From Citrifermentans bremense (lineage in GTDB: Bacteria; Desulfobacterota; Desulfuromonadia; Geobacterales; Geobacteraceae), in the NCBI RefSeq assembly GCF_014218275.1, contig NZ_AP023213.1, positions 1,404,001-1,468,000 of the forward strand: DNA of 64,000 nucleotides, read 5' to 3'. The notes beneath the pieces were generated by a model. It was not told where the DNA came from. It did not search any database and worked only from the letters and a program-made list of their open reading frames with translations. Shown here piece after piece: positions 1-64,000 of the stretch. Within the stretch, counting starts at the first letter, position 1, and every line of letters begins with the position of its first letter. Both the position numbers and the translations under genes were made by a program.

Positions 1-64
1 GACACACCATGAAGATGCACCGGGTCTTATCAGCCAGAAGATATCTCGTCAGCTGGAAAAGAAA

Positions 65-562
65 ATGAGTAATGAAGAAATACGGAGAGCGTATCTGCCA
101 TCAAATGTGAGGATTCTGCTGGTTGCTGAATCACCACCATCAAGCTGCAAATTCTTCTATACGGGTAGTGGTATGACGCGCCACACAAGGAGGGCATTTG
201 AGAACGCGTTCGGACTCAAATTCGACAGCACTGGACATTTTCTTGAATACTTTAAGGATTGTGGCTGTTATTTAGACGACCTGACAAAGACCTCAGTAAA
301 CAAGCTACCATGTATCGATAGAGAACAGTTGCTCCACTCTAGCATTCCTCACTTGTCCGAACGTATCAAGCAGATGCAGCCGGTCGTGGTTGTTACTGTA
401 CTGAAGAGAATTGAAGCGCAGGTACTGGAGGCGATCGACAAATCCGGAATACACACAGAAACGTATACTCTACCATTCCCTGGCAACGGGCATCAGAACA
501 AGTACATTGAGTCACTTGCTGAAATTCTCAAACAGCATCTTCCCATTATAACTGCACAGTGA
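65..562 (+). CDS. Uracil-DNA-glycosylase-like hypothetical protein
   Basis: A 165-residue soluble protein. The N-terminal segment VRILLVAESPP and the late segment LPFPGNGHQNKY resemble the first and last motifs of the uracil-DNA glycosylase fold (a GxxPxx-type nucleotide loop and a terminal P-x-P/H strand), so it may be a distant UDG-like enzyme; catalytic residues cannot be assigned with confidence. The ATG at 65 overlaps the stop of another frame (ATGA, 65-68), as in translational coupling, but the same frame is also open back to the window edge, so the true start could lie upstream of the window. No recognised neighbour clarifies its role. Confidence 0.5.
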   Translation: MSNEEIRRAYLPSNVRILLVAESPPSSCKFFYTGSGMTRHTRRAFENAFGLKFDSTGHFLEYFKDCGCYLDDLTKTSVNKLPCIDREQLLHSSIPHLSERIKQMQPVVVVTVLKRIEAQVLEAIDKSGIHTETYTLPFPGNGHQNKYIESLAEILKQHLPIITAQ

Positions 563-892
563 GCCTTGCGATACTGGATTGATGAATTTAACCAGTAAAA
601 GGGGGAGAGGGGGCAGGTTCAACTTAGTGATATTTCAGCAACAAAGGTACCAAGGCAGTTCGAACGGGACGATCCGCTCCGTCAACTTCCGCACCGTTAC
701 CGCAGAGGAAGGATGAATGATCATGATGGATTTTCCGCCATTCTGGAGAGAGCTTGAGACGTTACTTACTGGTTTTGCATCCACCTCGACTGTGTTCAAC
801 CAATATCGCGATTGCAACCAAGGGGGCAGAGGGGTCAGAGCTTGAATTTGCCGTGGATAAATGTATAACTCCTCATATAGAGGAGGCTGGCC
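563..892. other. Gene-free flank of the transposase
   Basis: No convincing gene is seen in this stretch. It contains the left inverted repeat of the REP-type element at 830-852 and the ribosome-binding site gaggaggctggcc just before the transposase ATG at 893. A minus-strand frame through 635-820 reads without stops but resembles no family I recognise. Confidence 0.5.
830..852 (+). repeat. Left inverted repeat of REP/RAYT element
   Basis: The 23 bases beginning AGGGGTCAGAGC are the exact reverse complement of 1823-1845, at the 3' end of the transposase gene. The pair brackets the gene and is the likely recognition sequence of the encoded enzyme. Confidence 0.8.
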
Positions 893-1840
893 ATGGCAAG
901 ACCACTCCGTATCGACTTTCCTGGAGCTTTCTACCACGTTACCTCTCGAGGTGATGAGAAGTGCGACATTTTCAAAAGTGCACGGGACCGCCTCAAATTT
1001 TTGGAATACTTGGCTTCCACTGTAGATCGGCATGGCGCAGTCATTCACGGTTATTGCCTCATGACTAACCACTACCATCTTCTTCTCGAAACTCCCCATG
1101 CTAATCTCTCACAGATCCTGCACCTTCTAAATGGGTCCTACACCACCTACTTCAATGTTAAACGCAAAAGGGCAGGGCATCTCTTCCAAGGCAGGTTTAA
1201 AGCCATCCTCGTTGAAGCTGATCAGTATGCTCTAGAGTTGTCGCGGTATATGCATCTCAACCCTGTCCGTGCTGGTATGACAAAGGAGCCGGCAACCTAT
1301 CAGTGGTCGAGCTACCTCGCCTATATCGGCAAAATTCCTGAGCCCGCTTGGCTTACCTGCAGATTCATCCGTGGCCTTCTTTGCCAAAGCAGTGAAGCCG
1401 CCAACCGATACCGTGAGTTTGTTGAGGACCTGCTTGGGAAGGAGTACGTTTCCCCGTTGGCTGGTGCCGTCGCCTGTGCAGTCTTGGGAAGTCCCGACTT
1501 CATTGAAGAGATAATGGCTGATTATGTAGATAATGAGCGTGCAAGGGCAGATCTACCGGCAGTCAAAGCACTTCACCATCGATATGGCATCGAGAATATA
1601 ATTTCCAAAGTGGATGAGAAAGGTTTGGCGCCACAGCTGGCCAGGCAGGTTGCGATCCACCTTTGCCACCGTTATTCCGGCGCCAGATTGTCCGAAATCG
1701 GTGGCTACTTTGAGTTAAGCTATTCGGGGGTCTCAAAGGTTAGTACCAAGTTGGAAAAATTGCTGATGTCGAACTCAGAATTGCAGCTCATTGTGCGCGA
1801 GATCCTTTGTGAACTCGGTAGGGGCAAATTCAAGCTCTGA
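893..1840 (+). CDS. REP-associated tyrosine transposase (IS200-like, RAYT)
   Basis: A 315-residue protein with an N-terminal Y1-transposase domain (about residues 1-150). It opens MARPLRIDFPGAFYHVTSRG, has the metal-binding HUH-type motif TNHYHLLLET, and the SRYMHLNPVRAG helix that carries the nucleophilic tyrosine of this family. The C-terminal half ends in a helix-turn-helix-like segment (LSEIGGYFELSYSGVSKV), as in RAYTs with a DnaA/Chr-type C-terminus. These enzymes cut and join single-stranded REP hairpins. The gene has a good Shine-Dalgarno (GAGGAGG) before the ATG, and its stop codon lies inside the right inverted repeat. Intact and probably functional. Confidence 0.9.
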   Translation: MARPLRIDFPGAFYHVTSRGDEKCDIFKSARDRLKFLEYLASTVDRHGAVIHGYCLMTNHYHLLLETPHANLSQILHLLNGSYTTYFNVKRKRAGHLFQGRFKAILVEADQYALELSRYMHLNPVRAGMTKEPATYQWSSYLAYIGKIPEPAWLTCRFIRGLLCQSSEAANRYREFVEDLLGKEYVSPLAGAVACAVLGSPDFIEEIMADYVDNERARADLPAVKALHHRYGIENIISKVDEKGLAPQLARQVAIHLCHRYSGARLSEIGGYFELSYSGVSKVSTKLEKLLMSNSELQLIVREILCELGRGKFKL

Positions 1841-1999
1841 CCCCTTTGGTGCTCTTTGAGTTAAGCTATTCGGGGGTCTCAAAGGTTAGTACCAAGTTGG
1901 AAAAATTGCTGATGTCGAACTCAGAATTGCAGCTCATTATGCGCGAGATCCTTCATGAACTCGGTAGGGGCAAATTCAAGCTCTGACCCCTTTGGTGCT
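1708..1999 (+). repeat. 146-bp tandem duplication of the transposase 3' end
   Basis: Positions 1708-1853 are repeated directly at 1854-1999 with three substitutions. The second copy repeats the last 43 codons of the transposase gene, including the right inverted repeat, but has no start of its own, so it is a non-coding duplicate. 2000-2294 shows no gene that I can support. Confidence 0.9.
1823..1845 (+). repeat. Right inverted repeat of REP/RAYT element
   Basis: Perfect 23-bp reverse complement of 830-852. It encodes the last residues of the transposase (GKFKL-stop) as well as acting as the element's end. A third copy is at 1969-1991 because of the neighbouring duplication. Confidence 0.8.
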
Positions 2000-2294
2000 C
2001 TAGTTGTCAGCCAGAGTTGCCAGCCATGCCTCATGGACGCCGACCTGCCGCCCGAAAAACCTGGGCGGACGGGCCCACACGTAGCTGCTTCAAAAAGCGA
2101 TAACAGACGAAAGATTGCCCCCTCTACTGATCTCTCTGGACCTCCATCGGACGCTCTCCGCGTTCTTCTACACCCACACTCAAGCGGCGCCCTCGCATTG
2201 TGATAAACTCATAACCTCGCCAAGGCTTCGGTTGGCACAGACACGTGGACTGATCCGTTCTGCCATCATTCACCGACACATGGGAGGAAACAGC

Positions 2295-3002
2295 ATGGAC
2301 GCTACATTGGTGCAACGAGCATACACTGCTGTCTTGGAGCATTTCATGAAGAGCGGACGGGCTCCTCATTATACGGAGCTCGCTGCAATTCTCGGAGTGT
2401 CACCTGAAGAAGCCAGACAGGCGCAGCACCAGGCCGCGGAATCTTCCATCGGCTGCTGGTTTGCCAAAGACACGGACTACGTCGAGTCCTGGGCCCCTTT
2501 CTCCAACCTGCCGACCCAATACCTCGTGACCATCGAAGGGGAACAGAAATGGTACGGCCAGTGAGGGCTCGAAGTGCTGGCCGTGCGCTGGCTTTTCCCT
2601 CGTAAAGAGATCCACATCGAAACCAGATGCCTCGATTGCGGGGACCCGATCCGCATCCGCATGCGTGACGACGAGATCCTCGAGGTTGATCCCCCTACCG
2701 CCGTCGGACACATGAATCTCCCCTTTGCGAAGGTCTTGACGGGAGCAGTGAGCTGGGGCGCGGGTTGAAGCCGCATGAACCTCTTCCGGTCGGAAGATCA
2801 TGTGAAGAATTGGGCGCTTTACAATCCAGATTCGGCTGACTCCATCATGCCCTTGTCCACCTGGGCGGAAGTCTTCAGTGGCCCCCTTTGCACGAGTCGC
2901 CTGCAGCCTGATTATCTCTCCCGTATCCACGAGCACGCCAGCCAATTGGTAGCGTCGCTAAAGAAACTGGGGAAAGAGGGCCCCTTCTGGATGCCGGAAT
3001 GA
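2295..3002 (+). CDS. MerB-like (alkylmercury lyase family) selenoprotein with two in-frame UGA codons
   Basis: One reading frame of 236 codons. It starts at an ATG behind GGGAGGA and contains TGA at codon 90 (2562-2564) and codon 158 (2766-2768) before the final TGA. The N-terminus is a winged-helix-like domain (YTELAAILGVSPEEARQA). The rest aligns by eye with organomercurial lyase MerB: IEGEQKWYGQ-U-GLEVLAVRWLFP matches the stretch around MerB Cys96, RCLDCGDPIRI matches Cys117, and WGAG-U-SRMNLFRSEDHVKNW matches the stretch around Cys159. Both UGAs therefore sit where the two catalytic cysteines belong, and codon usage and similarity continue through each. MerB enzymes protonolyse carbon-mercury bonds with these cysteines. 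SECIS-like hairpins follow both UGAs. A doubly nonsense-mutated pseudogene is the alternative, but hits at exactly these two codons by chance are unlikely. Confidence 0.85.
2574..2588 (+). promoter_or_regulatory. Candidate bacterial SECIS hairpin 1
   Basis: GTGC/GCGC stem with the 7-nt loop TGGCCGT, which carries GG at +15/+16 after the UGA ending at 2564. An outer GAGGG (2563-2567) can pair with CCCTC further down. Geometry is like SelB-binding hairpins, where loop guanines lie about 15-20 nt past the UGA. Confidence 0.6.
2782..2797 (+). promoter_or_regulatory. Candidate bacterial SECIS hairpin 2
   Basis: Perfect 6-bp stem TCTTCC/GGAAGA closing a GGTC loop. The loop begins 20 nt after the second UGA (ends 2768). 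The GGUC loop and distance closely match the SelB recognition loop of E. coli fdhF mRNA. Confidence 0.75.
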
Positions 3003-3050
3003 GTAGGGCAAAGGCGCAGGAAACGGCCCTTATCACCCGAAACGGCCGAT

Positions 3051-3386
3051 AACTTCCAAATCGCTGTCTGTAACTTCTAAATCACGATCTACAACTTGTA
3101 ACCTGCGATCGACAACTTCTAAACCGCGATCAACAATTTATAAATCGCGAGCTACAACTTGTATATTGCAGTTGGTAAGTTTTCAATCGCAATTCATAAC
3201 TTCCAAATCGCGATCGATAAGTTACAAATTGCGATTCACATTTAATAAACTACGGTTTACAAGTTGTAAATCGCTCCTTGTATTTAATCTATCGCGGTTT
3301 ACAGCTTACAGATCGCAGTTGATAAGTTACAACTCGCAGTTTGCCGCTTGTATGTCGCGATCGACAAGTTGTGCGACTCGTGTCAG
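3051..3386. repeat. Array of sixteen degenerate 21-bp tandem repeats
   Basis: Units are exactly 21 bp apart with no indels. An approximate consensus is AACTTGTAAATCGCGATCGAC, with a central ATCGCGAT-like palindrome. The array is clearly AT-richer than its surroundings. Because 21 is a multiple of 3, one plus-strand frame stays open as a heptapeptide repeat, but it lacks a convincing start and is probably not translated. Confidence 0.9.
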
Positions 3387-3481
3387 GACTTGTAGTCCAC
3401 GTGAGGCGGGAAAAGGGTGGGGCGGCAACACCTACGGCACAAGGGATGGCCGATTCCAGAGGGGAAATTGGGAAAAAGGAA

Positions 3482-3514
3482 AGCCGGGGCGCCTGACAGC
3501 GCCCCGGCTTTTTT
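3482..3514 (+). terminator. Rho-independent terminator
   Basis: An 11-bp perfect stem AGCCGGGGCGC/GCGCCCCGGCT with a CTGACA loop and a T tract. It lies between the repeat array and the convergent hypothetical gene at 3555-3995. Confidence 0.85.
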
Positions 3515-3554
3515 GTCATCTAAAAGCGTGTTACTTGTCGCAATCGAAGAGGGA

Positions 3555-3995
3555 TCAGGTTGCTGTACCGTCCCCACCTTCACCATGTTCCGCTGGCGTT
3601 GCGTTAGGGGCTTCGGGAGTTGCCGGAACCGCCCTGCCCCTGTTGTGCAACCTCCTGTCTTTGACGGATTCGAACCCCGATGCGATAAGGATATCGGGAG
3701 TGTGCACCGCGGCCATTTCCAGGATAAGGGCGATCTCGTCAAGGTAAATCACAAGCTGTGACTGGAGGACTTCGCGTTCCGCGATCACCAGCTTACTGCC
3801 CAACATGGACTCATGATAGACGGCATCGTGCTTCGCCGATACGGCGAGATACGATTGGAGCAACGACGGGTTCGCTGCCCAAGTCGAATCCGGAATCCTG
3901 GTTTTGTCAGCCAGAGCAGTTGCCACCTTCTGGTTGAACGAGTGAAATTTCGTAGGTGGGACATTCCTGTAGTTCCGTAAGATTCCTTGACTCAC
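3555..3995 (-). CDS. Hypothetical protein, 146 aa
   Basis: Not recognised. I prefer the GTG at 3995 because an AAGGAGG lies 5 nt upstream; the frame is open further back to 4097 but without a ribosome site. The protein is mostly helical in appearance (SFNQKVATALADKT, AEREVLQSQLVIYLDEIALILEMAAV), with no signal peptide or membrane segment, and ends in a Pro/Ala/Glu/Gly-rich low-complexity tail (about the last 25 residues). It stands alone, convergent with the repeat-array side. Confidence 0.6.
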   Translation of the reverse strand: MSQGILRNYRNVPPTKFHSFNQKVATALADKTRIPDSTWAANPSLLQSYLAVSAKHDAVYHESMLGSKLVIAEREVLQSQLVIYLDEIALILEMAAVHTPDILIASGFESVKDRRLHNRGRAVPATPEAPNATPAEHGEGGDGTAT

Positions 3996-4342
3996 GTGCA
4001 CCTCCTTCCTTCGCAATAGCGAAGCGTAGGATTCTGGGGTTGAATTAAACATCGCTAATTTAAAAGACCCGTTGAGCATACATCGCCGTACACGCAATGC
4101 AAGCTCAGAGGGCAGAAAACTCGGCCGACTCCTGGTAGCTCTGAAAATCTCTCCTGAACAAATCTAGGTATTAATAAAACCGATAAAATGCAGATAAAGT
4201 ATCGATAATATGAACTTGACCTCATTGCGCAAGCTCAATATATTTCCAGAGCCTTATCTATTTTTGTTGGGGTGAGCAAGCGGATAGAGCGTGGTCTATG
4301 TTGGGCTGCGCTGCACGCTGCAAATAAACTTGAGGAGAGAGT
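3996..4342. other. Intergenic region between divergent genes
   Basis: AT-rich region of about 350 bp between the minus-strand hypothetical gene and the plus-strand rhodanese, so it should hold both promoters. TTGACC at 4214-4219 is a possible -35 element with no confident -10. Nothing else is visible. Confidence 0.4.
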
Positions 4343-4768
4343 ATGAAAAGACTGCTGATTTACCCTGCTTTGTCATTGGCACTTGTGTCGACGGCCATAG
4401 CTGCGAGTTACAACTACGTGGAGCCCACCGTTTTTAAAACGTGGCTGGAGGGCAGCAAACCGGTGAAGATCGTCGACATCCAGGTTCCCGAGGAGTTCCG
4501 GAAACACCACTTCAAGAACTCGCTGGAAACAAACGCCTACCCGGTGAAAAGCGCCGAGGACAAGAAGAAGCTCGATGCAGTGCTGCCCCAGCTTACCGCC
4601 GGGCGGGAAGACATAGTCATCGTCTGCCCCCGTGGCGGCGGTGGCGCGAAAAACACCTACGACCATCTGAAAGGGAAGGGGATCGAAGAAAAGCGCCTTT
4701 TCATCCTGGAAGACGGGATGCAGGGGTGGCCCTTCAAGCAGTTGACGCTTGACGATACCAAAAAGTAA
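4343..4768 (+). CDS. Exported rhodanese-like domain protein
   Basis: 141 residues: a signal peptide (MKRLLIYPALSLALVSTAIA, cleavage after about residue 20), then a single rhodanese domain with KIVDIQVPEEF and the active-site loop CPRGGGGA (Cys95). Single-domain periplasmic rhodaneses bind persulfide sulfur or other small oxyanions and transfer it; the physiological acceptor is unknown. The Gly-rich active loop is longer and more flexible than the usual CxxGxR loop. AGGAGAGAG precedes the ATG. A hairpin at 4779-4811 follows. Confidence 0.85.
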   Translation: MKRLLIYPALSLALVSTAIAASYNYVEPTVFKTWLEGSKPVKIVDIQVPEEFRKHHFKNSLETNAYPVKSAEDKKKLDAVLPQLTAGREDIVIVCPRGGGGAKNTYDHLKGKGIEEKRLFILEDGMQGWPFKQLTLDDTKK

Positions 4769-4778
4769 AAAAGAACGA

Positions 4779-4811
4779 GCTTTGTGGCCGGATTGCCTTC
4801 GGCCACAAAGC
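4779..4811. terminator. Hairpin between convergent genes
   Basis: A 12-bp perfect stem GCTTTGTGGCCG/CGGCCACAAAGC with no T tract. It sits between the ends of the rhodanese and the hybrid kinase and probably terminates both directions. Confidence 0.5.
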
Positions 4812-4848
4812 CGGTTCGCTGGCGGGACTGACGCCCTGGGGGCGGATG

Positions 4849-7458
4849 CTACACCTTCCGCATCACTTCCTTCAGCGCCTTGAGGGTGTACGGCTTCTGG
4901 ATGTACCCTGCGAGCTCTTTGCCGGGAAATTTCTGCACCACGTCTTGTTCGCTGAACCCGCTGGACACGATCACCTTCGCCTCCGGATCGATCCGCCGCA
5001 GTTCCCGGAAGCATTCCTCGCCGTCCATCCCCGGCATGGTCAGGTCCAGGATCACGGCGCGGAGGTCCCGGTTCCCCTTGAAGATCTCTATCGCTTCGGC
5101 GCCGCTCTCGGCAAGAACCGTGGTGAAGCCGAGCTCTTTCAGGAGCTCGGAGCCGATGGTCCTTACCACCTCCTCGTCGTCGACCAGCAGGATGTTTCCC
5201 GCGCCGCTCCAGCCATCCTCGATCCTCTCCGGGACCGAAGCCTCCTGTGGGGGCGCCTCGGAGGTGGGGAGCAGCACCTGGAAGACGCTTCCTTTGCCGG
5301 GCTCGCTCGTTATCCTTATCCCCCCCTTGTGACCCCTGGCTATGCCCAGGGCCGCGGCAAGACCCAACCCCCGGCCGGTGAACTTGGTGGTGAAGAAGGG
5401 GTCGAAGACCTTGTCGAGTACCTCCTTTTCCATGCCGCAGCCGGTGTCCGCAACCTCCAGCACCACGTAGCGCCCTTCGGCCATGTCTTCTCCCAACAGC
5501 AGATCCTTCAGGCTTTCCCGGTCCAACTCGCGGTCATCGGTGCGGATGGTTATCTCGCCGCCGTTCTCGCCCAGCGCCTCCACTGAATTCATGAACAGGT
5601 TCATCAGTATCTGCCGCATCTGGTTGGCGTCGGCTTCGACCACCGGGAGCGGTTTGTGGAGCTTCAGCGTAAGGACGGCGTTGTCCGGCAGCGACGGCTC
5701 GAGGATCGGGTGCAGCTTCTCGATCAGCCGGTTCAGGTCCACCTTTTCTATGACGAACCTCCCCTTGCCGGAATAGGCAAGCATCTGCTTGGCAAGGTCC
5801 GCCGCCCTCATCGCTGCCTTCTCGATGTTGCGCAGGTTCGCCGTGATGGGGGAGGCCTCCTCTATCTTCATCAGCGACAGGTCCACGTTCCCTATGATGG
5901 CCATCAGGATGTTGTTGAAATCATGCGCCACGCCGCCGGCCAAAACTCCCAGGCTTTCCATTTTCTGCGTGTGCAGCATCTGCTGTTCCAGGCGGGCGCG
6001 CTCTTCGGCCGCTTTCTTCCTCTCGGTTATGTTCTGCCCCACCGCCTGAAACTCGGCTATCCCCCCGTGCTCGTCGAACACCGCGCGATGGGTCCATTCA
6101 TGCCAGATCACCGCATCGTTGGGGCCTTTAAGCGCCTGTTCCATGGTCTGGGTCGGGTGTTGTGGCGAAAGAGTGTTCAGTCCCTGCCGGACCGGCCCCT
6201 GGTATTCGGGGAGGATAAATTCGAAAAAGCTTCTGCCGACAAGCTCTTCCTGGGGCTGGCGCAGGTCGTTTGCCAGGGCGGGGTTAACATAGGTGAGCGC
6301 GCCGTCGGGAAGGAAGGTGGCGATATACGCCGGGCTGTCCTCCGAGATCCTGCGATACAGTTCCCGGCTTTCCTTAAGCGCCTGCGCTGCGGCAATGGCG
6401 CCGGCATGGGCGGAACGGAGCATGAAAGCGATCACCGACAAAAGGATGCTGACGGTGATGCCGACGATCAGGTAGCCCCTTGACTGGCTTTTTCTCTGCT
6501 CTTGCGCAAACTGCGGCAGCGACTGGAAGGTTAACAGCCAGTTCTGGCCGAACCTTTGAAAAGACCGGGTAGTCTGCAGTTCGCCCCGGTAGCTTTCCGG
6601 CAGCTCCATGTTGGAGTCGGCGACGGAGTCATAGAGTAGCCGCGCAGGTGTCGGCTCCTTGTCGATGTATATCCTGAAGCCTATGTCATTCGGCATCTTG
6701 GGGAAGGTCGCTGAGAGAAAGTTTTTGATCCTGATGGGGCTGAATGCATAACCCTGCACCGCGCTCCGCCGCTCCTCTACCGTCTCCAAGGGGAGGCCCC
6801 GCTGGTACACGGGGATGTACATCAGCACCCCGGTCTGCTTGTCCGCCTTCGTTTCCTGCACCAGCGTCACCGGACCGGTGGTCACTGCCTCTCCCAGGTC
6901 GCGGGCTTTCGACATCGCCTCTCGCCGTAACGGATCGGAGAACATGTCGTAGCCGAAGGCACGCTGATTGCGCCAGTCGAAGGGCTCAAGGTAGATGATG
7001 GCTGTGTATTCCCGCCGCTTTCCCTCCGGCCACAACCTGTAATCAGGAAACCCTTCTCCCCTTACCCGCTGGATATGGCGCTCCAGGTCCTTTGGATGTA
7101 CCACTTCGGTAAAGCCCAATCCCTGGAAGCCGGGGAAGTGCTTATCAAGCGAAAGCGACAGGGCATAGCGCCGCCACTCGTCGCGCGTCACGTTCTCGCT
7201 GGCGTTGAAGAGCCCCGCCGCTCCCCTGAGGATCTGTTCGTCATCCGTCATCCTGGTGAAGAACTTGGCCATGATCTCGTCGGCCCGGTCCTTGAACACG
7301 ACCTGGGACCTGACGTTCAGGGAATGATCGTACTGGCGCCAGAAGAAGAAGGTCATGAGAAAGGAAAGGGCCATGACCAGGTACGGCAAAACATGAACGG
7401 TCTTCGCCCAAAGGGTTTCAGAAGGTGGGGTGTCGGCTGGGGGTGGGGGCATCGGCAT
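4849..7458 (-). CDS. CHASE-domain hybrid sensor histidine kinase
   Basis: 869 residues. A membrane segment (about 22-44) precedes a periplasmic CHASE ligand-binding domain (about 50-330; LGFTEVVHP, GYDMFSDP and TGVLMYIPVY are typical), then a second membrane segment near 330-350. A PAS domain follows (about 365-490), then HisKA with GGVAHDFNNI (phospho-acceptor about His512), a HATPase domain (DTGCGMEKEV, GRGLGLAAALGI) and a C-terminal receiver whose acceptor is about Asp805 (ILDLTMPG). Such proteins detect small extracellular molecules and pass phosphate through an attached receiver. No dedicated output gene is adjacent. The ligand cannot be inferred. Confidence 0.9.
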   Translation of the reverse strand: MPMPPPPADTPPSETLWAKTVHVLPYLVMALSFLMTFFFWRQYDHSLNVRSQVVFKDRADEIMAKFFTRMTDDEQILRGAAGLFNASENVTRDEWRRYALSLSLDKHFPGFQGLGFTEVVHPKDLERHIQRVRGEGFPDYRLWPEGKRREYTAIIYLEPFDWRNQRAFGYDMFSDPLRREAMSKARDLGEAVTTGPVTLVQETKADKQTGVLMYIPVYQRGLPLETVEERRSAVQGYAFSPIRIKNFLSATFPKMPNDIGFRIYIDKEPTPARLLYDSVADSNMELPESYRGELQTTRSFQRFGQNWLLTFQSLPQFAQEQRKSQSRGYLIVGITVSILLSVIAFMLRSAHAGAIAAAQALKESRELYRRISEDSPAYIATFLPDGALTYVNPALANDLRQPQEELVGRSFFEFILPEYQGPVRQGLNTLSPQHPTQTMEQALKGPNDAVIWHEWTHRAVFDEHGGIAEFQAVGQNITERKKAAEERARLEQQMLHTQKMESLGVLAGGVAHDFNNILMAIIGNVDLSLMKIEEASPITANLRNIEKAAMRAADLAKQMLAYSGKGRFVIEKVDLNRLIEKLHPILEPSLPDNAVLTLKLHKPLPVVEADANQMRQILMNLFMNSVEALGENGGEITIRTDDRELDRESLKDLLLGEDMAEGRYVVLEVADTGCGMEKEVLDKVFDPFFTTKFTGRGLGLAAALGIARGHKGGIRITSEPGKGSVFQVLLPTSEAPPQEASVPERIEDGWSGAGNILLVDDEEVVRTIGSELLKELGFTTVLAESGAEAIEIFKGNRDLRAVILDLTMPGMDGEECFRELRRIDPEAKVIVSSGFSEQDVVQKFPGKELAGYIQKPYTLKALKEVMRKV

Positions 7459-7572
7459 GCGTTTTTCCCTGTGGTCACGGCTGCTGCCTGGGGAGTTTGT
7501 TGCCGACTAATTTTACTGGAACAGGCGCGAAATACAATGATACCACTGCTATCCGGACAGAAACGGTATAAG

Positions 7573-7608
7573 CAAAGCCCCCATTCCATGAAGGAAGCAG
7601 GGGCTTTG
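7573..7608 (-). terminator. Hairpin downstream of the CxxCxGxG gene
   Basis: CAAAGCCCC/GGGGCTTTG stem (7573-7581 with 7600-7608), between two minus-strand genes. The T tract is weak, so termination is inferred. Confidence 0.5.
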
Positions 7609-7643
7609 GTATGTAAAACAGATCCTCGAGGACCCGACGGGAT

Positions 7644-7874
7644 TCAGTGAGATAAGTAGCTCAGATCAACGCGAGGCGAGTGGGGGAGTACCATCTCATT
7701 GTGGGTAACGTAACCCAGCCCGTTGCACACGGAGCAGGTCACCACGCCGCTTCCGTAGCAATCGCAGTCGTATTCCCATATGTCGAGCACGGGCACGAAG
7801 TACTTGTTCCCTTTTCCGTCGCATTTGGCACATGCAACTACCTTCTTACCTTCACATTCCGGGCATTTTGTCAT
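7644..7874 (-). CDS. Small DnaJ-type zinc-finger (CxxCxGxG) protein
   Basis: 76 residues starting at the ATG at 7874, behind TAAGGAG; the frame extends upstream but without a ribosome site. It carries CPECEGKK, CAKCDGKG, a shortened CDCYGSG and CSVCNGLG, the repeat of the cysteine-rich domain of DnaJ, which binds two zinc ions. No J domain is present, so it is a stand-alone zinc-binding protein, perhaps a chaperone or metal-handling accessory. Confidence 0.75.
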   Translation of the reverse strand: MTKCPECEGKKVVACAKCDGKGNKYFVPVLDIWEYDCDCYGSGVVTCSVCNGLGYVTHNEMVLPHSPRVDLSYLSH

Positions 7875-8093
7875 GATCTGCTCCTTACTGCCTTGGGCTC
7901 GTTTAGCTGTTTGTTCGGCGGTCATCGATGCCGGCGCTGAGGGACCCAGTATAAAATCAAATGTCGAGATGTCAACTTGAAAATTTAAAATAATTTAATC
8001 TATCTCTGATGCCTCCCTTGACATCGTCACGTCGTAAGACCTATCCTTGAATGGTGGCATGAGGCAAAACCGTCAAGAAACAGGAGGTTTGTC

Positions 8094-8567
8094 ATGGTAA
8101 GACCCATTCCGGAAGGTTATCATAGCGTAACACCGATGTTCATGTTCAAGGATTGCCGCAAGGCGATCGAGTTCTACAAAAACGCGTTCGGCGCCAAGGA
8201 AAGGTACGCCATGCCTGGCCCGGACGGAAACGGGATAATGCATGCGGAGCTGCAGGTGGGCGACTCCATCATCATGATGGGGGACGAATTCCCGCAGCAA
8301 AATTGTAAGAGTGCGGAAAGCATGGGGGGCTCTCCGGTCAGCTTCTACATCTACGTAGAGAACGTGGATGCCGCTTTCAGGCGGGCAGTGGAAGCGGGAG
8401 CCTCGGTCGAAATGGAGGTGCAGGAAATGTTCTGGGGGGACCGCGCCGGGTCGCTGCTGGACCCGTTCGGTTACAACTGGATGCTCGCGACTCACACCAG
8501 GGACCTCACCCCGGAAGAGATCAGCGAGGGGGCAAAGGCGGCATTCTCGGAGATGTCTAAAGGGTAA
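8094..8567 (+). CDS. VOC-family (glyoxalase/PhnB-like) protein
   Basis: 157 residues with the paired beta-alpha-beta modules of the vicinal-oxygen-chelate fold: GYHSVTPMFMFKDCRKAIEFYKNAFGA at the start, MHAELQVGDSIIMMGDE in the middle and LLDPFGYNWMLATH at the end. It resembles the PhnB/YdcJ-like group whose substrate is generally unknown. AGGAGG lies close before the ATG. It stands alone and is followed by a strong terminator. Confidence 0.85.
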   Translation: MVRPIPEGYHSVTPMFMFKDCRKAIEFYKNAFGAKERYAMPGPDGNGIMHAELQVGDSIIMMGDEFPQQNCKSAESMGGSPVSFYIYVENVDAAFRRAVEAGASVEMEVQEMFWGDRAGSLLDPFGYNWMLATHTRDLTPEEISEGAKAAFSEMSKG

Positions 8568-8594
8568 GAGCTTTCCTTTGCCGCTGCAAAAGGA

Positions 8595-8638
8595 CGCCCA
8601 TGGCCGTGCGCTTCGCATGCCGGCCGTGGGCGTTTTTT
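8595..8638 (+). terminator. Rho-independent terminator
   Basis: A 12-bp stem CGCCCATGGCCG/CGGCCGTGGGCG (one G-T pair) followed by TTTTTT, just after the VOC gene. Confidence 0.85.
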
Positions 8639-8712
8639 CATTCCGGCGCTATACTCCATCAGGTGATGGAGCCGGGCTGTCATCACTATTCTTGGCCGCC
8701 TTTGGAGGTAGC

Positions 8713-9555
8713 ATGCGAGAGATAAAAGACATGGTTTTCATGGTAACCGGCGCCACCGACGGTCTGGGGGAAAAGGTCGCAACCGATCTGGCGGGGAAGG
8801 GGGCGACGCTGCTTTTGCACGGCAGGGATCGGGACAAGGGGCGGATGGTGCAGGCGAAGATACACAAGGCGACCGGCAACGACCGCCTCTACTACTACAA
8901 TGCGGACCTCTCCTCGCTGGACGAGGTAGACGCCCTTGCCGCCTTGGTGTTGAAGAGGTGTTCCCGGCTGGATGTCTTGATCAACAACGCCGGCGCCGGC
9001 GCCGGCCCCGACCCTTCGCACCGCCAGGTAAGCTCCGACGGCTTCGAGCTCTGCTTCGCCGTCAACTACCTAGCGCCGTTCCTTCTCACCCGCAGGCTCC
9101 TGCCGCTTTTGCGCCGCACGGCAACGGAGGCGGGAGAGGCGCGCATCGTTAACGTCGCTTCGGTGGCGCAAAGGGACATAGATTTCCACGACGTGATGCT
9201 GGAAAAGGAGTACGACGGCATGCGCGCTTACGCCCAGAGTAAGCAGGCCCTGATCATGTTCACCATGGACCTGGCTGAAGAACTGGCCGGGACCGGGGTG
9301 ACGGCCAACGTCCTGCACCCCGCCTCGCTCATGGACACCAACATGGTGCGGGAGTGGTTCGGTGCCGCGCGCACCACGGTGGAGGAAGGGGCGGCTCACG
9401 TGGAGCGCCTGGTGCTCACCGAGGATCTGAAAGGGGTCAGCGGGGTCTATTTCGATCAGGGCAGGGAGTCGCGTGTCGCGGAGCAGGCCTACGACCTCGA
9501 AGCCAGAAGGCGCCTGCGTGAGCTCAGCTTCAAATGGACCGGGGCCGGGGGCTAA
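8713..9555 (+). CDS. Short-chain dehydrogenase/reductase
   Basis: 280 residues starting at the ATG at 8713 behind GGAGGTA; the longer frame upstream overlaps the VOC gene and is not used. It has the classical SDR signatures TGATDGLG (nucleotide binding), NNAG, and the catalytic YAQSK with an upstream Ser in VNVASVAQ. The sequence resembles the retinol-dehydrogenase/WWOX-like branch with NADP preference (HGRDRDKG after beta-2). The substrate is unknown. Confidence 0.88.
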   Translation: MREIKDMVFMVTGATDGLGEKVATDLAGKGATLLLHGRDRDKGRMVQAKIHKATGNDRLYYYNADLSSLDEVDALAALVLKRCSRLDVLINNAGAGAGPDPSHRQVSSDGFELCFAVNYLAPFLLTRRLLPLLRRTATEAGEARIVNVASVAQRDIDFHDVMLEKEYDGMRAYAQSKQALIMFTMDLAEELAGTGVTANVLHPASLMDTNMVREWFGAARTTVEEGAAHVERLVLTEDLKGVSGVYFDQGRESRVAEQAYDLEARRRLRELSFKWTGAGG

Positions 9556-9800
9556 GGCTGATCCCGGCTTTCTTCCTTGTCCGTTACCAGTTCCCAGCGG
9601 TCCTGGTCCAGGTCGTGCCGCAGCAGGTACTCCTTTGAATCCTCGGCCCGTACCTTGAAGTAGTTGCCGTCCTGGTCGTACCAGCGGTCCAGTACCTCGG
9701 CCACCGCGTGGACGGTCCCGCCTCGTTCAAACGAAGTGGGCCTCTCGTCGGCCTTGTAGCCGGCGTAACAGTTGACCGTTATCTCTTCCGTCTTTGACAT
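9552..9800 (-). CDS. Conserved small hypothetical protein, 82 aa
   Basis: Starts at the ATG at 9800 behind GAAGGAG. The product is acidic and soluble (SKTEEITVNCYAGYKADERP ...) with a compact beta-rich middle (TVHAVAEVLDRWYDQDGNYF) and ends DLDQDRWELVTDKEE. The stop overlaps the end of the SDR gene by 4 bases in convergent orientation. I do not recognise a family and see no catalytic motif. Confidence 0.6.
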   Translation of the reverse strand: MSKTEEITVNCYAGYKADERPTSFERGGTVHAVAEVLDRWYDQDGNYFKVRAEDSKEYLLRHDLDQDRWELVTDKEESRDQP

Positions 9801-9880
9801 AGCACCGTCTCCTTCTCCCATCAGCCGGTTCAGGCGCCAAGGCTCCGTTCGTGCGCGCAAACTCCAGCTTCAGGACTTCT

Positions 9881-11314
9881 TTATCCCCGCGCTGTCTTGA
9901 GGTCCTCCAGGGCGAGTGTTGCGGCATGGTAGCCGCACATGCCGTGGACCCCTCCGCCCGGCGGGGTGCTCGAAGAGCAGAGGTAGTGCCCCTTGAGCGG
10001 CGTCCGGTACGGCGAGAAGAGCATCGGTCTCGCCAGGAACTGGCGCAGGTCCTGTACCCCGCCGCTTATGTCCCCTCCGATCAAGTTGCGGTTGTAGCGC
10101 TCAAGCTCCATGCAGTTGAAAGTATGGCGGGCCAGCACGAGGCTGCGGAAGCCGGGTGCGAAGCGCTCAACCTGCGCTTCAATGCGCTCGGTCATGTCGA
10201 CGGTGGAGCCGTGGGGGACATGGCAGTAGGCCCACCCCACGTGCTTTCCCGATGGGGCCCGGCCGGGGTCGAAAAGCGTCGGCTGGGCGAGCAATACGAA
10301 GGGGTGCTGCGGATGCGTTCCTTCCGAGACTTCGCGCTCGGCGCGGGAAAGTTCTTCCGGGGTCCCCACCACATGCACGGTAGCCGCCAGGCGGCACCCT
10401 TCCGAGGCCCAAGGTATGGGAGCGTCCAGAGCCCAGTCGATCTTGAAGACGCCGGGGCCGTAGCGGAAGGTCTCCAGTTTGCGCCGGTACCGCTCAGGCC
10501 ATGGGGCGTCGATCTTAAGCAGCTGCCGCGGCGCCAGGTCGAGCATGGTGAGACGGGACTTGGGGAGGTCGTTCAGCGAGGCGATCCAGGCGTCGGTCAC
10601 GATCTCCCCTCCGAGAGAGCGGAAATAGGAGGCAAGGGCCGCGGACACCATGCGGGAGCCACCCTTCGCCACCGGCCACCCGGCGACGTGCCCCAGTGCG
10701 CCGAGTATGAGGCCGAACGCGGAGGATAAAGGCTCGGTAAGCGGCAGGAAGGAGTGCGCCGACATCCCGGCGAAAAGGGCACGCGCTGCGGGCTCCTTGA
10801 AGCATTCTTCGCTCATCCGCTTTGCCGGTATGAGACCGCGCAGGCCGAAGAGGAGCATCTCAAGCGGGTGCTGCGGGTAATGCAGCGGCGCCAGGAGGTC
10901 CGGCGCAAGCTCCGTCCACTGCCTGACCAGCGGGGACATGAGCCGCAGGTAGGCTCTGCCGTCGCTACCCAGGAGTTCCGCGGTCTTGTCGAGGGAGCGG
11001 TAGAGAAGGGCGGAGGTCCCGTCCGGGAGGGGATGCGCCAGCTGAACCTCCGGGTAGATCCATTCCAGCCCGTGTTCGTGGAGGGGGAGCGATAAAAAGA
11101 AGGGTGAGGCGACGCCCAGAGGGTGGACGGCGGAGCAGACGTCGTGCCAGAAGCCGGGGAGGGTGAGTTCCTCGGTCCTGGTTCCGCCGCCGATGGTGGG
11201 GTATTCCTCGAAGACGGTGACTGAGAGTCCGGCGCGCGCCAGGGTGATTGCGGCGGCGAGGCCGTTGGGACCGGAACCGACCACGACGGCATCGGGGGAA
11301 GTGTTTGGCGGCAT
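9881..11314 (-). CDS. FAD-dependent phytoene-desaturase-like oxidoreductase
   Basis: 477 residues. The N-terminal dinucleotide-binding loop is VVGSGPNGLAAAITLARAG followed by FEEYPTIGGGTRTEE, as in the COG1233 phytoene dehydrogenase/amine oxidase family. The C-terminus has the second FAD motif (STPPGGGVHGMCGYHAA). The substrate domain between (HEHGLEWIYPEV, GHVAGWPVAKGGS) is typical of the bacterial homologues of PYROXD2. No carotenoid genes are nearby, so carotenoid synthesis is not implied. Confidence 0.88.
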   Translation of the reverse strand: MPPNTSPDAVVVGSGPNGLAAAITLARAGLSVTVFEEYPTIGGGTRTEELTLPGFWHDVCSAVHPLGVASPFFLSLPLHEHGLEWIYPEVQLAHPLPDGTSALLYRSLDKTAELLGSDGRAYLRLMSPLVRQWTELAPDLLAPLHYPQHPLEMLLFGLRGLIPAKRMSEECFKEPAARALFAGMSAHSFLPLTEPLSSAFGLILGALGHVAGWPVAKGGSRMVSAALASYFRSLGGEIVTDAWIASLNDLPKSRLTMLDLAPRQLLKIDAPWPERYRRKLETFRYGPGVFKIDWALDAPIPWASEGCRLAATVHVVGTPEELSRAEREVSEGTHPQHPFVLLAQPTLFDPGRAPSGKHVGWAYCHVPHGSTVDMTERIEAQVERFAPGFRSLVLARHTFNCMELERYNRNLIGGDISGGVQDLRQFLARPMLFSPYRTPLKGHYLCSSSTPPGGGVHGMCGYHAATLALEDLKTARG

Positions 11315-11388
11315 GATCTCCTCCAGTTGAAACCAGAATCGAAAGCACTTACAAAACCAAAATCAAAGCACCGCCTTTCGGTTTCAGG

Positions 11389-11829
11389 TCAAAGCCTCTC
11401 CAGTTCCTCCAGCAAGCGGGGGATGTCGGGCTGCCCGGCCTGGACCTGGCGGATCTCTCCTTTCTTGTCGATCAGAAAGGTCACCCTCCCCGGCGCATAC
11501 AGCTTCTGCACCGCTCCCCCCCGGTCGGAGACCAGCGGGAATGAGAGCCCATGCTCCCTGGCAAACTGCGCGTGCGTTTCGAGGTCGTCACTGCTCACGC
11601 CCAGGACCTGGGCGCCCAGCTCTTCAAAACGGCCGATCCCGTCCTGAAAAGCCTGTACTTCGGTGGTTCAGCCGGGGGTGAAGTCGGCGAAATAAAAGGC
11701 GAGGACCACGTGCTTCTTCCCCTGAAAGTCGGTGAGCCTGATCTGGCCCACGGTGGAAGGCGCCTCGAAAGGGGGCGCCGGATCGCCTGCTGCCGGGGTT
11801 TTGGTGCCGATGCTTCCCAGTGCCACCAT
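11389..11829 (-). CDS. Selenocysteine-containing peroxiredoxin (BCP/AhpC-type)
   Basis: Read through one in-frame TGA (plus-strand 11668-11670) at residue 54, the frame gives LAFYFADFTPG-U-TTEVQAFQD, the peroxidatic-cysteine motif TPGCTTE of atypical 2-Cys/BCP peroxiredoxins with Sec in place of Cys. The rest is a normal thioredoxin fold (LGVSSDDLETHAQFA, VTFLIDKKGEIR). The start is uncertain: ATG at 11829 gives MVALGSIG, but the same frame upstream reads KSILGTLATSAMVALGS, a plausible signal peptide whose start codon would be GTG at 11866 if one A were removed from AAAA. The enzyme would reduce peroxides. Confidence 0.85.
11643..11663 (-). promoter_or_regulatory. Candidate SECIS hairpin of the peroxiredoxin gene
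   Basis: Five to 25 nt after the UGA, CCGAAG can pair with TTTC-A-GG (one bulge, one G-U), leaving an 8-nt loop TACAGGCT with GG at +15/+16, the same spacing as hairpin 1 of the MerB-like gene. The stem is weak. Confidence 0.4.
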
Positions 11830-12149
11830 GGCGGAGGTGGCCAGGGTTCCCAGAATCGATTTTCACACGGGTGACCTCGGTAACGCTTTAAATTTGCAGC
11901 CGAATACTGGTCAGCCTAGCACAGAACGAAAGGGGCATAAAGGAAAAGACGCCCCCTGGCATATGGCGCGCTGTTGCCGACGGGTGCTACGCGGACACTG
12001 CATGAAGGATGGCAGGGTTAAAATATTATTAGAATGTAACGGTCTTTGTGGCCCAGTCAAGGCTGGAAGGGGCGAGGCCCCTTTGCCCTGGACTCGCCAG
12101 AGGCGGCATGGGGAGGGGGAAACGAAGCGGCAAGATGCCGCCCCGGGAT

Positions 12150-13088
12150 CTAGAAGATAAGGAGATGCAGCACGCCGCGCAGCAGGATCCCGAAGAGGGC
12201 GCCGATGACGGCGGGACGGACCACGGAACTGCAGCGGGTGCCGGCGGAAGCGAGGACGGCGACGCCGACGATGTCACAGGGGTTGGTGAGAAAACCCGCC
12301 ATCCGGTTCAATTCGGCGACGGTGATGGCCCCTTCTTTCACCAGGTTGAGGGTCACCCCCATCATGGCGGTCCCTCCCGCCAGGTATTTCGTGGCCAAGG
12401 GGAGTACTGCCACCGCGGGGAAGCCGATCAGGGCGAAAAAGGGGCGCAGCGCCGCTTCCAAAAGCGCTATGGCGCCTATCTCTTTCAACGCGTTCACCAG
12501 GAAGATGGCCAGGATCAACATGGGGATGGCGCCGATGATGACCTGTACCGCCTCCTGGCCGCCGACGATCATCAGGTTCAGGGCGGTGCTTTTCTTGCCG
12601 GCAGCGGCCGGGACGCCGTGGTCTTCATGCTCCCCTCCCTCGTTTCCCAGCGAACGGGTGAGAAGGTAATATGTGAGCGCCGCCGCCGCGAGTCCACCCA
12701 CGAGCGAGGTCATCATGATGGTCGCAAGGTCGAGTCCCGCGGCGACCATGGGGAAAACCACGTTCGCCTGGGACATGGTGAGCACCATGGCCAGCGTGGC
12801 CGCGATGGCGCGCCGGGTGGTCCCGTCCTTCTCCATCACCGAGAAGGTGGCGACCGGCGCGGCGAAGCTCACCAAAAGGAGCTGCAGCATGGCGAACGCC
12901 CCGGCACCGGGGACGCCGAAGATCTTGAGCACGGGGCGAAGCCACCTGGCGACCAGGGCGAGGAGACCCCGCGCCTCCGCGAGCTTCATCATGGCCATCA
13001 TGACCACAAGGACCGGCAACAGGGTGTAAAGCGCCAGATCCAGCGCCGACTTGCCCGAGAGCAGTATGATCCGTATCGCTACTTCCAT
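12150..13088 (-). CDS. Nucleoside-recognition (Gate) domain membrane protein
   Basis: 312 residues with about eight hydrophobic helices. The repeated Gate-domain features are present: LPVLVVMMAMMKLAEARGLL, NVVFPMVAAGLDLATIMMTSLVGG, and a second half with GAIPMLILAIFLVNAL. The family includes spore maturation proteins SpmA/SpmB and nucleoside-recognition proteins with unproven transport roles. The start ATG at 13088 has GGAG 8 nt upstream; the frame extends further but includes no better site. Confidence 0.8.
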   Translation of the reverse strand: MEVAIRIILLSGKSALDLALYTLLPVLVVMMAMMKLAEARGLLALVARWLRPVLKIFGVPGAGAFAMLQLLLVSFAAPVATFSVMEKDGTTRRAIAATLAMVLTMSQANVVFPMVAAGLDLATIMMTSLVGGLAAAALTYYLLTRSLGNEGGEHEDHGVPAAAGKKSTALNLMIVGGQEAVQVIIGAIPMLILAIFLVNALKEIGAIALLEAALRPFFALIGFPAVAVLPLATKYLAGGTAMMGVTLNLVKEGAITVAELNRMAGFLTNPCDIVGVAVLASAGTRCSSVVRPAVIGALFGILLRGVLHLLIF

Positions 13089-13655
13089 GCAGTCGCTCCA
13101 CGATGAGGGAAGGATCATCATTAAAAGAAAAGTTTTGGGAATATACGGTAAATCGTCCCGTTTTGCCAGCAAGATCGGCTCGATAGCGCTTATGGTGTCG
13201 GCGATTCTTTCCCTTTGCCGCGCGCTCTCCAAAACTCTTGCCACACCTCGCTGAACTGAGCCCACATAGCTTGCAGGCGCGCATAAGGTAATACGGCGCT
13301 TTTCAGCTTGCCTATTCGCCAACAAAGCAATACATTCAGGCCAGTTAGAAATAATCTTCCGGTGGTAACGAAAGAAATATTGGAGACGGTTTTCGATCCT
13401 GGGAGAGAGATTTCGAATGTGGCAACAAGGAGCAAATCCCCCCTGTCCCCCCTCGCACCTTCGCAGACCGAAGCGCTACGGCGCGCAGGCCTGTCGCAAA
13501 GGGGGGGTCGTAATGGGGGCGCCCTAGCAAAGGGGAAAGGTAATAGCCTCGGCTTGGCAATGTAATAGCCTCAGCTTTGCATAGGGGCTGCAAATCCTGT
13601 AAATCCCCCTTTTAAAGTGCCTGGCGACGGAAGTCGCTGACGAAAGGACGTTTCA
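13089..13655. other. Gene-free region with REP-like repeats
   Basis: No gene supported. It contains AAATCCCCCCTGTCCCCCC near 13434-13452, also present near 20634, with a matching GCAAAGGGGGGG at 13498-13509, and two copies of TAATAGCCTC(A/G)GCTT at about 13541 and 13563. The end of the region should carry the promoter of the phoB-like gene. Confidence 0.5.
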
Positions 13656-14333
13656 ATGCCGACCGTACTGGTGATAGAGGACGAGAAGGACCTTGCCGAA
13701 CTGGTGGTGTTCCACCTGGAGCAGGAGGGATATTCCTGCCTCGTGGCGCATGACGGCGCCACCGGGCTTGCCGAGGCGCGCCGCAGCAAGCCGGACCTGA
13801 TACTTTTGGACCTGATGCTGCCGGGGATGATGGGGACCGAGGTCTGCCGCACCCTGAAGAGGGCCGAGCATACAGCGGGGATCCCGGTCATCATGCTCAC
13901 CGCGAAAGGGGAGGAGATCGACCGCGTGGTAGGGTTCGAGATGGGGGCCGACGACTACGTGGTGAAACCTTTTTCCACCCGCGAGCTGATGCTGAGGGTG
14001 CGGGCCGTCTTGAGGCGCAAGCTTCCCGCTGCCGAAGGGGCCACCATCACGCTGGGGACCCTCTTAATCGACGTGGAGCGCCACCTGGTGCGGGTGGCCG
14101 GGGAGGAGGTGCAGCTCACCTCTACTGAATTCAAGCTCCTGATGAACCTGGCGGAGCGCATCGGGCGAGTGCAGAGCCGGGAGCTCCTTTTGCAGAATGT
14201 TTGGGGGTACAGCTATCTCGGCGACACGCGCACCGTGGACACGCACATGACCCGCCTGCGTACGAAGCTTGGTGCCGCGGGGGAGCTGATCAAGACGGTC
14301 CGCGGCTTCGGCTACAAGCTGGAGGAGTCATGA
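13656..14333 (+). CDS. PhoB-like winged-helix response regulator
   Basis: 225 residues: a receiver domain (1-120; acceptor Asp52 in LILLDLMLPG, Thr in MLTAKGEE, Lys in VVKPFS) and an OmpR-type winged helix (about 135-225; LTSTEFKLLMNLAERIGRVQSRELLLQNVWGY, DTRTVDTHMTRLRTKLG). It is translationally coupled to the kinase gene that follows by an ATGA overlap. By similarity it is PhoB-like, acting in phosphate or envelope control, but no phosphate transport genes are present in this window. Confidence 0.9.
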   Translation: MPTVLVIEDEKDLAELVVFHLEQEGYSCLVAHDGATGLAEARRSKPDLILLDLMLPGMMGTEVCRTLKRAEHTAGIPVIMLTAKGEEIDRVVGFEMGADDYVVKPFSTRELMLRVRAVLRRKLPAAEGATITLGTLLIDVERHLVRVAGEEVQLTSTEFKLLMNLAERIGRVQSRELLLQNVWGYSYLGDTRTVDTHMTRLRTKLGAAGELIKTVRGFGYKLEES

Positions 14334-16084
14334 AGGGGGGCTTTCGCTGGAAGCTGATGGGCTCCTACCTGCTGCTCGTGCTCCTCTTGGGGGCGGGGCT
14401 CTACCTCTACCTCGCCGCGAGCCAGGAGACCTCGATGACCCAGGGGACCCGGCAGCATCTGGAGGACGAGGCCCGCATCGCTTCGCTCATGGCGCAAAAG
14501 GAGATCCGGGACCTGAAACAGGACGCGCCGGCTTTGACGAGGGCGCTGTCGAAGGCGATTCGGTCGCGGGTGACGGTCATAGCCGGAGACGGCGTCGTCG
14601 TCGCGGACTCGGACCTGACCCCGGGCGAATGGGAAAAGCTGGAAAACCACGGCGGCCGTCCCGAGGTGCGGCAGGCGCTCAAGGAGGGGATCGGGAGCGC
14701 CATCCGCTACTCCGCGACGCTGCACACCGACATGCTCTACGTCGCCGCTTCCTTCGGGAACCAGGGGGTGGTCCGGCTGGCGCTTCCGCTCTCGGAGCTG
14801 GAGCAGGCCAAGGAGCGCCTGAGGAGAAGTCTCGGCGCCGCCCTCGCCGTCGCGGTCCTCGCCTCGCTCCTTTTGTCCTACTTCCTCTCCAACCTCAACT
14901 CCAGGAACCTGAGGAGGCTTGCCACCGGAGCCCATCGCATCGGGCGCGGGGAGTTCGGCGCGCGGATCACCGTGCAGAGCCAGGACGAAATGGGCGAACT
15001 GGCCCAGGTACTGAACGAGATGTCCGGCCGGATCGAGCAGCAGCTGGAATTGATCTCCTCGGAAAAGAACCAGCTGGACGCGATCCTGAACGGCATGGGG
15101 GAAGGGGTGATGGTCACCGACCCGGACGCCGTGGTGACCCTGGTGAACCCCGCCTTTTGCGCCATGTTCGCCACTAGCGCGCAGGTGCAGGGAAGGCCGC
15201 TTCTGGAGATCACCCGCCACCCAGACCTTTACGCCGCCTGCCGGGAGGCACTCTCGGAGCGGCAGGAGCGGCACCAGGAGATAGCACTTGCCGGGGGGAA
15301 GACGGTGCTGGTGCACTGGGTCCCCTTGAAAGAGGGGGCGAGGCTGCAGGGGGCGGTGGCGGTGTTCCACGACATCACCGCCTTCAAGAGGGTGGAGAAG
15401 ATCCGCCGCGACTTCGTGGCGAACGTCTCGCACGAGTTGAGAACGCCGGTTACGGTGATCAAGGGGTACGCCGAGACGCTTCTCTCCGGGGCGCTGGCGG
15501 CCGACCCGCAGCGGGCCGAGCGCTTCCTGCAGATCATCCAGAACCACGCCGACCGACTCTCCGGCCTGGTCCGCGACCTTCTCACCCTCTCTGAGCTTGA
15601 GTCCGGTGAGATGGGGATGCAGCTGAAACCCGTGGCGCTCGACGATGCGATCCGGCAGGCGCTCCTTTTGGTGGGGCAGCGCGGGGAGGAAAAGGGGGTC
15701 GAACTGGAGCAGCCGGCGGGGGAGGCTGGGTTGACCGTACAGGCGGACCGCGGCCGCCTGGAGCAGGTGCTGATCAACCTTTTGGACAACGCCATCAAGT
15801 ACAGCGAGGCCGGGAGCTCGGTAAGCGTGGAGACGGCGCAGGAAGGGGACCTTGTGCGGGTTTCGGTGCGGGACTCTGGGATCGGGATTCCGGAAAAGGA
15901 CCTGCCGCGCCTCTTCGAGCGCTTCTACCGGGTGGACGAGGCGAGAAGCCGCGACAACGGTGGGACCGGGCTCGGGCTCTCCATCGTGAAGCACATCGTG
16001 CAGGCCCACGGCGGCACGCTGGAGGTGAAGAGCACGCAGGGAAAGGGCTCGGTGTTCAGCTTCACGCTGCCCCTGAAGCAATAG
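14330..16084 (+). CDS. PhoR-like sensor histidine kinase
   Basis: 584 residues from the ATG at 14330, which overlaps the regulator stop. It has an N-terminal membrane segment (about 10-30), a periplasmic domain of about 130 residues, a second membrane segment (about 165-185), HAMP, PAS (LDAILNGMGEGVMVTD), HisKA with NVSHELRTPVTVIKGYAE (His368) and HATPase (NLLDNAIKYS, DSGIGIPEKD, GTGLGLSIVKHI). The architecture matches PhoR rather than EnvZ. It should phosphorylate the upstream regulator. Confidence 0.92.
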   Translation: MKGGFRWKLMGSYLLLVLLLGAGLYLYLAASQETSMTQGTRQHLEDEARIASLMAQKEIRDLKQDAPALTRALSKAIRSRVTVIAGDGVVVADSDLTPGEWEKLENHGGRPEVRQALKEGIGSAIRYSATLHTDMLYVAASFGNQGVVRLALPLSELEQAKERLRRSLGAALAVAVLASLLLSYFLSNLNSRNLRRLATGAHRIGRGEFGARITVQSQDEMGELAQVLNEMSGRIEQQLELISSEKNQLDAILNGMGEGVMVTDPDAVVTLVNPAFCAMFATSAQVQGRPLLEITRHPDLYAACREALSERQERHQEIALAGGKTVLVHWVPLKEGARLQGAVAVFHDITAFKRVEKIRRDFVANVSHELRTPVTVIKGYAETLLSGALAADPQRAERFLQIIQNHADRLSGLVRDLLTLSELESGEMGMQLKPVALDDAIRQALLLVGQRGEEKGVELEQPAGEAGLTVQADRGRLEQVLINLLDNAIKYSEAGSSVSVETAQEGDLVRVSVRDSGIGIPEKDLPRLFERFYRVDEARSRDNGGTGLGLSIVKHIVQAHGGTLEVKSTQGKGSVFSFTLPLKQ

Positions 16085-16395
16085 GGTTGGAGATCGCTTT
16101 TGTTTTAGAGTCAAAGGCATTCACGCGGATCACGCGGATCAAACGGAAACTTCACGGATAACGCCTGCAAGACGGAAATCCTAAAGGTTGATCCGCACAA
16201 TCCGTGTCTTTTTTGCCTTTTCCGCGTGAGAGGTTTTGACTTCGGTGTTTGTGCCGTTCCCCGACCCATTAAAGCGCGTTTGACTCCCTTTTAATTCCTA
16301 TTACAGTAGTTGGGTCCTTGTGGATGCTGCCTCTAGGGCAGCCATTTCTTGCACTGCGCGGACGGGGCGCTTTCGCCGTCGGCCGGGACAGTCCC
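16085..16395. other. Gene-free region with dispersed inverted repeats
   Basis: Holds GCGGATCA-type repeats (CACGCGGATCACGCGGATCA around 16123-16142, with TTGATCCGC at 16188-16196) that could fold into a long hairpin before TTTTTT at about 16209, possibly ending the kinase operon. No gene is seen. Confidence 0.4.
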
Positions 16396-19239
16396 ATGAA
16401 GCAGGCAGATCCCCAGCCACAGGAGGATTTCCTCTGGCATCGGCTGCGCCTCCCCGAACTGTACCGGACGCTCGACTCGGATCCAAAGGGTCTCAGCTCT
16501 GGGAAGGCCGCGGCGCGTCTTTTGCGCTACGGCACAAACGCCATCAGCGTCCCTCCCGGAAGGTCGCTCTACCTGAGGCTTCTGGACAACTTCACCCACC
16601 TGATGGCGCTCCTTCTCTGGGCCGGCGGCGCCATGGCGTTCGTCGGCGGGATGCCGGAACTCGGCTGGGCGATCTGGGCGGTGGTGGTGATCAACGCGGT
16701 CTTCTCCTTCTGGCAGGAGTCCCGCGCCGAGAAGGCGGTGGAGGCGCTGAAGAGACTCCTGCCGGCCCAGGTGACCGTCCTGCGCGACGGGGAGGAGCGG
16801 CTGGTCCCGGCCGAGGAACTGGTCCCCGGGGACCTGGTGCTCCTCTCCCAGGGTGACCGCTGCTCGGCGGATCTCAGGCTCGTCGAGGAATGGGACCTGA
16901 GGGTGGACCAGTCGACCCTCTCCGGCGAGTCGCACCCGGCGCGAAAGACGGCCGACCCCGTGCCGGACGAGTCCATTTCCAGAAACGAGTCCCCGAACCT
17001 CGTCTTCGCCGGGACCAGCGTTGTCTCCGGCACCGGCCGCGGCGTAGTCTTCGCCACCGGCATGCACACCGAGTTCGGCGGGATCGCGCGCCTCACCTCG
17101 GCCACCGCAGACACCCCCTCTCCCCTGCAGCAGGAAATCAACCGGATGACCCGCCTGATCTCCTTCCTGGCGCTCGCCATCGGCGTCGTCTTCTTCCTCC
17201 TCTCCGTTATGATCCTGAAACGCGAGATCCACGCCGGCTTCATCTTCGCCGTGGGGATGGTGGTCGCCTTCGTCCCGGAGGGGCTCTTGCCGACGGTGAC
17301 CCTTTCGCTCGCCATGGCGGTGCAGAGGATGGCCAAAAGGAACGCGCTGGTGAAGCGGCTTTCCTCGGTGGAGGCACTCGGCTGCTGCACGGTGATCTGC
17401 ACCGACAAGACCGGCACCCTTACCCAGAACGAGATGACGGTGCGCGAGATCTGGCTTCCGGCAGGGGCCTATACCGTCACCGGAGCGGGATACGCCCCGA
17501 CAGGCGAGATAGTCGCTGGGGACGGTTTCGTGGAGAGGCCGGCACGCGGAGCGATGCGCCGCCTGCTCGTCGCCGCCGGGCTTTGCAACGACGCCCGCGT
17601 GGTAGCGCCCGCCGTCGAGGGTTCGGCATGGACCGTGGTCGGGGACCCGACCGAGGCCGCCCTGAAGGTTGCGGCTAGAAAGGGAGGTGTCGACCTCGAA
17701 GCGGAGTCGGCCCGCCTGCCGCGCCTGCGCGAGATCCCTTTCGATGCGCAGAGAAAGAGAATGGCGACCGTGCACCGGGAGGGGGAGGGGGAAACGGTCT
17801 TCGTCAAGGGGGCTCCTGCCGAGGTGGCGGCACTTTGCCGTGCGGCCTTGAGCGACGGCGACCCCGTAGCGCTTGACGCCGGGCTGAAGCAACGGCTTTC
17901 CGAGGCGCTCGACTCCTTCGCCCGCCGCGGCTACCGGGTGCTGGCCGTGGCGGAGCGGCGGCTTCCTGAAGGGGTCACCGACTATGCGGCGCAACTGGTG
18001 GAACAAGAACTCCTCTTCCTGGGGCTCGTGGCGATGCACGACCCTCCCAGGCCGCAGGTCGCTTCCGCGGTGAAGAAGTGCCACGAAGCCGGGATCCGCA
18101 TCATCATGATGACCGGGGACTACGGCCTCACCGCGGAGAGCGTGGCGCGGCGCATCGGGGTGATGAGCGAGGAGAGAAAGTGCCGCCTGGTGAGCGGGGG
18201 GGAACTGGACGCAATGGATGACGGGGCGCTTGCCGCGGCGCTTGAAGGCGAGGTGATCTTCGCCCGCGTGGCGCCCGAGCACAAGCTCAGGGTGGTGCAG
18301 GCGCTCCAGGCTGCGGGGGAGGTGGTGGCGGTGACCGGCGACGGGGTGAACGACGCGCCGGCGCTCAAGAAGGCGGACATCGGGATCGCCATGGGGCTCG
18401 CCGGCACCGACGTCGCCAAGGAGGCCGCCGATATGGTGCTCGTCGACGACAACTTCGCCTCGATCGTGAACGCGGTCGAGGAGGGGCGCGCGGTCTACGC
18501 CAACATCAGGAAGTTCGTCACCTACATCCTTACCAGCAACGTCCCGGAGGCCTGGCCCTTCATACTGCAGATCATGCTGAACCTGCCGCTCCCCTTGACC
18601 GTGATGCAGGTCCTCGCCATCGATCTCGGCACGGACATGCTGCCGGCGCTCGCCCTGGGGACCGAGCCGCCGGAACAGGGGATCATGGAGCGCCCCCCGC
18701 GCCCCCGCAAGGAGCGGCTCATCAACAAAAAACTCCTGGGGCGGGCCTTCCTCTGGCTGGGGAGCATGCAGGCGCTCTTCTGCCTCGCCGGGTTCTTCCT
18801 CCTCTACCTGAGCTACGGCTATGAAGAGCTTCTGCATCTGCCGCGCCCGGACCTCCTCCCTTACCGGGAGCGGCTTTTGTCGGCCGATGGCACCGTGTAC
18901 GTGCTGGCCACCACCATATTCTTCGCCGGTGTCGTCTGTGCCCAGGTCGGCAACGCGTTTGCCTGCCGCACGGACCGGGTCTCGGTCTTCTCGGTCGGCT
19001 TTTTCAGCAACCGCTTCCTCCTGGCGGGGATCGTCTTCGAGCTCGCGCTTTGCCTGCTCTTGATCTACCTGCCGCCGCTGCAGCCTGTGTTCGAGGTGGG
19101 GGCGCTGCCGGGGAGGTTCTGGGGGATCACCCTCTGTTTCCCGCTGCTCCTTTTGCTGGCCGAGGAGGGGCGCAAGGCGTGGCTGCGGGGACGGGAACAG
19201 AAAAAGGGCGCCTTGGGCGCCTCTTCAGAGAAGAGATAG
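16396..19239 (+). CDS. P2-type cation-transporting ATPase
   Basis: 947 residues if translation starts at the ATG at 16396; a TTG at 16318 in the same frame is less likely. Domain order: cation-ATPase N-terminus (RLLRYGTNAI), M1-M2, actuator domain with SGES (about 176-179), M3-M4 with PEGLLPTVTLSLA (about 294), phosphorylation motif CTDKTGTLTQNEM (Asp337), nucleotide-binding domain (KGAPAEVAALC), the MTGDYGLTAE and VTGDGVNDAPALKKADIGIAMG hinge, and the C-terminal helices M5-M10. The PEGLL loop resembles the Na+/K+ and Ca2+ pump group. The transported ion is not certain. Two RCK proteins follow at once, suggesting K+ or Na+ handling. Confidence 0.9.
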   Translation: MKQADPQPQEDFLWHRLRLPELYRTLDSDPKGLSSGKAAARLLRYGTNAISVPPGRSLYLRLLDNFTHLMALLLWAGGAMAFVGGMPELGWAIWAVVVINAVFSFWQESRAEKAVEALKRLLPAQVTVLRDGEERLVPAEELVPGDLVLLSQGDRCSADLRLVEEWDLRVDQSTLSGESHPARKTADPVPDESISRNESPNLVFAGTSVVSGTGRGVVFATGMHTEFGGIARLTSATADTPSPLQQEINRMTRLISFLALAIGVVFFLLSVMILKREIHAGFIFAVGMVVAFVPEGLLPTVTLSLAMAVQRMAKRNALVKRLSSVEALGCCTVICTDKTGTLTQNEMTVREIWLPAGAYTVTGAGYAPTGEIVAGDGFVERPARGAMRRLLVAAGLCNDARVVAPAVEGSAWTVVGDPTEAALKVAARKGGVDLEAESARLPRLREIPFDAQRKRMATVHREGEGETVFVKGAPAEVAALCRAALSDGDPVALDAGLKQRLSEALDSFARRGYRVLAVAERRLPEGVTDYAAQLVEQELLFLGLVAMHDPPRPQVASAVKKCHEAGIRIIMMTGDYGLTAESVARRIGVMSEERKCRLVSGGELDAMDDGALAAALEGEVIFARVAPEHKLRVVQALQAAGEVVAVTGDGVNDAPALKKADIGIAMGLAGTDVAKEAADMVLVDDNFASIVNAVEEGRAVYANIRKFVTYILTSNVPEAWPFILQIMLNLPLPLTVMQVLAIDLGTDMLPALALGTEPPEQGIMERPPRPRKERLINKKLLGRAFLWLGSMQALFCLAGFFLLYLSYGYEELLHLPRPDLLPYRERLLSADGTVYVLATTIFFAGVVCAQVGNAFACRTDRVSVFSVGFFSNRFLLAGIVFELALCLLLIYLPPLQPVFEVGALPGRFWGITLCFPLLLLLAEEGRKAWLRGREQKKGALGASSEKR

Positions 19240-19266
19240 CAGCGGGGAGCCTGCGGGAGGTGTGAC

Positions 19267-19917
19267 ATGAAGATCGTCGTGATCGGCTGCGGGAGATTGG
19301 GGGCTGGGCTTGCCGAGGCGCTTTCGGCCCGGGGCGTGGAGGTTGCCGTGGTGGACCGGGACCCTGGTGCCTTCGGGCGGCTTTCCCCCACCTTTGGCGG
19401 GAGGACTGTGACAGGGGTGGGGTTCGACCGGGAGGTCCTTTTGCAGGCGGGGATCGAGCAGGCGGACGCGCTGGCGGCGGTCACCTCGAGCGACGAGGTG
19501 AACGTGGTGACCGCCCGGGTGGCCCGCATCCTGTTCCGGGTCCCCCGGGTCGCGGCGCGGCTCTTCGATCCCGGCAACGAGGAGGTGTACCGGCGCCTGG
19601 GGCTCACCACCATCTCCCACGTCACCTGGGGGGTGAACCGGCTCTCCGAGCTCCTCTGCTACTCGCCCCTGCAGACGGTGAAGAGCCTGGGAAGCGGCGA
19701 GGTGGAGCTCGTGGAGGTTGAGTTGCCGCAGCTTCTGGCGGGAAGGAGCGTGCGCGAGCTGAGCGTTCCGGGCGAGATCCAGGTGGTGGCGCTGACCCGG
19801 CAGGGGCGGACCCTGATACCGACCCCGGGAAGCGAGTTCCGCGCCGGAGACCTGTTGCACCTGGCGCTGCACTCTTCCGGCTCGGGGAGGCTCAAGGAGC
19901 TGCTCGGCCTGCAATAG
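19267..19917 (+). CDS. TrkA-family (RCK) potassium-regulatory protein 1
   Basis: 216 residues. An N-terminal Rossmann domain with MKIVVIGCGRLGAGLAEAL and acidic VVDRD (NAD(H) binding) is followed by a C-terminal TrkA_C/RCK_C domain (VELPQLLAGRSVRELSVPG ... GSEFRAGDLLHLALH). Cytoplasmic RCK proteins gate K+ channels or transporters in response to nucleotides. It is 27 bp downstream of the ATPase and 9 bp upstream of a second RCK protein, so the three are probably one operon. Confidence 0.9.
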   Translation: MKIVVIGCGRLGAGLAEALSARGVEVAVVDRDPGAFGRLSPTFGGRTVTGVGFDREVLLQAGIEQADALAAVTSSDEVNVVTARVARILFRVPRVAARLFDPGNEEVYRRLGLTTISHVTWGVNRLSELLCYSPLQTVKSLGSGEVELVEVELPQLLAGRSVRELSVPGEIQVVALTRQGRTLIPTPGSEFRAGDLLHLALHSSGSGRLKELLGLQ

Positions 19918-19926
19918 GAGGAATAC

Positions 19927-20604
19927 ATGTTCGTCATCATAGTGGGAGGCGGCAAGGTGGGGGAGCATCTGGCTCGGCTGCTGCAAAAAGGAGGGAAGCA
20001 TGTGCGCCTCGTCGAGCAGAGGGGGGAGAGTATCCCCGCGCTCAAGCGGGATTTGGGGGAGGAGGCGGTGTTTTATGGAAGCGGTACCGATCCGAGGCTC
20101 TTGGAGTCGGCGGGGGTGAGGGAGGCGGACGTGGTGGCGGCTGTCACCGGCGCCGACGAGACCAACCTGGTTGTGGCGGGGCTTTGCCGCTCGGAATTCC
20201 GGGTGCCGCGCGTGATCGCCCGGGTGAACCACCCGAAGAACCTCTGGATGTTCACCCCGAAGCTCGGCGTCGACGTGGCCTTGAACCAGGCCGACATCCT
20301 CTCCCACCTGGTGGCCGAGGAGATGTCGCTGGGTGAGATGATGACCCTCTTGAAGCTGACCAAGGGGGAGTATTCGCTGGTGGAGGAGAAGGTGCATCCG
20401 AAGTCGGCGGTGGCGGCAAAGGCGATCAGGGAGATGGAACTCCCGGCGCAGAGCGTCATCGCCGCGGTGATCAGGGGGGGAAAGCTCCTGGTGCCGCGCG
20501 GCGACCTGGTGCTGCAGGCAGGCGACGAGGTGCTGGCCGTGGTGCACGCCGCGGAGATCCCGAGGCTCTCGGCCCTTCTGGGCGCCCCGGCAGCGGAGGA
20601 GTAG
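19927..20604 (+). CDS. TrkA-family (RCK) potassium-regulatory protein 2
   Basis: 225 residues. MFVIIVGGGKVGEHLARLL and VRLVEQRGE form the NAD-binding loop; the middle reads GADETNLVVAGLCRSEF and the C-terminal RCK_C domain reads SVIAAVIRGGKLLVPRGDLVLQAGDEVLAV. It is a paralogue of the preceding gene, with AGGAGG just ahead of the ATG. RCK domains work as dimers or hetero-octamers, so the pair may form one gating ring. No channel or Trk membrane subunit is in the window. Confidence 0.9.
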   Translation: MFVIIVGGGKVGEHLARLLQKGGKHVRLVEQRGESIPALKRDLGEEAVFYGSGTDPRLLESAGVREADVVAAVTGADETNLVVAGLCRSEFRVPRVIARVNHPKNLWMFTPKLGVDVALNQADILSHLVAEEMSLGEMMTLLKLTKGEYSLVEEKVHPKSAVAAKAIREMELPAQSVIAAVIRGGKLLVPRGDLVLQAGDEVLAVVHAAEIPRLSALLGAPAAEE

Positions 20605-20627
20605 CTGCCCGGAAGTCGTCTACGCAA

Positions 20628-20670
20628 GAGGCAAATCCCCCCTGTCCCCCCTTCGCAAAGGGGGGGACGC
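20628..20670. repeat. REP-like inverted repeat
   Basis: GCAAATCCCCCCTGTCCCCCCTTCGCAAAGGGGGGGACGCG: a C6/G6 hairpin with a TTCGCAAA loop. The left part recurs at 13434-13452. It follows the TrkA operon and may act as a terminator. Confidence 0.6.
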
Positions 20671-20765
20671 GAGTCCTCGTGCAGCGCTTCATGGCAAAGT
20701 TATGCGTGGAATGCCGAACTTATAGTTGTCAATTGTCCATTGTCAATCGTCAATTGCCTCTGCAG

Positions 20766-23700
20766 TTAGCCGTCAATCGCCTCCGACAGCACCCTCCCTA
20801 TCTCCCTGGCTGTGTAAGGCTTCACCAGGGTGGCGCAGAAGCCGCAGCTGCGGTACTCGGACATTACGGGATCGTTGGAGTAACCGCTGGAAACGATGAG
20901 CCGCGCCGTGGGGTCGAGCGCGAGGATCTGCTGCGCCGCCTCCTTCCCCCCCATCCCTCCCGGGACGGTGAGGTCCATGATCACCGCGGAGTAGCGCTCC
21001 CCCCGCGCGCAACCGGCGCGGTAGAGCTCGACCGCCTCCGCGCCGTCGCCGCAGACCTCGACCCGGTAGCCCAGCGCGGCGAGCATGTCCCGGGTAAGCT
21101 CCCTGATCATCTCCTCGTCGTCCATGACCACCACGCTTTCTCCACCGCCATGAGCGCGGCCGGCGTGGTCCTGCCCCTCCTCCGCGGCCACGCAGTGCCC
21201 GGTGGAGGGGAGGTAGATGGTGAAGGTGGTCCCCTTTTCCAGGACCGAGTCCACGAGGACGATGCCGCCGTGCCTGGCGACGATGGAGTGGGTCGAAGCA
21301 AGCCCCAGGCCGGTGCCGCTGGTCTTGGTGGTGAAGTAGGGATCGAAGATCCTTTCCAGGTCCTCCTCGCGGATGCCGCACCCCTGGTCGCTGAAGCTGA
21401 TCCGCAGATACGGGCCGGGCGCGAGGCCGAAGGGGTTGCCGATTTCCATCACGGTATCCTCCCCGGCGACGGTCAGCGTCCCTCCCCCGGGCATGGCGTG
21501 CACGGCGTTGATGACGATGTTGTTGAAGGCCTGGCTTATCTGCCCCTCGTCGGCCTCGATGACGCAGACGTCGTCCGGGATGTCGATCGCCGCCTTGACG
21601 TTGGTGCCGCGCAAAACCAGCGAAAGCGACTCCCCGACCAGCGGCTTCACCGAGAACGCCTTCTTGATCGGCTGTCCCCCCCGGGCGAAGGTGAGAAGCT
21701 GCGAGGCGAGCTCCGCAGCCCTCTGGCAGGCCTTCTCCGCCTTTGAAAGCGGCGCCGCCGCCTTGTGGCGGGGTTCGAGGGAGAGCTCGGCGAAGGTGAT
21801 GTTCCCCACGATCCCGGTGAGGATGTTGTTGAAGTCGTGGGCGATACCCCCCGCCAGCACCCCGAGGCTTTCCAGCTTCTGCATGTTGAGCATCTGCGCC
21901 TCGATCCGCTTGTTCTCCAGCTCCAGGCGCCTCTCCTGGGTGATGTCCTGCCCCAGCACAAGAAGGTGGGGCTTCCCCTCCACCTCGAAGCGGGAGAGGT
22001 GGCAGCGCAGCGTGACGTCGTTTTCCCCGGAGGTCGGCAGTTGCGCCTCGAAGGGGCGCGCGTCGCCGTCGGCGAGGACACTTTCCGCGACCGCGATGAG
22101 CCCGCCGTCGCGCCAGGAGGACGAGTTTCTGAAGTTGCGCCCCAGCAGGGCCTCCTTGTCGTTGCCGGAGATGTCGGCGGCGGCCTGGTTCACCAGGATG
22201 CAGGCGCCGCTCTCACCGTCGAAAACGGTGATCCCCATCGGGGAATGTGCCAGCAGGGTCTCCACCAGCATGAGCGCCTTCTGCCGGGCCTCGTCCGCCT
22301 TGATGCGGTCGGTGATGTCGGAGATGATCCCGACCAGCGCCTGGAGCTTCCCGTCCGGGGTCTCCAGCCTCCTGCCGGAGAGGTAGCCCCAGAACTCCCC
22401 GCCTTCCCCGCACCGGTAGCGGCGCTCGGTAGAGGCCTGGTCCACCTCGCCGCGGATCAGCTTCTCCATGAGGGCGCTACCCGTGGCGCACTGCCCGGGG
22501 TGGAGATGGCTCAAATAGGAGGAGCCGATCAGTTCGTCGTGCGTGCAGCCGAACATCTCGGCCATCCTCTTGTTGGCGAAGCGGATGATCCCCTCCGGGT
22601 CCACCATGATGATCCCTGCCTGCGAGGTCTCGAAGATGACGCGCAGCCGTTCCTCGCTCTCCCTGAAAGCCTCCTCCGCCGCCTTGCGCTCGGCGACCTC
22701 CCCCTTCAGGTCCTGGTTCAGCTGCCTGAATTTCATCACGATGACGACCAGCACCACTATCACGGCGCCGCACACGAGCAGTACCCTGAGCACGAGACGG
22801 TAGTCGGTCCCCGGGGCCGGGTCGAAGCTCACGCCGGTGGTGTCGAAACCGCGCGGCACCATCCCCAGTTCCTCGAACGATTTGCCGATGTGGCGCCAGC
22901 GCGCGGGGTTCTGGTAACCCATCTCCACCAGCGTGGGCTGGATCAGGGACTCCATCTGGTTCGCCTCGAACATGAGCCAGTCGCGGCTTTTTTTGCGGGA
23001 GTACTTGGCGAGGATCAGCTCGGCCACTTCGGCCTTGTGGGCCATGGCGTAGCGCCAGCCGTCCAGCGTAGCCTCGCGGAAGGCCTCGACGAATTCGCGC
23101 CTGGTGTCGATGTTGGCGCGGGTGGTGAAGAAGTTGTCGCCGTAAAAGTCGATGCCGTAGGTAAGGGGGGAGAAAAGCAGGTAGGGTTCGCCCTTTTGCT
23201 CCAGGATGAAGGGCTCGTTGAAGCTGTACCCCATCATGACGTCAGCCTTGCCGTCGATGAGGTCCTGGGGGTCGCCGCTGTGCGGGACCTGCACCAGCTC
23301 CTTTTCGTCGACGCCGTTTTGCCGCAAAAGCGTCAGCATGTCGCCGTGCTGGTTGGAGTACATGAACCTGCGGCGCGCCATGTCGGCGAGGGAGTGGATC
23401 CCGGTGCGGCGGGGGGTGATCAGCACCCCTGCGGAATGCTGGAAGATCTGCCCCAGCACCACCAGGTCTTCGCCGCGGGCGCGGCGCAAGAGGATCGCCG
23501 AGGTCCCCACGCCGAAGTCGGCCCGGCCGGAGAGGACTTCGTCCTCCACCTCGGTTGCCGGCCCACCTTCCTTGATGGTGACGTCGAGGCCGGCCCGGCG
23601 GTAGAACCCTTTCTCCAGCGCCGCGTAGTAGCCGGCGAACTGGAAGTGATGCAGCCATTTGAGCTGGAGAGTCGCCTTCTCCAGCGCCTGCGCGGGACAG

Positions 23701-23777
23701 GGGACGAGGAGCAGGGCGATGAAGGCGAGGGAAATTGCCACAAACTGGGGGCAACGCCCCCGGCGATGGTGGTTCAT
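20766..23777 (-). CDS. Hybrid histidine kinase with periplasmic NMT1-type binding domain
   Basis: 1003 residues. A signal/anchor region (about 1-32) is followed by a THI5/NMT1-type solute-binding domain (about 33-320; KATLQLKWLHHFQFAGYYAALEKG, then GYSFNEPFILEQKGEP) and a membrane helix (about 325-345, VLLVCGAVIVVLVVIVM). Two PAS domains precede HisKA with [13 protein letters not shown] (about His647), HATPase (DQGCGIREEDLERIF, GTGLGLASTHSIV) and a C-terminal receiver (acceptor about Asp935, IMDLTVPGG). NMT1 domains bind pyrimidine or organosulfonate-like ligands, so it may sense such a nutrient; the true ligand is not known. Confidence 0.9.
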   Translation of the reverse strand: MNHHRRGRCPQFVAISLAFIALLLVPCPAQALEKATLQLKWLHHFQFAGYYAALEKGFYRRAGLDVTIKEGGPATEVEDEVLSGRADFGVGTSAILLRRARGEDLVVLGQIFQHSAGVLITPRRTGIHSLADMARRRFMYSNQHGDMLTLLRQNGVDEKELVQVPHSGDPQDLIDGKADVMMGYSFNEPFILEQKGEPYLLFSPLTYGIDFYGDNFFTTRANIDTRREFVEAFREATLDGWRYAMAHKAEVAELILAKYSRKKSRDWLMFEANQMESLIQPTLVEMGYQNPARWRHIGKSFEELGMVPRGFDTTGVSFDPAPGTDYRLVLRVLLVCGAVIVVLVVIVMKFRQLNQDLKGEVAERKAAEEAFRESEERLRVIFETSQAGIIMVDPEGIIRFANKRMAEMFGCTHDELIGSSYLSHLHPGQCATGSALMEKLIRGEVDQASTERRYRCGEGGEFWGYLSGRRLETPDGKLQALVGIISDITDRIKADEARQKALMLVETLLAHSPMGITVFDGESGACILVNQAAADISGNDKEALLGRNFRNSSSWRDGGLIAVAESVLADGDARPFEAQLPTSGENDVTLRCHLSRFEVEGKPHLLVLGQDITQERRLELENKRIEAQMLNMQKLESLGVLAGGIAHDFNNILTGIVGNITFAELSLEPRHKAAAPLSKAEKACQRAAELASQLLTFARGGQPIKKAFSVKPLVGESLSLVLRGTNVKAAIDIPDDVCVIEADEGQISQAFNNIVINAVHAMPGGGTLTVAGEDTVMEIGNPFGLAPGPYLRISFSDQGCGIREEDLERIFDPYFTTKTSGTGLGLASTHSIVARHGGIVLVDSVLEKGTTFTIYLPSTGHCVAAEEGQDHAGRAHGGGESVVVMDDEEMIRELTRDMLAALGYRVEVCGDGAEAVELYRAGCARGERYSAVIMDLTVPGGMGGKEAAQQILALDPTARLIVSSGYSNDPVMSEYRSCGFCATLVKPYTAREIGRVLSEAIDG

Positions 23778-23816
23778 AACGCGCTCCTCAGGGACCGGCA
23801 GCGCCGGCGGCGCGGG

Positions 23817-24203
23817 TCAGCGCGCCCCGCAGTAGTCGGCGAGGTAGCCCCGGATCCGCTCCAGGTACTCGTCCCCCCCTTGCCGTGTGTCGCTCATAAG
23901 CTTGATCAAGGAGGGGATCCGCCGCTCTGCCTCTTCCGCACTCCCCAGGAACTTTACCCCGACCAGCCGCTCGCAGCCGTGGACCACCTCGCAGTCGATC
24001 CTCAGGGGAGGAAGCGGCGCGTCATCCACCTGCAACTGCAGGACGCACGCCTCCCCGACCGCCAAGGGGGAGAGATCGTCCAGGTGCAAGAGCGCCCCGT
24101 TCAAGGAGACGTTCTCCAGGCAGCCTTTGTGGCAGTCGTCCCTTATCAGCACCTCTACGCTGTGTGATGATGGGGCACGGTAGAACCGGCGCGAATCTTT
24201 CAT
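23817..24203 (-). CDS. PilZ-domain protein
   Basis: 128 residues. RRFYRA at residues 5-10 gives the RxxxR part of the c-di-GMP site and LENVSLNGALLHL the (D/N)xSxxG part, followed by a beta barrel (CVLQLQVDD, LRIDCEVVHG, VGVKFLG). It is likely a c-di-GMP effector of the PilZ type, lacking other domains. It lies 39 bp upstream of the NMT1 hybrid kinase on the same strand and may be co-transcribed with it. Its partner cannot be inferred; c-di-GMP enzymes occur at 55.5 kb. Confidence 0.85.
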   Translation of the reverse strand: MKDSRRFYRAPSSHSVEVLIRDDCHKGCLENVSLNGALLHLDDLSPLAVGEACVLQLQVDDAPLPPLRIDCEVVHGCERLVGVKFLGSAEEAERRIPSLIKLMSDTRQGGDEYLERIRGYLADYCGAR

Positions 24204-24448
24204 GGATTCCGTCTCCGTCTGAGGGGGCGCTTTGTCTCAAAGGCGGCACTGTCTATTGTATCGGAGAGCAGCCGACTCTGCTTGAGATGTTTGCTGAAAA
24301 TACCACACCTTGCCGGCCCGGGGACACCATTATCTGTTTTATTTAATAAGTCTTGAAACTGAAGCGCCACTCTTGTATAAGAATTAAGCGTATTCACACC
24401 GAGTCTTTGCCTGGATATTACTAAACCTATTGCCGAGACAAGCTGGTA

Positions 24449-24796
24449 ATGTCACTCTCCACCCCCGCACCCCGCTTCTCACTTTTTTTCCTTTTCCTTT
24501 TGGTTGCCTTGACCGCTGAGGGGACCCTCCCATTGCCTGTCCTTGCCGTCTACTTAGCTTCCGGGACCGCCGCAGCGGCGGCTTATGCTGCGGACAAGCG
24601 GGCGGCGGAGCAGGGGCGCCGCAGGGTGGCGGAGAGGACCCTGCACCTTTTGGGACTTCTCGGGGGATGGCCGGGCGCCGCCCTGGCGCAGTGGGCGTTC
24701 AGGCACAAGACCCGCAAGCGCCGGTTCGTCCTGGTCTTCAGGGTCACGGCGCTTGTCAACTGCGGAGCCCTCGCGCTCTTCGTGGCCTTTGGCTGA
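24449..24796 (+). CDS. DUF1294 membrane protein
   Basis: 115 residues with two or three hydrophobic helices (LFFLFLLVALTAEG, VLAVYLASGTAAAAAYAADK, ALVNCGALALFVAFG). The loop RTLHLLGLLGGWPGAALAQWAFRHKTRKRRF is the hallmark of the DUF1294 family, small inner-membrane proteins of unknown function, often found fused to a cold-shock domain elsewhere. Here it stands alone, upstream of a hybrid kinase on the same strand. Confidence 0.85.
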   Translation: MSLSTPAPRFSLFFLFLLVALTAEGTLPLPVLAVYLASGTAAAAAYAADKRAAEQGRRRVAERTLHLLGLLGGWPGAALAQWAFRHKTRKRRFVLVFRVTALVNCGALALFVAFG

Positions 24797-24923
24797 GGCC
24801 GTCCGCCGCCGCTTTACCGCAGCACCCCCACCCAGCCACTCCCGCCTGCGGCGAGAAGGGTGAGGATATGTGGACGGGTATTGATATGACATGCAATAGC
24901 TGAAACTGCTTTCGGGAGGGACG

Positions 24924-26852
<1,929 letters not shown>

Positions 26853-26884
26853 ACCTCGCAACCAGGAAGACAGATTGAAGAAAA

Positions 26885-26919
26885 GCCCCCGTGCCGTTGA
26901 AGGCGTGGGGGCTTTTTTA
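26885..26919 (+). terminator. Rho-independent terminator
   Basis: AGCCCCCGTGCC/GGCGTGGGGGCT stem with a TTTTTT tail, after the PAS-PAS hybrid kinase. Confidence 0.85.
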
Positions 26920-27228
26920 GTTGTGTAGGCACTGTCTGGTTTGGAGCAGGTAAAGCTCACACTGTCACAGAAGCAGTATGGGTATGTCGGAAGCAGTGTT
27001 GATAAACAGTAATATTGTCTCAGGGGGGCGGCAACGGTCGTATCAGTTGCAGCACTTGAAGACATCAGGTTTTATGGTAAATATTTGCAGGCATCATTGT
27101 CTTACAAACTGCCTTCTTTTGACTTTGGTCAAATCCTTTCCCAGCGGTTTAATGCATCTATACAGCGCTTTCATTCTATGCAGACTTTAATCTTGCAGAA
27201 CCACCACACATGACAGAGGAGAGAAAAC
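26920..27228 (+). other. Upstream region of the octaheme nitrite reductase
   Basis: About 300 bp without a gene. It contains the palindrome TTGACTTTGGTCAA at 27119-27132 and the Shine-Dalgarno GAGGAGAG before the ATG at 27229. Nothing else is assigned. Confidence 0.6.
27119..27132 (+). promoter_or_regulatory. Palindromic FNR/CRP-type operator candidate
   Basis: TTGAC-TTTG-GTCAA is a perfect inverted repeat of the FNR/DNR (TTGAT-N4-ATCAA) class, 97 bp upstream of the nitrite reductase ATG. A CRP/FNR-family regulator responding to oxygen, nitrite or NO could bind here. Confidence 0.45.
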
Positions 27229-28845
27229 ATGCTGAAGAAGAACCTGGCTTTGACAGCGGCAGCGGCGGTTGCGGTGGGATTTTTCTCGCTTCCCGCGCTG
27301 ACGACGGCGGCGAAGTCCCAACCGGCGGCTAAGGTCGCCGCCGACGGCAGGGCGAAGTGCTACGAGTGCCACGACGAGGTGAAGGCGTTGAAGGAAGGGT
27401 CCAAGCACGCCAAGCTCTCCTGCAAGGAATGTCACGACAAGCTCGACGCCCACATGAACGACCCGGAAAAGAACAAGCCGGTGACGCTGATCGACCAGGC
27501 CCTCTGCGGCAAGTGCCACAAGGAGCAGTACAACAGCTTCTACGAGGACAACTACGAGGCGGCGGCCCGGAAGGAGAAGGGGGCCCCCACCGGCCGCTCC
27601 CCGATGCAGGACAAGCTCCTGGCCGGCCACGGCTTCACCTTCGAGCATGACGAGCCGCGCGGGCACGCCTTCATGGTCATCGACCAGTTCGCGGTGGACC
27701 GCTTCCAGGGTGGGCGCTTCCAGTTCAAGGAGGGGTGGAAAGGGGTCACCTCCACCGGCAAGACCTGGGACGTGCTGACCGATACCGGCAAGAAGCTCCC
27801 CGAGACGGCGATGGCGGGGAACCCCACCTGCATCCAGTGCAAGACCTCGGACCATCTGCTCAAGTGGAAGTTCTTGGGTGACAAGGACCCCCGGGCCAAG
27901 TGGGACCGCACCTCCAACGTGGTGGACGTCGCCAAGGACACCAACAACCCGGTCGGCTGCGTCCACTGTCACGACCCGCACGGGACCCAGCCCCGCGTGG
28001 TGCGCGACGCCCTGATCCAGGCGATCCAGAAGGACCCCAAGGGGAACATCTTCGCCAAAAACGGCGCCACAGACCTCAATGTGATCGACTTCCGCGACTT
28101 CAGGAAGATCGGCGTGATGCAAAAGACCGACTCCAGGATGATGTGCGCGCAGTGCCACGTCGAGTACAACTGCAACGCCGGGACCCAGTGGAGCGACGGG
28201 AAGAAGGTCGGTTACGACGACTTGAGGACCAACCACTTCCCGCTCAAGAACTCGCTGCAGCTTCTGAAGCACTACCAGGAGCTCGACTTCTTCGACTTCA
28301 AGCATGCCGTAACCGGCGCGCGGCTGATCAAGTTCCAGCACCCCGAGGCCGAGACCTACGCCGGCAGCATCCACGATAAGGCCGGGGTGCAGTGCCACCA
28401 GTGCCACATGCCGAAGAAAAAAGGCAAAGACGGCAAGATGTTCACGACCCACGGCGTGATCCGTCCCAAGAACCACATCAAGGAGGCCTGCCTTGGCTGC
28501 CATCCCAAGGAAGGGAAGGACAAGAAGCTGTACCAGCTGGACACGGTGCAGAACTACGTGAAGGGTAAGATGCGCAAGGCCGAGTACTGGCTGGGGCAGC
28601 TGATCGACACCTACGCCGCGGCGCAGAGGGCGGGCGTTTCCCCGACCGTCTTGGACGAGGCGCGCGCGAAACACGAGGAGGCGCATGCGCTTTGGGAATA
28701 CTGGACCGCTGAGAACTCCGACGGCTTCCACAACCCCGACCTCGCCCGCGAGTCCCTGACCGGCTCCATCGCCGCCTCGAAGGCTGGGGTGAAGGTCCTG
28801 AACGACGCCATGGCGGCCGCCAAAAAGGACGAAGCGAAGAAGTAA
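27229..28845 (+). CDS. Octaheme nitrite reductase (ONR/TvNiR-type)
   Basis: 538 residues: a signal peptide (about 1-27), then eight heme-c motifs, CYECH (Cys44), CKECH (65), CGKCH (93), CIQCK (201), CVHCH (244), CAQCH (306), CHQCH (389) and CLGCH (421). The fourth, with lysine instead of histidine, is the CXXCK active-site heme of ccNiR-type nitrite reductases. HVEYNC (Tyr313, Cys315) matches the Tyr-Cys pair that is covalently linked in the octaheme enzyme of Thioalkalivibrio. It should reduce nitrite (and possibly hydroxylamine) to ammonium in the periplasm with six electrons. It is monocistronic with a terminator. Confidence 0.92.
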   Translation: MLKKNLALTAAAAVAVGFFSLPALTTAAKSQPAAKVAADGRAKCYECHDEVKALKEGSKHAKLSCKECHDKLDAHMNDPEKNKPVTLIDQALCGKCHKEQYNSFYEDNYEAAARKEKGAPTGRSPMQDKLLAGHGFTFEHDEPRGHAFMVIDQFAVDRFQGGRFQFKEGWKGVTSTGKTWDVLTDTGKKLPETAMAGNPTCIQCKTSDHLLKWKFLGDKDPRAKWDRTSNVVDVAKDTNNPVGCVHCHDPHGTQPRVVRDALIQAIQKDPKGNIFAKNGATDLNVIDFRDFRKIGVMQKTDSRMMCAQCHVEYNCNAGTQWSDGKKVGYDDLRTNHFPLKNSLQLLKHYQELDFFDFKHAVTGARLIKFQHPEAETYAGSIHDKAGVQCHQCHMPKKKGKDGKMFTTHGVIRPKNHIKEACLGCHPKEGKDKKLYQLDTVQNYVKGKMRKAEYWLGQLIDTYAAAQRAGVSPTVLDEARAKHEEAHALWEYWTAENSDGFHNPDLARESLTGSIAASKAGVKVLNDAMAAAKKDEAKK

Positions 28846-28882
28846 CAGGGTCAGCCAAGGCTTGGGCCTTGGTGCAGCAATC

Positions 28883-28920
28883 AAAAAGCCCCGTTCCCCT
28901 TAAGGAGAACGGGGCTTTTT
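28883..28920 (+). terminator. Rho-independent terminator
   Basis: AAAAAGCCCCGTTC/GAACGGGGCTTTTT stem-loop, palindromic and followed by T's, after the octaheme nitrite reductase. Confidence 0.88.
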
Positions 28921-29229
28921 GCGTCTGTGACTGTCCTGACACTTCATGTTTTTGTGGCCAATTGACAACATAAATTCCTATAACTCATTGAATCAAAATA
29001 ATTTATTTGAGAAGGTTGTACGTTAAGGAATCGGGAAAAGATTCCGATAAGGTTCGATGTTGAGTCTGGATGAGTCTGAATGAGCCGCGGGATTTTCTTT
29101 TTCATATCGGGAGTTGAACGAAAGGGGACAGCATTCATGCGTTACGTCAAAATCCATGGCAGGGGCGGGTAGCGATCTTCTTCTGGTAGTGAGTGGCTGT
29201 TATCTAAAACTTTGCACTAGGAGGTAGTC
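28921..29229. other. Upstream region of the first chemoreceptor
   Basis: About 310 bp without a gene. No sigma-28 motif like those near 32.8 or 38.1 kb is seen. AGGAGGTAGTC immediately precedes the ATG of the receptor at 29230. Confidence 0.5.
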
Positions 29230-31845
29230 ATGAAGTGGTTTTATGATTTGAAGCTCGGCACCAAGCTGATCGCTGGCTTCATATCCGTCGCCGTCATCGC
29301 GGCGATCATCGGGTATTTCGGCATCAGGGAGATGAACAAGATCGAAGACGCAGATGTCACCATGTACCAGAAGATCACCGTACCGATAACCCAACTGCAG
29401 GACGTCTCCACCGCCTTCCAGCGGATGAGGGTCAACTTGAGGGACCTCATCATGGCGACGAGCCCTCAGGATGAGCAGGACAAGATAAAGCGGATCACCG
29501 ACCTTAGGGAGGAGATCGACAAGGCGGCCGGGGAGTTCGAAAAAACCATACTGACCGACGAGGGGCGGAAGCTTTTCGACGAGTTCAAGCAGTCACGAAA
29601 CGCCTACGGCCCGATCATGGACCGCATCGTCCAGCTTTCACAGGCAGGGCAGGACAAGGAAGCGCTGGCGCTCATGCGTGGGGATGGGGCCGCCGCTTCC
29701 CGAAACGAGCAAACCGCCATCGAGAAGCTGGTGGATGCCAAGCTGAAGCAGGCGAAACTGACAAACGAGTCGAACACGGCGCTTGCGGCTACCGCGACGA
29801 AGATCATGTCGATCCTGATCGCAGTCGGCGTGCTCTTGGCAGTAGGGCTCGGGCTCTTCATCACCCGCATGGTGCAGGGGCAGCTCGGAGCCGATCCCAT
29901 GGAGGTGAGCGAGGTCGCCAACCGGGTCGCGGCCGGCGACATGACGGTCACCATAGATCTGGCCGGAAAGAGGGACGACAGCGTCATGGCGGCCATGCAG
30001 AATATGGTCGATTCCGTTAAGGCGCTTGTTGCTGACGCCTCCATGCTGGCCGATGCAGCCGTTGCCGGAAAGCTCGCCTCCCGCGCCGACGCAAGCAAGC
30101 ACAGGGGCGATTTCCAGAAGGTGGTCGCCGGGGTCAACGACACGCTGGACGCGGTGATCGGGCCCCTGAACGTGGCGGCGGAGTACATGGACCGGATCTC
30201 CAAAGGGGACGTGCCTCCCAAGATCACGGACAACTACAACGGCGACTTCAACGAGATCAAGAACAACCTGAACGTCTGCATCGACGCGGTATCGGCACTC
30301 GTGGAAGACGCAAACGCGCTCTCCCATGCCGCGGTGGAAGGAAAGCTCGCCACCCGCGCTGACGCCTCCCGCCACCAGGGGGATTTCAGAAAGATCATGC
30401 AGGGGGTAAACGACACGCTCGACGCGGTAATAGGCCCCCTGAACGTGGCGGCGGAGTACGTGGACCGCATCTCCAAGGGGGACATCCCCCCGAAGATCAC
30501 CGACAACTACAACGGCGACTTCAACGAGATCAAGCTGAACCTCAACAACTGCATCGACATCATGAGCAACCTGATAGTCGAGATAAACAAGGTGACGCTG
30601 GCCGCGGCTGAGGGGAGGCTCGACGAGCGCGCCGACGCCGGGCACTTCATCGGCGAGTGGAAGGAAGTGGTGACGGGCGTGAACAACATCGTCACCAATA
30701 TCGTGAACCCGCTGATGATGATGGCCGACTACGTGGACCGCATCGCCAAGGGGGACATGCCCCCGGCCATAACCGCCGAGTCCAAGGGCCAGTACAACCT
30801 GATCAAGAACAACCTGAACGTGCTTATCGAGGCGATCAACAAGATCACCGACGCCGCCAAGGAGGTCTCCCAGGGGAACCTGATGGTGAGCCTCAAGGAG
30901 CGCAGCGCGCAGGACGAGCTGATCCAGGCGCTGTCGGCCATGGTCGGAAAGATCACCGAGGTGGTGAGCGAAGTGAAGCAGGCGGCCGACAACGTGGCAA
31001 GCGGCAGCGTGCAGCTCTCCGCCAACGCCCAGTCGATGTCGGAAGGGGCGTCCCAGCAGGCGGCGGCGGCCGAAGAGGCCTCCTCCTCGATGGAGGAGAT
31101 GTCGGCGAACATCAGGCAGAACGCCGACAACGCCATGCAGACCGAGAAGATCGCGGTGAAGTCGGCCGCCGACGCGCAGGAAGGGGGAAAAGCGGTGGCA
31201 GAGACGGTGCAGGCGATGAAGGACATCGCAGGCAAGATCTCGATCATCGAGGAGATCGCGCGGCAGACCAACATGCTGGCCCTGAACGCGGCGATCGAGG
31301 CCGCGCGCGCAGGCGAGCACGGCAAGGGGTTCGCGGTCGTGGCAAGCGAGGTGAGAAAGCTCGCCGAGAGGAGCCAGGTAGCGGCGGGCGAGATCTCGGA
31401 GCTCTCGGTCTCCAGCGTCGAGGTGGCCGAGCGGGCCGGCGAGATGCTCGCCGGGATCCTCCCGGACATCCAGAAGACGGCGGAGCTGGTGCAGGAGATC
31501 AACGCCTCCAGCAAGGAGCAGGACACCGGGGCGCAGCAGATCAACAAGGCGATCCAGCAGCTGGACCAGGTTATCCAGCAAAACGCCTCGGCGAGCGAGG
31601 AGATGGCCTCCACCGCGGAGGAGCTCTCCAGCCAGTCGGCGCAGCTGCAGTCGACCATAGCGTTCTTCAGGGTCGACGGCTCCCACGTGCAGCACGTCCA
31701 GGCTTCGAGGCCGCTCACCAAGTCCGCGGCGAAGAGTGAGGCGAAGGCGGCCAAGCAGCCGGTCAAGGTGCAGACCAGGAAGGCGATAGGGCACGACCTC
31801 GTCCTGAACGACGTCGACAACGACTCCGATTTCGAGCGTTTCTAA
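29230..31845 (+). CDS. Methyl-accepting chemotaxis protein with repeated HAMP-like modules (3 copies)
   Basis: 871 residues. A membrane segment (about 12-32), a four-helix periplasmic domain (about 33-190) and a second membrane helix (about 195-213) precede HAMP-type modules. The phrase [20 protein letters not shown] or a close variant (Y(M/V)DRI(S/A)KGD) occurs three times (about 318, 410 and 500). The signalling domain has [42 protein letters not shown] at the hairpin tip. A Lys/Ala-rich linker ends in DFERF, a possible CheR-tether pentapeptide (aromatic-x-x-aromatic). The ligand is unknown. Confidence 0.9.
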
Positions 31846-31897
31846 GGGCAAGGCAAAGGTAAGAACCGAGGCACGAGTAGCCGTGCCCCGCAGCGAG

Positions 31898-31935
31898 AAA
31901 GAGAGCCCCGTTTCCGCGGAAACGGGGCTCTCTTT
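31898..31935 (+). terminator. Palindromic terminator, copy 1
   Basis: A perfect 38-bp palindrome from AAAGAGAGCCCCGTTTCC to its complement around a CCGCGG centre, followed by T-rich sequence. An identical copy lies at 36639-36676 and a diverged one at 37958-37995. Confidence 0.9.
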
Positions 31936-32035
31936 CTTCAGGTGAGGCCAATTTAATGCGTATCCCCCATTAAAGAGTTTCAGCAAATGCAAGCGGCTAC
32001 CGATCTGCTCATTATCAACCAAACCAGGAGTTCAC

Positions 32036-32644
32036 ATGGCCTTCACCTTTTTTATGCGGGACCAGCCGACGCTGGAACATGCCGCCGACCACATGATCGG
32101 CTACGCCTCGGGACGCAGCAGGATCAAGATCTGGGACGCGGGGTGCGCGCTAGGGCAGGAAACCTACACCATCGCGATGATCTTCGCGGAGAAGATGAAC
32201 TCCTTCGGGTTCAAGAACCTCCGCATCGACGCCACGGACTACGACAGCGACAACAACTTCGGCGACGTGGTCAAGGCCGCAACCTACCCCTACGAGGAAC
32301 TGCAGCGCACCCCGGCCCAGCTCTTCTCCAAGTACTTCGAGCCGGCGGAAAAGCAGGGGCAGCACCGGGTGGTGCAGCTTCTGCGCGACCGGGTGACCTT
32401 CCAGTACCACGACCTCCTCTCCTTGAAGCCGGTCGGAAACGACTACTGCCTCGTGGTCTGCAAGAACGTCATGCTCCATTTCCAGTACAAGGAGCGGGTA
32501 GAGGTCTTCAGGATGTTCCACAAGGCGCTCGCCCCCGGTGGGTACCTCGCCACGGAAAACACCCAGAAGCTCCCGCCGGAGGTGGCACACCTCTTCCAGC
32601 AGGTGGTGCCAGACGCACAGCTTTACAAGAAGATTGGCGGCTGA
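32036..32644 (+). CDS. CheR-type methyltransferase, catalytic domain only
   Basis: 202 residues. IKIWDAGCALGQETYTIAMIF is the AdoMet-binding motif I (GCxxGxEPY/T-like), LRIDATDYDS is the acidic strand, and LVVCKNVMLHFQYKERVEVFRMFHKALAPGGYLA is typical of the CheR catalytic fold. About 80 N-terminal residues (the helical domain) of standard CheR are absent. It should methylate receptor glutamates. It lies 190 bp downstream of the first receptor and is the parent of the shortened copy at 36777-37040. CAGGAG precedes the ATG. Confidence 0.85.
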   Translation: MAFTFFMRDQPTLEHAADHMIGYASGRSRIKIWDAGCALGQETYTIAMIFAEKMNSFGFKNLRIDATDYDSDNNFGDVVKAATYPYEELQRTPAQLFSKYFEPAEKQGQHRVVQLLRDRVTFQYHDLLSLKPVGNDYCLVVCKNVMLHFQYKERVEVFRMFHKALAPGGYLATENTQKLPPEVAHLFQQVVPDAQLYKKIGG

Positions 32645-32778
32645 TGGCGAATCAGGGTCCGGTGGTTATCTCTTAGCGACTCGACAGACCCGCCGGATAC
32701 TGTCAAAACAGCGGCTGCTACTTAAGTGCCTGAATTGCTCACTCCTTCAGAAAAAGATTTGCTGTATACGATTTCTCC

Positions 32779-32805
32779 TACAGTCAGTGGGATTCGTGCC
32801 GATAG
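32779..32805 (+). promoter_or_regulatory. Sigma-28 (FliA)-type promoter
   Basis: TACAGTCA-N11-GCCGATAG matches the consensus TAAAGTTT-N11-GCCGATAA, 79 bp upstream of the second receptor ATG. Similar sequences are at 37699-37725 and 38078-38104. Confidence 0.7.
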
Positions 32806-32883
32806 ATCAGCTAAGTCAGCACTCATGGCCTGGCGAGCCATGCATCTATCTAAAGCAGGATCACACGGACACAGGGGGGAGTC

Positions 32884-35800
32884 ATGAAGTGGTTTCACAA
32901 CTTGAAGCTTGGCGCAAAACTGATGACGGGTTTCGCAGCGGTCGCACTCATAGCCGCCGTCATCGGCTTTATCGGCATCACGAAGCTGAGGTCGATAGAA
33001 GAAGCTGACACGAAGCTGTACCAAAAGATAACCATCCCCATTTCCCAGCTGCAGGATATCTCCACCTCCTTCCAGAGGATCCGCATCAACATCCGTGACA
33101 TGGTTGCCGCAACCGACGCCGCGGAGCGCAAGAGCTACGGCGACCGCATCGTCCAGCTGCGCGAGGTGATCAACAAGAACACCGCCGAGTTCGAGAAGAC
33201 CATCATGACCGAAGACGGGCGCAAACTCTTCGCCGAGTTCAAGCGGGCGAGCTCCGCCTACGCCCCGTTCCTGGACGAGATGGCGCAACTTGCCAGGGCG
33301 AACCGGACCCAGGAGGCGCATGCCCTCATGGTCGGCGACGGCGCCAAGGCGGCAAAGGAAGAGCAGGCGGCGATCGACGCCCTGGTCGAAGCGAAACTCG
33401 CCCAGGCGAAGCTCACCTCCGAAGGCAACAGCGCGCTGGCAAAGGGGGCCATCACCATAATGACGGCCATGATCGCCGCCGGGGTGCTCCTCGCCGTGGC
33501 CCTCGGGTACTTCATCACCCGCCTGGTGCAGGGTCAGCTGGGAGCCGATCCCAAGGAGGTGAGCGAGGTGGCGACCCGGGTAGCCAAGGGGGACATGTCG
33601 GTCGCAATCGACCTCGCCGGGAAGAAGGGGGACAGCGTCATGGCGGCCATGCACGCCATGGTCGAGTCCATCAAGGCGCTCGTGGCCGATGCCGCCATGC
33701 TCTCGGAGGCGGCCGTGGCCGGAAAGCTCGCCACCCGCGCCGACGCAGGGAAGCACCAGGGGGAGTTCGCCAGGATCGTCACCGGGGTGAACGATACCCT
33801 CGACGCGGTGATCGGGCCCCTGAACGTCGCGGCCGAGTACGTGGACCGCATCTCCAAGGGGGACATCCCCCCGATGATCACGGACAGCTACAACGGCGAC
33901 TTCAACGAGATCAAGAACAACGTGAACCAGTGCGTGGAGACGCTGAACGCGCTGATCGCGGACATGAACAACATGTCGGCGCAGCACGACCTGGGTGACA
34001 TCGACGTGCAGATCGCCGCCGGGAACTACCAGGGGGTGTACCGGGAGATGGCGGCCGGGGTGAACAACATGGTGAACGGCCACATCGCGGTGAAGAAGAA
34101 GGCGATGGCCTGCATCGGCGAGTTCGGGCGCGGCAACTTCGAGGCGCCGCTGGAGCAGTTCCCTGGGAAAAAGGCCTTCATCAACGACACCATAGAGCAG
34201 GTGCGGGCGAACCTGAAGGCGCTGATCGCCGACGCGAACCTCCTCTCCGAGGCGGCCGTGGCCGGAAAGCTCGCCACCCGCGCCGACGCAGGGAAGCACC
34301 AGGGTGACTTCCGAAAGATCGTGCAGGGGGTGAACGACACCCTGGACGCGGTGATAGGGCCGCTGAACGTGGCGGCGGAGTACGTGGACCGGATCTCCAA
34401 GGGGGACATCCCGCCGAGGATCACGGACAGCTACAACGGCGACTTCAACGAGATCAAGAACAACCTGAACGTCTGCATCGACGCCGTGGCCGCGCTTGTC
34501 GCCGATGCGGCGCTCCTCTCGCAGGCGGCCGTCGAGGGAAGGCTCGCCACCCGCGCCGATGCAGGGAAGCACCAGGGTGACTTCCGGAAGATCGTGCAGG
34601 GGGTGAACGACACCCTGGACGCGGTGATAGGGCCGCTGAACGTTGCGGCAGAGTACGTGGACCGCATCTCCAAGGGGGACATCCCCCCGAGGATCACAGA
34701 CAGCTACAGCGGCGACTTCAACGAGATCAAGCTGAACCTCAACAACTGCATCGACATCATGAACAACCTGCTCTCCGAGGCGGACAAGGTGGTCGAGGCC
34801 GCGGCGGAGGGGAGGCTCGACGAGCGGGCGAACCCGGAGCTTTTCATTGGCGGCTGGAAGGAGCTCGTCGTCGGGGTGAACAACATCGTCGCCAACATAG
34901 TGAACCCGCTCATGGTGACGGCCGACTACGTGGACCAGGTGGCAAAGGGGGTGATCCCGCCGGCCATCGTGACCGAGTACAAGGGACAGTACAACATCAT
35001 CAAGGAGAACCTGAACGCCGTGGTGAAGATGATGAACGACCTGCTGGAGCAGACCGACATCATCATCAGGGCAGCGGCGGACGGGGAACTCGACAAGCGC
35101 GCCAACGCCTCCCTTTTCGTGGGGGGGTGGAACAAGCTGGTAACGGGCGTCAACGATACCGTCGCCAACATCGTAAACCCGCTGATGGTTACGGCCGATT
35201 ACGTGGACAAGGTGGCGAAGGGGGAGATCCCGCCGGCGATCGTGACCGAGTACAAGGGTCAGTACAACATCATCAAGGAGAACCTGAACGCGGTGGTGAA
35301 GATGATGAACGAGCTCCTGGAGCAGACCGACATCATCATCAAGGCCGCGGCGGACGGTGAGCTGGACAAGCGGGCCGACGCCTCGCTCTTCGTCGGGGGG
35401 TGGAACAAGCTGGTGGTCGGCGTGAACGACACGGTGACCAACATCGTGAACCCGCTCATGGTGACGGCGGACCACGTGGACAGGATCGCCAAGGGGGACA
35501 TGCCCCCGATGATAACCGCCGAGTACAAGGGTCAGTACAACCTGATCAAAAACAACCTGAACGTGCTGATCGAGGCGATCAACAAGATCACCGACGCAGC
35601 CAAGGAGGTCTCCCGCGGGAACCTGATTGTGAGCCTCAAGGAGCGGAGCGCTCAGGACGAGTTGATCCAGGCGCTGTCGGCCATGGTCGGAAAGATCACC
35701 GATGTGGTGACCGAGGTGAAGCAGGCGGCCGACAACGTGGCAAGCGGCAGCGTGCAGCTCTCCGCCAACGCCCAGTCGATGTCGGAAGGGGCGTCCCAGC

Positions 35801-36588
35801 AGGCGGCGGCGGCCGAAGAGGCCTCCTCCTCGATGGAGGAGATGTCGGCGAACATCAGGCAGAACGCGGATAACGCCATGCAGACCGAGAAGATCGCGGT
35901 GAAGTCGGCTGCCGACGCGCAGGAAGGGGGCAAGGCGGTGGCCGAGACGGTGCAGGCGATGAAGGACATCGCAGGCAAGATCTCGATCATCGAGGAGATC
36001 GCGCGGCAGACCAACATGCTGGCCCTGAACGCGGCGATCGAGGCCGCGCGCGCAGGCGAGCACGGCAAAGGTTTCGCGGTGGTGGCAAGCGAGGTGAGAA
36101 AGCTCGCCGAGAGGAGCCAGGTAGCGGCGGGCGAGATCTCGGAGCTCTCGGTCTCTAGCGTCGAGGTGGCCGAGCGGGCCGGCGAGATGCTCGCCGGGAT
36201 CCTCCCGGACATCCAGAAGACGGCGGAGCTGGTGCAGGAGATCAACGCCTCCAGCAAGGAGCAGGACACCGGGGCGCAGCAGATCAACAAGGCGATCCAG
36301 CAGCTGGACCAGGTGATCCAGCAAAACGCCTCGGCGAGCGAGGAGATGGCCTCCACCGCGGAGGAGCTCTCCAGCCAGTCGGCGCAGCTGCAGTCGACCA
36401 TAGCGTTCTTCAGGGTCGACGGCTCCCACGTGCAGCACGTCCAGGCTTCGAGGCCGCTCACCAAGTCCGCGGCGAAGAGTGAGGCGAAGGCGGCCAAGCA
36501 GCCGGTCAAGGTGCAGACCAGGAAGGCGGTGGGGCACGACCTCGTCCTGAACGATTTTGACAACGACGCCGAGTTCGAGCGCTTCTAA
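32884..36588 (+). CDS. Very large chemotaxis receptor with six repeated HAMP-like modules
   Basis: 1234 residues. It has an N-terminal membrane helix, a periplasmic four-helix domain, a second helix (about 200-220) and a HAMP start ([15 protein letters not shown]). The roughly 90-residue unit represented by [19 protein letters not shown] or [19 protein letters not shown] then occurs six times, against three in the paralogue at 29230. The signalling region from about residue 870 and the C-terminus (ending EFERF) are almost the same as the paralogue's. Long stacks of HAMP-like units relay motion over a great length in the cytoplasm. The GTG-free start has GGGGGGAG before the ATG at 32884. Adjacent units are nearly identical, suggesting recent expansion. 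Confidence 0.9.
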
Positions 36589-36638
36589 GGGCAAGACAAA
36601 GGTAAGAACCGAGGCACAAAACCGTGCCCCGCAGTGAA

Positions 36639-36676
36639 AAAGAGAGCCCCGTTTCCGCGGAAACGGGGCTCTCTTT
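36639..36676 (+). terminator. Palindromic terminator, copy 2
   Basis: Same 38-bp perfect palindrome as 31898-31935, ending the second receptor gene. Confidence 0.9.
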
Positions 36677-36776
36677 ATTCAGGTGAGGCCAATTTAATGC
36701 GTATCCCCCATTAAAGAGTTTCAGCAAATGCAAACGGCTACCGATCTGCTCATTATCAACCAAACCAGGAGTTCAC

Positions 36777-37040
36777 ATGGCCTTCACCTTTTTCATGCGG
36801 GACCAGCCGACGCTGGAACATGCCGCCGACCACATGATCGGCTACGCCTCGGGACGCAGCAGGATCAAGATCTGGGACGCGTACAAGGAGCGGGTCGAGG
36901 TCTTCAGGATGTTCCACAAGGCGCTGGCTCCCGGCGGGTACCTCGCCACGGAAAACACCCAGAAGCTCCCGCCGGAGGTGGCACACCTCTTCCAGCAGGT
37001 GGTGCCAGACGCCCAGCTTTACAAGAAGATCGGCGGCTGA
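36777..37040 (+). CDS. Shortened CheR-like copy with in-frame 345-bp deletion
   Basis: 87 residues. The first 35 residues (ending RIKIWDA) and the last 52 (YKERVEVFRMFHKALAPGG ...) are those of the CheR at 32036, but the 115 residues between, containing the AdoMet site and the acidic strand, are gone. The frame and Shine-Dalgarno are kept, so it could be translated, but it cannot be an active methyltransferase. It could be a decoy or simply decaying. The stop lies three bases before the GTG of the MBL gene. Confidence 0.75.
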   Translation: MAFTFFMRDQPTLEHAADHMIGYASGRSRIKIWDAYKERVEVFRMFHKALAPGGYLATENTQKLPPEVAHLFQQVVPDAQLYKKIGG

Positions 37041-37042
37041 TT

Positions 37043-37642
37043 GTGAAGATCGTCCCGCTGGGGAAGAGTCAGGAGACCTACAGCTGCAACTCCTACCTGA
37101 TTCTGGGGGACTGGAACAGGATCGAGGACGTCAACACGGTGATAGACCCCGGGGTAGACGGCTTCATCATGGAGGAGATCGCCCGCCTCTCCACCGGGTT
37201 CGGAAAGGTCCCGGTCCAGCAGGTGATCCTCACCCATAACCACTTCGACCACTCCGCCGGGGCGGCGGCGCTCCGAAAGGCCTACGGCTGCAGAGTGCTC
37301 GCCTTTCAGGAAGGGCCCGGCGTGGACCAAACGCTCAAGGGGGGGCAGTTCCTCAAGGCAGGCGACGATTTCCTGGAGGTGCTGCAGACGCCTGGTCATT
37401 CAAGCGATTCCATAAGTCTTTACGCGCCTTCGCTGCACGCCCTTTTCTCAGGCGACCTGCCGCTTAGGGTGAGGACCCCCGGCGGGAGCTTCGGCTGCGA
37501 TTACCTGGCAGCGTTGCAGATCTTGAACCGAAGGAAGATCGACCAGATCTATTCGGGGCACGACGAGCCGCTGCTCTCCGGGGGAGGCGCTATGATAGAG
37601 CAGACCATCCGCAATGTGCTGGCGAGCAGGATCTCTGGATGA
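37043..37642 (+). CDS. MBL-fold metallo-hydrolase
   Basis: 199 residues from the GTG at 37043, directly after the CheR remnant stop. The metal-binding motif THNHFDHSAG (HxHxDH), the second ligand regions TPGHSSDSISLY and SGDLPLR, and SGHDEPL all fit the metallo-beta-lactamase fold with two metals. The sequence is close to the glyoxalase II-like/Zn hydrolase group. The substrate is not known. Its place after the chemotaxis methyltransferase copy is due to the local duplication; an equivalent gene is missing after the 32036 CheR, where only a short frame remains. Confidence 0.88.
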   Translation: MKIVPLGKSQETYSCNSYLILGDWNRIEDVNTVIDPGVDGFIMEEIARLSTGFGKVPVQQVILTHNHFDHSAGAAALRKAYGCRVLAFQEGPGVDQTLKGGQFLKAGDDFLEVLQTPGHSSDSISLYAPSLHALFSGDLPLRVRTPGGSFGCDYLAALQILNRRKIDQIYSGHDEPLLSGGGAMIEQTIRNVLASRISG

Positions 37643-37698
37643 GTCCTGCGTCACACTTGATCGGGCGGATAAAACGAGAAGTTATATACGATTTCTCC

Positions 37699-37725
37699 TG
37701 CAGTCAGAGGGCTTTCTGCCAATAT
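37699..37725 (+). promoter_or_regulatory. Degenerate sigma-28-type promoter
   Basis: TGCAGTCA-N11-GCCAATAT, a copy of the 32779-32805 promoter with changes in both boxes, ahead of the receptor relic. Confidence 0.4.
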
Positions 37726-37777
37726 ATCAGCTAAGTCATCATTCACAACTTAACAGCCATGTATCTGTCGAAAGCAG

Positions 37778-37912
37778 CCGCTCGCGAAGTCCGCGGCGAA
37801 GAGCGAGGCGAAGGCGGCCAGACAGCCGGTGAAGGTGCAGACCAGGAAGGCGGTGGGACACGACTTCGTCCTGAACGATTTAGACAACGACGCCGAGTTC
37901 GAGCGCTTTTAA
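37778..37912 (+). pseudogene. Relic of a third chemoreceptor (C-terminal 44 codons)
   Basis: The frame reads [20 protein letters not shown] ... and ends [13 protein letters not shown], matching the last 44 residues of the two receptors. It is joined directly to a receptor-type leader (like 32761-32860), so about 3.6 kb of coding sequence seems deleted. The leader's ATG at 37759 is not in frame with the relic. A diverged copy of the receptor terminator follows. Confidence 0.8.
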
Positions 37913-37957
37913 GGGGAAAGAGCAGTCCCCTGAAACAGCTTCTTCCCGCAGCAGGAA

Positions 37958-37995
37958 AAAGAGAGCCCCGTGTCCACAGAGACGGGGCTTTCTTT
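37958..37995 (+). terminator. Palindromic terminator, diverged copy 3
   Basis: AAAGAGAGCCCCGT ... ACGGGGCTTTCTTT, the receptor terminator with a mutated centre. Confidence 0.75.
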
Positions 37996-38077
37996 CTGGG
38001 AGTCTCATTCAATGCCTGCCCCGCACCCGGCTCTGTATCAGCGATGGGTAAAAGAGACAGAAAACTGTTTTCTCTCC

Positions 38078-38104
38078 TACAGTCGGAACGATTTAAGCCG
38101 ATAC
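38078..38104 (+). promoter_or_regulatory. Sigma-28 (FliA)-type promoter for the STAS-cheA operon
   Basis: TACAGTCG-N11-GCCGATAC, with correct spacing, 84 bp upstream of the STAS ATG. Confidence 0.65.
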
Positions 38105-38187
38105 AAGAGGTTGAGACTGGCATTTCTGAACAGGCCATAAAGTACCAGGCCATCTAATAGAGGCAAGGCCACGAGAGGGGGAGGAAC

Positions 38188-38538
38188 ATGGGTACCCAGT
38201 TGCTGAAGATCACCAAGAAGAAGGATGTGACCCAGGTGGCGATCAACGGGGCGATGACCATCTGCCAGGCCGCCGAGCTGAAGGCTGGGCTGTTGAAGGC
38301 CTTCGAGACGGGAAAGCCGGTGGAGATACTGGTTGCCGGGGTGACGGAGGTGGACGTGACGGGACTGCAGCTCATCTGCAGCGCGCACAGAAGCTCCCTG
38401 GAGCGCGGCTGCACGCTGAAGGTTTCCGGGACCGACTCCGAGGGGGTCGCCCGGGTGGCGCAAAAGGCCGGCATGTTGCGCCACGCCGGTTGCTCCCACG
38501 ACGTCACCAACAGCTGCATCTGGAAAACGGAGGCCTGA
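38188..38538 (+). CDS. STAS-domain protein in chemotaxis operon
   Basis: 116 residues: a beta strand-rich STAS domain (VTQVAINGAMTICQAAELKAGLLKAFETGKPVEILVAGVTEVDVTGLQLICSAHRS region) in which VDVTGLQ replaces the usual DSSGLx serine with threonine. The Thr may still be phosphorylated, as in SpoIIAA-like anti-anti-sigma factors. It is 35 bp upstream of cheA, so it probably serves in this chemotaxis or signalling complex. GGGGGAGGAAC precedes the ATG. Confidence 0.85.
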   Translation: MGTQLLKITKKKDVTQVAINGAMTICQAAELKAGLLKAFETGKPVEILVAGVTEVDVTGLQLICSAHRSSLERGCTLKVSGTDSEGVARVAQKAGMLRHAGCSHDVTNSCIWKTEA

Positions 38539-38573
38539 GATGACTTTAAAGCTGCGGAATAAGGGGGAAAGCC

Positions 38574-40670
38574 ATGCAGGATAATTTCATCCAGGCCTTC
38601 AAGGACGAGGCGAGGGAGCTTCTGGCTGACCTGGAGGATGCCCTTTTGGAGATGGAGGAGAACCCCACCGATCTCGGCATCGTCGGCCGCGTCTTCCGCA
38701 CCATGCACACCATCAAGGGGTCGGGCGCCATGTTCGGCTTCGACGACATCGCGGGGTTCACCCACAACGTCGAGACCGTCTACGACCTGGTGCGAAACGG
38801 GGAGCTTGGCGTCAGCAAGGAACTGGTGACCCTGAGCCTGGAGGCGAGGGACCGCATCCTCGCCATGCTGGAGGCGGCCGAGTGCGGAGCTGCGGTGGAC
38901 CAGGGGCTGAACGACCGGGTCATCGAGGCTTTCCGGGCGCTGGTCCCCGGCGGCTGCGCCGCAGGCGCCCCGGCGGACGCTCACCCCGCAGCACCGGCGC
39001 CGGAGCCGGAGGAACAGGAAGCGGTCACCTACCGGATCCGCTTCCGTCCCGCGCCGAGCATCTTCTGCTCCGGAGTGAACCCGCTCTCCCTGATCGCCGA
39101 GCTGCAGGAACTGGGGCCCTGCACCGTGGTGGCGCACGCAGCCGCCATAGCGCCCCTGGAAAGCCTGGAGCCCGAGCAGTGCCATCTCTACTGGGACATC
39201 ATCCTCACCACAACCGCGGGGGAGGACGCCATCAACGACGTCTTCATCTTCGTCGTCGACGACTGCCAGCTCTCCATCGCCGTGATCGACGACGGCTCCA
39301 GGCAGGACGAATACAAGAAGCTGGGGCAGATCCTCATCGAGCGCGGGGACATGACGGCGCAGCAGATGGAGGAGCTTCTGGGGCGCCAGAAGAGGATCGG
39401 CGAGCTCGCCGTGGAGGCTGGGCTGGTCGATCCGGAGACGGTGACCTCGGCCCTTTTGGAACAGCGCCACGTAAAAGAGGTGCGCCAGGAGCGCCAGTCG
39501 CAGGGGGCGGAGGGGGCTTCGAGCATCAGGGTGGCGGCCGAGAAGCTGGACGTATTGGTCAACCTGGTGGGAGAGCTCGTTACCGTGCAGGCGCGGCTCA
39601 GCATGGTGGCCCAGGAGCTCAAGAAGCACGCCGAGCTGGTCTCGGTGGCCGAGGAGGTGGAGCGGCTCACCAACGACCTGAGGGACAACGCGCTCGACAT
39701 CAGGATGCTCCCGATCGGCGCCACCTTCTCGAAGTTCAAGAGGCTGGTGCGCGACCTCTCCGCGGAACTGGGCAAGGAGATCGAGCTCACCACGGAAGGG
39801 GCGGAAACGGAGCTGGACAAGACCGTGATCGAGAAGCTCAACGACCCGCTGGTGCACGTGATACGCAACAGCATCGACCACGGCATTGAGACCCCCGAGG
39901 CAAGGGAGGCGAAGGGGAAAGCGCGGGCCGGCACCATCAGGCTCTCCGCGGTGCACTCAGGCGACAGCGTCCTCATCACCATCAAAGACGACGGCGCGGG
40001 GCTAAACGCCGACGCCATCAGGGCCAAGGCGGTGGAGCGCAAGATCATCTCCCCCTCGGCCGAACTCTCCGAGAAGGAGATCTGGAACCTTATCTTCGCC
40101 CCCGGCTTCTCCACCGCGGCCAAGGTCACCAGCGTCTCCGGGCGCGGCGTCGGCATGGACGTGGTGAAGCAGGCGATCGAGGGGCTGCGCGGCACCATCG
40201 ACGTGAAGAGCTCGCAGGGGGAGGGGACCAGCATCATGCTGAAGATACCGCTCACCCTGGCCATCATCGAAAGCCTCCTGGTGCAGATCGGCAAGGACAG
40301 GTTCGTGCTGCCGCTCTCCATGGTGGACGAATGCATCCTGCATTCCCGGGAGGAGATCGAGAAGAGCCACGGGCGCGAGTACCTGATGGTGCGCGAAAAG
40401 CTGGTCCCCTACGTCCCGCTGAGAAGGATGTTCCGCATCCCCGGCGCCCCCCCCGAGATCCAGCAGGTGGTGATCTGCCAGCTGGAGGGGAAGCGCTTCG
40501 GCCTTCTGGTCGACTGGGTCATCGGGGAGCACCAGACGGTTATCAAGTCGCTGGGGCGGATGTACCAGCAGGTGGCGGGGATGTCGGGCGCGACCATCCT
40601 GGGCGACGGGTCGGTGGCGCTCATCCTGGACGTGCCGACCATCATGCAGTTGGCGGAGCAGGCCCAATGA
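38574..40670 (+). CDS. cheA: Chemotaxis histidine kinase CheA
   Basis: 698 residues in the standard order: P1 Hpt domain (about 1-105; TMHTIKGSGAMFGF with His45 as acceptor), a P2-like region (about 140-240; YRIRFRPAPSIF), P3 dimerisation helices (about 315-380; SSIRVAAEKLDVLVNLVGELV), P4 ATPase (HVIRNSIDHGIETPEARE, GAGLNADAIRAKA, GRGVGMDVVKQAIEGLRG) and a P5 CheW-like domain to the end (IESLLVQIGKDRFVLPLS). It will phosphorylate a CheY or CheB partner that is not in this window. The gene is preceded by the STAS gene and sigma-28-type promoter. Confidence 0.95.
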   Translation: MQDNFIQAFKDEARELLADLEDALLEMEENPTDLGIVGRVFRTMHTIKGSGAMFGFDDIAGFTHNVETVYDLVRNGELGVSKELVTLSLEARDRILAMLEAAECGAAVDQGLNDRVIEAFRALVPGGCAAGAPADAHPAAPAPEPEEQEAVTYRIRFRPAPSIFCSGVNPLSLIAELQELGPCTVVAHAAAIAPLESLEPEQCHLYWDIILTTTAGEDAINDVFIFVVDDCQLSIAVIDDGSRQDEYKKLGQILIERGDMTAQQMEELLGRQKRIGELAVEAGLVDPETVTSALLEQRHVKEVRQERQSQGAEGASSIRVAAEKLDVLVNLVGELVTVQARLSMVAQELKKHAELVSVAEEVERLTNDLRDNALDIRMLPIGATFSKFKRLVRDLSAELGKEIELTTEGAETELDKTVIEKLNDPLVHVIRNSIDHGIETPEAREAKGKARAGTIRLSAVHSGDSVLITIKDDGAGLNADAIRAKAVERKIISPSAELSEKEIWNLIFAPGFSTAAKVTSVSGRGVGMDVVKQAIEGLRGTIDVKSSQGEGTSIMLKIPLTLAIIESLLVQIGKDRFVLPLSMVDECILHSREEIEKSHGREYLMVREKLVPYVPLRRMFRIPGAPPEIQQVVICQLEGKRFGLLVDWVIGEHQTVIKSLGRMYQQVAGMSGATILGDGSVALILDVPTIMQLAEQAQ

Positions 40671-40726
40671 GCCGGCAAGAACGCCGCTGCGCCGCGCCCC
40701 AGGCTTGGAGCCGGGGCGGCTAGGGT

Positions 40727-40761
40727 GTGAAAAAAAAGCCGCGCAATCGGCGCGGCACAAG
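40727..40761 (-). terminator. Hairpin with A tract, minus-strand terminator orientation
   Basis: GCCGCGC-AATCG-GCGCGGC preceded by AAAAAAAA, so that on the minus strand the stem is followed by a T tract. No minus-strand gene is known above it. Confidence 0.35.
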
Positions 40762-40779
40762 GTAACGGGAGTCCACAAG

Positions 40780-43700
40780 TTGAGGCGTCTTACTCTTTTA
40801 CTCGCTGCATTTTGCCTGCTGCTGACCGCCTCCGCGTCTTTAGGCGGGGACGCCCACGCGCGCAGGATCAGGGTCGGCGCGTTCAATTTCTACCCCGGCA
40901 TCTTCCAGCAGGACGGCAAGGTCCAGGGGATCTTCGTGGACCTGATCAACGAGGTGGCCCGGCGCGAGGGGTGGGAGGTCCAGTACCTCTACGGCGACTG
41001 GGCCGAGGGGATCTCACGCCTCAAGAAGGGGGAGGTAGATCTCCTCACCGCCGTCGCCTGGACCCCGGACCGCGCCGAATTCCTCGACTACGCGAAGACC
41101 CCTCTTCTGACGGTGTGGGGCGAGTTGTACGTCCGCCGCCAGTCGCAGCTCAACAACATCAAAGAGGTCCAGGGGAAGACGGTCGCGGTGATGAAGGCGG
41201 ACTTCAACGGCGCCAGCTTCCGCAACATGATCGATAAGTTCGGCATCAAATGCAGCTTCGTCGAGTACGGCAACTTCGAGCAGATCTTCGCCGCGGTCTC
41301 CTCGGGCAAGGTTGACGCCGGAGTGGTCAACAGCACCTTCGGCACCGCGAAGCACCACCAGTACGACCTCGCTTCCTCAGGGATCATCTTCAACCCCTTC
41401 GACATCTACCTCGCCGCGGGCAAGGGCGAAAATCCCAAGTTCCTCGAAGTCCTGGACCGCTACCTGGCCGCCTGGCGCGCCGCCGAGGGCTCCCCCTACC
41501 ATCAGGCGCTCAGGCGCTGGTCCTACGGCAACGCGTCGGCGGTCCCGGTCACCCCCCGCTGGCTTATCCCCACCTTGATCGGGTGCGCCCTGATCTGGGG
41601 GGTGGCGACCGCCTTCATCGTTCTTTTGCGCCGACAGGTGAACCGCAAGACCCGGGAGATGGCGCGGCAGGCGGGGGAGCGCCTGAAGATCGAGGAGACC
41701 CTCTTCTTCATCAACGAGTGCGGCGCACGCGAGCGCGAGGAACGGCTCCTGACCGGCATCAGCCAGTACCTCTGCGCCTGCCTGGACGTCGACTACGCCT
41801 ATGCGGGAGAGCTTTTGGGCGAACAGGGACGGATCAGGACCCGAGGCTTGCGCTGCCGCGACGCCGAGTGCGAGGAGCTCGAATACGACCTGATGGGCGC
41901 GCCGTGCCAGGACGTGGTGGGCAAAGCGTTCTGCATCCACCCCAGCGGAGTGAGGGATCTGTTCCCGCTGCACCAGATGCTGCAGGAAAAGGAGGCGGAG
42001 GGGTTCGCGGGGGTGCCGCTCAGGGACAGCCAGGGAAAGGCTATCGGGGTCCTCGCCATCCTGAGCCGTCGGCCGCTGCAAAACCTCCCCCTCATCGAGA
42101 CCGTGCTCCAGATCGCCAGCGTCCGGGTGGCGCAGGAGCTCGAGGCGATGAGCCACCTGGAAGGCCTGAACCTCAAGGACTTCACCATTGAGAACATCAA
42201 CGACGCAGTCTACTGGGTGACGCCGCAGGGAAGCATCTGGTACGCCAACCGCGCCGCCTCCGCCATGCTGGGCTACAGCAGGGACGAGTTCATCCGCATG
42301 CAGATCGCGGAGCTGAACCCCTCCTACCCGGCGGAGGTCTGGACCGGGTACTGGCAGGAGCTGAAACAAAAGGGGAGTGTGCAGCAGGAGACGGCGCACC
42401 GGGCAAAGGACGGGCGGCTGGTCCCGGTTGAGGTCACAGCCAACTACTGCATCTACAACGGGACCGAGTTCAACTGTGCTACGGTGAGGGACATAACCGA
42501 ACGCAAGCGCCTGGAGCTTGCGCTGGAGCACAGGCTGGCCGTTCTGACCGAGCCGATGGTGAACCTGGCGCGGATAACCATGGAAGACCTCTTCGACCTG
42601 GAAGAGCTGCAGGCAATCCAGAACAGCTTCGCCGAAGCCCACGGCGTGGCCTCCATCATCACCGACGCCAAGGGGCGCCCCATCACCCGTCCCAGCAACT
42701 TCAGCGAACTCTGCGGCGAGGTGATTCGCGGCACCGAGCTGGGGCTTGCCAACTGCATGCGCTCCGATGCCGCTTTGGGCTCGATGGGGCACTCCGGCTC
42801 CTGCCTGCAGCCCTGCCTGAGCGGCGGGCTGTGGGATGGCGGCGCGGCGATCCACGTAGGGGGGTACCACGTCGGGAACTGGCTGGTGGGGCAGGTGCTG
42901 GACGATGAAGCCGATCTCGGGCAGATGTCCCGGTACGCCGACGAGATAGGGGCCGACCCCGTGCGCTACCGGGACGCGCTCTCAAAGGCCCACAGGATGT
43001 CCAGGGAGCAGTTCCAGAAGGTGTGCCGATCGCTGTTCCAGATCGCCGGGCAGCTCTCCAGGATGGCGATCCAGAACGTGCAGCAGGCCCAGCACATCGC
43101 GGACCGCGCCCGCACCGAGGAACTGCTTCAGGAATACCGCAAGGTGATCGAGTGCTCCCGGGACCAGATCTGCGTCATGGACCGCGACTACCGCTACCGG
43201 ATGGCCAACCGTGCCTTTTTGGAGTACCGGGGGGTGACCCTGGACGAGGTGGTGGGACGGACCGCGGAGGAGGTGCTCGGCGCAGAGCTTTTCGCCTCGG
43301 TCAAGCCGCAGGTGGACGAGTGCCTGGCTGGAAATGCGGTCAGCTTCGAGATCCAGACCGAGTCGGCGGAGCACAGGGTGCGCTCGTTGGCTGTGACCTA
43401 CACCCCCATCGAGGACAAAAGCGGCAGCATACGCGTGGCCTGCGTCATCAGCGACCAGACCGAGAAGAAACATCTGGGGGAGCAGCTGAGGCAGTCGCAG
43501 AAGATGGAGGCGATAGGCCAGCTCTCAGGCGGCATCGCCCACGACTTCAACAACATCCTGACCGTCATCGTCGGCTACGGAAACCTCCTGGAGCTGGACG
43601 GGACCCTGACCCAGCACCAGAAGGAGCAGGTGGAACAGATCGTGGCGGCGTCGGAGAGGGGGGCGCAGCTGACGCGAGGGCTTCTAACCTTCAGCCGTAG

Positions 43701-44634
43701 GCAGATCATGAACCCCTCCGCGCTCGACCTGAACACGCAAGTGAACCAGATCCAGAAGTTCCTGCTGCGCATCATCGGCGAGGACATCACGCTTAGCTTT
43801 CATCCGCATCCCGGCACCCTGAAGGTCCTGGCCGACGCGAGCCAGCTGGAGCAGATCCTGATGAACCTCGCCACCAACGCCCGCGACGCCATGCCCAACG
43901 GTGGCAGCCTTTCCATCGAGACGGGGGTGCAGGAGATCGACGAGCCACATGTGCGCTCCCAGGGGGGCGGCAGCCCAGGGCGCTACGCCTGCATCATGGT
44001 TTCCGACACGGGCGAGGGGATGGACCAGGAAACCCGGGAGCGGATCTTCGAGCCCTTCTTCTCCACCAAGGTCGTGGGGAAGGGGACCGGACTCGGGATG
44101 TCGATCGTCTACGGCATCGTCAAGCAGCACAAGGGGTTCATCAACGTCTACAGCGAGCCGGGAGAGGGGACGGTCTTCAAGATCTACCTGCCGCTGATAG
44201 AAGGGGAAGCGGAGAGGCAGGGGTGCTCTTCCACGAGCGAAGCGCCGAAGACGGGGTCCGAGACCATCCTGCTGGCGGAGGACGACCCGGGGGTGAGAAG
44301 GCTCGTGGAATCGCTGCTGGAGAAGTACGGCTACCGGGTGATCCTCGCCGTCGACGGCAGCGACTGCGTCCAGAAATATATGGCCCACCGGGACGAGATC
44401 TCGCTGATACTTATGGACGTGATCATGCCGGGTAAGAACGGACGCGAGGCGTTCGAGGAGATCCGGGCGATGGATCCGAAGGCGAGGGTGCTCTACTCGA
44501 GCGGCTACACCGCTGACTTCATGAAGAACCGCGGCGTGTTCGAGGAATCGGTGGACCTGGTCATGAAGCCGGTCCAGCCGATGACGCTGCTGAACAAGGT
44601 GAGGGAGGTGCTGGACCGAGAGGCAAGAGGTTAA
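40780..44634 (+). CDS. Hybrid histidine kinase with SBP_bac_3, PocR and PAS domains
   Basis: 1284 residues from the TTG at 40780 (GGGAG upstream; the upstream ORF lacks a start). Signal peptide, then a periplasmic solute-binding domain type 3 (about 28-250; IRVGAFNFYPGIFQQDGKVQG), a membrane helix (about 267-285), a GAF-like region, PAS, a PocR domain (about 595-770; MEDLFDLEELQAIQNSFAEAHGVASII and CMRSDAALG), another PAS, HisKA with [13 protein letters not shown] (His921), HATPase and a receiver (Asp1213, LILMDVIMPG). PocR domains sense small hydrocarbons such as 1,2-propanediol. It should combine an external amino acid-like ligand with an internal signal. Confidence 0.9.
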   Translation: MRRLTLLLAAFCLLLTASASLGGDAHARRIRVGAFNFYPGIFQQDGKVQGIFVDLINEVARREGWEVQYLYGDWAEGISRLKKGEVDLLTAVAWTPDRAEFLDYAKTPLLTVWGELYVRRQSQLNNIKEVQGKTVAVMKADFNGASFRNMIDKFGIKCSFVEYGNFEQIFAAVSSGKVDAGVVNSTFGTAKHHQYDLASSGIIFNPFDIYLAAGKGENPKFLEVLDRYLAAWRAAEGSPYHQALRRWSYGNASAVPVTPRWLIPTLIGCALIWGVATAFIVLLRRQVNRKTREMARQAGERLKIEETLFFINECGAREREERLLTGISQYLCACLDVDYAYAGELLGEQGRIRTRGLRCRDAECEELEYDLMGAPCQDVVGKAFCIHPSGVRDLFPLHQMLQEKEAEGFAGVPLRDSQGKAIGVLAILSRRPLQNLPLIETVLQIASVRVAQELEAMSHLEGLNLKDFTIENINDAVYWVTPQGSIWYANRAASAMLGYSRDEFIRMQIAELNPSYPAEVWTGYWQELKQKGSVQQETAHRAKDGRLVPVEVTANYCIYNGTEFNCATVRDITERKRLELALEHRLAVLTEPMVNLARITMEDLFDLEELQAIQNSFAEAHGVASIITDAKGRPITRPSNFSELCGEVIRGTELGLANCMRSDAALGSMGHSGSCLQPCLSGGLWDGGAAIHVGGYHVGNWLVGQVLDDEADLGQMSRYADEIGADPVRYRDALSKAHRMSREQFQKVCRSLFQIAGQLSRMAIQNVQQAQHIADRARTEELLQEYRKVIECSRDQICVMDRDYRYRMANRAFLEYRGVTLDEVVGRTAEEVLGAELFASVKPQVDECLAGNAVSFEIQTESAEHRVRSLAVTYTPIEDKSGSIRVACVISDQTEKKHLGEQLRQSQKMEAIGQLSGGIAHDFNNILTVIVGYGNLLELDGTLTQHQKEQVEQIVAASERGAQLTRGLLTFSRRQIMNPSALDLNTQVNQIQKFLLRIIGEDITLSFHPHPGTLKVLADASQLEQILMNLATNARDAMPNGGSLSIETGVQEIDEPHVRSQGGGSPGRYACIMVSDTGEGMDQETRERIFEPFFSTKVVGKGTGLGMSIVYGIVKQHKGFINVYSEPGEGTVFKIYLPLIEGEAERQGCSSTSEAPKTGSETILLAEDDPGVRRLVESLLEKYGYRVILAVDGSDCVQKYMAHRDEISLILMDVIMPGKNGREAFEEIRAMDPKARVLYSSGYTADFMKNRGVFEESVDLVMKPVQPMTLLNKVREVLDREARG

Positions 44635-44636
44635 GC

Positions 44637-44696
44637 AGATTGAGATTGAGATTGAGATTGAGATTGAGATTGAGATTGAGATTGAGATTGAGATTG
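44637..44696. repeat. (AGATTG)10 hexanucleotide tandem repeat
   Basis: Ten perfect copies of AGATTG start two bases after the TAA stop of the PocR hybrid kinase. A 6-bp unit keeps the frame if slipped, and the location is intergenic. Confidence 0.95.
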
Positions 44697-44756
44697 GCGA
44701 GGCCGGGAGGTGGAGGACGGATATCTGGCCCTGCCGCGAGCCGCAGAAAGCATAAA

Positions 44757-44784
44757 AAAGGGCGCCCCATTTGGAGCGCCCTTT
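44757..44784. terminator. Bidirectional terminator
   Basis: AAAGGGCGC/GCGCCCTTT stem with flanking A and T tracts, between the convergent kinase and Tim44-like genes. Confidence 0.8.
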
Positions 44785-44845
44785 GCCGTTTCTGTCACTG
44801 TGAAATCTAGGTTTCTTCTCAATCTTAATCTTAACCTGGCCGTCC

Positions 44846-45802
44846 TTACACCTGGTTGATCGCCGACAGGCGCCAGGGGTTGTTGCCGACCGGCCTGGTG
44901 AAGGTCCAGAGTTCCTCGAACTTGACCGGCTCCGTCTTGCTTCCTGCCACGACCTGCCCCTGCTCGTCAGTGGTGTAGTCGAGGAGGTTCGCGTAGATGA
45001 GGGCGGTGACGTAATCCTGCCCCGCCTCCTGCCAGACTTCAGTGATTTCTACCTTCCTCACCGCGATGTTCTCCAGCCTGTTGATCTGCCTGTCGCGCAA
45101 AAGCCTGTCGATGTCGTCGCGGAAGACCCCCTTCATCTCTTCTGTTACCAGCGGGGAGAGGGCGGCGAGGTCGCGGTTCATCCATCCACTCTGGATTTTG
45201 AAGAAGTTGTCCATGACCAGGTCGTTGAAGCGCCCCTCGTCGAAGCCGGGGTCCATCTGGCGCAGATGGGAGAGACCGGTGGCGACGTCGTTCTGGGCAG
45301 GCTCGACCCGGTAGGGAGCGGAAATGGTGGCGCCCTGCGGTTCATAGCCGCCATAGGAATAACTGCCGGCTCCCTGGACCGCGGCTTGCTGGTTTCTGCG
45401 CTTCATTACCATGCGGTAGATGAGGTAGCCGATACCGGCAAGGAGCAGGATGTCGAAGATGCCGATGCCGCCTCCCATGCCGCCGAAACCGCCTGCGCCT
45501 GCCATGCCGCGAAAGAGCATGCCGCCCAGAAGACCGCCTGCGATACCTCCCGCCATGGAACGCAGGAAGGAGCCACCCTGCTGCTGCATCGGGCCCGCGG
45601 TCGGGGGGACCTGCTGCCGGTAGGTGCTTCCCATCGGCTGCCCGTAAGAGGGGGCTGCCTGCCTTGAATAGCTGCGCGTGCCGCGGCTACCCATGGAGCG
45701 GCCGCCGCCGATCCTTGCTTCGGCGCTCATCTCCAGCACGGTGACGCTCAAAAACAGTACGGCTGCTGCTAGGGTGAATGCTCTGGCCAGATGTCGTTTC
45801 AT
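44846..45802 (-). CDS. Tim44-like domain membrane protein
   Basis: 318 residues: a signal peptide (about 1-29; ending SAEARIGGG), a Gly/Ser/Gln-rich segment (30-90), a glycine-rich membrane helix (about 110-132, GIGIFDILLLAGIGYLIYRMVMKRR), then a Tim44 domain (about 180-318; DEGRFNDLVMDNFFKIQSGWMNRDLAALSPLVTEEM, ENIAVRKVEITEVWQEAGQDYVTALIYANLLDY, VKFEELWTFTRP). Bacterial Tim44-like proteins are associated with membrane transport or import but no function is established. It lies 28 bp downstream of the ribbon-helix-helix gene and is probably under the same manganese riboswitch. Confidence 0.88.
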   Translation of the reverse strand: MKRHLARAFTLAAAVLFLSVTVLEMSAEARIGGGRSMGSRGTRSYSRQAAPSYGQPMGSTYRQQVPPTAGPMQQQGGSFLRSMAGGIAGGLLGGMLFRGMAGAGGFGGMGGGIGIFDILLLAGIGYLIYRMVMKRRNQQAAVQGAGSYSYGGYEPQGATISAPYRVEPAQNDVATGLSHLRQMDPGFDEGRFNDLVMDNFFKIQSGWMNRDLAALSPLVTEEMKGVFRDDIDRLLRDRQINRLENIAVRKVEITEVWQEAGQDYVTALIYANLLDYTTDEQGQVVAGSKTEPVKFEELWTFTRPVGNNPWRLSAINQV

Positions 45803-45830
45803 GTCGTTGTCTCTCCTTAGATCTTGGATG

Positions 45831-46106
45831 TTAGGAATTGGTCTGCAGCGAATGCCTGAAGCTCTTGGCCGCGCGCTGCCCCTGGCGCTTGGCGAGCCAG
45901 AAGCCCAGAGCCTCGCGCACCAGGTCGGACACGTTCAGCGAAGTGGACGCGGTGAGCCGCTCCAGAAGGTCCTTCTCCTGGTCGCTTACCCGTAGCGACA
46001 CCACGTTTTTCAGTACCTGGTTAACCTTCTTGCGCGGCGGATTCCTCTTGGCGCTTTGCGATTTTCTTCCGGTCGTTTCAGCGTATTTAAGCGATTCCTT
46101 GTGCAT
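45831..46106 (-). CDS. Ribbon-helix-helix (CopG-like) protein
   Basis: 91 residues. A basic N-terminus (about 1-30; GRKSQSAKRNPPRKK) is followed by an RHH fold (VVSLRVSDQEKDLLERLTASTSLNVSDLVREALGFWLAKR). RHH proteins are usually dimeric DNA-binding regulators, often in toxin-antitoxin pairs. No toxin gene is next to it, only a Tim44-like gene. AAAAGGAGG precedes the ATG. It is the first gene downstream of the yybP-ykoY riboswitch. Confidence 0.8.
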   Translation of the reverse strand: MHKESLKYAETTGRKSQSAKRNPPRKKVNQVLKNVVSLRVSDQEKDLLERLTASTSLNVSDLVREALGFWLAKRQGQRAAKSFRHSLQTNS

Positions 46107-46169
46107 TTTTCCTCCTTTTGAACGGATGCAATTCCCGCATCGGGCGCGCCGCCTGGCGCAAGGGCAGGT

Positions 46170-46217
46170 AAAAAAAAAGACCTTTACCCACGGCGAATCA
46201 TCGCTTGGGTAAAGGTC
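46170..46217 (-). terminator. Riboswitch-controlled intrinsic terminator
   Basis: Minus-strand GACCTTTACCCA pairs with TGGGTAAAGGTC and is followed by eight U's. The 5' arm is also the 3' strand of the yybP-ykoY P1 helix, so manganese binding would compete with termination. Confidence 0.8.
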
Positions 46218-46320
46218 TTGCTGTTAGATAGATAATCCGTATCCCCAGGTCCGGGTGTTGCCACCGTCTTGACGAACCAAGGGTCGGCCATTTCTCCGGC
46301 CGATAGCTACTCCCCTTTAC
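46209..46320 (-). promoter_or_regulatory. yybP-ykoY (Mn2+) riboswitch
   Basis: On the minus strand the element opens GTAAAGGGGAGTAGC and closes GCAAGACCTTTAC, giving the P1 helix and conserved flanks of the yybP-ykoY aptamer. Between them are CTATCGGCCGGAGAAATGGCCGA-type stem-loops, TCGTCAAGACG and GGTGGCAACACCCGG, as in the manganese-sensing members. The helix P1 strand is shared with the terminator at 46170-46217. The family usually controls Mn2+ exporters; here the next gene is an RHH regulator. Confidence 0.85.
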
Positions 46321-46404
46321 AGGTGCTCATAATATTAACTGTTCGGGGCTATGTCAACCTTTTCTTGCAAAAAAAAGTATACGGTCCCCTCTGCCGGAAA
46401 AAGG

Positions 46405-46677
46405 TCATTCCGCCGTAGTCGGGTCGATCACGGTGCGGACCTCTGCCACGCTGTTGGCGGGAAAGCCTCCCTGCCGGGCGTGCTCCAGGATCAGTTCCTT
46501 GCTGGGCGCCAGGTAGATGCAGTAGATCTTGTCGTCGGTCACGTAGCTGTGGAGCCACTGTATCTCAGGCCCGAGGCTGCTCAGAACAGAACAGGACTTC
46601 TGCGAAATCGCCTGCAGGGTGTCCGGGGCGAGGCTCCCTGCGCCGGGGAGTTCGCGCTCGATTACGTACTTGGGCAT
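46405..46677 (-). CDS. DUF4242 (nickel-binding-like) small protein
   Basis: 90 residues. MPKYVIERELPGAGSLAPDTLQAISQKSCSVLSSLGPEIQWLHSYVTDDKIYCIYLAP is the sequence pattern of DUF4242/SCO4226-like ferredoxin-fold proteins, some of which bind nickel. It ends at 46405, with GAGAAAACAC before the ATG. No metal transporter is adjacent. Confidence 0.8.
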   Translation of the reverse strand: MPKYVIERELPGAGSLAPDTLQAISQKSCSVLSSLGPEIQWLHSYVTDDKIYCIYLAPSKELILEHARQGGFPANSVAEVRTVIDPTTAE

Positions 46678-47194
46678 GTGTGTTTTCTCCTTTGATGTTG
46701 TTGCTGTTTAGTCCCTGGCCCCGTGGAGGGAACAGGCCCGCTGATCGTCCGTGCCTCAAGTTCTGTATTAGGCGATAACGCGAGCTTCTCGCGCTGAACT
46801 TTATGCATACGGTGAAATAAAATGCTTTTACAGCAACTGTCGTTCCCAAATCGTGCCGGCAATCCGCTTTTGGCAAAGAGGGAGCCATTACTATTTGTAA
46901 ACACAAAGGAGTTCATTTGAAAGGATTCCTTGGGCGAAGGGCAAAGCTGTTGCAGTGACACAAAAAAGAACAGTAAGAGCGGTACAAGATGGAACAGGTG
47001 ATGATCTTGGAGCAGTCATCGTGTTCCATGCTGGCGCGCGAGGCCCCCCAACTGAGGCCCTGAAACAAAACGGAACAAGTGGTTAGAGTCTCTTAACAAT
47101 TTCTGTTGATGCTATACAATTGTCCACGGAAATCTGACGAAAGGGGGAAGACCGGAGCCCGCAGCTGCGGGAGAGGTCTCGGAGGAGGCGAGAG
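46678..47194. other. Gene-free region
   Basis: About 510 bp with no supported gene. A hairpin and a strong GGAGGAGG lie just before the methyltransferase ATG at 47195 (from 47160). The minus-strand frames here are shadows with no starts I would trust. Confidence 0.45.
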
Positions 47195-47746
47195 ATGATC
47201 AAGCCTGCGACCAGCATCATCCGCTACACCAGGTTTTTCCGGCTGATACGGGCGAACCGGGTGCTCGACTACGGCACCGGATCACTAAGAAACGCTCTCT
47301 ACCTGACCGAACAGGGGTTCACGGTCTATGCTGCCGATGTTCCCGAGCAGGTGAAGGTTCTCAGGGCGCATCCAAAGGCCATGGCCCTGGAGCGATTGCT
47401 GGACGTTTCTGAACTGGTCCAAAGCGACCTGGGCGTGGACCTTGTTCTTTCGACCTATGTCTTCAACATCATAGAAACCCGGGCGCAAAGGAAGCAGTAC
47501 CTTGAGAACGTGGTGGCGAACCTGCGAGAGGAAGGATATTTCCTCATAGAGGTCAACAGCAGGCCGGATGACCTGAGGTGCGGCTCAACCTTGCAGCATT
47601 ACATGGACTGTGACGACAAAGCCCGAAGTTACACACATGATGATCTCGACCGGTTCTTGCTCCCTTACAACTTCGAGCGCATCTGTCATTACTACAGCAC
47701 GCACGCATTAGCAGCAGTTTATCGGTTGACAGGGAGGAAATTTTAA
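47195..47746 (+). CDS. Class I SAM-dependent methyltransferase-like protein
   Basis: 183 residues. RVLDYGTGSLRNALYL is motif I of the AdoMet-binding fold with the usual DxGxG (here DYGTGS), VYAADVPEQV is the second strand, and VDLVLSTYVFNIIE and REEGYFLIEV are later strands. A zinc or substrate site is not obvious. A clear GGAGG before the ATG supports the start. It is not linked to the next gene by any known pathway. The methyl acceptor is unknown. Confidence 0.75.
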   Translation: MIKPATSIIRYTRFFRLIRANRVLDYGTGSLRNALYLTEQGFTVYAADVPEQVKVLRAHPKAMALERLLDVSELVQSDLGVDLVLSTYVFNIIETRAQRKQYLENVVANLREEGYFLIEVNSRPDDLRCGSTLQHYMDCDDKARSYTHDDLDRFLLPYNFERICHYYSTHALAAVYRLTGRKF

Positions 47747-47834
47747 GACATAAAGCGTTTCTAGTTAGTAAAAGTGCAGCCGGCAAGGTAGAAGGCGTGT
47801 CCAGGTTAACTGCGGTTTCCCGGTGGAGGCAGGC

Positions 47835-48212
47835 ATGGCTTTGAAAGATGTAAGGATTTTGATCGTCGATGACGAGATATTCTTTCGGAAGGTTTTGCGA
47901 GACCTGCTCGAGAAGATCGGATTCACGGTCGTAGGCGAGGCGGGTGACGGTGAAGAGGCGGTAGAGAGGTTCAAGGCACTGCGCCCTCACATCGTCATCA
48001 TGGACATCTACATGCCGGACAAGAACGGGATCGATGCGACCAGGGAAATGGTGGCATACGACAAGAACGCGCGGGTGCTGGTCGCCAGCGCCTCCGACTT
48101 CGACAGCGACACCCAGGCAGCGCTCGATGCCGGTGCCAAGGCCATTCTCATGAAGCCGTTCGTTCCCAAGGAAGTCTACGAGACGATAAGGAAGATCCTG
48201 ACCGGCAAGTAG
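47835..48212 (+). CDS. Single-domain response regulator
   Basis: 125 residues from the ATG at 47835 (GGAGG upstream). It is a lone receiver domain: acidic pair DDE at 15-17, phosphorylated Asp57 (VIMDIYMPDK), Ser in VASASDF and Lys in LMKPFVPKE. It is CheY/Spo0F-like and could act as the output or phosphate sink of one of the local kinases. A terminator follows at 48250. Confidence 0.9.
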   Translation: MALKDVRILIVDDEIFFRKVLRDLLEKIGFTVVGEAGDGEEAVERFKALRPHIVIMDIYMPDKNGIDATREMVAYDKNARVLVASASDFDSDTQAALDAGAKAILMKPFVPKEVYETIRKILTGK

Positions 48213-48249
48213 TTTGGTTCAGGAAGTAGCCTGCAAAAATGGAGCAGGA

Positions 48250-48276
48250 AAAAGGCCCGGAGAATCGGGCTTTTTT
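48250..48276 (+). terminator. Rho-independent terminator
   Basis: GCCCG-GAGAAT-CGGGC with TTTTTT after the response regulator. Confidence 0.8.
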
Positions 48277-48361
48277 ATTGTCATCTGATTTTTTTCTTCA
48301 TCGTGAGCAGGTTTTGTGTTGACTGCCGAAACTGGTTTTGCTATAAAACAGGACTCGTTGA

Positions 48362-48436
<75 letters not shown>

Positions 48437-48441
48437 TTTAT

Positions 48442-48700
48442 CTACAAGGAATCCTCACGGATTCTTCTCTTTAGGCCCCGGCTTTCGCATGAACTTTCGC
48501 ATGCAGCCGGGGCTTTCTCGTATCTGCCCTTTTTGAAGTCCCTTCCGAAATAGGTAAGGATCTTCAAGCGGTCCTGCTTCTGCCCCTCCGTGTACCTCCC
48601 GTAGGGCTTCCGGTACCTTACGCCAGCTTTTTCCAATACTTTAACCCATACCCGGCGTTGGAACAGCTCGGCGGAACAGGCCAGGCGTGGAAAGAAATAT
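48442..48700 (-). pseudogene. Tyrosine-integrase remnant adjacent to tRNA-Gly
   Basis: The minus-strand frame reads VWVKVLEKAGVRYRKPY, the stretch just before the RHTF motif of phage-type integrases, then jumps to GRYTEGQKQDRLKILTYFGRDF, which looks like the C-terminal end of such an enzyme. The catalytic RHTF and Tyr core is missing, so it is a broken copy. Its position next to a tRNA 3' end suggests a departed or decayed element; the attachment repeat is not found in this window. Confidence 0.65.
48475..48513. terminator. Hairpin downstream of tRNA-Gly
   Basis: GCCCCGGCTTTCGCATG ... CATGCAGCCGGGGC, a long stem followed by TTT, within the integrase remnant. Confidence 0.55.
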
Positions 48701-48898
48701 TTTGTGTGGACTTGAGTAGGGTAGTAGTTTAAACGCAAAAGACTCCCGGCTAGTGCCGAGAGCCTTTGTTTAGTGGTCGAAATCACCGCTGTCTCATTTT
48801 GGTACATTAAATAAGAGGCTTGGCGACCCCATGCAAAGGCCACACGTCGACTCTCTTCTCTCCCTAACTTACATAACGTGACATCAAGGCTGTCGGGG

Positions 48899-49303
48899 TT
48901 ACGATAGCTTGCTCTTAAGAAATTCCAGCCCCTTATCCAGAAGTCCCCCTTCGGGCACGAGGCCGTCAGGCGTGATTTTGTCTATCATGGTGGGCAATAG
49001 TTCTGAAAGCTTGGCTGTCACTTCTTCAGTAGACATACCTACCTTTGCTGCCAGATTTTGGATTCTTTCACTCCCTAACCCTTCTTCAATCTGCTCGGGA
49101 GTAATTGACCAATTCTGCCCGGTCCCGATCCATGAGGAGATGGTGTCTCCGAGTCCCTTCTGCTGGAACGACTGAACAAGTCCGCTCAATCCACCTCCTT
49201 CTTTATCTGAGAGCATATCCATGACACCATCTAGGAGCCCCGAACTCTCTGCGCCGGTTTTGCTTCCAAGGATCTTGCCTACGACGTCGTCAAATATTCC
49301 CAT
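48899..49303 (-). CDS. YidB/DUF937 family protein
   Basis: 134 residues: GIFDDVVGKILGSKTGAESSGLLDGVMDMLSDKEGGGLSGLVQSFQQKGLGDTISSWIGTGQNWSITPEQIEEGLG is the diagnostic DUF937 arrangement, with a C-terminal domain TAKLSELLPTMIDKITPDG. The function of YidB is unknown. Good Shine-Dalgarno AAGGAGG. It is alone, with 462 bp of mostly integrase remnant on one side. Confidence 0.85.
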   Translation of the reverse strand: MGIFDDVVGKILGSKTGAESSGLLDGVMDMLSDKEGGGLSGLVQSFQQKGLGDTISSWIGTGQNWSITPEQIEEGLGSERIQNLAAKVGMSTEEVTAKLSELLPTMIDKITPDGLVPEGGLLDKGLEFLKSKLS

Positions 49304-49356
49304 GACAACCTCCTTGCCCGCAACTGCACGGGGTCAATTAACCACTACTTCTGCAG

Positions 49357-49968
49357 CTACTTCCCCCCCTGCTTGGACTCTCTGTAACCTGCCTTGATTG
49401 CCTCTGCCTCCGTCATGTACGAACCCTGTTTAGTTTTGCCGTACCATGTGCTGCCGGACTTGTGATAGATTTTCGAATCAGTATTAACCCATACCATGCC
49501 GCTGCCCGCAGGAGGCTGGACCTGCTTGGCGGCTTTTGCAGCGGCCGGTACAGCAGGCAAGGACGCCTTGGGAACCGAGACCTTGGGTGCTGCTGTCGGT
49601 ACCGCCACAGACGCCGCGCCAACCGCTACAAAGGGCTGTATCTTTTCGATGGCCTTGGCCGACAGTCCAGCTTTGGAGAGGTCGGCAGCCGAGGCATAGG
49701 GCCTGCCAGCTATGATTTTTTTAGCCGTTACTGCACCGACACCTGGCAGTTTCTCCAACTCCGCCTGCGAAGCGCTGTTGATATCAACCTTGGTTCCAGG
49801 AACCGCCGGTTTCGTCACGCTCTTTGCCGTAGTCTTTGCCTTATCCATGGATTTAGCCTTATCCATGGTCTTGACGGCTTCGCCAGCAAGGGCGCCAGTC
49901 AGTGAAATCCCAACGGCAAGAAGCACAGTAACTGCGGACAGCAACCCATTCAGCAGAAAACGCCTCAT
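49357..49968 (-). CDS. ComEA-like helix-hairpin-helix protein
   Basis: 203 residues: a signal peptide (about 1-28), a Lys/Ala-rich spacer, the HhH DNA-binding domain at about 60-115 (VDINSASQAELEKLPGVGAVTAKKIIAGRPY), then an Ala/Pro/Lys-rich linker and a C-terminal motif VWVNTDSKIYHKSGSTWYGKTKQGSYMTEAEAIKAGYR resembling a sunT/thermonuclease-type or SH3-like repeat seen in such proteins. It probably binds DNA in the periplasm or at the surface, as in natural transformation. Confidence 0.85.
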   Translation of the reverse strand: MRRFLLNGLLSAVTVLLAVGISLTGALAGEAVKTMDKAKSMDKAKTTAKSVTKPAVPGTKVDINSASQAELEKLPGVGAVTAKKIIAGRPYASAADLSKAGLSAKAIEKIQPFVAVGAASVAVPTAAPKVSVPKASLPAVPAAAKAAKQVQPPAGSGMVWVNTDSKIYHKSGSTWYGKTKQGSYMTEAEAIKAGYRESKQGGK

Positions 49969-50042
49969 GTCTTACCTCCTTCATATCTCTACCTGTGTCA
50001 GCCAGAAGAACCTGCCAGGCGTTCAATCTTCCCCGCGGCGAG

Positions 50043-50321
50043 TCATTTCTTCTTTCCGGCCTTGGCCGCAGCCTTGGCATCGATTGTGGCGGCTTTCATT
50101 GTGTACGTGACAGTCACCTTGCTTCCGACCTGCAGGCCGCCGGTCACCTTGGTATCCTTATCGCGGGCGATTTCCCATTTCTCTTTGCCCTTCTGTACGA
50201 CGATCATGTCATCTTTGACTTCCAGCACTGGACCGGTCACCTGGTAGGTCTTGGTCGTGCCGGCGAACACCGTTGCAGCGGTAAACAGAGCTAGTCCTAT
50301 CAACGCGGCGATCAGTCTCAT
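50043..50321 (-). CDS. Exported small OB/beta-barrel-like protein
   Basis: 92 residues from the ATG at 50321, chosen because AAAGGAGG is 7 nt away; an ATG two codons upstream is closer. A signal peptide (MRLIAALIGLALFTAATVFA) leads to a small beta-rich domain (GTTKTYQVTGPVLEVKDDMIVVQKGKEKWEIARDKDTKV) and ends in a Lys-rich tail (AAAKAGKKK). No family is recognised with certainty. It follows ComEA-like protein on the same strand. Confidence 0.75.
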   Translation of the reverse strand: MRLIAALIGLALFTAATVFAGTTKTYQVTGPVLEVKDDMIVVQKGKEKWEIARDKDTKVTGGLQVGSKVTVTYTMKAATIDAKAAAKAGKKK

Positions 50322-50924
50322 TTCCATCCTCCTTTGTGCAAGTAAGTTAAAGACAATCTCAATCAATACCAGACACCAAGTGCAAGTCAAGCTCTCATCG
50401 AACCGTTGACTTGAAATGTCAGTATGGATTTGCCCGGTTGAATGTGAATGTAATTTAATTTATAACCCACTGTCGGCATTTTGAGACTCACTCCAAAACT
50501 GTGATTATCAGATATTCTATGAGGGCGTTGCAGTCCTGGCACTTATCTGATTTGACGAGGTTCAACACGAATCATTTATAACTACAAATTATAAATAATT
50601 CATGGAGTGTTAATGGCATTGAGGCATAAAAATGGTAATCATTTTTGGATGCGGTCAAACTCTCCAAGGAAGGAGTCACATCATGAATTACACGGAACTG
50701 CCCATTTCTGCTGGGTTACTCCGGGCAATAAATCCAGCAGATAGGTCTATTGTCTTTTGAGCAATCGCGATTAGGATATGAACTCTGGGGCCAGCTTCAG
50801 GGCCGGCGTGTTAAGCCAAAGAGGTCGTTGAGGTCCCTGAGGTCACAGAGTTTTTTTCTAACACTGAGGAAACACAGAGGAGAGGCAAAGGCTGGTTAGG
50901 AAAACACAAAGAGGAGGAGTTGGA
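50322..50924. other. Intergenic region with small ORF
   Basis: About 600 bp. It holds a candidate 25-codon ORF at 50683-50760. Further down is CACAGAGTTTTTTTCTAACACTG. Otherwise nothing clear. Confidence 0.5.
50683..50760 (+). CDS. Candidate 25-residue small protein or leader
   Basis: ATG ... TGA encoding MNYTELPISAGLLRAINPAD followed by RSIVF, with AAGGAAGGAG at the normal distance. The good ribosome site is the only support. Nothing is known about its function and no nearby gene is obviously coupled to it. Confidence 0.3.
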   Translation: MNYTELPISAGLLRAINPADRSIVF

Positions 50925-51986
50925 ATGTTCAAAGCCAAAGCATATTCAGTTGCCAGTGCCACCGCATCTTTTGTCGCCGATACCATCCCGCGCCGGGAAG
51001 CCGGCCCCCGTGACGTGCAGATCGAGATCCTTTACTGCGGCATCTGCCATTCGGACCTGCACACTGTCCGCGACGAGTGGGCGAGCGTCATGCCCACCGT
51101 CTACCCCTGCGTGCCGGGGCATGAGATCGTCGGCCGCGTCACCAAGGTCGGCCCCGACGTCACCAAGGTGAAACCGGGGGAGTTGGTCGGGGTAGGGTGC
51201 CTGGTCGGTTCGGACCACGGCTGCCCTAACTGCCGGGCGGACATGGAGCAGTTCTGCCCCGGCGCGACCTTTACCTACAACTCGCCGGATGTGCACGGCA
51301 CCGCACCTGTCACCTATGGCGGCTACTCGGAGAGCATCGTGGTCGACGAGCATTTCGTGCTGCGCGTGCCTGAGAATCTCGATCTCTCCGGCGTGGCGCC
51401 GCTTCTTTGCGCCGGGATCACCACCTATTCACCCATCCGGCGCTGGGGGGATATCGCGGGTAAGAAGGTCGGGGTGGTAGGGCTCGGCGGTCTTGGGCAC
51501 ATGGCCGTCAAGTTCGCCCGGGCTTTCGGGGCGCACGTGGTGGTCTTCACCACTTCCGCCGGGAAGAAAGAAGACGCGCTGCGTCTGGGCGCCCACGAGG
51601 TCATCGTCTCCACCGATCCGGAGCAGATGAAGGCCCAAGCGGGAACTTTCAATTTCATCCTCGACACCATTGCCGCCGAGCACGACATAAACGCCTACAT
51701 CAACATGCTCGGGCTGGAGGGAAACATCACCCTGGTGGGTGCCCCCGAGAAGCCGCTGCCGCTGTCCGCCTTCGCACTGCTCTTTGGCCGCAGGAGCATT
51801 TCCGGCTCCCTCATCGGAGGCATCAAGGAAACACAGGAGATGCTCGACTTCTGCGGCAAGCACAACATCACCGCCGACGTTGAAGTCATACCCATCCAGA
51901 AGGTCAACGAGGCTTACGAGCGGCTGGTCAAGTCGGACGTGAAGTACCGTTTCTCCATCGACATGGCTTCCTTGAAGGGCGAATGA
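50925..51986 (+). CDS. NAD(P)-dependent zinc alcohol dehydrogenase (CAD/YahK-like)
   Basis: 353 residues. The MDR fold with the catalytic zinc motif YCGICHSDLH (Cys near 41), the PGHEIVGRV (His-Glu) motif and the GLGGLGHMAVKFARA nucleotide loop, with VVFTTSAGKKEDA downstream, is that of cinnamyl-alcohol/YahK-type reductases. The structural zinc loop reads GSDHGCPNCRADMEQFC, in which the first of the usual four cysteines is replaced by Asp. AGGAGGAG lies before the ATG. It probably reduces aldehydes with NADPH. Confidence 0.88.
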   Translation: MFKAKAYSVASATASFVADTIPRREAGPRDVQIEILYCGICHSDLHTVRDEWASVMPTVYPCVPGHEIVGRVTKVGPDVTKVKPGELVGVGCLVGSDHGCPNCRADMEQFCPGATFTYNSPDVHGTAPVTYGGYSESIVVDEHFVLRVPENLDLSGVAPLLCAGITTYSPIRRWGDIAGKKVGVVGLGGLGHMAVKFARAFGAHVVVFTTSAGKKEDALRLGAHEVIVSTDPEQMKAQAGTFNFILDTIAAEHDINAYINMLGLEGNITLVGAPEKPLPLSAFALLFGRRSISGSLIGGIKETQEMLDFCGKHNITADVEVIPIQKVNEAYERLVKSDVKYRFSIDMASLKGE

Positions 51987-52382
51987 AGCAGCACCGTCCG
52001 GCGGCGGATAGAGTGGAGGGGGAGGTGAACCTCCCTCTCTGCTCTATCCCCGGTGTTCCCGGATTGGGGTTACTGTATTGCCTCCTTCTTCACGAGTAAA
52101 ACCCGGCAGTCATTCTCCCTGAAGGGGTGTACCAAACTGCGACAGTGGTTTCTCTATTGCCATCGGCTACTTTGCCCGCGCCCTACTGCGATCCCGCCAC
52201 ATTCCCCCCTCCTTGTCTGCTGAATTTTTCGCATCTCTCGTAAAACGGTCCCTGGTGGTAACCTGCCGATTTTACAGACTACGGCCGGATCTTCGACTCT
52301 GGCACGGGCGGTGCTATAGCTGTGACCATGTGCGCCTTAGGGTAATTACAGATTCCAGTCACCATGCTCAAAGGAGGAAGAG
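51987..52382. other. Intergenic region
   Basis: About 400 bp with a hairpin GATAGAG ... CTCTATC at 52007-52048 that may end the alcohol dehydrogenase transcript. CAAAGGAGG before the ATG at 52383 is the next ribosome site. No gene is seen. Confidence 0.5.
52007..52048 (+). terminator. Hairpin after alcohol dehydrogenase
   Basis: Imperfect palindrome GATAGAGTGGAGGGGGAGG ... CCTCCCTCTCTGCTCTATC with a TGAA loop, no T tract. Confidence 0.45.
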
Positions 52383-53795
52383 ATGATTTCAAAACTCGTA
52401 CTAGCGACGCTGTCTGTAGTGTTGGTAGCAGCACCGGTAGCCGCGGTGGAGCTTACCCCGGTGGAAAGCCTGGGCAAGAACCTCTTTTTCGACCCGTCTC
52501 TTTCCAACCCTCCAGGGCAGTCCTGCGCCGATTGCCACAGCCCGGAAACCGGCTGGACCGGACCGGATTCGGAGATAAACGCAGCGGGTGCGGTCATCCC
52601 GGGAGCGGTGCATACGAGGGCGGGCAACCGTAAACCTCCGACCGCTGCCTATGCCGGGTACAATCCGGCCCTCCATAAAGCGGGCTCGATGGGCGGTGGC
52701 GGAATGGGCGGAGGCATGGGCGGCGGCATGGGTGGCGGCATGGGTGGCGGCATGGGTGGCGGAATGGGTGGCGGCATGGGTGGCGGCATGGGTGGAGCCA
52801 TGCAGGATGTCTTCGTTGGCGGGATGTTCTGGGATGGGCGGGCATCGGGTTGGAACCTGGGGGACCCGCTTGCCGAACAGGCTATGGGCCCGTTCCTCAA
52901 CCCGCTCGAACAGAACAACCCGAACGCGAAGCACGTCTGTCTCAACGTCTTAAGGACCGGGTATGCCACGCAGTTCGAAGAAGTTTGGGGGGCAGGTTCG
53001 CTGGACTGCGTGAAGGATGTCGCGGGCACCTACGAGCGCATCGCCCGCTCCATCGCCGCCTACGAGCGGTCCGCGGAGGTGAGTGCCTTCAATTCCAGGT
53101 TCGATGCCTTCTGGAAGAACTCCGAGGGGAAGATGCCGCCGGTTCCCATGATCAACATGATGAACTGGAGCCGGTTCAAAAACCGCGGCCTGACGGATAT
53201 GGAGCTGCAGGGATTGATGATCTTCAACACCAAGGGGAAGTGCTCTACCTGTCACCTATTGCAGCCGATGGCCGGGAGCCGTTTCCCGCTTCTTACCGAT
53301 TTCAGGTACCACAACCTGGGACTTCCTGCCAATCCTGAGAACCCGTACTACGACATGCCGCGCCAGTGGAACCCGAAAGGGGAGAAGTGGGTGGACCAGG
53401 GACTGGGGGCTTTCCTGGCGAAAACCGCGGGGATGACCGACAGCACTGGGGCTTCCGTCGACTACAGCGCGCTGGCAGCTCAGAACATGGGCAAACAGAA
53501 GACTCCGACGCTGCGTAACGTGGACAAGCGCCCCGGACCGGACTTCGTCAAGGCCTACGGCCACAACGGCCATTTCAAGAGCCTGCAGGAGATCGTTCAC
53601 TTCTACAACTTAAGGGACGTCCTTCCGCTTTGCGACACCCCGAATCCGCCCAAGGACGCCATGGGTGGCGCTACCTGCTTCCCCGCTCCGGAAGTGGCGG
53701 AGAACATCAACCGGGTCGATATGGGTAATCTCGGCCTGACGCCCCAGGAGGGTATGGCGCTGATCCAGTTCCTGAAGACCCTGACCGACCTCTAA
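52383..53795 (+). CDS. Diheme cytochrome-c peroxidase (CCP/MauG family) with Gly-Met repeat
   Basis: 470 residues. A signal peptide (about 1-22) is followed by the N-terminal heme domain with CADCH (Cys48) and a second heme CSTCH (Cys287), both typical of the CCP/MauG family (LGKNLFFDPSLSNPPGQSCADCH). Between residues about 103 and 140 sits (MGGG)n, about nine copies, which is not part of the usual fold. The rest contains TPTLRNVDKRPGP. It should reduce peroxide or oxidise a substrate in the periplasm, with electrons from cytochromes. It is isolated. Confidence 0.9.
   Translation: MISKLVLATLSVVLVAAPVAAVELTPVESLGKNLFFDPSLSNPPGQSCADCHSPETGWTGPDSEINAAGAVIPGAVHTRAGNRKPPTAAYAGYNPALHKAGSMGGGGMGGGMGGGMGGGMGGGMGGGMGGGMGGGMGGAMQDVFVGGMFWDGRASGWNLGDPLAEQAMGPFLNPLEQNNPNAKHVCLNVLRTGYATQFEEVWGAGSLDCVKDVAGTYERIARSIAAYERSAEVSAFNSRFDAFWKNSEGKMPPVPMINMMNWSRFKNRGLTDMELQGLMIFNTKGKCSTCHLLQPMAGSRFPLLTDFRYHNLGLPANPENPYYDMPRQWNPKGEKWVDQGLGAFLAKTAGMTDSTGASVDYSALAAQNMGKQKTPTLRNVDKRPGPDFVKAYGHNGHFKSLQEIVHFYNLRDVLPLCDTPNPPKDAMGGATCFPAPEVAENINRVDMGNLGLTPQEGMALIQFLKTLTDL
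52689..52803 (+). repeat. 12-bp (Met-Gly-Gly-Gly) coding repeat
   Basis: ATGGGYGGYGG(C/A) repeated about nine times within the peroxidase gene. The repeats are nearly identical in DNA, so slippage may alter copy number. Confidence 0.9.
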
Positions 53796-53814
53796 CTCTC
53801 CTCACGCACGAAAA

Positions 53815-53850
53815 GGGGGACCGGGCTGCACGTCCGGTCCCCCTCCGCTG
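53815..53850 (+). terminator. Hairpin after the peroxidase gene
   Basis: GGGGGACCGG-GCTGCACGT-CCGGTCCCCC, a perfect 10-bp stem; no T tract. It probably ends the peroxidase transcript. Confidence 0.6.
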
Positions 53851-53996
53851 AACAGCCGGAGTGTCCGTGAAGCACTCTCCCCTCTCTCTCCTTACTGCCT
53901 GTCTTTCCCCTCTTTCTTGATGTTCGTCAATTGCGGTTAGAATCCTTTTCTGTATCATGACAAAGTCCAGATCTATTGCTATGCGCGGGAGGGTGT

Positions 53997-55496
53997 GTGC
54001 AAAGACGCGAAAACGAGGCGGAAATTACGCCACCACGGTCGCTTAGATACTACGAATGGGGACTGGCCGCCGGCTGGACCCTGGTGATCGCCATCCTTTT
54101 GATGATCAACCTGCGTCACGAACGGTCGCAGGCGATAGAGACCGCCAGGACCCAGGCGCGTAGCAACTACCAGCGTGACGTGATCTACCGGCACTGGAAC
54201 GCGACCTTCGGCGCCGTCTACGCGCCCGTATCTCACAGGGTGCAGCCCAACAAGTACCTGGCCCGCTTCCCTGAACGGGACATCGTCGCCACCGACGGCA
54301 GGAAGTTCACCTGGATCAACCCGGCCTACATGACCCGGCTGGCCCTGGAACTGGCGTCGGAGAAGTACGGAGTGAAGGGGCACATCACAAGCCTGCGCCC
54401 GATCCGGCCGGAGAACCTCCCGGACCCGTGGGAGCGGGTGGCTCTTGCTTCTTTCGCCAGCGGGGCGCGCGAGGCGGATACGGTCGAGGAGATCGGTGGG
54501 GCGAGTTATCTGCGCCTGATGAAACCGCTGATCACGGAAAAGGAGTGCCTTAAGTGCCATGGGGATCAGGGGTACCGCATCGGGGATATCCGCGGGGGGC
54601 TGAGCGTCGCGGTACCCATGGAGCCGCTTCGGGCCATCGCCAGACAGAACTCGCTCTTAAACGCGGCAAGCTTCTCCATCTTGTGGCTGCTCGGCTTGGG
54701 GGGCATCTACCTGGGAGGGGGAAGCCTCAGGCGTGCCATGGCTGAGCGAGACGAGGCTGAGCGCAGCACGAGGGCCCTGAACCGTGATCTTCTGATCCGC
54801 ACGGAGGAGCTTGAATCCGCCAACCGCGAACTCGATGCCTTTTGTTCCACCGTTTCGCACGACCTGAGATCTCCGCTCACCGTTATCGATGGTTTTTGCA
54901 ACCTGATCAAGGAGTCCCCGGAGGTAAGCACAGAGGACGCAAAGGGTTATGCGGGTGTGATGCTTTCCTCCACGCAGAAAATGGGGCGGCTCATCGCGAC
55001 GCTCCTCGATTTTTCCCGGATCGTCAGGAACGAGGTGAAAACAGCCAGTGTGGACCTGACCGCATTATCCAGGGAGATCGAAGCTGAACTGAGGCTTGCC
55101 GAGGTGCAGAGAAAGGCGGTTTTCACTATCGCCGAGGGGCTGGTGGTGCAGGGGGACTGCGACCTGCTCCGGGTGGTTATGCAGAACTTGCTCGGAAACG
55201 CCTGGAAATACACCCGGACCCGCCCAGTGGCCGAGATCGAGGTGGGGCGGAGGGAGATTGGCGGCGAGTGCCAGATTTTCGTCCGCGACAACGGTATCGG
55301 CTTCGACAACGCCCTCACCGGGGGTATCTTCGAAGCCTTCCAGCGCTTACCCAATGCCGAGGAATTCGCAGGTACCGGCATCGGCCTGGCGACGGTGAAA
55401 AGGATCATCGCCCGACACGGCGGCCGGGTCGGCTGCGAGGGGGAAACAGGAAAGGGAGCGACTTTCTTCTTCACGTTGAAAACAGGCAGCAGCTAG
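53997..55496 (+). CDS. Heme-c (DUF3365-type) sensor histidine kinase
   Basis: 499 residues from the GTG at 53997 (GGAGG four bases upstream). Membrane helix (about 20-38), a periplasmic DUF3365/Tll0287-like domain (about 45-225; WNATFGAVYAPVSHRVQPN, RLMKPLITEKECLKCHG) with one heme-c motif CLKCH (Cys184), a second helix (about 222-240), then HisKA with STVSHDLRSPLTVIDGF (His288) and HATPase (NLLGNAWKYTRT, GTGIGLATVKRII). Such heme domains sense redox or NO/nitrite-like ligands. The next gene is a diguanylate cyclase with the same sensor. Confidence 0.9.
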   Translation: MQRRENEAEITPPRSLRYYEWGLAAGWTLVIAILLMINLRHERSQAIETARTQARSNYQRDVIYRHWNATFGAVYAPVSHRVQPNKYLARFPERDIVATDGRKFTWINPAYMTRLALELASEKYGVKGHITSLRPIRPENLPDPWERVALASFASGAREADTVEEIGGASYLRLMKPLITEKECLKCHGDQGYRIGDIRGGLSVAVPMEPLRAIARQNSLLNAASFSILWLLGLGGIYLGGGSLRRAMAERDEAERSTRALNRDLLIRTEELESANRELDAFCSTVSHDLRSPLTVIDGFCNLIKESPEVSTEDAKGYAGVMLSSTQKMGRLIATLLDFSRIVRNEVKTASVDLTALSREIEAELRLAEVQRKAVFTIAEGLVVQGDCDLLRVVMQNLLGNAWKYTRTRPVAEIEVGRREIGGECQIFVRDNGIGFDNALTGGIFEAFQRLPNAEEFAGTGIGLATVKRIIARHGGRVGCEGETGKGATFFFTLKTGSS

Positions 55497-55511
55497 AGGT
55501 ACGGTTCAGCT

Positions 55512-56810
55512 ATGAACAAATTCATCCAGAAGTTCGTCCCCCACCATCCTGGCACCTATTCCATCATGCTAGCCCTTTGCTGGACCGCGGTTATGGCGCT
55601 TTCGCTGGTGGCAAGCCTGTCGAGCCTGCGGCGCGAGATCACCACCATCGCGGGGAACATCGCCGGCGCCTACATCGACAAGGATGTCCTCTACCGCAAC
55701 TGGAACGCGCTCCACGGCGGCATCTACGTCCCGGTGAACCAGGGCCTTGCGCCCAACGCCTTCTATCCCCCCTCGATGCCGGACCGCGACGTGATGACCC
55801 CGTCGGGGCGGCACCTCACCTTCGTTAACCCTTCCTACATGATGCGGCAGATCTACGATCTCTCCCGCAAGGACGACGGCATCACCGCCCACATCACGAG
55901 CCTGAAGCCGCTCAACCCGAAGAACGCGCCGTCCCCGTGGGAGGCGGAGGGCCTGCGCGCGTTCGAGCGCGGAGGCAGCGAGGCGCGCAGCGTGGTCGCC
56001 GAGGAAGGCACGCGCTATATGCGTCTCATGCGTCCCCTGGTTACCGAAGAAAGCTGCCTCGCCTGCCATGCGCAGCAGGGGTACAAGCTAGGGGACATCC
56101 GGGGCGGCATCAGCATCAGGATGCCGATGGGGCTTCTGGAGGCGGGACTGGGCAAGCAGTTGAAGCACCTCGCACTGGCCCATGCGGCGGTCTGGCTTTT
56201 GGGGCTTGCCGGGCTATTCGCCGGCTCCCTCGGCCTGCGCCGCCGCACCGCCGAGCGCGACCTTGCGCTGCAGGAGCTTAGGCGGGCGAACGCGCTTTTG
56301 GAGAGCCAGGCTACCACCGACCCGGTAACGGGGCTTTTGAACCGGCGCAGGTTTTCCGAGCTGCTGGAGAGCGCCATACAGGAATCCAAGCGCTACGGCC
56401 TGCCGCTGGCGGTCATCTTCTTCGACGTGGACCGTTTCAAGTCCATAAACGACACCCACGGCCACGACGCCGGCGACAGCGTGCTGAAGGAACTGGCCGT
56501 GATCGTCTCCGGTATGATCCGCAAGACCGACATCTTGGCGCGGTACGGCGGGGAGGAGTTCGTGCTGGTGGTGCACAACAACGACGGCAGGACGGCGCGC
56601 ATGCTCGCCGAGAAGATCAGGAGCCGGGTGAGCCGGCACAGCTTTTTGCACGTGGGGCAGGTGACCGCCAGTTTCGGCGTCGCCCGGCTTGAGCCGAACG
56701 ATACCGCGGAGAGCCTGGTGAAGAGGGCGGACCACGCGATGTACAGCGCGAAGCACGCCGGCAGAAACCGGGTCGAGACCTGCTGCGATTGCAACAGCGT
56801 TGCCGCATAA
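55512..56810 (+). CDS. Heme-c (DUF3365-type) sensor diguanylate cyclase
   Basis: 432 residues and a paralogous sensor: a membrane helix (about 15-36), a periplasmic heme domain ending MRLMRPLVTEESCLACHAQQGYKLGDIRGG with CLACH (Cys182), a second helix, then a GGDEF domain with GGEEF (346-350) and the HGHDAGDSVLKEL metal/phosphate loop. No I-site RxxD is obvious at the normal distance. It should make c-di-GMP in response to the same heme signal as the kinase, only 15 bp upstream, with which it is probably co-transcribed. Effectors may include the PilZ protein at 23.8 kb. Confidence 0.9.
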   Translation: MNKFIQKFVPHHPGTYSIMLALCWTAVMALSLVASLSSLRREITTIAGNIAGAYIDKDVLYRNWNALHGGIYVPVNQGLAPNAFYPPSMPDRDVMTPSGRHLTFVNPSYMMRQIYDLSRKDDGITAHITSLKPLNPKNAPSPWEAEGLRAFERGGSEARSVVAEEGTRYMRLMRPLVTEESCLACHAQQGYKLGDIRGGISIRMPMGLLEAGLGKQLKHLALAHAAVWLLGLAGLFAGSLGLRRRTAERDLALQELRRANALLESQATTDPVTGLLNRRRFSELLESAIQESKRYGLPLAVIFFDVDRFKSINDTHGHDAGDSVLKELAVIVSGMIRKTDILARYGGEEFVLVVHNNDGRTARMLAEKIRSRVSRHSFLHVGQVTASFGVARLEPNDTAESLVKRADHAMYSAKHAGRNRVETCCDCNSVAA

Positions 56811-56930
56811 GGGGATTCCGACGACCAGTGGATACCTGACTAAGCCTTCCTTTTTTCACCTCCGATGCAGGCCAACCAGGCTTTCTTGACCTGTGTCAAT
56901 TCCCATCGTCCGGCGGGCCTTTACTATCCT

Positions 56931-56948
56931 TGTTACCAAACGGTAACG
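56931..56948 (+). promoter_or_regulatory. TGTTAC-N6-GTAAC operator, autoregulatory site
   Basis: TGTTACCAAACGGTAACG, a palindrome 11 bases before the ATG of the sigma-54 activator. It matches two sites upstream of nrfA (58323-58362). Confidence 0.75.
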
Positions 56949-56958
56949 GGGGGCAAAG

Positions 56959-58338
<1,380 letters not shown>

Positions 58339-58343
58339 CACGG

Positions 58344-58361
58344 TGTTACCCGGAGGTAACA
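58344..58361 (+). promoter_or_regulatory. TGTTAC-N6-GTAACA operator 2 upstream of nrfA
   Basis: TGTTACCCGGAGGTAACA, part of the perfect palindrome GTGTTACC-CGGA-GGTAACAC at 58343-58362, 21 bp from operator 1 (two helical turns) and about 63 bp ahead of the sigma-54 promoter, the usual location of an enhancer. Confidence 0.8.
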
Positions 58362-58423
58362 CTGGTCCCGATTTGCTCGTCTTTATACTGTGTAATTTCA
58401 GCAACTTATCTCATTTGTTCCCC

Positions 58424-58439
58424 TGGCACGCTCCCTGCT
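58424..58439 (+). promoter_or_regulatory. Sigma-54 promoter of nrfA
   Basis: TGGCACGCTCCCTGCT matches the -24/-12 consensus TGGCAC-N5-TTGCW with one mismatch. It lies 50 bp before the ATG of nrfA. Confidence 0.75.
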
Positions 58440-58488
58440 CTAGGAAAGGGTGGCAAGGCTTTGAAATCTACAACGAGAGGAGAATGGA

Positions 58489-59937
58489 ATGAGGATGCTG
58501 CGAGGATGCGTTGCGCTGGCGCTGGCGGGCATGGTGGTTGCCGGCTACGGCTGTACCCCGAAGAAGATCGAACAGGCGACGACCCAGGTGATCCCGGACG
58601 GGACCATCGACCCGGCGAAGTGGGGCGAGGTCTACCCGGAACAGTACCGGCAATGGCAACAGACGGCGGAACCGACCCCGGCGGGTAAGAGCAAGTACAA
58701 GAAGGGGTGGGACGTAGGCGAGGAACTCCCGGACAAGCTCGACGAGTACCCGTTCCTGGCGCTCCTTTACAACGGCTGGGCCTTCGGGTCGGAATACCGT
58801 GAGCCGCGCGGCCACCGCTACATGGTTCAGGACCAGCTCGAAGTGGACCCCGGCAGGTACAAGGCCGGCGGTTCCTGCCTGACCTGCAAGACTCCTTATG
58901 CGCCGATCCTGCAGGGGAACATGGGGAAGGATTATTTCTCCAAGCCGTACCAGGAGGTGAGGGCGAAGATCCCCAAGGAGCACCAGGAATTGGGCGTCTC
59001 CTGCATCGACTGCCACGACAACCGCGACGCCTCGCTCAAGATCTCCCGTGGCTTCACCCTGGGCAAGGGGCTGAAGGCCCTAGGCGTGGACCAGTCGCAT
59101 CTCACGCGCCAGGACATGCGCACGCTGGTCTGCGCGCAGTGCCACGTCACCTACAGCATCCCCAAGGACGCGGCGGTAAAGTCCACCGACGTCTTCTTCC
59201 CCTGGCAGGGTAGCGCCTGGGGGGATATCAGCATCGAGAACATCATCAAGCAGCTGCGCAACAACCCGCCCAGCGGCGAATGGACCCAGAGCGTCACCGG
59301 CTTCAAGCTCGCTTTCATCAGGCACCCGGAGTTCGAGCTCTTCTCCCGGAACAGCCCGCACTGGCAGGCCGGCGCCTCCTGCGCCGACTGCCACATGCCC
59401 TCCGCCGAGGTTGCCGGGCGTAAGGTCACCGACCACCGCGTGATGAGCCCCCTGAAGAACGACCTGAAGTCGTGCAAGCAGTGCCACGAGGAGACGCCCG
59501 ACGCGCTGCGCGACAAGGTGTTCGCCATCCAGGACCGCGTCATGTCCCAGTTCATCCGGGCAGGTTACGCCACCGCCACGGCGGCGAAACTCTTCGAGAC
59601 CGCGAACAAGGCCAGTACTGCGGGTAGTGCCCTGGATAAAAACCTCTACGCCCAGGCGAAGGACCACTACGAGGAGGCGTTTTACCGCGTGGTGTTCATC
59701 GGCGCCGAGAACTCCGCAGGTTTCCATAACCCGGCCGAGGCGAGCCGCATCATGACCGATGCGGCGAGCCATGCCGCGAAGGCTCAGGCTCTGCTGCGCC
59801 AGCTTCTGGCGCAGGCGGGGATCCAGGTTCCGGCCCAGGTGGATCTTGAACTTGCCAAGTACGTCAACAACCGGGGCGTGAAGAAGCTGATGTTCAAGCC
59901 GCAGCACGAGATCAAGGACCCGCTGGCGGGGAAGTAG
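58489..59937 (+). CDS. nrfA: Pentaheme cytochrome c nitrite reductase NrfA
   Basis: 482 residues. An N-terminal export segment (about 1-21, ending GYGC; a lipoprotein is possible but the lipobox is weak) is followed by CLTCK (Cys130, active-site heme with Lys134), CIDCH (172), CAQCH (215), CADCH (298) and CKQCH (329), that is, five hemes of the ccNiR type. It should reduce nitrite to ammonium with electrons from a membrane quinol oxidase. NrfH or NrfBCD partners are absent here. Preceded by operators and a sigma-54 promoter, ended by a terminator. Confidence 0.93.
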   Translation: MRMLRGCVALALAGMVVAGYGCTPKKIEQATTQVIPDGTIDPAKWGEVYPEQYRQWQQTAEPTPAGKSKYKKGWDVGEELPDKLDEYPFLALLYNGWAFGSEYREPRGHRYMVQDQLEVDPGRYKAGGSCLTCKTPYAPILQGNMGKDYFSKPYQEVRAKIPKEHQELGVSCIDCHDNRDASLKISRGFTLGKGLKALGVDQSHLTRQDMRTLVCAQCHVTYSIPKDAAVKSTDVFFPWQGSAWGDISIENIIKQLRNNPPSGEWTQSVTGFKLAFIRHPEFELFSRNSPHWQAGASCADCHMPSAEVAGRKVTDHRVMSPLKNDLKSCKQCHEETPDALRDKVFAIQDRVMSQFIRAGYATATAAKLFETANKASTAGSALDKNLYAQAKDHYEEAFYRVVFIGAENSAGFHNPAEASRIMTDAASHAAKAQALLRQLLAQAGIQVPAQVDLELAKYVNNRGVKKLMFKPQHEIKDPLAGK

Positions 59938-59959
59938 CCCGTACCTGAAACACGAAGAT

Positions 59960-59994
59960 CCGGGGAGCCGCGACAGGCGGTTCCCCGGTTTTTT
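59960..59994 (+). terminator. Rho-independent terminator of nrfA
   Basis: CCGGGGAGCCGC-GACAG-GCGGTTCCCCGG followed by TTTTTT. Confidence 0.88.
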
Positions 59995-60088
59995 ATCCGG
60001 TGGCCGGAAAAGGCCCGCCTTCCTTCCGGCCCCGCACCCTGTCCAAAGGGAGTTGTCGATCCTCCATTCTCAAGCCTGGGAGTCAAAC

Positions 60089-60661
60089 ATGATCGAAATT
60101 ACCATCGGTGTTTATGTCAGCAAAAACCGGGTCGAGGTCGCGGTCCTGCCGAGCGGCGCTGAGTTCAGCATGCCCCACGACGAAGCTTCCTGCCGCGAGC
60201 TCGCTTGCTGGCTGGAATCTCTTAACCCGACGCTGATCGTCCTTGAAGCCGCCGGCGGAGTTGAGAACCATGTGACCGGAATATTGCTTGCCAGAGATCT
60301 CCCGGTTGCAGTTATCAATCCGCGTCAGATAAGAGAGTTCGCCAAAGCAACGGGGCGGCTTGCCAAAAGTAACAGCATCGACGCCAGGATCCTTGCTCTT
60401 TTTGGCGTGGCGGTCAAACCGGAACCTCGCCGCCATAAGCACGAGGGTGCTTGGGCGGTGACGGCGCTCATTACCCGCAGACGCCAGATCATCGACATGC
60501 TTGCCGCCGAAAGGAACCGCTTGGCGAGTTCACACAACAGTGTGAAAAACGAGATCGCCCAGACGATCAAATGGCTGGAAAACAGGGTGAAGGGGATCGA
60601 TGACGATCTGTCCGGGTTCATTCGCGCCATGCTTCCCGCAGGGGGAGAGGGAGCCCTGTGA
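60089..60661 (+). pseudogene. IS110-family transposase, N-terminal remnant
   Basis: 190 residues of the DEDD domain: IGVYVSKNRVEVAV (where the usual DVS aspartate is Tyr), VLEAAGGVEN, VINPRQIREFAKATG and NSIDARILALFG. The C-terminal transposase_20 domain with the catalytic serine is absent and the frame ends in GGEGAL-stop. First catalytic Asp and the whole second domain are gone, so it is inactive. No terminal repeats are visible. Confidence 0.8.
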
Positions 60662-60727
60662 TCGCCTGATTTCCACCCTGCAGCACTATTTTTCGTTTTT
60701 CCAATGCAGAAATGGAGGGAGCAACAG

Positions 60728-61294
60728 TTGAAGCGACGCATCAGCATCGTCATGCGCAGGAAGGTCGCATTAAAGAGGAGGCTTACGCGCCTTCCCCGGA
60801 AGTGCCGGGCTCCCATCAGGGGGGTGCGCCCTCCGATGTCTTTTCGTTACGCCTTCTGGAGCCTGGTGAGTGCTGTCGCGGGCATCACCGCGATCTGCCA
60901 GACGACCGCGATCTTAGGGCACCCCCTGCTGATCGGCTCATTCGGAGCCTCGGCCGTGCTCCTTTTTGGCGCCACCGATTCGCCCCTGGCACAACCCCGC
61001 AACCTGGTCGGCGGGCACCTGTTATCGGCAGTAGTTGCGGTGGTCGTCGTGGCGCTGGCAGGTTCCACTCCGGTCACGATGGCGGTCGCAGTCGGCATCT
61101 CCATCTTCGTCATGAATCTCACCCACACCACCCATCCCCCCGGCGGGGCGACGGCACTCATCGGCGTTCAGGGTGCGGTAGGGCCCGGCTTCGTGCTGCT
61201 GCCGGTTCTCGCTGGAGCATTGATACTCCTGGCTGTCGCCTGCTTCACCAATAACGTCGTCTATCACCGCTCCTATCCGAAACATTGGCTGTAG
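60728..61294 (+). CDS. HPP-family membrane protein
   Basis: 188 residues starting at the TTG at 60728 (GGAGGGA seven bases upstream); an ATG at 60704 gives eight more residues. Four helices, with LGHPLLIGSFGASAVLLFGATDSPLAQPRNLVGGH and THPPGGATALIGVQG containing the eponymous HPP motif. HPP proteins have been linked to nitrite transport in chloroplasts and cyanobacteria, which fits the nearby nrfA. No fused CBS domain is present. Confidence 0.85.
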   Translation: MKRRISIVMRRKVALKRRLTRLPRKCRAPIRGVRPPMSFRYAFWSLVSAVAGITAICQTTAILGHPLLIGSFGASAVLLFGATDSPLAQPRNLVGGHLLSAVVAVVVVALAGSTPVTMAVAVGISIFVMNLTHTTHPPGGATALIGVQGAVGPGFVLLPVLAGALILLAVACFTNNVVYHRSYPKHWL

Positions 61295-61505
61295 CCGTTC
61301 TAGCTAATCATCTACCCCCACCACTGACCCCTCCCGCAGGGGGAGGGGGGCTTATGGTCTAGCACGATAGCAAGTGAGCGGCGAGAACCATTACACGGGC
61401 ACATTTGCGCGCCTGCATCAAAAGGCGCTTGCCATAGTACGATGGCAATTGTTATCCTGCTACGTCAGCAAGTATCCCATTAATTAACAAGAGGCCCCCG
61501 CCTAG

Positions 61506-62744
61506 ATGAAACAAAGCGCCGCACCGGTCAGATCCCCACTCCACAAACTCTGCCAAACCAACATCAAAGGGTGCACCAACTGCGGGAAGTGCGTCCGCGA
61601 GTGCGCCTTTTTGCGCAAATATGGCACCCCCAAGAAAATAGCCGCAGAGTTCGACCCGACCGACTCGGAAAAACTGCACCGCGCCTTCGAGTGCAACCTG
61701 TGCGGGCTCTGTTCCGCGGTCTGCCCGGAGAAGCTCGAGGTGGATGCCATGTTCCTGGAAATGCGGCGGGAGGCGGTGGACCGCGATCTCGGCGCCTATC
61801 CGGAACACAGGCCCCTGCTCAACTACGAGAAGGTCGGGACCTCGCGCCGCTTCAGCCTCTACCGGCTCCCTGAAGGGTGCAGGACCATCTTTTTCCCCGG
61901 CTGCTCGCTCCCTGGAACGCGCCCTGACGCGGTGCACAACCTCCTGGCGCTGATGCACCAGGCCGACCCGACCGTGGGCGTGGTCTTCGACTGCTGCCTT
62001 AAGCCCTCCTATTCGCTGGGGCGGGAGCAGTACGTAAACTCGATGTTCGAGGAGATGAACGACTGGCTTCTGCGGCACGGGGTGCGGGAGGTGCTGGTCG
62101 CCTGCCCCAACTGCCAGGTGATGTTCGAGCGCCTGGGGCACGGGATGCGGGTGCGCACGGTATGGGAGGCCTTGGCCGAGGCGGGACTCGAGCCGGAGCG
62201 GGTGTCGGGGACGGTCACGGTCCACGACCCCTGCGTGATCCGCAACGCCGAGCCGGTGCACCGGGCGGTCCGCACGCTTCTTGAGCGCCAGGGGCTGGTG
62301 GTCGAGGAGATGAAGCATGCCGGGAAGAAAACGGTCTGCTGCGGCAAGGGGGGCGGGGTGAACCTGTTGAACCCCTCCCTGGCAGGGGAGTGGGGGGAGC
62401 TCCGCAAGAAGGAGGCGGACGGCAGGAGGGTGATCACCTACTGCGCCGGCTGCGTCCAGGCACTGGAACAACACACCCCGACCAACCACCTGGTGGACCT
62501 GCTCTTCGCGCCGGCGCAGACGCTGGCCGGGAAGAAGAAGGGGGCCAAAGCCCCCATCACCTACCTGAACCGGCTGCGCCTCAAGATGTCGTTCAAAAAG
62601 AAGAAGGGGAACGCGGTGCTCAGGGAGCGAAGCTTCGTGGCGCAGCAGGCGCTGCAGAAAAGACGCAGGTGGAAGATCCCTTTCACGCAGATACTCTGCG
62701 GCATAGCCGCGGCTGCAGCCGGGATGCACTGGTTATCCCTCTGA
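61506..62744 (+). CDS. Fe-S oxidoreductase, heterodisulfide-reductase-like
   Basis: 412 residues. Two [4Fe-4S] ferredoxin motifs (CTNCGKCVREC at 23-33, CNLCGLCSAVCP at 63-74) precede two cysteine-rich CCG-type regions (FFPGCSLPG ... CCLKPSYSLG ... ACPNCQVMF; HDPCVIRN ... VCCGKGGGVNL ... CAGCVQAL). It resembles GlpC/HdrD/LldE proteins that pass electrons to quinones or thiols. A C-terminal hydrophobic tail (FTQILCGIAAAAAGMHWLSL) could anchor it. The gene is convergent with the YyaL gene, 13 bp away. Confidence 0.88.
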   Translation: MKQSAAPVRSPLHKLCQTNIKGCTNCGKCVRECAFLRKYGTPKKIAAEFDPTDSEKLHRAFECNLCGLCSAVCPEKLEVDAMFLEMRREAVDRDLGAYPEHRPLLNYEKVGTSRRFSLYRLPEGCRTIFFPGCSLPGTRPDAVHNLLALMHQADPTVGVVFDCCLKPSYSLGREQYVNSMFEEMNDWLLRHGVREVLVACPNCQVMFERLGHGMRVRTVWEALAEAGLEPERVSGTVTVHDPCVIRNAEPVHRAVRTLLERQGLVVEEMKHAGKKTVCCGKGGGVNLLNPSLAGEWGELRKKEADGRRVITYCAGCVQALEQHTPTNHLVDLLFAPAQTLAGKKKGAKAPITYLNRLRLKMSFKKKKGNAVLRERSFVAQQALQKRRRWKIPFTQILCGIAAAAAGMHWLSL

Positions 62745-62757
62745 CACCAGGCACGTG

Positions 62758-64000
62758 TCACCGCCTCCCTTTTGACTGCGTATCCTGCAACTGCCGGTGG
62801 AATATCTCGGGATCGCTGGTGGGGCGGCGGCAGCTGCGGCTCTCGCAGAGATAAGCCATGGCGCGCCCGCCGTCGGCCTTCCTATCCCTGACCAGCTGGA
62901 GCAGCTCGCCCGCCTGTTCCAATTCATCCCCCTCGCAAAAAACCACCAGGGCACGGTTGGGAAGATAGACGCGGCGCAGCTTGTCCAGCAGCGGGGCGGC
63001 CGCCTCACGTTTCCCGCGCGGCGCGACTATGACGATCTCGCGCGGCAGGTCCTGCAGGTAATCTACTGCCAGGAGCATTTCGGTAAGCGCCGTGGGTGAG
63101 GAGGCGAGCTGGGTCGAGAAGGCATCCAGCGCCCGCTGCGCCTGGTCCAGCATCTGCTGCTCGCCGGTGAGCGCGTAGAGCCTCAGTAGGTTCATGATCA
63201 TGACCGAGTTGCCGGAGGGGATCACGCCGTCGTAGGCGGGCTTCTCCCTGGAGATCAGCTCCTCGTGGAAGGGGCCGGTCATGAAATAGCCCCCCGCCTC
63301 ACTGTCCTCGAACTGCTCCTGCACCTGCGCTGCCAGTTCGAGCGAGCGCTTGAGCCAGGGCAGCTCGCCCGTTGCCTCGAAGAGATCGACGAGCCCTGCT
63401 ATGAAGAAGGCGTAGTCGTCCAGGAACCCCACCCCCTTCGGCTCCCCTTCCTGGTAGCTGTGGCAAAGCCTTCCCTGAGACATCACGTTTTCCAGCAGGA
63501 ACGTCGCCGCCCCGCGCGCCGCGTCGATAAGCGCCGGGTCGTTCAGCACCAGCCCCCCGCGCGCGAAGGCGGATATGGCGAGGCCATTCCACGAGACCAG
63601 GACCTTCTCGTCCCTCAAGGGAAGCGGGCGCCGCTGCCGCGCCCGGTAGAGATCCTGGCGCGCGTCGGTTAGCAAGCGCTCCAGCTCGTCCTTCGGGAGC
63701 ATCAACTCTTCAGCCAGGTGCTGCATGCTCTTCTCCCGGTGCAGGATGCTCCGCCCCTCGAAGTTCCCCTCCCTGGTGATGTCGTAGCAGGCGGCCACGA
63801 CCCGGGCCCGCTCCGCGCCTAACGCCGCGTCCAGTTCCTCCGGAGTCCAGGTAAAGAACACCCCTTCCTCACGGTGACCGCTCTCGTTGAGGCTGTCCGC
63901 GTCGGTGGCGGAGTAGAAGCCTCCTTGCGGGCTCGTCATGTCGCGTTGCAGGTAGCGCAGGATCTCCCCGGCGACCTGGGCGAAACGGTGGTCCCCTGTC
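62758..64000 (-). CDS. YyaL/DUF255-type thioredoxin-domain protein, C-terminal part
   Basis: The frame is open to the window edge; only the C-terminal about 414 residues are present. It has the six-hairpin (alpha/alpha) glycosidase-like domain with GGFYSATDADSLNESGHREEGVFFTWTPEELDAALG, VLVSWNGLAISAFARGG and FLDDYAFFIAGLVDLFEATGELPWL. This is the COG1331 (SPATA20/YyaL) family, which has an N-terminal thioredoxin-like domain that would be past the end. The function is unknown. Confidence 0.9.
   Translation of the reverse strand, partial: TGDHRFAQVAGEILRYLQRDMTSPQGGFYSATDADSLNESGHREEGVFFTWTPEELDAALGAERARVVAACYDITREGNFEGRSILHREKSMQHLAEELMLPKDELERLLTDARQDLYRARQRRPLPLRDEKVLVSWNGLAISAFARGGLVLNDPALIDAARGAATFLLENVMSQGRLCHSYQEGEPKGVGFLDDYAFFIAGLVDLFEATGELPWLKRSLELAAQVQEQFEDSEAGGYFMTGPFHEELISREKPAYDGVIPSGNSVMIMNLLRLYALTGEQQMLDQAQRALDAFSTQLASSPTALTEMLLAVDYLQDLPREIVIVAPRGKREAAAPLLDKLRRVYLPNRALVVFCEGDELEQAGELLQLVRDRKADGGRAMAYLCESRSCRRPTSDPEIFHRQLQDTQSKGRR

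What the first reader, a model, noticed from the sequence alone, without database searches (positions are those of the whole stretch)
2295..3002. MerB-like selenoprotein with UGA at both catalytic cysteine positions
Two in-frame UGA codons (2562-2564 and 2766-2768) split one continuous frame. The translated segments around them match the regions of MerB Cys96 and Cys159, and the third conserved cysteine (Cys117) is kept as RCLDC. I recall Sec in the alkylmercury-lyase family from RefSeq-style annotation but cannot confirm it, and two Sec at both catalytic sites is unusual. Such an enzyme would have a softer, more nucleophilic metal site and could cleave organomercury or another organometal.
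Basis: partly seen in the sequence, partly recalled or inferred. Interest (0 to 1): 0.95.

Follow-up and report, generated by a model that had tools for sequence, protein, structure and literature searches.

The report
MerB-type enzyme with two selenocysteines
In this gene two UGA 'stop' codons sit exactly where the mercury-detoxifying enzyme MerB has its two metal-gripping cysteines, so it is predicted to make a version with selenium at both places, which bacteria that often also carry the mercury-methylating gene hgcA would likely use to break down methylmercury or a similar compound.

The parts
2295..3002 (+). MerB-family gene, 235 codons plus UGA stop; two in-frame UGA, predicted to be read as Sec
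2282..2287 (+). GGGAGG ribosome-binding-like sequence 7 nt before the ATG
   Evidence: read from sequence
2562..2564 (+). UGA, residue 90, column of MerB Cys96
2571..2573 (+). Glu93 codon, column of MerB Asp99 (catalytic acid)
2576..2592 (+). SECIS-like hairpin 1 (GCUGGC-CGUGC-GCUGGC), loop 17 nt after UGA
   Evidence: not more stable than shuffles on its own
2628..2639 (+). Cys112-x-x-Cys115 (CLDC), first Cys on MerB Cys117
   Evidence: CxxC in 95 of 110 homologues
2766..2768 (+). UGA, residue 158, column of MerB Cys159
2782..2797 (+). SECIS-like hairpin 2 (UCUUCC-GGUC-GGAAGA), loop 19 nt after UGA; overlaps the codons of FRSE

Best explanation
The frame at 2295-3002 is predicted to be read through two UGA codons as selenocysteine, giving a protein with MerB's predicted fold and selenocysteine at both positions of MerB's catalytic cysteines, which would likely cleave the carbon-metal bond of methylmercury or a close relative. 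Shown by sequence: the two UGA codons, their exact columns, the conserved hairpins behind each, and the Sec machinery in the genome. Inferred: each hairpin acts as a bacterial SECIS element bound by SelB; the two selenolates take the metal from thiol or sulfide complexes; Glu93, in the place of Asp99, gives the proton that releases the hydrocarbon; the bound Hg(II) is then handed to a thiol, perhaps the CLDC pair. The gene probably serves as a stand-alone detoxifier in anaerobes, many of which carry the mercury-methylation gene themselves.
Against: No expression, mass-spectrometry or activity data. MerB's catalytic Asp99 is Glu in 109 of the 110 sequences (the exception, L016, has Asp), so proton transfer and substrate may differ. 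CxxC is missing in 15 of 110 (3 of 94 UGA/UGA). Not in a mer operon: of 10 neighbouring ORFs scanned, three had no family and none was mer; they include two IS200-like transposases, a rhodanese and a sensor kinase. No neighbour family is found in more than 14 of 80 homologous loci. Hairpin 1 of the window alone is no more stable than shuffles (z 0.12) and shows little covariation because it hardly varies. Hairpin 2's outermost pair is unpaired in 20 of 91 sequences, the window's included. The hgcA link is by genome, not neighbourhood; 5 of 25 carriers lack hgcA; it is partly phylogenetic (13.9 expected within families against 20 seen), and at the curated cut-off it weakens to 18 of 25, p 0.005.
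Confidence: 0.66

Rival explanations
1. A two-Sec MerB relative that binds and passes on a soft metal (for example a Hg(II) or methylmercury carrier, or a sensor) without cleaving a carbon-metal bond.
For: The catalytic Asp99 is replaced by Glu in 109 of 110 sequences; an extra CxxC, in 95 of 110, could help make a four-ligand soft-metal site; no mer gene among 10 neighbouring ORFs scanned.
Against: The MerB core is kept, with a fold match over 192 residues; Glu is still a carboxylic acid at the proton-donor place; a divergent second two-Sec clade keeps Asp there.
Confidence: 0.2
2. A selenoenzyme acting on another organometal or organometalloid (tin, lead, arsenic, or a natural metal-carbon compound), like the SAO system proposed for SaoL.
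For: SaoL, the known MerB-like selenoprotein, is named an organometallic lyase of a Sec-assisted organometallic operon; 5 of 25 carriers lack hgcA; B12-binding domains occur in 2 of 85 adjacent genes.
Against: No transporter is a regular neighbour: an ABC-ATPase-like cluster lies within 6 kb in 5 of 80 loci and adjacent in none; hgcA is enriched among carriers.
Confidence: 0.12
3. A decayed merB with two chance UGA mutations, or sequencing errors.
For: The window copy alone gives only broken ORFs by the standard code and lies beside transposase genes and a duplicated stretch.
Against: The same two codons stand in 84 distinct genome-derived proteins from several phyla, with purifying selection after each and hairpins that go with UGA.
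Confidence: 0.01
4. UGA is read as tryptophan or cysteine by a variant code.
For: 17 of 32 database proteins aligned have Trp at both columns, as a code-4 gene call would give.
Against: Cys, not Trp, alternates with UGA in the 110 genome-derived sequences; the genome has the Sec machinery and hairpins behind each UGA. The DNA behind the database proteins could not be read here.
Confidence: 0.01

Closest known systems
MerB, organomercurial (alkylmercury) lyase, PF03243; structures 3f0o and 5c17
   Same: Predicted fold over 191-192 residues, two metal-ligand columns, Cys117 column.
   Different: Sec in both ligand columns, Glu for Asp99, extra CxxC, about 18% identity, no mer gene among 10 neighbouring ORFs scanned.
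SaoL, MerB-like organometallic lyase of the SAO system, NF040728
   Same: MerB-like selenoprotein with Sec at the 159 column (review PMC13188914, passages seen).
   Different: SaoL has Cys at 96, Asp at 99 and a CU pair (two loci); the window protein scores 44.1 bits against a cut-off of 140 and has UGA at 96 too.
MerB2 (5c17)
   Same: Best fold match; also departs at position 99, where the alignment shows Ser.
   Different: Cys at the 96 and 159 columns.
Second two-Sec MerB clade found here (L166-L169, L177, L179, L180)
   Same: UGA at both columns and a hairpin behind the second UGA in these 7 loci.
   Different: Keeps Asp99 (as in UAVDAF) and has extra N-terminal sequence; one side of a fully supported branch, though long branches make its place unsure. 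Not mentioned in the passages read.

Membership tests
MerB family (PF03243) | Profile score above the gathering cut-off | tested here: met
   71.5 bits, cut-off 27
MerB family (PF03243) | MerB fold | tested here: met
Canonical MerB | Cys96, Asp99, Cys159 | tested here: not met
   UGA at 90, Glu93, UGA at 158
Canonical MerB | NCBIfam cut-offs of lyase_MerB (200 bits) and PRK13239 (193 bits) | tested here: not met
   33 and 38.8 bits
Canonical MerB | Organomercurial lyase activity | not testable with these tools
   needs the purified Sec protein
Canonical MerB | mer operon context | tested here: not met
   10 ORFs chosen from about 14 kb around the gene scanned: none mer, 3 without a family
SaoL | NF040728 cut-off 140 bits | tested here: not met
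   44.1 bits
SaoL | Cys96, Sec159 in a CU pair | tested here: not met
   two loci over the cut-off show Cys and CU; the window has UGA at 96 and Gly before the second UGA
Bacterial selenoprotein | UGA alternating only with Cys in homologues | tested here: met
   110 of 110 genome-derived sequences; but three Ser and one Val at column 90 among 32 database proteins
Bacterial selenoprotein | SECIS-like hairpin just after each UGA | tested here: met
   comparative; SelB binding not tested
Bacterial selenoprotein | selA, selB, selD, tRNA-Sec in the genome | tested here: met
Bacterial selenoprotein | Selenium present in the protein | not testable with these tools
   needs mass spectrometry

The most novel reading that the evidence does not exclude
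A widespread, overlooked methylmercury demethylase built on a bis-selenolate site: mercury-methylating anaerobes carry their own selenium-armed lyase that undoes HgcAB's product, and this explains part of the anaerobic demethylation now called merB-independent.
Probability: 0.35. Interest if true: 0.95.

Novelty: new variant of a known kind. Interest (0 to 1): 0.82.

Why it matters
Selenium binds mercury far more tightly than sulfur, and damage to selenoproteins is thought to be a main route of methylmercury toxicity (recalled). An enzyme that would use two selenolates to hold mercury turns that weakness into a tool. A recent survey of methylmercury breakdown discards sequences without Cys96, Asp99, Cys117 and Cys159 (PMC12874090, passages), and database entries named organomercurial lyase end just before the second UGA, so this family is easily missed and pictures of who degrades methylmercury in sediments may be incomplete. 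A survey of mer genes reports that no genome with MerB but without MerA encodes HgcAB (PMC8261052, passage); here 20 of 25 carriers have hgcA, though whether they have MerA was not tested. The part this enzyme plays in anaerobic demethylation becomes testable with one knockout.

Tried and rejected
Chance or decay: rejected by 84 distinct UGA/UGA proteins. Variant code: rejected by Cys alternation and Sec genes. SaoL identity: rejected by score and by the residue at 96. A conserved operon: 80 loci examined; the most frequent neighbour family, with Fe-S-type cysteine motifs by eye, is in 14, adjacent (within 300 nt) in 6 cases. A Pfam scan of 85 of the 86 near same-strand neighbours (one very long one left out) listed 25 of 107 families: none mer or ABC, cysteine-rich CCG in 5, B12-binding in 2. 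Whether carriers have merA was not tested. Rfam over the gene gave one chance match, E 4.5; whether Rfam holds a model for this kind of hairpin was not checked. The first genome-contig scan, with one protein, confirmed none of 8 candidate stretches; the alignment found 197 relatives, of which the best 80 were kept, so the tallies rest on the nearest ones.

Weak points told: in the hgcA test the 25 carriers include two whose gene is in two pieces with one UGA each (G423, G436); counted as non-carriers it is 19 of 23, p 0.0006. The hgcA threshold E <= 1e-60 (117 genomes, counted by hand) and the family lists were typed into; at E <= 1e-30 the contrast is 20 of 25 against 106 of 370, at the curated cut-off 18 of 25 against 96 of 370 with within-family p 0.005. 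The 94 UGA/UGA rows hold 10 pairs of identical proteins, presumably genomes present in two collections. The tree used 76 sequences and its long branches make the deep order unsure. SelB is over the cut-off in 27 of 28 carriers (the exception is an 85% complete genome), but also in 353 of 395 of the phylum, so it is necessary, not telling.

Full report

Homologues. A search of 58 genomes (own and relatives) found a match in 6; 4 of these (the window's genome, G014, G023, G030) have one with two in-frame TGA. In 395 genomes of the phylum 36 matched at E <= 1e-10; 23 have a match with two TGA and two more (G423, G436) have it in two pieces with one TGA each. A pattern scan of named public genomes found 197 relatives, the best 80 kept: by title deltaproteobacteria of many groups, Chloroflexi, Acidobacteria, Actinomycetota, Gammaproteobacteria and a Nitrospirae bin. 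Most titles say MAG; one names the strain Desulforhabdus sp. TSK. Of 119 aligned rows 110 are readable at both columns: 94 UGA/UGA, 12 Cys/UGA, 4 Cys/Cys; as distinct proteins 84, 12 and 4. The protein database search (186 hits, 120 listed) gives the same picture in another form. Of 32 proteins aligned, the window's own included, 17 have Trp at both columns, 11 have C at column 90 (the window's UGA written as C among them), 3 have Ser and 1 Val there. Ten of the 32 end before column 158, and some entries named organomercurial lyase by their source (P0038, P0063, P0088) end at the same place: they look like the N-terminal pieces left by an ordinary gene call.

Selenocysteine evidence. After UGA 1, with the loop at 17 nt, comes GCUGGC-xGUxx-GCUGGC; after UGA 2, with the loop at 19 nt, CUCUUCC-GGUC-GGAAGAG. 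The GGUC loop resembles that of E. coli fdhF (recalled). Hairpin 1 is complete in 82 of 84 distinct UGA90 sequences (81 with G-U in the loop) and in 3 of 16 with Cys at 90; hairpin 2, six inner pairs, in 96 of 96 with UGA158 (95 with G-U in the loop) and 0 of 4 with Cys158. So each hairpin goes with its own UGA. Hairpin 2 covaries: 31 cells changed on both sides against 9.7 in shuffles, 0 of 500 as high, on 91 sequences including 7 of a second clade; its outermost pair fails in 20 of 91, the window's included. Its innermost pair is C-G with FRSE, G-C with FACE (five gammaproteobacterial and one actinomycetotal locus) and U-A with FWSE: the protein changes while the RNA stays paired. Hairpin 1 is 99.6% paired in 78 sequences but nearly invariant, so it gives little covariation, and in the window alone it is no more stable than shuffles, unlike hairpin 2 (z 0.12 and -3.35). 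pN/pS stays below 0.4 after both UGA codons for four near relatives. The genome has tRNA-Sec (74.9 bits), SelB, SelA and SelD, which itself has one in-frame TGA.

How it differs from what is known. A 2026 review lists 119 prokaryotic selenoprotein families and subfamilies; its only MerB entry is SaoL, with one Sec and the motif CU (PMC13188914, passages). Two loci over the SaoL cut-off in this phylum have Cys at the 96 column, Asp at 99 and CU at 159. The window protein is below the SaoL cut-off (44.1 of 140 bits). Searches for MerB with selenocysteine, alkylmercury lyase with selenoprotein, organomercurial lyase with selenocysteine, hgcA with merB and selenoprotein, and organomercur with selenoprotein or UGA showed no paper on a two-Sec MerB in their listings, of which I opened only some. 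The two key papers by Haft and co-workers are not held, so it may be mentioned there. A tree of 76 sequences puts the family in one supported clade (59 rows, 99/97); the label Cys/UGA needs at least six changes on the tree, so Sec and Cys at column 90 were swapped repeatedly. A second two-Sec clade with Asp99 is separate (100/100), though long branches make deep order unsure.

Function. Ordinary MerB cleaves the Hg-C bond with the help of H+, Cys96, Cys159 and Asp99 (PMC4525700, abstract; PMC8261052, passage). Two selenolates would hold mercury more tightly and be deprotonated at cell pH (chemistry, recalled). Glu93 could replace Asp99 as proton donor; this is inference. A CxxC at residues 112-115 is in 95 of 110 sequences and 91 of 94 UGA/UGA ones. 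The gene seems to stand alone: IS200-like transposases upstream, a rhodanese and a sensor kinase downstream, and no neighbour family is in more than 14 of 80 homologous loci. It is the only PF03243 match in its genome; in 26 of 28 carriers every PF03243 match contains in-frame TGA, while G014 and G097 also have UGA-free members.

Link to mercury methylation. hgcA is in the window's genome. In the 395-genome sample 20 of 25 carriers have hgcA (E <= 1e-60) against 97 of 370 non-carriers (Fisher p 1e-7). Within taxonomic families 20 are seen where 13.9 are expected, permutation p 0.0008. With the curated cut-off it is 18 of 25 against 96 of 370, within-family p 0.005. Families f38 (1 of 12 hgcA+, and that one is the carrier) and f94 (1 of 5, likewise) drive part of it; f14 shows none (3 of 6 against 3 of 7) and in f17 the one carrier lacks hgcA while a non-carrier has it. 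This is a genome-level association, not proof of function. G014, which by length and recall is Geobacter bemidjiensis Bem, a strain reported to both methylate mercury and degrade methylmercury (PMC9948709, passages), has this gene and an ordinary merB, so the known activity cannot be credited to either.

Verdict. The two-Sec gene is as certain as comparative sequence can make it; that it is a carbon-mercury lyase is likely; that it is the methylators' own demethylase is a bold, testable idea.

Noticed in passing
L166-L169, L177, L179, L180: A second, divergent two-Sec MerB clade (Asp99 kept, as in UAVDAF) with an FWSE or FRSE hairpin after the second UGA; these genes are not among the matches.
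   Followed up: partly
L049, L051, L052, L053: A roughly 300-residue MerB-like family with Cys at both columns and neither hairpin, in the same phylum.
   Followed up: partly
window 3051-3160 and 3185-3238: Degenerate 21-bp tandem repeat (AACTTCTAAATCGCGATCTAC) right after the gene, about 75% matches.
   Followed up: no
window 893-2001 and L002:17109-17684: Two IS200-like (Y1_Tnp) transposase genes upstream; the 3' end of one is in a 146-bp direct duplication at 1708-2001.
   Followed up: no
L135 (G000:C1:3892030-3892947): selD of this genome carries an in-frame TGA, so SelD is likely a selenoprotein too.
   Followed up: no
L016/L138 (G023:C1:1804344-1804868): A distant MerB relative with Cys at 96, Asp at 99, UGA at 159 and the same FRSE hairpin, in a genome that also has the two-UGA gene.
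   Followed up: partly
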